From Candidatus Mcinerneyibacteriota bacterium (GTDB lineage: Bacteria; AUK180; JAQVHJ01): a stretch of 6,724 nucleotides of DNA. Below are positions 1 to 6,724 of this stretch, one piece after another. The notes beneath the pieces were generated by a model. The model was not told where the DNA came from. It was given only the letters and a program-made list of their open reading frames with translations, and ran no database searches. The translations under genes and the position numbers were made by a program. The stretch covers positions 1-6,724 of the forward strand of contig DAOVMD010000168.1 in the NCBI GenBank assembly GCA_030630935.1. Reading direction: 5' to 3'. How positions within the stretch are numbered: position 1 is the first letter of the stretch; each line of letters begins with the position of its first letter.

Positions 1-93
1 CTTTAAGGAAGGATCATCACGAATCTCAACCGCTGGAAAAAACATATCCATATCAACATGCATGATTATCTTGACTGAATTATTCATCGTCAT
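1..93 (-). CDS. dinB: DNA polymerase IV (Y-family), N-terminal 31 codons only
   Basis: Partial gene; the reading frame runs off the left edge after 31 codons. The visible protein contains IIMHVDMDMFFPAVEIRDDP, which matches the Y-family polymerase signature of E. coli DinB (IIHVDMDCFFAAVEMRDNP). D14 corresponds to the first catalytic metal-binding Asp (E. coli D8), and F19 to the steric-gate Phe (E. coli F13) that excludes ribonucleotides. The residue after the gate is Pro where E. coli has Ala. Family knowledge: Pol IV is an error-prone translesion polymerase acting at stalled forks in the cytoplasm, usually under SOS control. The start at 93 is chosen because AGGAGA (106-101, minus strand) lies 7 nt upstream; a second ATG at 87 is too far from it. 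The gene is divergent from the gene at 232. The palm motifs and little-finger domain lie outside the window and could not be checked. Confidence 0.9.
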   Translation of the reverse strand, partial: MTMNNSVKIIMHVDMDMFFPAVEIRDDPSLK

Positions 94-111
94 TTCGGTT
101 TCTCCTATTAT

Positions 112-141
112 ATTATACTATACATTAGTATAGTTTGTCAA
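112..141 (-). promoter_or_regulatory. Sigma-70 type promoter of dinB
   Basis: Read on the minus strand, a perfect -35 TTGACA (141-136) is followed by an 18-nt spacer and a perfect -10 TATAAT (117-112). The expected transcription start is near 104-106, which coincides with the ribosome binding site AGGAGA (106-101). The predicted leader is therefore only about 12 nt. A promoter this strong in front of a mutagenic polymerase would need repression, which fits the palindrome in its spacer. Confidence 0.8.
117..134. promoter_or_regulatory. Palindromic operator candidate inside the dinB promoter spacer
   Basis: ACTATAC-ATTA-GTATAGT is a perfect 7-bp inverted repeat with a 4-nt centre. It fills nearly the whole spacer between the -35 and -10 boxes of dinB, so a bound protein would block RNA polymerase. 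The AC-N4-GT core has the same spacing as the B. subtilis (GAAC-N4-GTTC) and cyanobacterial (AGTAC-N4-GTACT) LexA boxes, although the outer bases differ. dinB is a classical LexA target, so a lineage-specific SOS box is the leading guess. Another repressor is possible. Confidence 0.55.
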
Positions 142-161
142 GTTTTTTTTGAGGATAATTA

Positions 162-180
162 TTCTAATGCGCAATTAGAA
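162..180. promoter_or_regulatory. Second palindrome between the divergent promoters
   Basis: TTCTAAT-GCGCA-ATTAGAA is a perfect 7-bp inverted repeat with a 5-nt centre. It ends 5 nt before the -35 box of the rightward promoter and lies upstream of the dinB -35. This placement suits an activator, or a repressor acting on the rightward operon. Its sequence differs from the 117-134 palindrome, so if both are real they probably bind different proteins. It could be chance in such AT-rich DNA, but the GC-containing centre and exact arms make it worth recording. Confidence 0.35.
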
Positions 181-185
181 ATAGT

Positions 186-214
186 TTGATTTATTGTTAT
201 ATTTATGATATAAT
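186..214 (+). promoter_or_regulatory. Extended -10 sigma-70 promoter of the rightward operon
   Basis: A -35 box TTGATT (186-191), a 17-nt spacer and a perfect -10 TATAAT (209-214) preceded by TGA form an extended -10 element. Transcription should start near 220-222, at the SD sequence AGGA (221-224) of the gene beginning at 232. The leader is thus very short (about 11 nt). No other promoter is evident before the kinase gene at 1208, so this one probably serves both genes. Confidence 0.7.
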
Positions 215-231
215 TGTTCTAGGAATAAATT

Positions 232-1215
232 ATGGCAAAAAAACTTATAACAGATACCAAAAGAGGGATATTAACTTTAAAGCGATTAATCAAAGCTTAT
301 AATGATAAGAAATTTTTCAACTTGGTAAAATTACCTGAAGAAATTCTTCCTGAAAATCTTGAGAAGGGAACTAATGCACATCTTCTTTTTTTAACATTAG
401 TATCTTCAATTGGTTATTTACGAAAAGAGGAGTTGCTCTGGAATGCAGCAAGGGAGACTTATGAAGATGATGATCTGCGATATTTATTCTTCCCTGATCA
501 GATATTGAATCATCCTTTGGAAAAGATAGAACATGATTTGAAAGAATGGAGTCTTTTATTAAGTTTAAAGTCTATTAAGAACGATAAGATAAAGTTCAAA
601 TCAGTTGACCGGAGAACGATTAAGGAGAATGATCTTGCAATCTGGATTAATATGTCCAACTTACTCAAGACTTATGATTCCAGTGTGGTAAAGTTATTAG
701 AAGCTTATGATATGGATGCTCTTAAAATAATTGATGTGTTTACACAAGTACCTTTAGAAAATTGTTTTCCTAATTATCAGAAGAAGGAAAAAATCATAAT
801 CTGGTTATTACGTCTTAAGGAAGATGAAAGTTTGCCAATTATAAATTTTGACAAGATTCCAATGCCTGTAAATTATCATGTAATTCGAGCAACTTGTTTT
901 TCCGGTTCAGTAACTGGGATTGCCAATTCAATCGAAAGTGATATACCAAAGTTAATTGCAGAATATTGGTTTGAAATGGTAGAAGATAAAGATTATGATC
1001 TTAATTTGAATCCTATTGAATTTGAGAGGTATCTCTGGTTGCTTTCCAAATACGGATGCTCCAAAGGAAGACAGGGTTACAATTGCAGCTTTACAAAAGA
1101 CTGCCCTGTTGGAGATTTTTGTTCAAGAGGTGAGATAAAAATTCTCAATACATATATGACAATTGATATAGTTCAAAGCAAAATTAAAGAAAACTCTTTA
1201 GAAGAAGATGAATAA
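232..1215 (+). CDS. Diverged HhH-GPD (endonuclease III-like) protein with a four-Cys probable Fe-S motif
   Basis: 327 aa, soluble, with no signal peptide or membrane segment. I cannot name the family with certainty. Seen: residues 212-219 read PVNYHVIR, aligning with AVDTHIFR of endonuclease III, where the Asp is catalytic; here it is Asn214. About 50 residues later comes LWLLSKYG-C276-x8-C285-x5-C291-x5-C297. This matches in position and flanking residues the endonuclease III [4Fe-4S] loop (C-x6-C-x2-C-x5-C), but with different spacing. No LPGVGxKTA-type helix-hairpin-helix or catalytic Lys is recognisable; the corresponding stretch is PNYQKKEKIII (180-190) and on to 210. The N-terminal 130 residues match nothing I know. 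Inference: a DNA-binding or damage-recognising relative of HhH-GPD glycosylases, probably without classical lyase activity. The start is fixed by AGGA at 221-224, 7 nt upstream. It is divergent from dinB and its last 8 nt overlap the kinase gene, implying co-expression. Confidence 0.5.
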   Translation: MAKKLITDTKRGILTLKRLIKAYNDKKFFNLVKLPEEILPENLEKGTNAHLLFLTLVSSIGYLRKEELLWNAARETYEDDDLRYLFFPDQILNHPLEKIEHDLKEWSLLLSLKSIKNDKIKFKSVDRRTIKENDLAIWINMSNLLKTYDSSVVKLLEAYDMDALKIIDVFTQVPLENCFPNYQKKEKIIIWLLRLKEDESLPIINFDKIPMPVNYHVIRATCFSGSVTGIANSIESDIPKLIAEYWFEMVEDKDYDLNLNPIEFERYLWLLSKYGCSKGRQGYNCSFTKDCPVGDFCSRGEIKILNTYMTIDIVQSKIKENSLEEDE

Positions 1216-4200
1216 AATGGGAAAAAGGGGAATACTTAACGCTAATTTTATAAAAGACTACAAAGCAATAGTTGACTGCTTAGAAGATAACATTGCAATC
1301 TTTAGTATCCCTGACGGAAAGCTGGTATATTATAACAAACCAGCAAGAAACTTTTTTGGATATTCCATTAAGGAAGCGCAGAAAAAATATTTCTATGACT
1401 TTGTACATAAGGATTATATCAAACTTGTTAAAAAACTTTTTAAGGAGAGGCTCAAGGGTAATAAATCAAGCATGCGTTATATGGTGAAGGTTTTAACAAA
1501 GAAACGCGGTTATGTATTTGCTGAAATATCTTCACACGCTTATCTTGTTAATAATAAAATAATGGGAGTAGAAATTGTATTTCGTGATATTTCAAAAAGG
1601 GTTTATCTCTCTGAACAATTAATTGAACAAAAAAACATTTATAAAATATTCTTTAATACAATTAATCTGCCATTCCTGGTTTTTAATAAAGATTTACTTC
1701 TTCTTAAATGTAATACTAAAGCATATAAGTTTTTCAATATTAACAAGGGTCTTATTCTTCCATCAAAATTAAAGATTAAGGAGCTGATCTCCAAGGGCAG
1801 CTTTAAAAACTTACAAAAACTTTTAAATAAAGCCAGAAGGAGAAAGAATTTTAATACCATATTAGAAATCACCCCATTTGCAAAACCTGTTGAAATTTGT
1901 GATGTAACAATCAACCTATTGCCGGGAACAGGTACTTACATTGCATCTTTTCATAAAATAACAGAAGAGGTACATCTTCAGAATTTATTAAAGCAATCAG
2001 AATTTAAGTATCAGTTTTTAACTGAAAATTCCAATGATATTATATTACTATTGAATGCAAAGAAAACTATTGTACATGTTAATAAGCAGATTAAGCGTTA
2101 TCTCGGAATATCTCCTAAAGAATTACTCGGCAAGAATTTTTTGCATTTAATAGAGAAACAATCCAAACGTAAAGTAAAGGCTCTCTTTGAAATCAAAGAT
2201 TTCAAGAAGAATAGAGAATTAACGATAAAACTAAGAACCCAAAGCGGGTTGATAAAATATTTTAATTTATTAATCAATCCGATAATTTCAAAAGAAGGAC
2301 CTATACAATTCCATATTACACTGAGAGATGTTACAGAGCATATAAGAGATGAGAAGGAGAAAAAATTAATTCATAAACTCTCACAAAAGATATTTCTTGC
2401 AGATGATTTTAATTCAATTTTAAAATTAATTTCATCGACTTTAATTGAATTAAATAATTCGATTGTCCTAATTGAAAAGATTGATTGTAAGAATTCAATA
2501 AATAAGTTCATTGAAATAAACTATGATAACCTGGATAATTTATATGATCTTCATAAAGGTTTTATTAATGAATCCACCTTTAATGAGTATCTAAAAAATT
2601 ATTTAAATGATTTAGTTTCAAAAGATCATAATAAATATTTCTTAAAGACAATGCTAAAGATATGTAAACAGAATAGAAATAAAAACAAAAAGAAATTTAA
2701 ACCACCAGAAGTTATATTCAATATTGATTCAAAAACCTTTCTTAAATTTGAGCCTAAACATCAAACTTTCTTCAAAATTGAAAATGTTCAGAATTTCTAT
2801 TCAATTCTGATAAGGAACAAGGATGATAAAGTAATTGCTCAGTTGTCTTTATTACGAAGAGGTGATAAACCTGATTTCAGCAGTAACGAAATACAAATGT
2901 TTAGAATAATCTGTGATACTATTGGAATTGCAATCGAAAGGGATGAAGTAATGAAGAAAATTTCTTTTTCGGAAAAGAAATTCCATTCAGTCTTCTCAAA
3001 AGCAAATAATATGATTTTAATCACAAAACCGAATGGCGAAATTATTAATATAAATAGGAAAGCAATTAATGAATTGGGTATGGGTAATGTAAATTTATGT
3101 GAAGCAAATTTCTTTACATTTTTCTCTAAGAAGCAGCTTATAGAAATTCGGGAGATTTCAAATGATTTTACAAAACCAATCAATAAACTTGAAATCACAT
3201 TAAAAACTTTGGGGAACAATGATATAATAACTTTATTTAATTCAGTACCCATAGATTTAGACGGCAGTAAAATCCTGATTTTTATCTTGCGAAATGTAAC
3301 AAAAGAACGGAAAAAGGATCAGGACATACTTAGTTATGCAATGGAACTCAGAAATAAAAATCTTGAATTAATTGCCCTTGATAAAGTGAAAGATGATTTC
3401 CTGGCAAACTTTTCTCATGAGTTTAGAACTCCGCTGTCATCTATACTTGGTTACATGACATTTATTTCTGACAAAAAACTCGGTGATATTAATGAAAATC
3501 AGAAAAAAGCTTTGGATGTATGTATTCGTAATCTTGTTCGTTTAAATAAAATGCTCGATAAATTATTGGATCTTTCCCGAATAAAAGGTGATTATTCATA
3601 TGCATTCGAGAAAATTGATCTTTTCCAAGTCTTAAAAGAGAACCTTGATTTCATTAGGCCTGAAGCAGAAAAAAATAAAGTAATACTTACGCACAAGATT
3701 CCAAAGGGACCTTTCTTCACTTTGGGAGATAAGAATTCATTGACACAAGTATTTATAAATCTTCTTTCAAACGCAATTAAATTCAGTCAAATAAAGGGAA
3801 AGGTTTCAATTAATGTTAAGAAATTAAAGGAAAAAGTTCATGTTAGTATAAAAGATAATGGGATTGGGATTCCTGCTGATATGTTAGATTTTATTTTCCA
3901 TAGATTCTTTCAGGTCAAGGGTTCTCACTCAAAAAAAACCGGGGGACTTGGAATTGGCCTTTCAATAGTAAAAGATATTTTATTGAAACATAATATTAAA
4001 ATTAAGGTAAAGAGTAAAGCAAAGGAAGGAACTGAATTCATCCTCACATTTCCACAATATGAAACCAGGGTTATTAAATCTAATGAAAAAGCTGCATTAA
4101 ACTTTTCTCCTCAACAAAAAAAGAAATTACACGGTAAATCAATATTAATTGTCGATATAAAAAAAGAAACTGAACTATTTTTGAAGAAATTATTTAAAGA

Positions 4201-4498
4201 TATCAAAATTAAATTGTATTTTTCAAAAAATGGTAAGGACACATTTGATCTATTAAAAAAAGAAAAAATCGACTTGATGTTTATTGATTTCATTCTTGAA
4301 GATTGCAATGCAATTGAATTACTTCAGGCGGTTAATAAAAATAAATCAATAAAAAATACTTCAATTTATGTTTTCTCACCAATAAATATTCCTAATATTC
4401 AGCAGGAAGCATTGAAGCTTGGAGCAAAGGCTGTTCTCCAGAAACCCGTATCAATGAAACATCTTATGGATATCTTAAAAACCAAATTTAATTTATAA
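1208..4498 (+). CDS. Soluble multi-sensor hybrid histidine kinase (PAS x4, GAF, HisKA, HATPase_c, receiver)
   Basis: 1096 aa, with no transmembrane segment, so a cytoplasmic sensor. Domains in order: PAS 18-131 (ends VFRDISKR), a more diverged PAS 143-258, PAS 266-380 (ends LRDVTEHIR), a GAF-like domain about 385-582, PAS 588-702 (ends LRNVTKER), then a helical linker. HisKA carries the H-box FSHEFRTPL with phospho-accepting His737. HATPase_c has an N box around N851/N855, G1 DNGIGI (883-888), an F box near 896-901 and G2 GGLGIGL (912-918). All look catalytically intact. The C-terminal receiver (about 976-1093) keeps phospho-acceptor Asp1027, Ser1057 and Lys1079. The usual acidic pair is D983-I984, so one metal-binding acid is missing. 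Ligands of the sensor domains cannot be read from sequence. The ATG at 1208 overlaps the preceding stop (ATGAATAA), suggesting translational coupling; ATG 1217 is an alternative and neither has a strong SD. No separate output regulator follows, so the downstream partner is unknown. Confidence 0.93.
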   Translation: MNKMGKRGILNANFIKDYKAIVDCLEDNIAIFSIPDGKLVYYNKPARNFFGYSIKEAQKKYFYDFVHKDYIKLVKKLFKERLKGNKSSMRYMVKVLTKKRGYVFAEISSHAYLVNNKIMGVEIVFRDISKRVYLSEQLIEQKNIYKIFFNTINLPFLVFNKDLLLLKCNTKAYKFFNINKGLILPSKLKIKELISKGSFKNLQKLLNKARRRKNFNTILEITPFAKPVEICDVTINLLPGTGTYIASFHKITEEVHLQNLLKQSEFKYQFLTENSNDIILLLNAKKTIVHVNKQIKRYLGISPKELLGKNFLHLIEKQSKRKVKALFEIKDFKKNRELTIKLRTQSGLIKYFNLLINPIISKEGPIQFHITLRDVTEHIRDEKEKKLIHKLSQKIFLADDFNSILKLISSTLIELNNSIVLIEKIDCKNSINKFIEINYDNLDNLYDLHKGFINESTFNEYLKNYLNDLVSKDHNKYFLKTMLKICKQNRNKNKKKFKPPEVIFNIDSKTFLKFEPKHQTFFKIENVQNFYSILIRNKDDKVIAQLSLLRRGDKPDFSSNEIQMFRIICDTIGIAIERDEVMKKISFSEKKFHSVFSKANNMILITKPNGEIININRKAINELGMGNVNLCEANFFTFFSKKQLIEIREISNDFTKPINKLEITLKTLGNNDIITLFNSVPIDLDGSKILIFILRNVTKERKKDQDILSYAMELRNKNLELIALDKVKDDFLANFSHEFRTPLSSILGYMTFISDKKLGDINENQKKALDVCIRNLVRLNKMLDKLLDLSRIKGDYSYAFEKIDLFQVLKENLDFIRPEAEKNKVILTHKIPKGPFFTLGDKNSLTQVFINLLSNAIKFSQIKGKVSINVKKLKEKVHVSIKDNGIGIPADMLDFIFHRFFQVKGSHSKKTGGLGIGLSIVKDILLKHNIKIKVKSKAKEGTEFILTFPQYETRVIKSNEKAALNFSPQQKKKLHGKSILIVDIKKETELFLKKLFKDIKIKLYFSKNGKDTFDLLKKEKIDLMFIDFILEDCNAIELLQAVNKNKSIKNTSIYVFSPINIPNIQQEALKLGAKAVLQKPVSMKHLMDILKTKFNL

Positions 4499-4552
4499 TT
4501 TCAAGGGATAAAAGAAAAACAAAAATAAAAAACAAAAAAATATGTTTCTTCT

Positions 4553-4565
4553 CCAACAAAGTTGG
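4553..4565. repeat. Small hairpin downstream of the kinase gene
   Basis: CCAAC-AAA-GTTGG is a 5-bp perfect stem with a 3-nt loop, 55 nt after the kinase stop. On the plus strand it is followed by an A-run, not a T-run, so it is not a standard intrinsic terminator for the kinase. On the minus strand no T-run follows the stem either. It may only mark the 3' end of the operon transcript. Confidence 0.35.
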
Positions 4566-4679
4566 TAAAAAACAAAAGAAAACAAAAAAAAACTCCAAAA
4601 AATAGACAGGGACTTTTACGAGATTTGTAAGAGATTATATATAAAAAAGAATTTATTGTTTAAATCAAATGTTTTTGAA

Positions 4680-4778
4680 AGCCATTTATGGCTATTATGA
4701 AAATGATGCGTAGCCTGGGGTTTTAACCCTAGGAAAACGATTGAAGAACCATCAGCCATTTATGGCTAATTATGAAAA
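4680..4778. repeat. Composite repeat: two copies of an AGCCA-TTTA-TGGCT hairpin flanking a third palindrome
   Basis: The first copy (4680-4703) and second copy (4754-4778) both read AGCCATTTATGGCT followed by ATTATGAAAA, with one extra A in the second. Each contains a 5-bp stem around TTTA. Between them, 4714-4733 is an imperfect palindrome (CCT GGGG TTTTAA CCC T AGG; 8 or 9 pairs, one of them G-T). The order hairpin A, hairpin B, hairpin A suggests a structured repeat unit or two neighbouring insertions of a small non-autonomous element. No reading frame explains it. Confidence 0.55.
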
Positions 4779-4843
4779 CAATAAAATATTAATAATTCTT
4801 TATATAAAAATATATAACATTTCATTCGAAGATAAAAAAAAAT

Positions 4844-4908
4844 AGATTGCCGCGGTCGCTATGCTAGTTCCTTCGCTTCGCTCTGGATAAACTCCATGAC
4901 AAATAACG
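4844..4908. repeat. Composite dispersed repeat, apparently one repeat inside another
   Basis: The left flank (4844-4865, AGATTGCCGCGG then TCGCTATGCT) and right flank (ATGACAAATAACG, 4896-4908) look like the two ends of a repeat type I remember as ending in GCAATGAC-like sequence in many bacterial genomes. Between them sits 4866-4895, an imperfect hairpin: AGTTCC (4866-4871) and GGATAAACT (4885-4893) enclose TTCGCTTCGCTCT. The GGATAAACTCC end recurs at 6445-6455, and TCGCTTCGCTCT recurs at 6190-6201. Identification of the outer repeat rests on memory; the recurrences within the window are seen directly. Confidence 0.45.
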
Positions 4909-4999
4909 TTTGCAGGTTTAAAAACGGTAGAGAATTCGGTTTATCAATTAATAATTATCAATCATAAATCATAAATGTAGAACGAAGCAAAACTAAGGT

Positions 5000-5965
5000 T
5001 TATAGAGCTAACACTCTAATGATTTCCAAGATTTCCAGATCAATTTTTTTTGGTCTTTTTAAAACTTTCTCAAGTGGTGTGGTAATATAATTATTCCCTT
5101 TGATTCCTGTCATAACTCCGGTCTTACCTTCGAGTAAACTCTCAACTGCAATACAGCCAAAACAAGTTGAAAGAATCCTATCAAATGCACTTGGTGACCC
5201 GCCTCTCTGCACATGACCAAGAACCGTTTCTCTGATTTCCCAACTAATCTTCTGTTCAAGATATCTCTTTACTTCATGAGCTTTTGCCGCACCTTCTGCA
5301 ACTACGATAATTGTATTAGTCTTTCCCATTCGCTTTCGTTTTTTAATAAGATTCAAGGTCTCTTTATAATCAAGTTTAATCTCAGGAATTAAAACAATAT
5401 CTGCACCTGCAGCTAACCCTGTCATTAATGCAATATACCCCGAATTGCGGCCCATCACCTCAATAATGAATAGTCTGTCATGTGATGAAGCGGTATCTTT
5501 AATCTTATCAATTGACTCCATAACGGTATTTAAACACGTATCTACTCCGATTGACATGTGTGTGTATGCAATATCATTATCAATTGTACTTGGAATACCA
5601 ATTACCCTTATCCCCATTGATGAGAGCTCTTTTGCACCACGTAATGAACCATCCCCTCCAATTATTACCAGGGCTTCAATCTTATGCTTTTTTAAATTTG
5701 ATACTGCCTTCTTCATGCCGTGTTTGGTTTTAAATTCCAAAGAACGTGCAGTCTGCAAAACCGTCCCGCCGATATGTAATATCCCCCCAACATGCTTCGT
5801 GGTCATTTTAAATATCTCATTATCAATCATCCCTTGATATCCGCTCTGAATCCCAAATACCTCAATACCATTTGAGATACCCTCTCTAACAACTGCTCTA
5901 ACCGCAGCATTCATCCCCGGGGAATCTCCTCCACTCGTTAATACACCAATTCTCTTGATTTTCAT
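5000..5965 (-). CDS. pfkA: 6-phosphofructokinase, ATP-dependent type
   Basis: Phosphorylates fructose 6-phosphate to fructose 1,6-bisphosphate, the committed step of glycolysis, in the cytoplasm as a tetramer (family knowledge). With the start at 5965 the protein is 321 aa, against 320 in E. coli PfkA, and aligns throughout. Motifs: SGGDSPGMNA (11-20), GGDGS (103-107), PSTIDND (125-131) with catalytic Asp129, MGR (171-173) for substrate binding, and QRGGSP (253-258). Gly106 is the residue typical of ATP enzymes; pyrophosphate-dependent enzymes have Asp. Ser126 replaces the Gly usual in ATP enzymes (Lys in PPi enzymes), a mild oddity. R23 and R27, equivalents of effector-site/interface arginines R21 and R25, are present. 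Start choice: AGGAG (5977-5973) is 7 nt from this ATG and 4 nt from the adjacent ATG at 5968. An upstream in-frame ATG at 6019 lies within the -35 box and cannot be transcribed from this promoter. Monocistronic and convergent with the kinase operon. Confidence 0.97.
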   Translation of the reverse strand: MKIKRIGVLTSGGDSPGMNAAVRAVVREGISNGIEVFGIQSGYQGMIDNEIFKMTTKHVGGILHIGGTVLQTARSLEFKTKHGMKKAVSNLKKHKIEALVIIGGDGSLRGAKELSSMGIRVIGIPSTIDNDIAYTHMSIGVDTCLNTVMESIDKIKDTASSHDRLFIIEVMGRNSGYIALMTGLAAGADIVLIPEIKLDYKETLNLIKKRKRMGKTNTIIVVAEGAAKAHEVKRYLEQKISWEIRETVLGHVQRGGSPSAFDRILSTCFGCIAVESLLEGKTGVMTGIKGNNYITTPLEKVLKRPKKIDLEILEIIRVLAL

Positions 5966-5990
5966 CATTGTTCTCCTAAGTTTGACTTTG

Positions 5991-6019
5991 ATTATACAAT
6001 ATTTTCCTTTTCTTTTCAA
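5991..6019 (-). promoter_or_regulatory. Sigma-70 type promoter of pfkA
   Basis: On the minus strand, -35 TTGAAA (6019-6014), a 17-nt spacer and -10 TATAAT (5996-5991) predict a start near 5983-5985. That leaves a leader of about 18-20 nt that includes the SD AGGAG at 5977-5973. The promoter supports the 5965 start codon over longer versions of the gene. Confidence 0.78.
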
Positions 6020-6074
6020 GTTTTTTATTGGGGACGTATATTACCTTTTTATCACAATGTACATTTATGTGCAT

Positions 6075-6090
6075 TTAACATGCGTGTTAA
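6075..6090. promoter_or_regulatory. Palindrome upstream of the pfkA promoter
   Basis: TTAACA-TGCG-TGTTAA is a perfect 6-bp inverted repeat with a 4-nt centre, 56 bp upstream of the pfkA -35 box. The distance would allow an activator or distant repressor site. The half-site is short and AT-rich, so chance is a real alternative. Confidence 0.3.
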
Positions 6091-6189
6091 TCACTCATTC
6101 CGAAAGAAAACAAAAACAACAAAACAAAAATATTAACAGGTAACTGAAGAGAACTAACGAGAACTAAAATAAAAAGAGAAAAAATAGCA

Positions 6190-6201
6190 TCGCTTCGCTC
6201 T
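6190..6201. repeat. Fragment of the TTCGCTTCGCTCT-type repeat
   Basis: TCGCTTCGCTCT is identical to 4873-4884 within the composite repeat on the other side of pfkA. The GGATAAACTCC end is absent here, so this is a truncated copy or a shared core. Confidence 0.35.
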
Positions 6202-6312
6202 GCAAGTAAGAATAAAGAATGAACAATGAATAATGTCTTGCACTATAAATTGCAATGCTTTGATTTAGATCATCTGTTGCTTAAAGATTCGATTGAATGC
6301 AAAAAATATTTA

Positions 6313-6340
6313 GACCATGAAGGACATGAAGACCATGAAG
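6313..6340. repeat. Short imperfect tandem repeat, unit GACCATGAAG
   Basis: Three units in a row: GACCATGAAG (6313-6322), GACATGAA (6323-6330, shortened by two bases) and GACCATGAAG (6331-6340). There is no coding context. It looks like slippage-generated or dispersed low-complexity repeat DNA. Confidence 0.5.
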
Positions 6341-6380
6341 AAATAGAATAAAAGCAACAAAAAGAAAAATAAAAAAACAA

Positions 6381-6455
6381 TTTACCGCCCGAAAAAACGG
6401 GGTAAACTCCGAATGCTCTAAACCACGTGCTTCGCTTGGGTTCAGGATAAACTCC
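6381..6455. repeat. Two GG(A/G)TAAACTCC repeat ends with an associated hairpin
   Basis: 6381-6406 forms a hairpin: TTTAC and CCCG pair with CGGG and GTAAA around a six-A loop, with a 2-nt bulge. It runs into GGGTAAACTCCG (6400-6411). A second related end, GGATAAACTCC (6445-6455), follows TTCGCTT (6431-6437). The same GGATAAACTCC occurs at 4885-4895, so at least three members of one repeat family lie in the window. Confidence 0.5.
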
Positions 6456-6531
6456 GTACGCAGAGAAAAAAAACAAAGAGAGAAAAACAAAAAATATTTC
6501 TACTAATCCTACTTGGTAAAATTTTATTGAG

Positions 6532-6553
6532 GAAACGTGCCATGGCACGTTTC
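6532..6553. repeat. 22-bp perfect palindrome
   Basis: GAAACGTGCCA is followed directly by its exact reverse complement, giving 11-bp arms with no spacer centred on CCATGG. It lies in non-coding DNA far from any gene seen here. It resembles small dispersed palindromic repeats (REP-like elements) more than an operator, being too GC-rich and too perfect for this AT-rich background to be chance. Confidence 0.65.
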
Positions 6554-6667
6554 TACAATCTATAAAACGACTGTTTTCAGTTCTCTGCTTTCTGATCAAT
6601 GCTATTTGTGATTCAGACATAAGAGAGAGCGAACATATACCGAAACATCAATAAATTCGCATATATA

Positions 6668-6688
6668 GGAATAAAACCAAATTATTCC
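6668..6688. repeat. AT-rich inverted repeat near the right edge
   Basis: GGAATAA and TTATTCC pair perfectly over 7 bp around a 7-nt loop and are followed by GTTTTAAAA. It could be a weak terminator for a gene beyond the edge or an operator; the window ends 36 bp later and does not decide. Confidence 0.3.
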
Positions 6689-6724
6689 GTTTTAAAATAC
6701 TATAAGTAATATTTAATCAAAAAA

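Follow-up and report, generated by a model that had tools for sequence, protein, structure and literature searches.

HhH-GPD glycosylases are the textbook example of chemistry that depends on a lysine and an aspartate. Endonuclease III carries the PF00730 domain, the motif LPGVGxKTA, the aspartate and the cysteine spacing C-x6-C-x2-C-x5-C. In AGOG (PF09171) the base is stacked upon by Trp222/W212, the substitutions D172N or D172Q abolish the activity of Pae-AGOG, and in Pab-AGOG the residue that follows the catalytic lysine, Thr143, is a phosphate contact (PMC9638937). Sis-HhH-GPD from Saccharolobus islandicus, a protein of the Fe-S type with Ser152 at the position of the aspartate, is an active alkylbase glycosylase that works through Glu134 in its HhH motif (PMC11754123). 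DrEndoIII3 from Deinococcus radiodurans retains the fold and the cluster, has no detectable activity and binds damaged DNA with high affinity (PMC9268735). No paper came up when the literature was searched for HhH glycosylases that are pseudoenzymes.

The window analysed here is a stretch of 6,724 nt from a bacterial genome (3.16 Mb assembly, 80% complete). It contains an ORF with the sequence AGGA 7 nt 5' of its ATG, and the features of this ORF that bear on the comparison are the following.

232-1215, + strand: window-copy ORF, 327 aa, predicted HhH-GPD-fold protein without the catalytic Lys and Asp (ORF reading, paralogue alignment, AF2 model)
427-429, + strand: Glu66, invariant in 12/12 window-family copies, Ala or Ser in 27/27 relatives (alignment)
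766-804, + strand: residues 179-191 (FPNYQKKEKIIIW), corresponding to the HhH hairpin (alignment, AF2 model)
865-888, + strand: PVNYHVIR, from Pro212, counterpart of the GPD-loop Asp segment, with Asn214 replacing Asp (alignment)
1036-1038, + strand: Trp269, at the aligned position of Trp222, which stacks on the base in Pae-AGOG; invariant in the 39/39 proteins compared (alignment)
1057-1122, + strand: Cys276, Cys285, Cys291 and Cys297, probable [4Fe-4S] cluster loop (alignment; weak profile match to the endonuclease III cluster loop)

Taken alone, the window protein gave no sequence match in Pfam, NCBIfam or PDB, and scanning 84,980 species genomes with this single sequence found no relative. 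A protein search detected at least seven copies in the window genome and six copies, one of them a fragment, in the sister genus, which is represented by the sole other genome of the taxonomic family; five further genomes from the same class yielded none. Across the two genera, the 12 full-length copies align from end to end at about 40% identity and share approximately 36 invariant columns. In the tree they group as a single clade (100/100) in which orthologues from the two genera pair up, so the expansion is older than the split between the two genera. Codon comparison gave dN values of 0.15–0.45, far below a saturated dS, which indicates that the copies are under purifying selection. Only a profile built from the paralogues reached further relatives, which occur as single copies in several other bacterial lineages among the sampled genomes; 27 of these were read, and the two groups matched each other in hhalign with an E value of 1.1e-52. 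Since no homologues were found in viral contigs, plasmids or phages, an origin from mobile elements is unsupported.

The earlier note on this DNA had read PVNYHVIR as the catalytic segment with Asn214 in place of aspartate, and had proposed that homologues be aligned to see whether residue 214 is usually Asp. The reading was exact (codon AAT, 871-873). The aspartate is present in 27/27 relatives, within a PVDVH segment, and in one of the 12 full window-family copies, the others having Gly (nine), Asn (one) or Ser (one). Glycine is thus usual in the family and asparagine is a variant of the window copy itself. Similar results were obtained for the hairpin, where the note's statement that the lysine is absent proved right for the whole family: the lysine of the G-x-K motif is found in 27/27 relatives and in 0/12 family copies. 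The position that aligns with the relatives' catalytic lysine is occupied by Arg in nine copies and by Met, Thr and Glu in one each, the glutamate being Glu186 (787-789) of the window copy only. The lack of LPGVGxKTA is real in the window protein but is not distinctive, because relatives with the complete active site also lack LPGVG, most of them having FPxLSGxK or FPxLRGPK instead; of these two features, only the loss of lysine separates the window family from its relatives.

Two charged residues are specific to the family. Besides Glu66, Lys187 (790-792) is invariant in 12/12 copies and present in 0/27 relatives, which have Ile or Leu there. We considered whether Lys187 could be the old lysine displaced by a gap and rejected this; the spacing from Pro180 to Trp191 is identical in the relatives, and Lys187 therefore occupies the Ile/Leu slot that follows the old lysine. 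Because the aspartate and the lysine occur in all relatives, we infer that the ancestor carried both and that they were lost later, the tree being unrooted. This family-wide loss, together with the gain of Glu66 and Lys187, supports the earlier suggestion of a repurposed protein or a new subfamily.

The resemblance to AGOG (Pae-AGOG, 1xqo, and Pab-AGOG) extends beyond the fold. Both groups have a PxPVD/G..HVxRaT segment, a base-stacking tryptophan (W222/W212 in AGOG) and a non-canonical HhH. The window family differs in having no counterpart of Lys140 (K140/K142) or Asp172 (D172/D174), in its acidic charge, in having no Pfam match of its own and in its C-terminal four-Cys loop, which the solved AGOGs lack. 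AGOG residues were mapped through profile alignments that are weak but consistent near the Asp and the Trp; the Lys was placed by gapless spacing. An 8-oxoguanine specificity was considered and is unsupported: by gapless counting, Leu193 stands at the position of AGOG Lys147. Fpg/MutM (PF01149) gave no match in the five genomes G000, G006, G164, G303 and G355, two of which are incomplete, so excision of 8-oxoguanine would probably be carried out there by other enzymes.

The four cysteines were described earlier with the spacing C-x8-C-x5-C-x5-C, and the codon positions (Cys276, 1057-1059; Cys285, 1084-1086; Cys291, 1102-1104; Cys297, 1120-1122) give exactly this spacing. All four are invariant in the 12 full copies of both genera, with the spacing C-x8(to x10)-C-x5-C-x5-C, and they are also present in the thirteenth copy, the fragment. 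Judged from this conservation, the loop probably holds a [4Fe-4S] cluster. In the relatives the second cysteine is often missing. Fourteen members of the relatives' family f12 (L083-L097) that have an intact Lys/Asp pair carry Arg in its place and keep the other three cysteines, and the cluster type or ligand may be different in these proteins. The relatives of the G218 lineage (L030 and L111-L114) have a C-terminal C-x2-C ... C-x2-C arrangement instead of the four-Cys loop.

The window protein was modelled with AF2 (pLDDT 82.9, pTM 0.82). The model adopts the HhH-GPD fold, as the earlier note had expected, and in VIA-align/Foldseek comparisons of this predicted structure HhH-GPD structures filled the matches, with Z scores of 10–17. 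Neither of the two outcomes that the note had named as counting against it, an unrelated fold or cysteines not conserved in homologues, arose, since the predicted fold is HhH-GPD and the cysteines are conserved. Its label "endonuclease III-like" was imprecise: in sequence the closest curated family is AGOG, reached through the relatives, in fold the closest solved structures are those of QNG1, and the window genome encodes a separate canonical Nth. Endonuclease III (Z 12.9) and MutY (Z 11.7) resemble the window protein in fold and in having four cysteines in a loop at the corresponding end, whereas the PF00730 match, LPGVGxKTA, the Asp and the canonical cysteine spacing of endonuclease III are all absent from it. 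In the window model the second HhH helix starts at residue 184. Counted from the invariant Trp, this is three residues earlier than in the model of the relative L027 (pLDDT 93.6), consistent with a remodelled hairpin.

A loss of basic charge accompanies the loss of the catalytic residues. The median pI of the window family is 6.15 versus 8.94 for the relatives, and the controls from the same genome have a pI of 9.77 (its own Nth) and 9.32 (a second HhH protein). This argues that the family has lost general affinity for DNA, and a specific ligand, a nucleotide, RNA or a protein partner would therefore be favoured over routine scanning of DNA. The second HhH protein (L002, 1294-2070, minus strand) is a basic protein of 259 aa with the Asp and a C-terminal Cys cluster; its PF00730 score of 23.2 bits is below the cut-off.

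We favour, with a probability of about 0.5, the explanation that the window family is a neofunctionalised, probably [4Fe-4S]-containing, AGOG/QNG1-like protein that binds, protects or signals and is not a bifunctional glycosylase. Such a history suggests an old repair enzyme turned to a new use. Profile homology and the shape of the tree point to an AGOG-like bacterial glycosylase bearing Lys and Asp as the ancestor, with the direction of change inferred, from which a lineage-specific expansion of an Fe-S-type HhH-GPD protein would have arisen. The scaffold, the base-stacking Trp and the four-Cys loop were retained, while the nucleophilic Lys and the activating Asp disappeared from almost every copy and the invariant Glu66 and Lys187 were gained. 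The usual Schiff-base glycosylase/AP-lyase reaction should no longer be possible, because the nucleophile is gone and because the D172N or D172Q substitution abolishes Pae-AGOG activity (PMC9638937). The old pocket would most likely grip a flipped base, a damaged site or a free nucleotide instead. Judging only from the conserved, tight gene order described below, the downstream histidine kinase is the probable partner of the window copy. DrEndoIII3 offers a precedent, by analogy, for an Fe-S binder of damaged DNA with an intact fold and no detectable activity; like the window protein it is one of several paralogues, but it keeps the Lys and Asp and belongs to the endonuclease III sequence family. 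Several observations stand against a binder. The invariant charged pair Glu66/Lys187 might just as well form a new active site, the acidic pI argues against tight non-specific binding to DNA, and by the analogy of Sis-HhH-GPD (PMC11754123) the Asp is dispensable in some HhH-GPD glycosylases. The partnership with the kinase is opposed by the six of the seven copies that have no kinase neighbour. A selected, multi-copy family that has lost Lys and Asp and kept the Trp and the Cys loop would in any case be a natural experiment on non-catalytic roles of the scaffold and the cluster.

The same charged pair is the starting point for a tentative alternative, a DNA glycosylase with re-sited catalysis in which Glu66 and Lys187 stand in for Asp and Lys and a labile (e.g. 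alkylated) base is removed through monofunctional or atypical lyase chemistry. Strict family-specific conservation of the two residues (12/12 copies, 0/27 relatives) and strong purifying selection speak for it, as does the divergent DNA polymerase IV-like gene beside the window copy. Sis-HhH-GPD, which is active with Ser at the Asp position, a Cys loop and a Glu in the HhH, is a likeness of the same kind, given that the window family also has a non-Asp residue there (PMC11754123). However, the Glu of Sis-HhH-GPD occupies the HhH Lys position, where only the window copy has Glu and most copies have Arg, so that a counterpart of Glu134 is not conserved in the family. Lys187 may only bind phosphate, because Thr143 of Pab-AGOG, which likewise follows the catalytic lysine, does so (PMC9638937). 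A median pI of 6.15 would also be unusual for a DNA glycosylase. A more inclusive proposal, that of a re-sited glycosylase or base-sensor class on the AGOG/QNG1 branch with Glu66/Lys187 in place of Lys/Asp, nucleotide or lesion sensing, and one kinase-coupled copy beside a regulated Pol IV-like gene, appears unlikely.

The structural comparison brings in a further alternative, namely that the protein is a glycosidase of nucleotides or tRNA-derived nucleotides, or a non-catalytic binding version of one, related to the queuosine-5'-phosphate N-glycosylase QNG1 (DUF2419, PF10343). Among the chains compared, QNG1 was the best match of the window model (Z 17.1, rmsd 4.0, 253 residues), ahead of endonuclease III, MutY and AGOG (Z 11.3), and the L027 model gave the same ranking (QNG1 18.7, EndoIII 15.3, MutY 14.0, AGOG 13.7). 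QNG1 also shares with the window protein an LW motif near the C-terminus, and the low pI fits a small-molecule ligand. The sequence profiles, in contrast, barely match: the similarity to true QNG1 was 7.5% for the window family and 70.5% for the relatives. At that 70.5% profile match the relatives' Asp aligns with QNG1 Asp231, and 11/12 window-family copies are without it. PF10343 had no match in the window protein or anywhere in the window genome, and TGT was not found in this genome (G000), which is 80% complete. The bacterial QNG1 proteins compared here are without the four-Cys loop of the window family. Proteins of the PF10343 (QNG1-like) type with four C-terminal cysteines do occur (L074, 1360-2430, with the motif C-x4-C-x2-C-x5-C; L076, 689-1663; L077, 1378-2349), and their sequences may weakly bridge QNG1 and the Fe-S glycosylases (hhalign 74.6%). 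On balance we consider the relationship to QNG1 function quite unlikely.

The wider group formed by the window family and its relatives lies between AGOG, nearest by sequence through the relatives, and QNG1, nearest by predicted fold, since the window and L027 models share their ranking and two relatives pass the AGOG cut-off (L026 41.5 and L027 35.8 bits; cut-off 26.1). None of the 12 copies, the window protein included, had a PF09171 match at E<=10, and none had a PF00730 match. With a group lying between the DNA glycosylases and a tRNA-base salvage enzyme, the origin of QNG1 becomes testable.

The genes and signals around the ORF are the following.

1208-4498, + strand: PAS/HisKA/HATPase/receiver hybrid histidine kinase, 1096 aa, several PAS domains (domain matches)
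1-93, − strand: start (31 codons) of a divergently oriented DNA polymerase IV (dinB)-like gene, truncated where the contig ends (PDB match E 1.5e-4; Pfam IMS below the cut-off)
141-112, − strand: consensus sigma-70 promoter of the dinB-like gene, TTGACA-18-TATAAT
118-133, + strand: perfect 6+4+6 inverted repeat CTATAC-ATTA-GTATAG, between the hexamers of this promoter

The 327-aa ORF and the kinase gene overlap by 8 nt or, with the next ATG taken as the kinase start, lie 1 nt apart; in the sister genome (G006:C290, L060) their order is unchanged and 13 nt separate them. The kinase is apparently translationally coupled to the ORF. This arrangement and the four invariant cysteines are what favour a role as an Fe-S sensor of redox state or damage, signalling to the PAS histidine kinase of its own operon. 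Yet the other copies adjoin unrelated genes and the kinase has PAS sensors of its own, and we regard this explanation as distinctly improbable; for damage or redox sensing, the kinase adjacency in both genera and the divergent Pol IV-like gene are circumstantial. Since the neighbours of the other copies are unrelated and two pairs of copies stand in tandem, gene context defines no common function. From its position, the repeat at 118-133 is a possible damage-response operator. It was not found before other family copies and its core is unenriched genome-wide (41 sites versus 50 for the control), and we claim no regulon for it.

Decay into functionless paralogues, for which one could cite the loss of both catalytic residues as degeneration and the variability of position 214 (Gly, Asn, Ser, Asp), is rejected as very improbable, given about 36 invariant columns at about 40% identity, a dN far below the saturated dS and ortholog pairs maintained across genera.

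PADLOC reported nothing for the window protein or the kinase. Near two other copies, at a distance of a few kb, we observed a nucleotidyltransferase/HEPN-like pair (L058, 1740-2706) and an AbiEii-like gene (L053, 8528-9448); such defence-type neighbours are not common to the family copies. A 6-phosphofructokinase gene (5000-6019, minus strand; PF00365, 377 bits) lies beyond the kinase in the window and also in the sister genome (L060, 941-1768).
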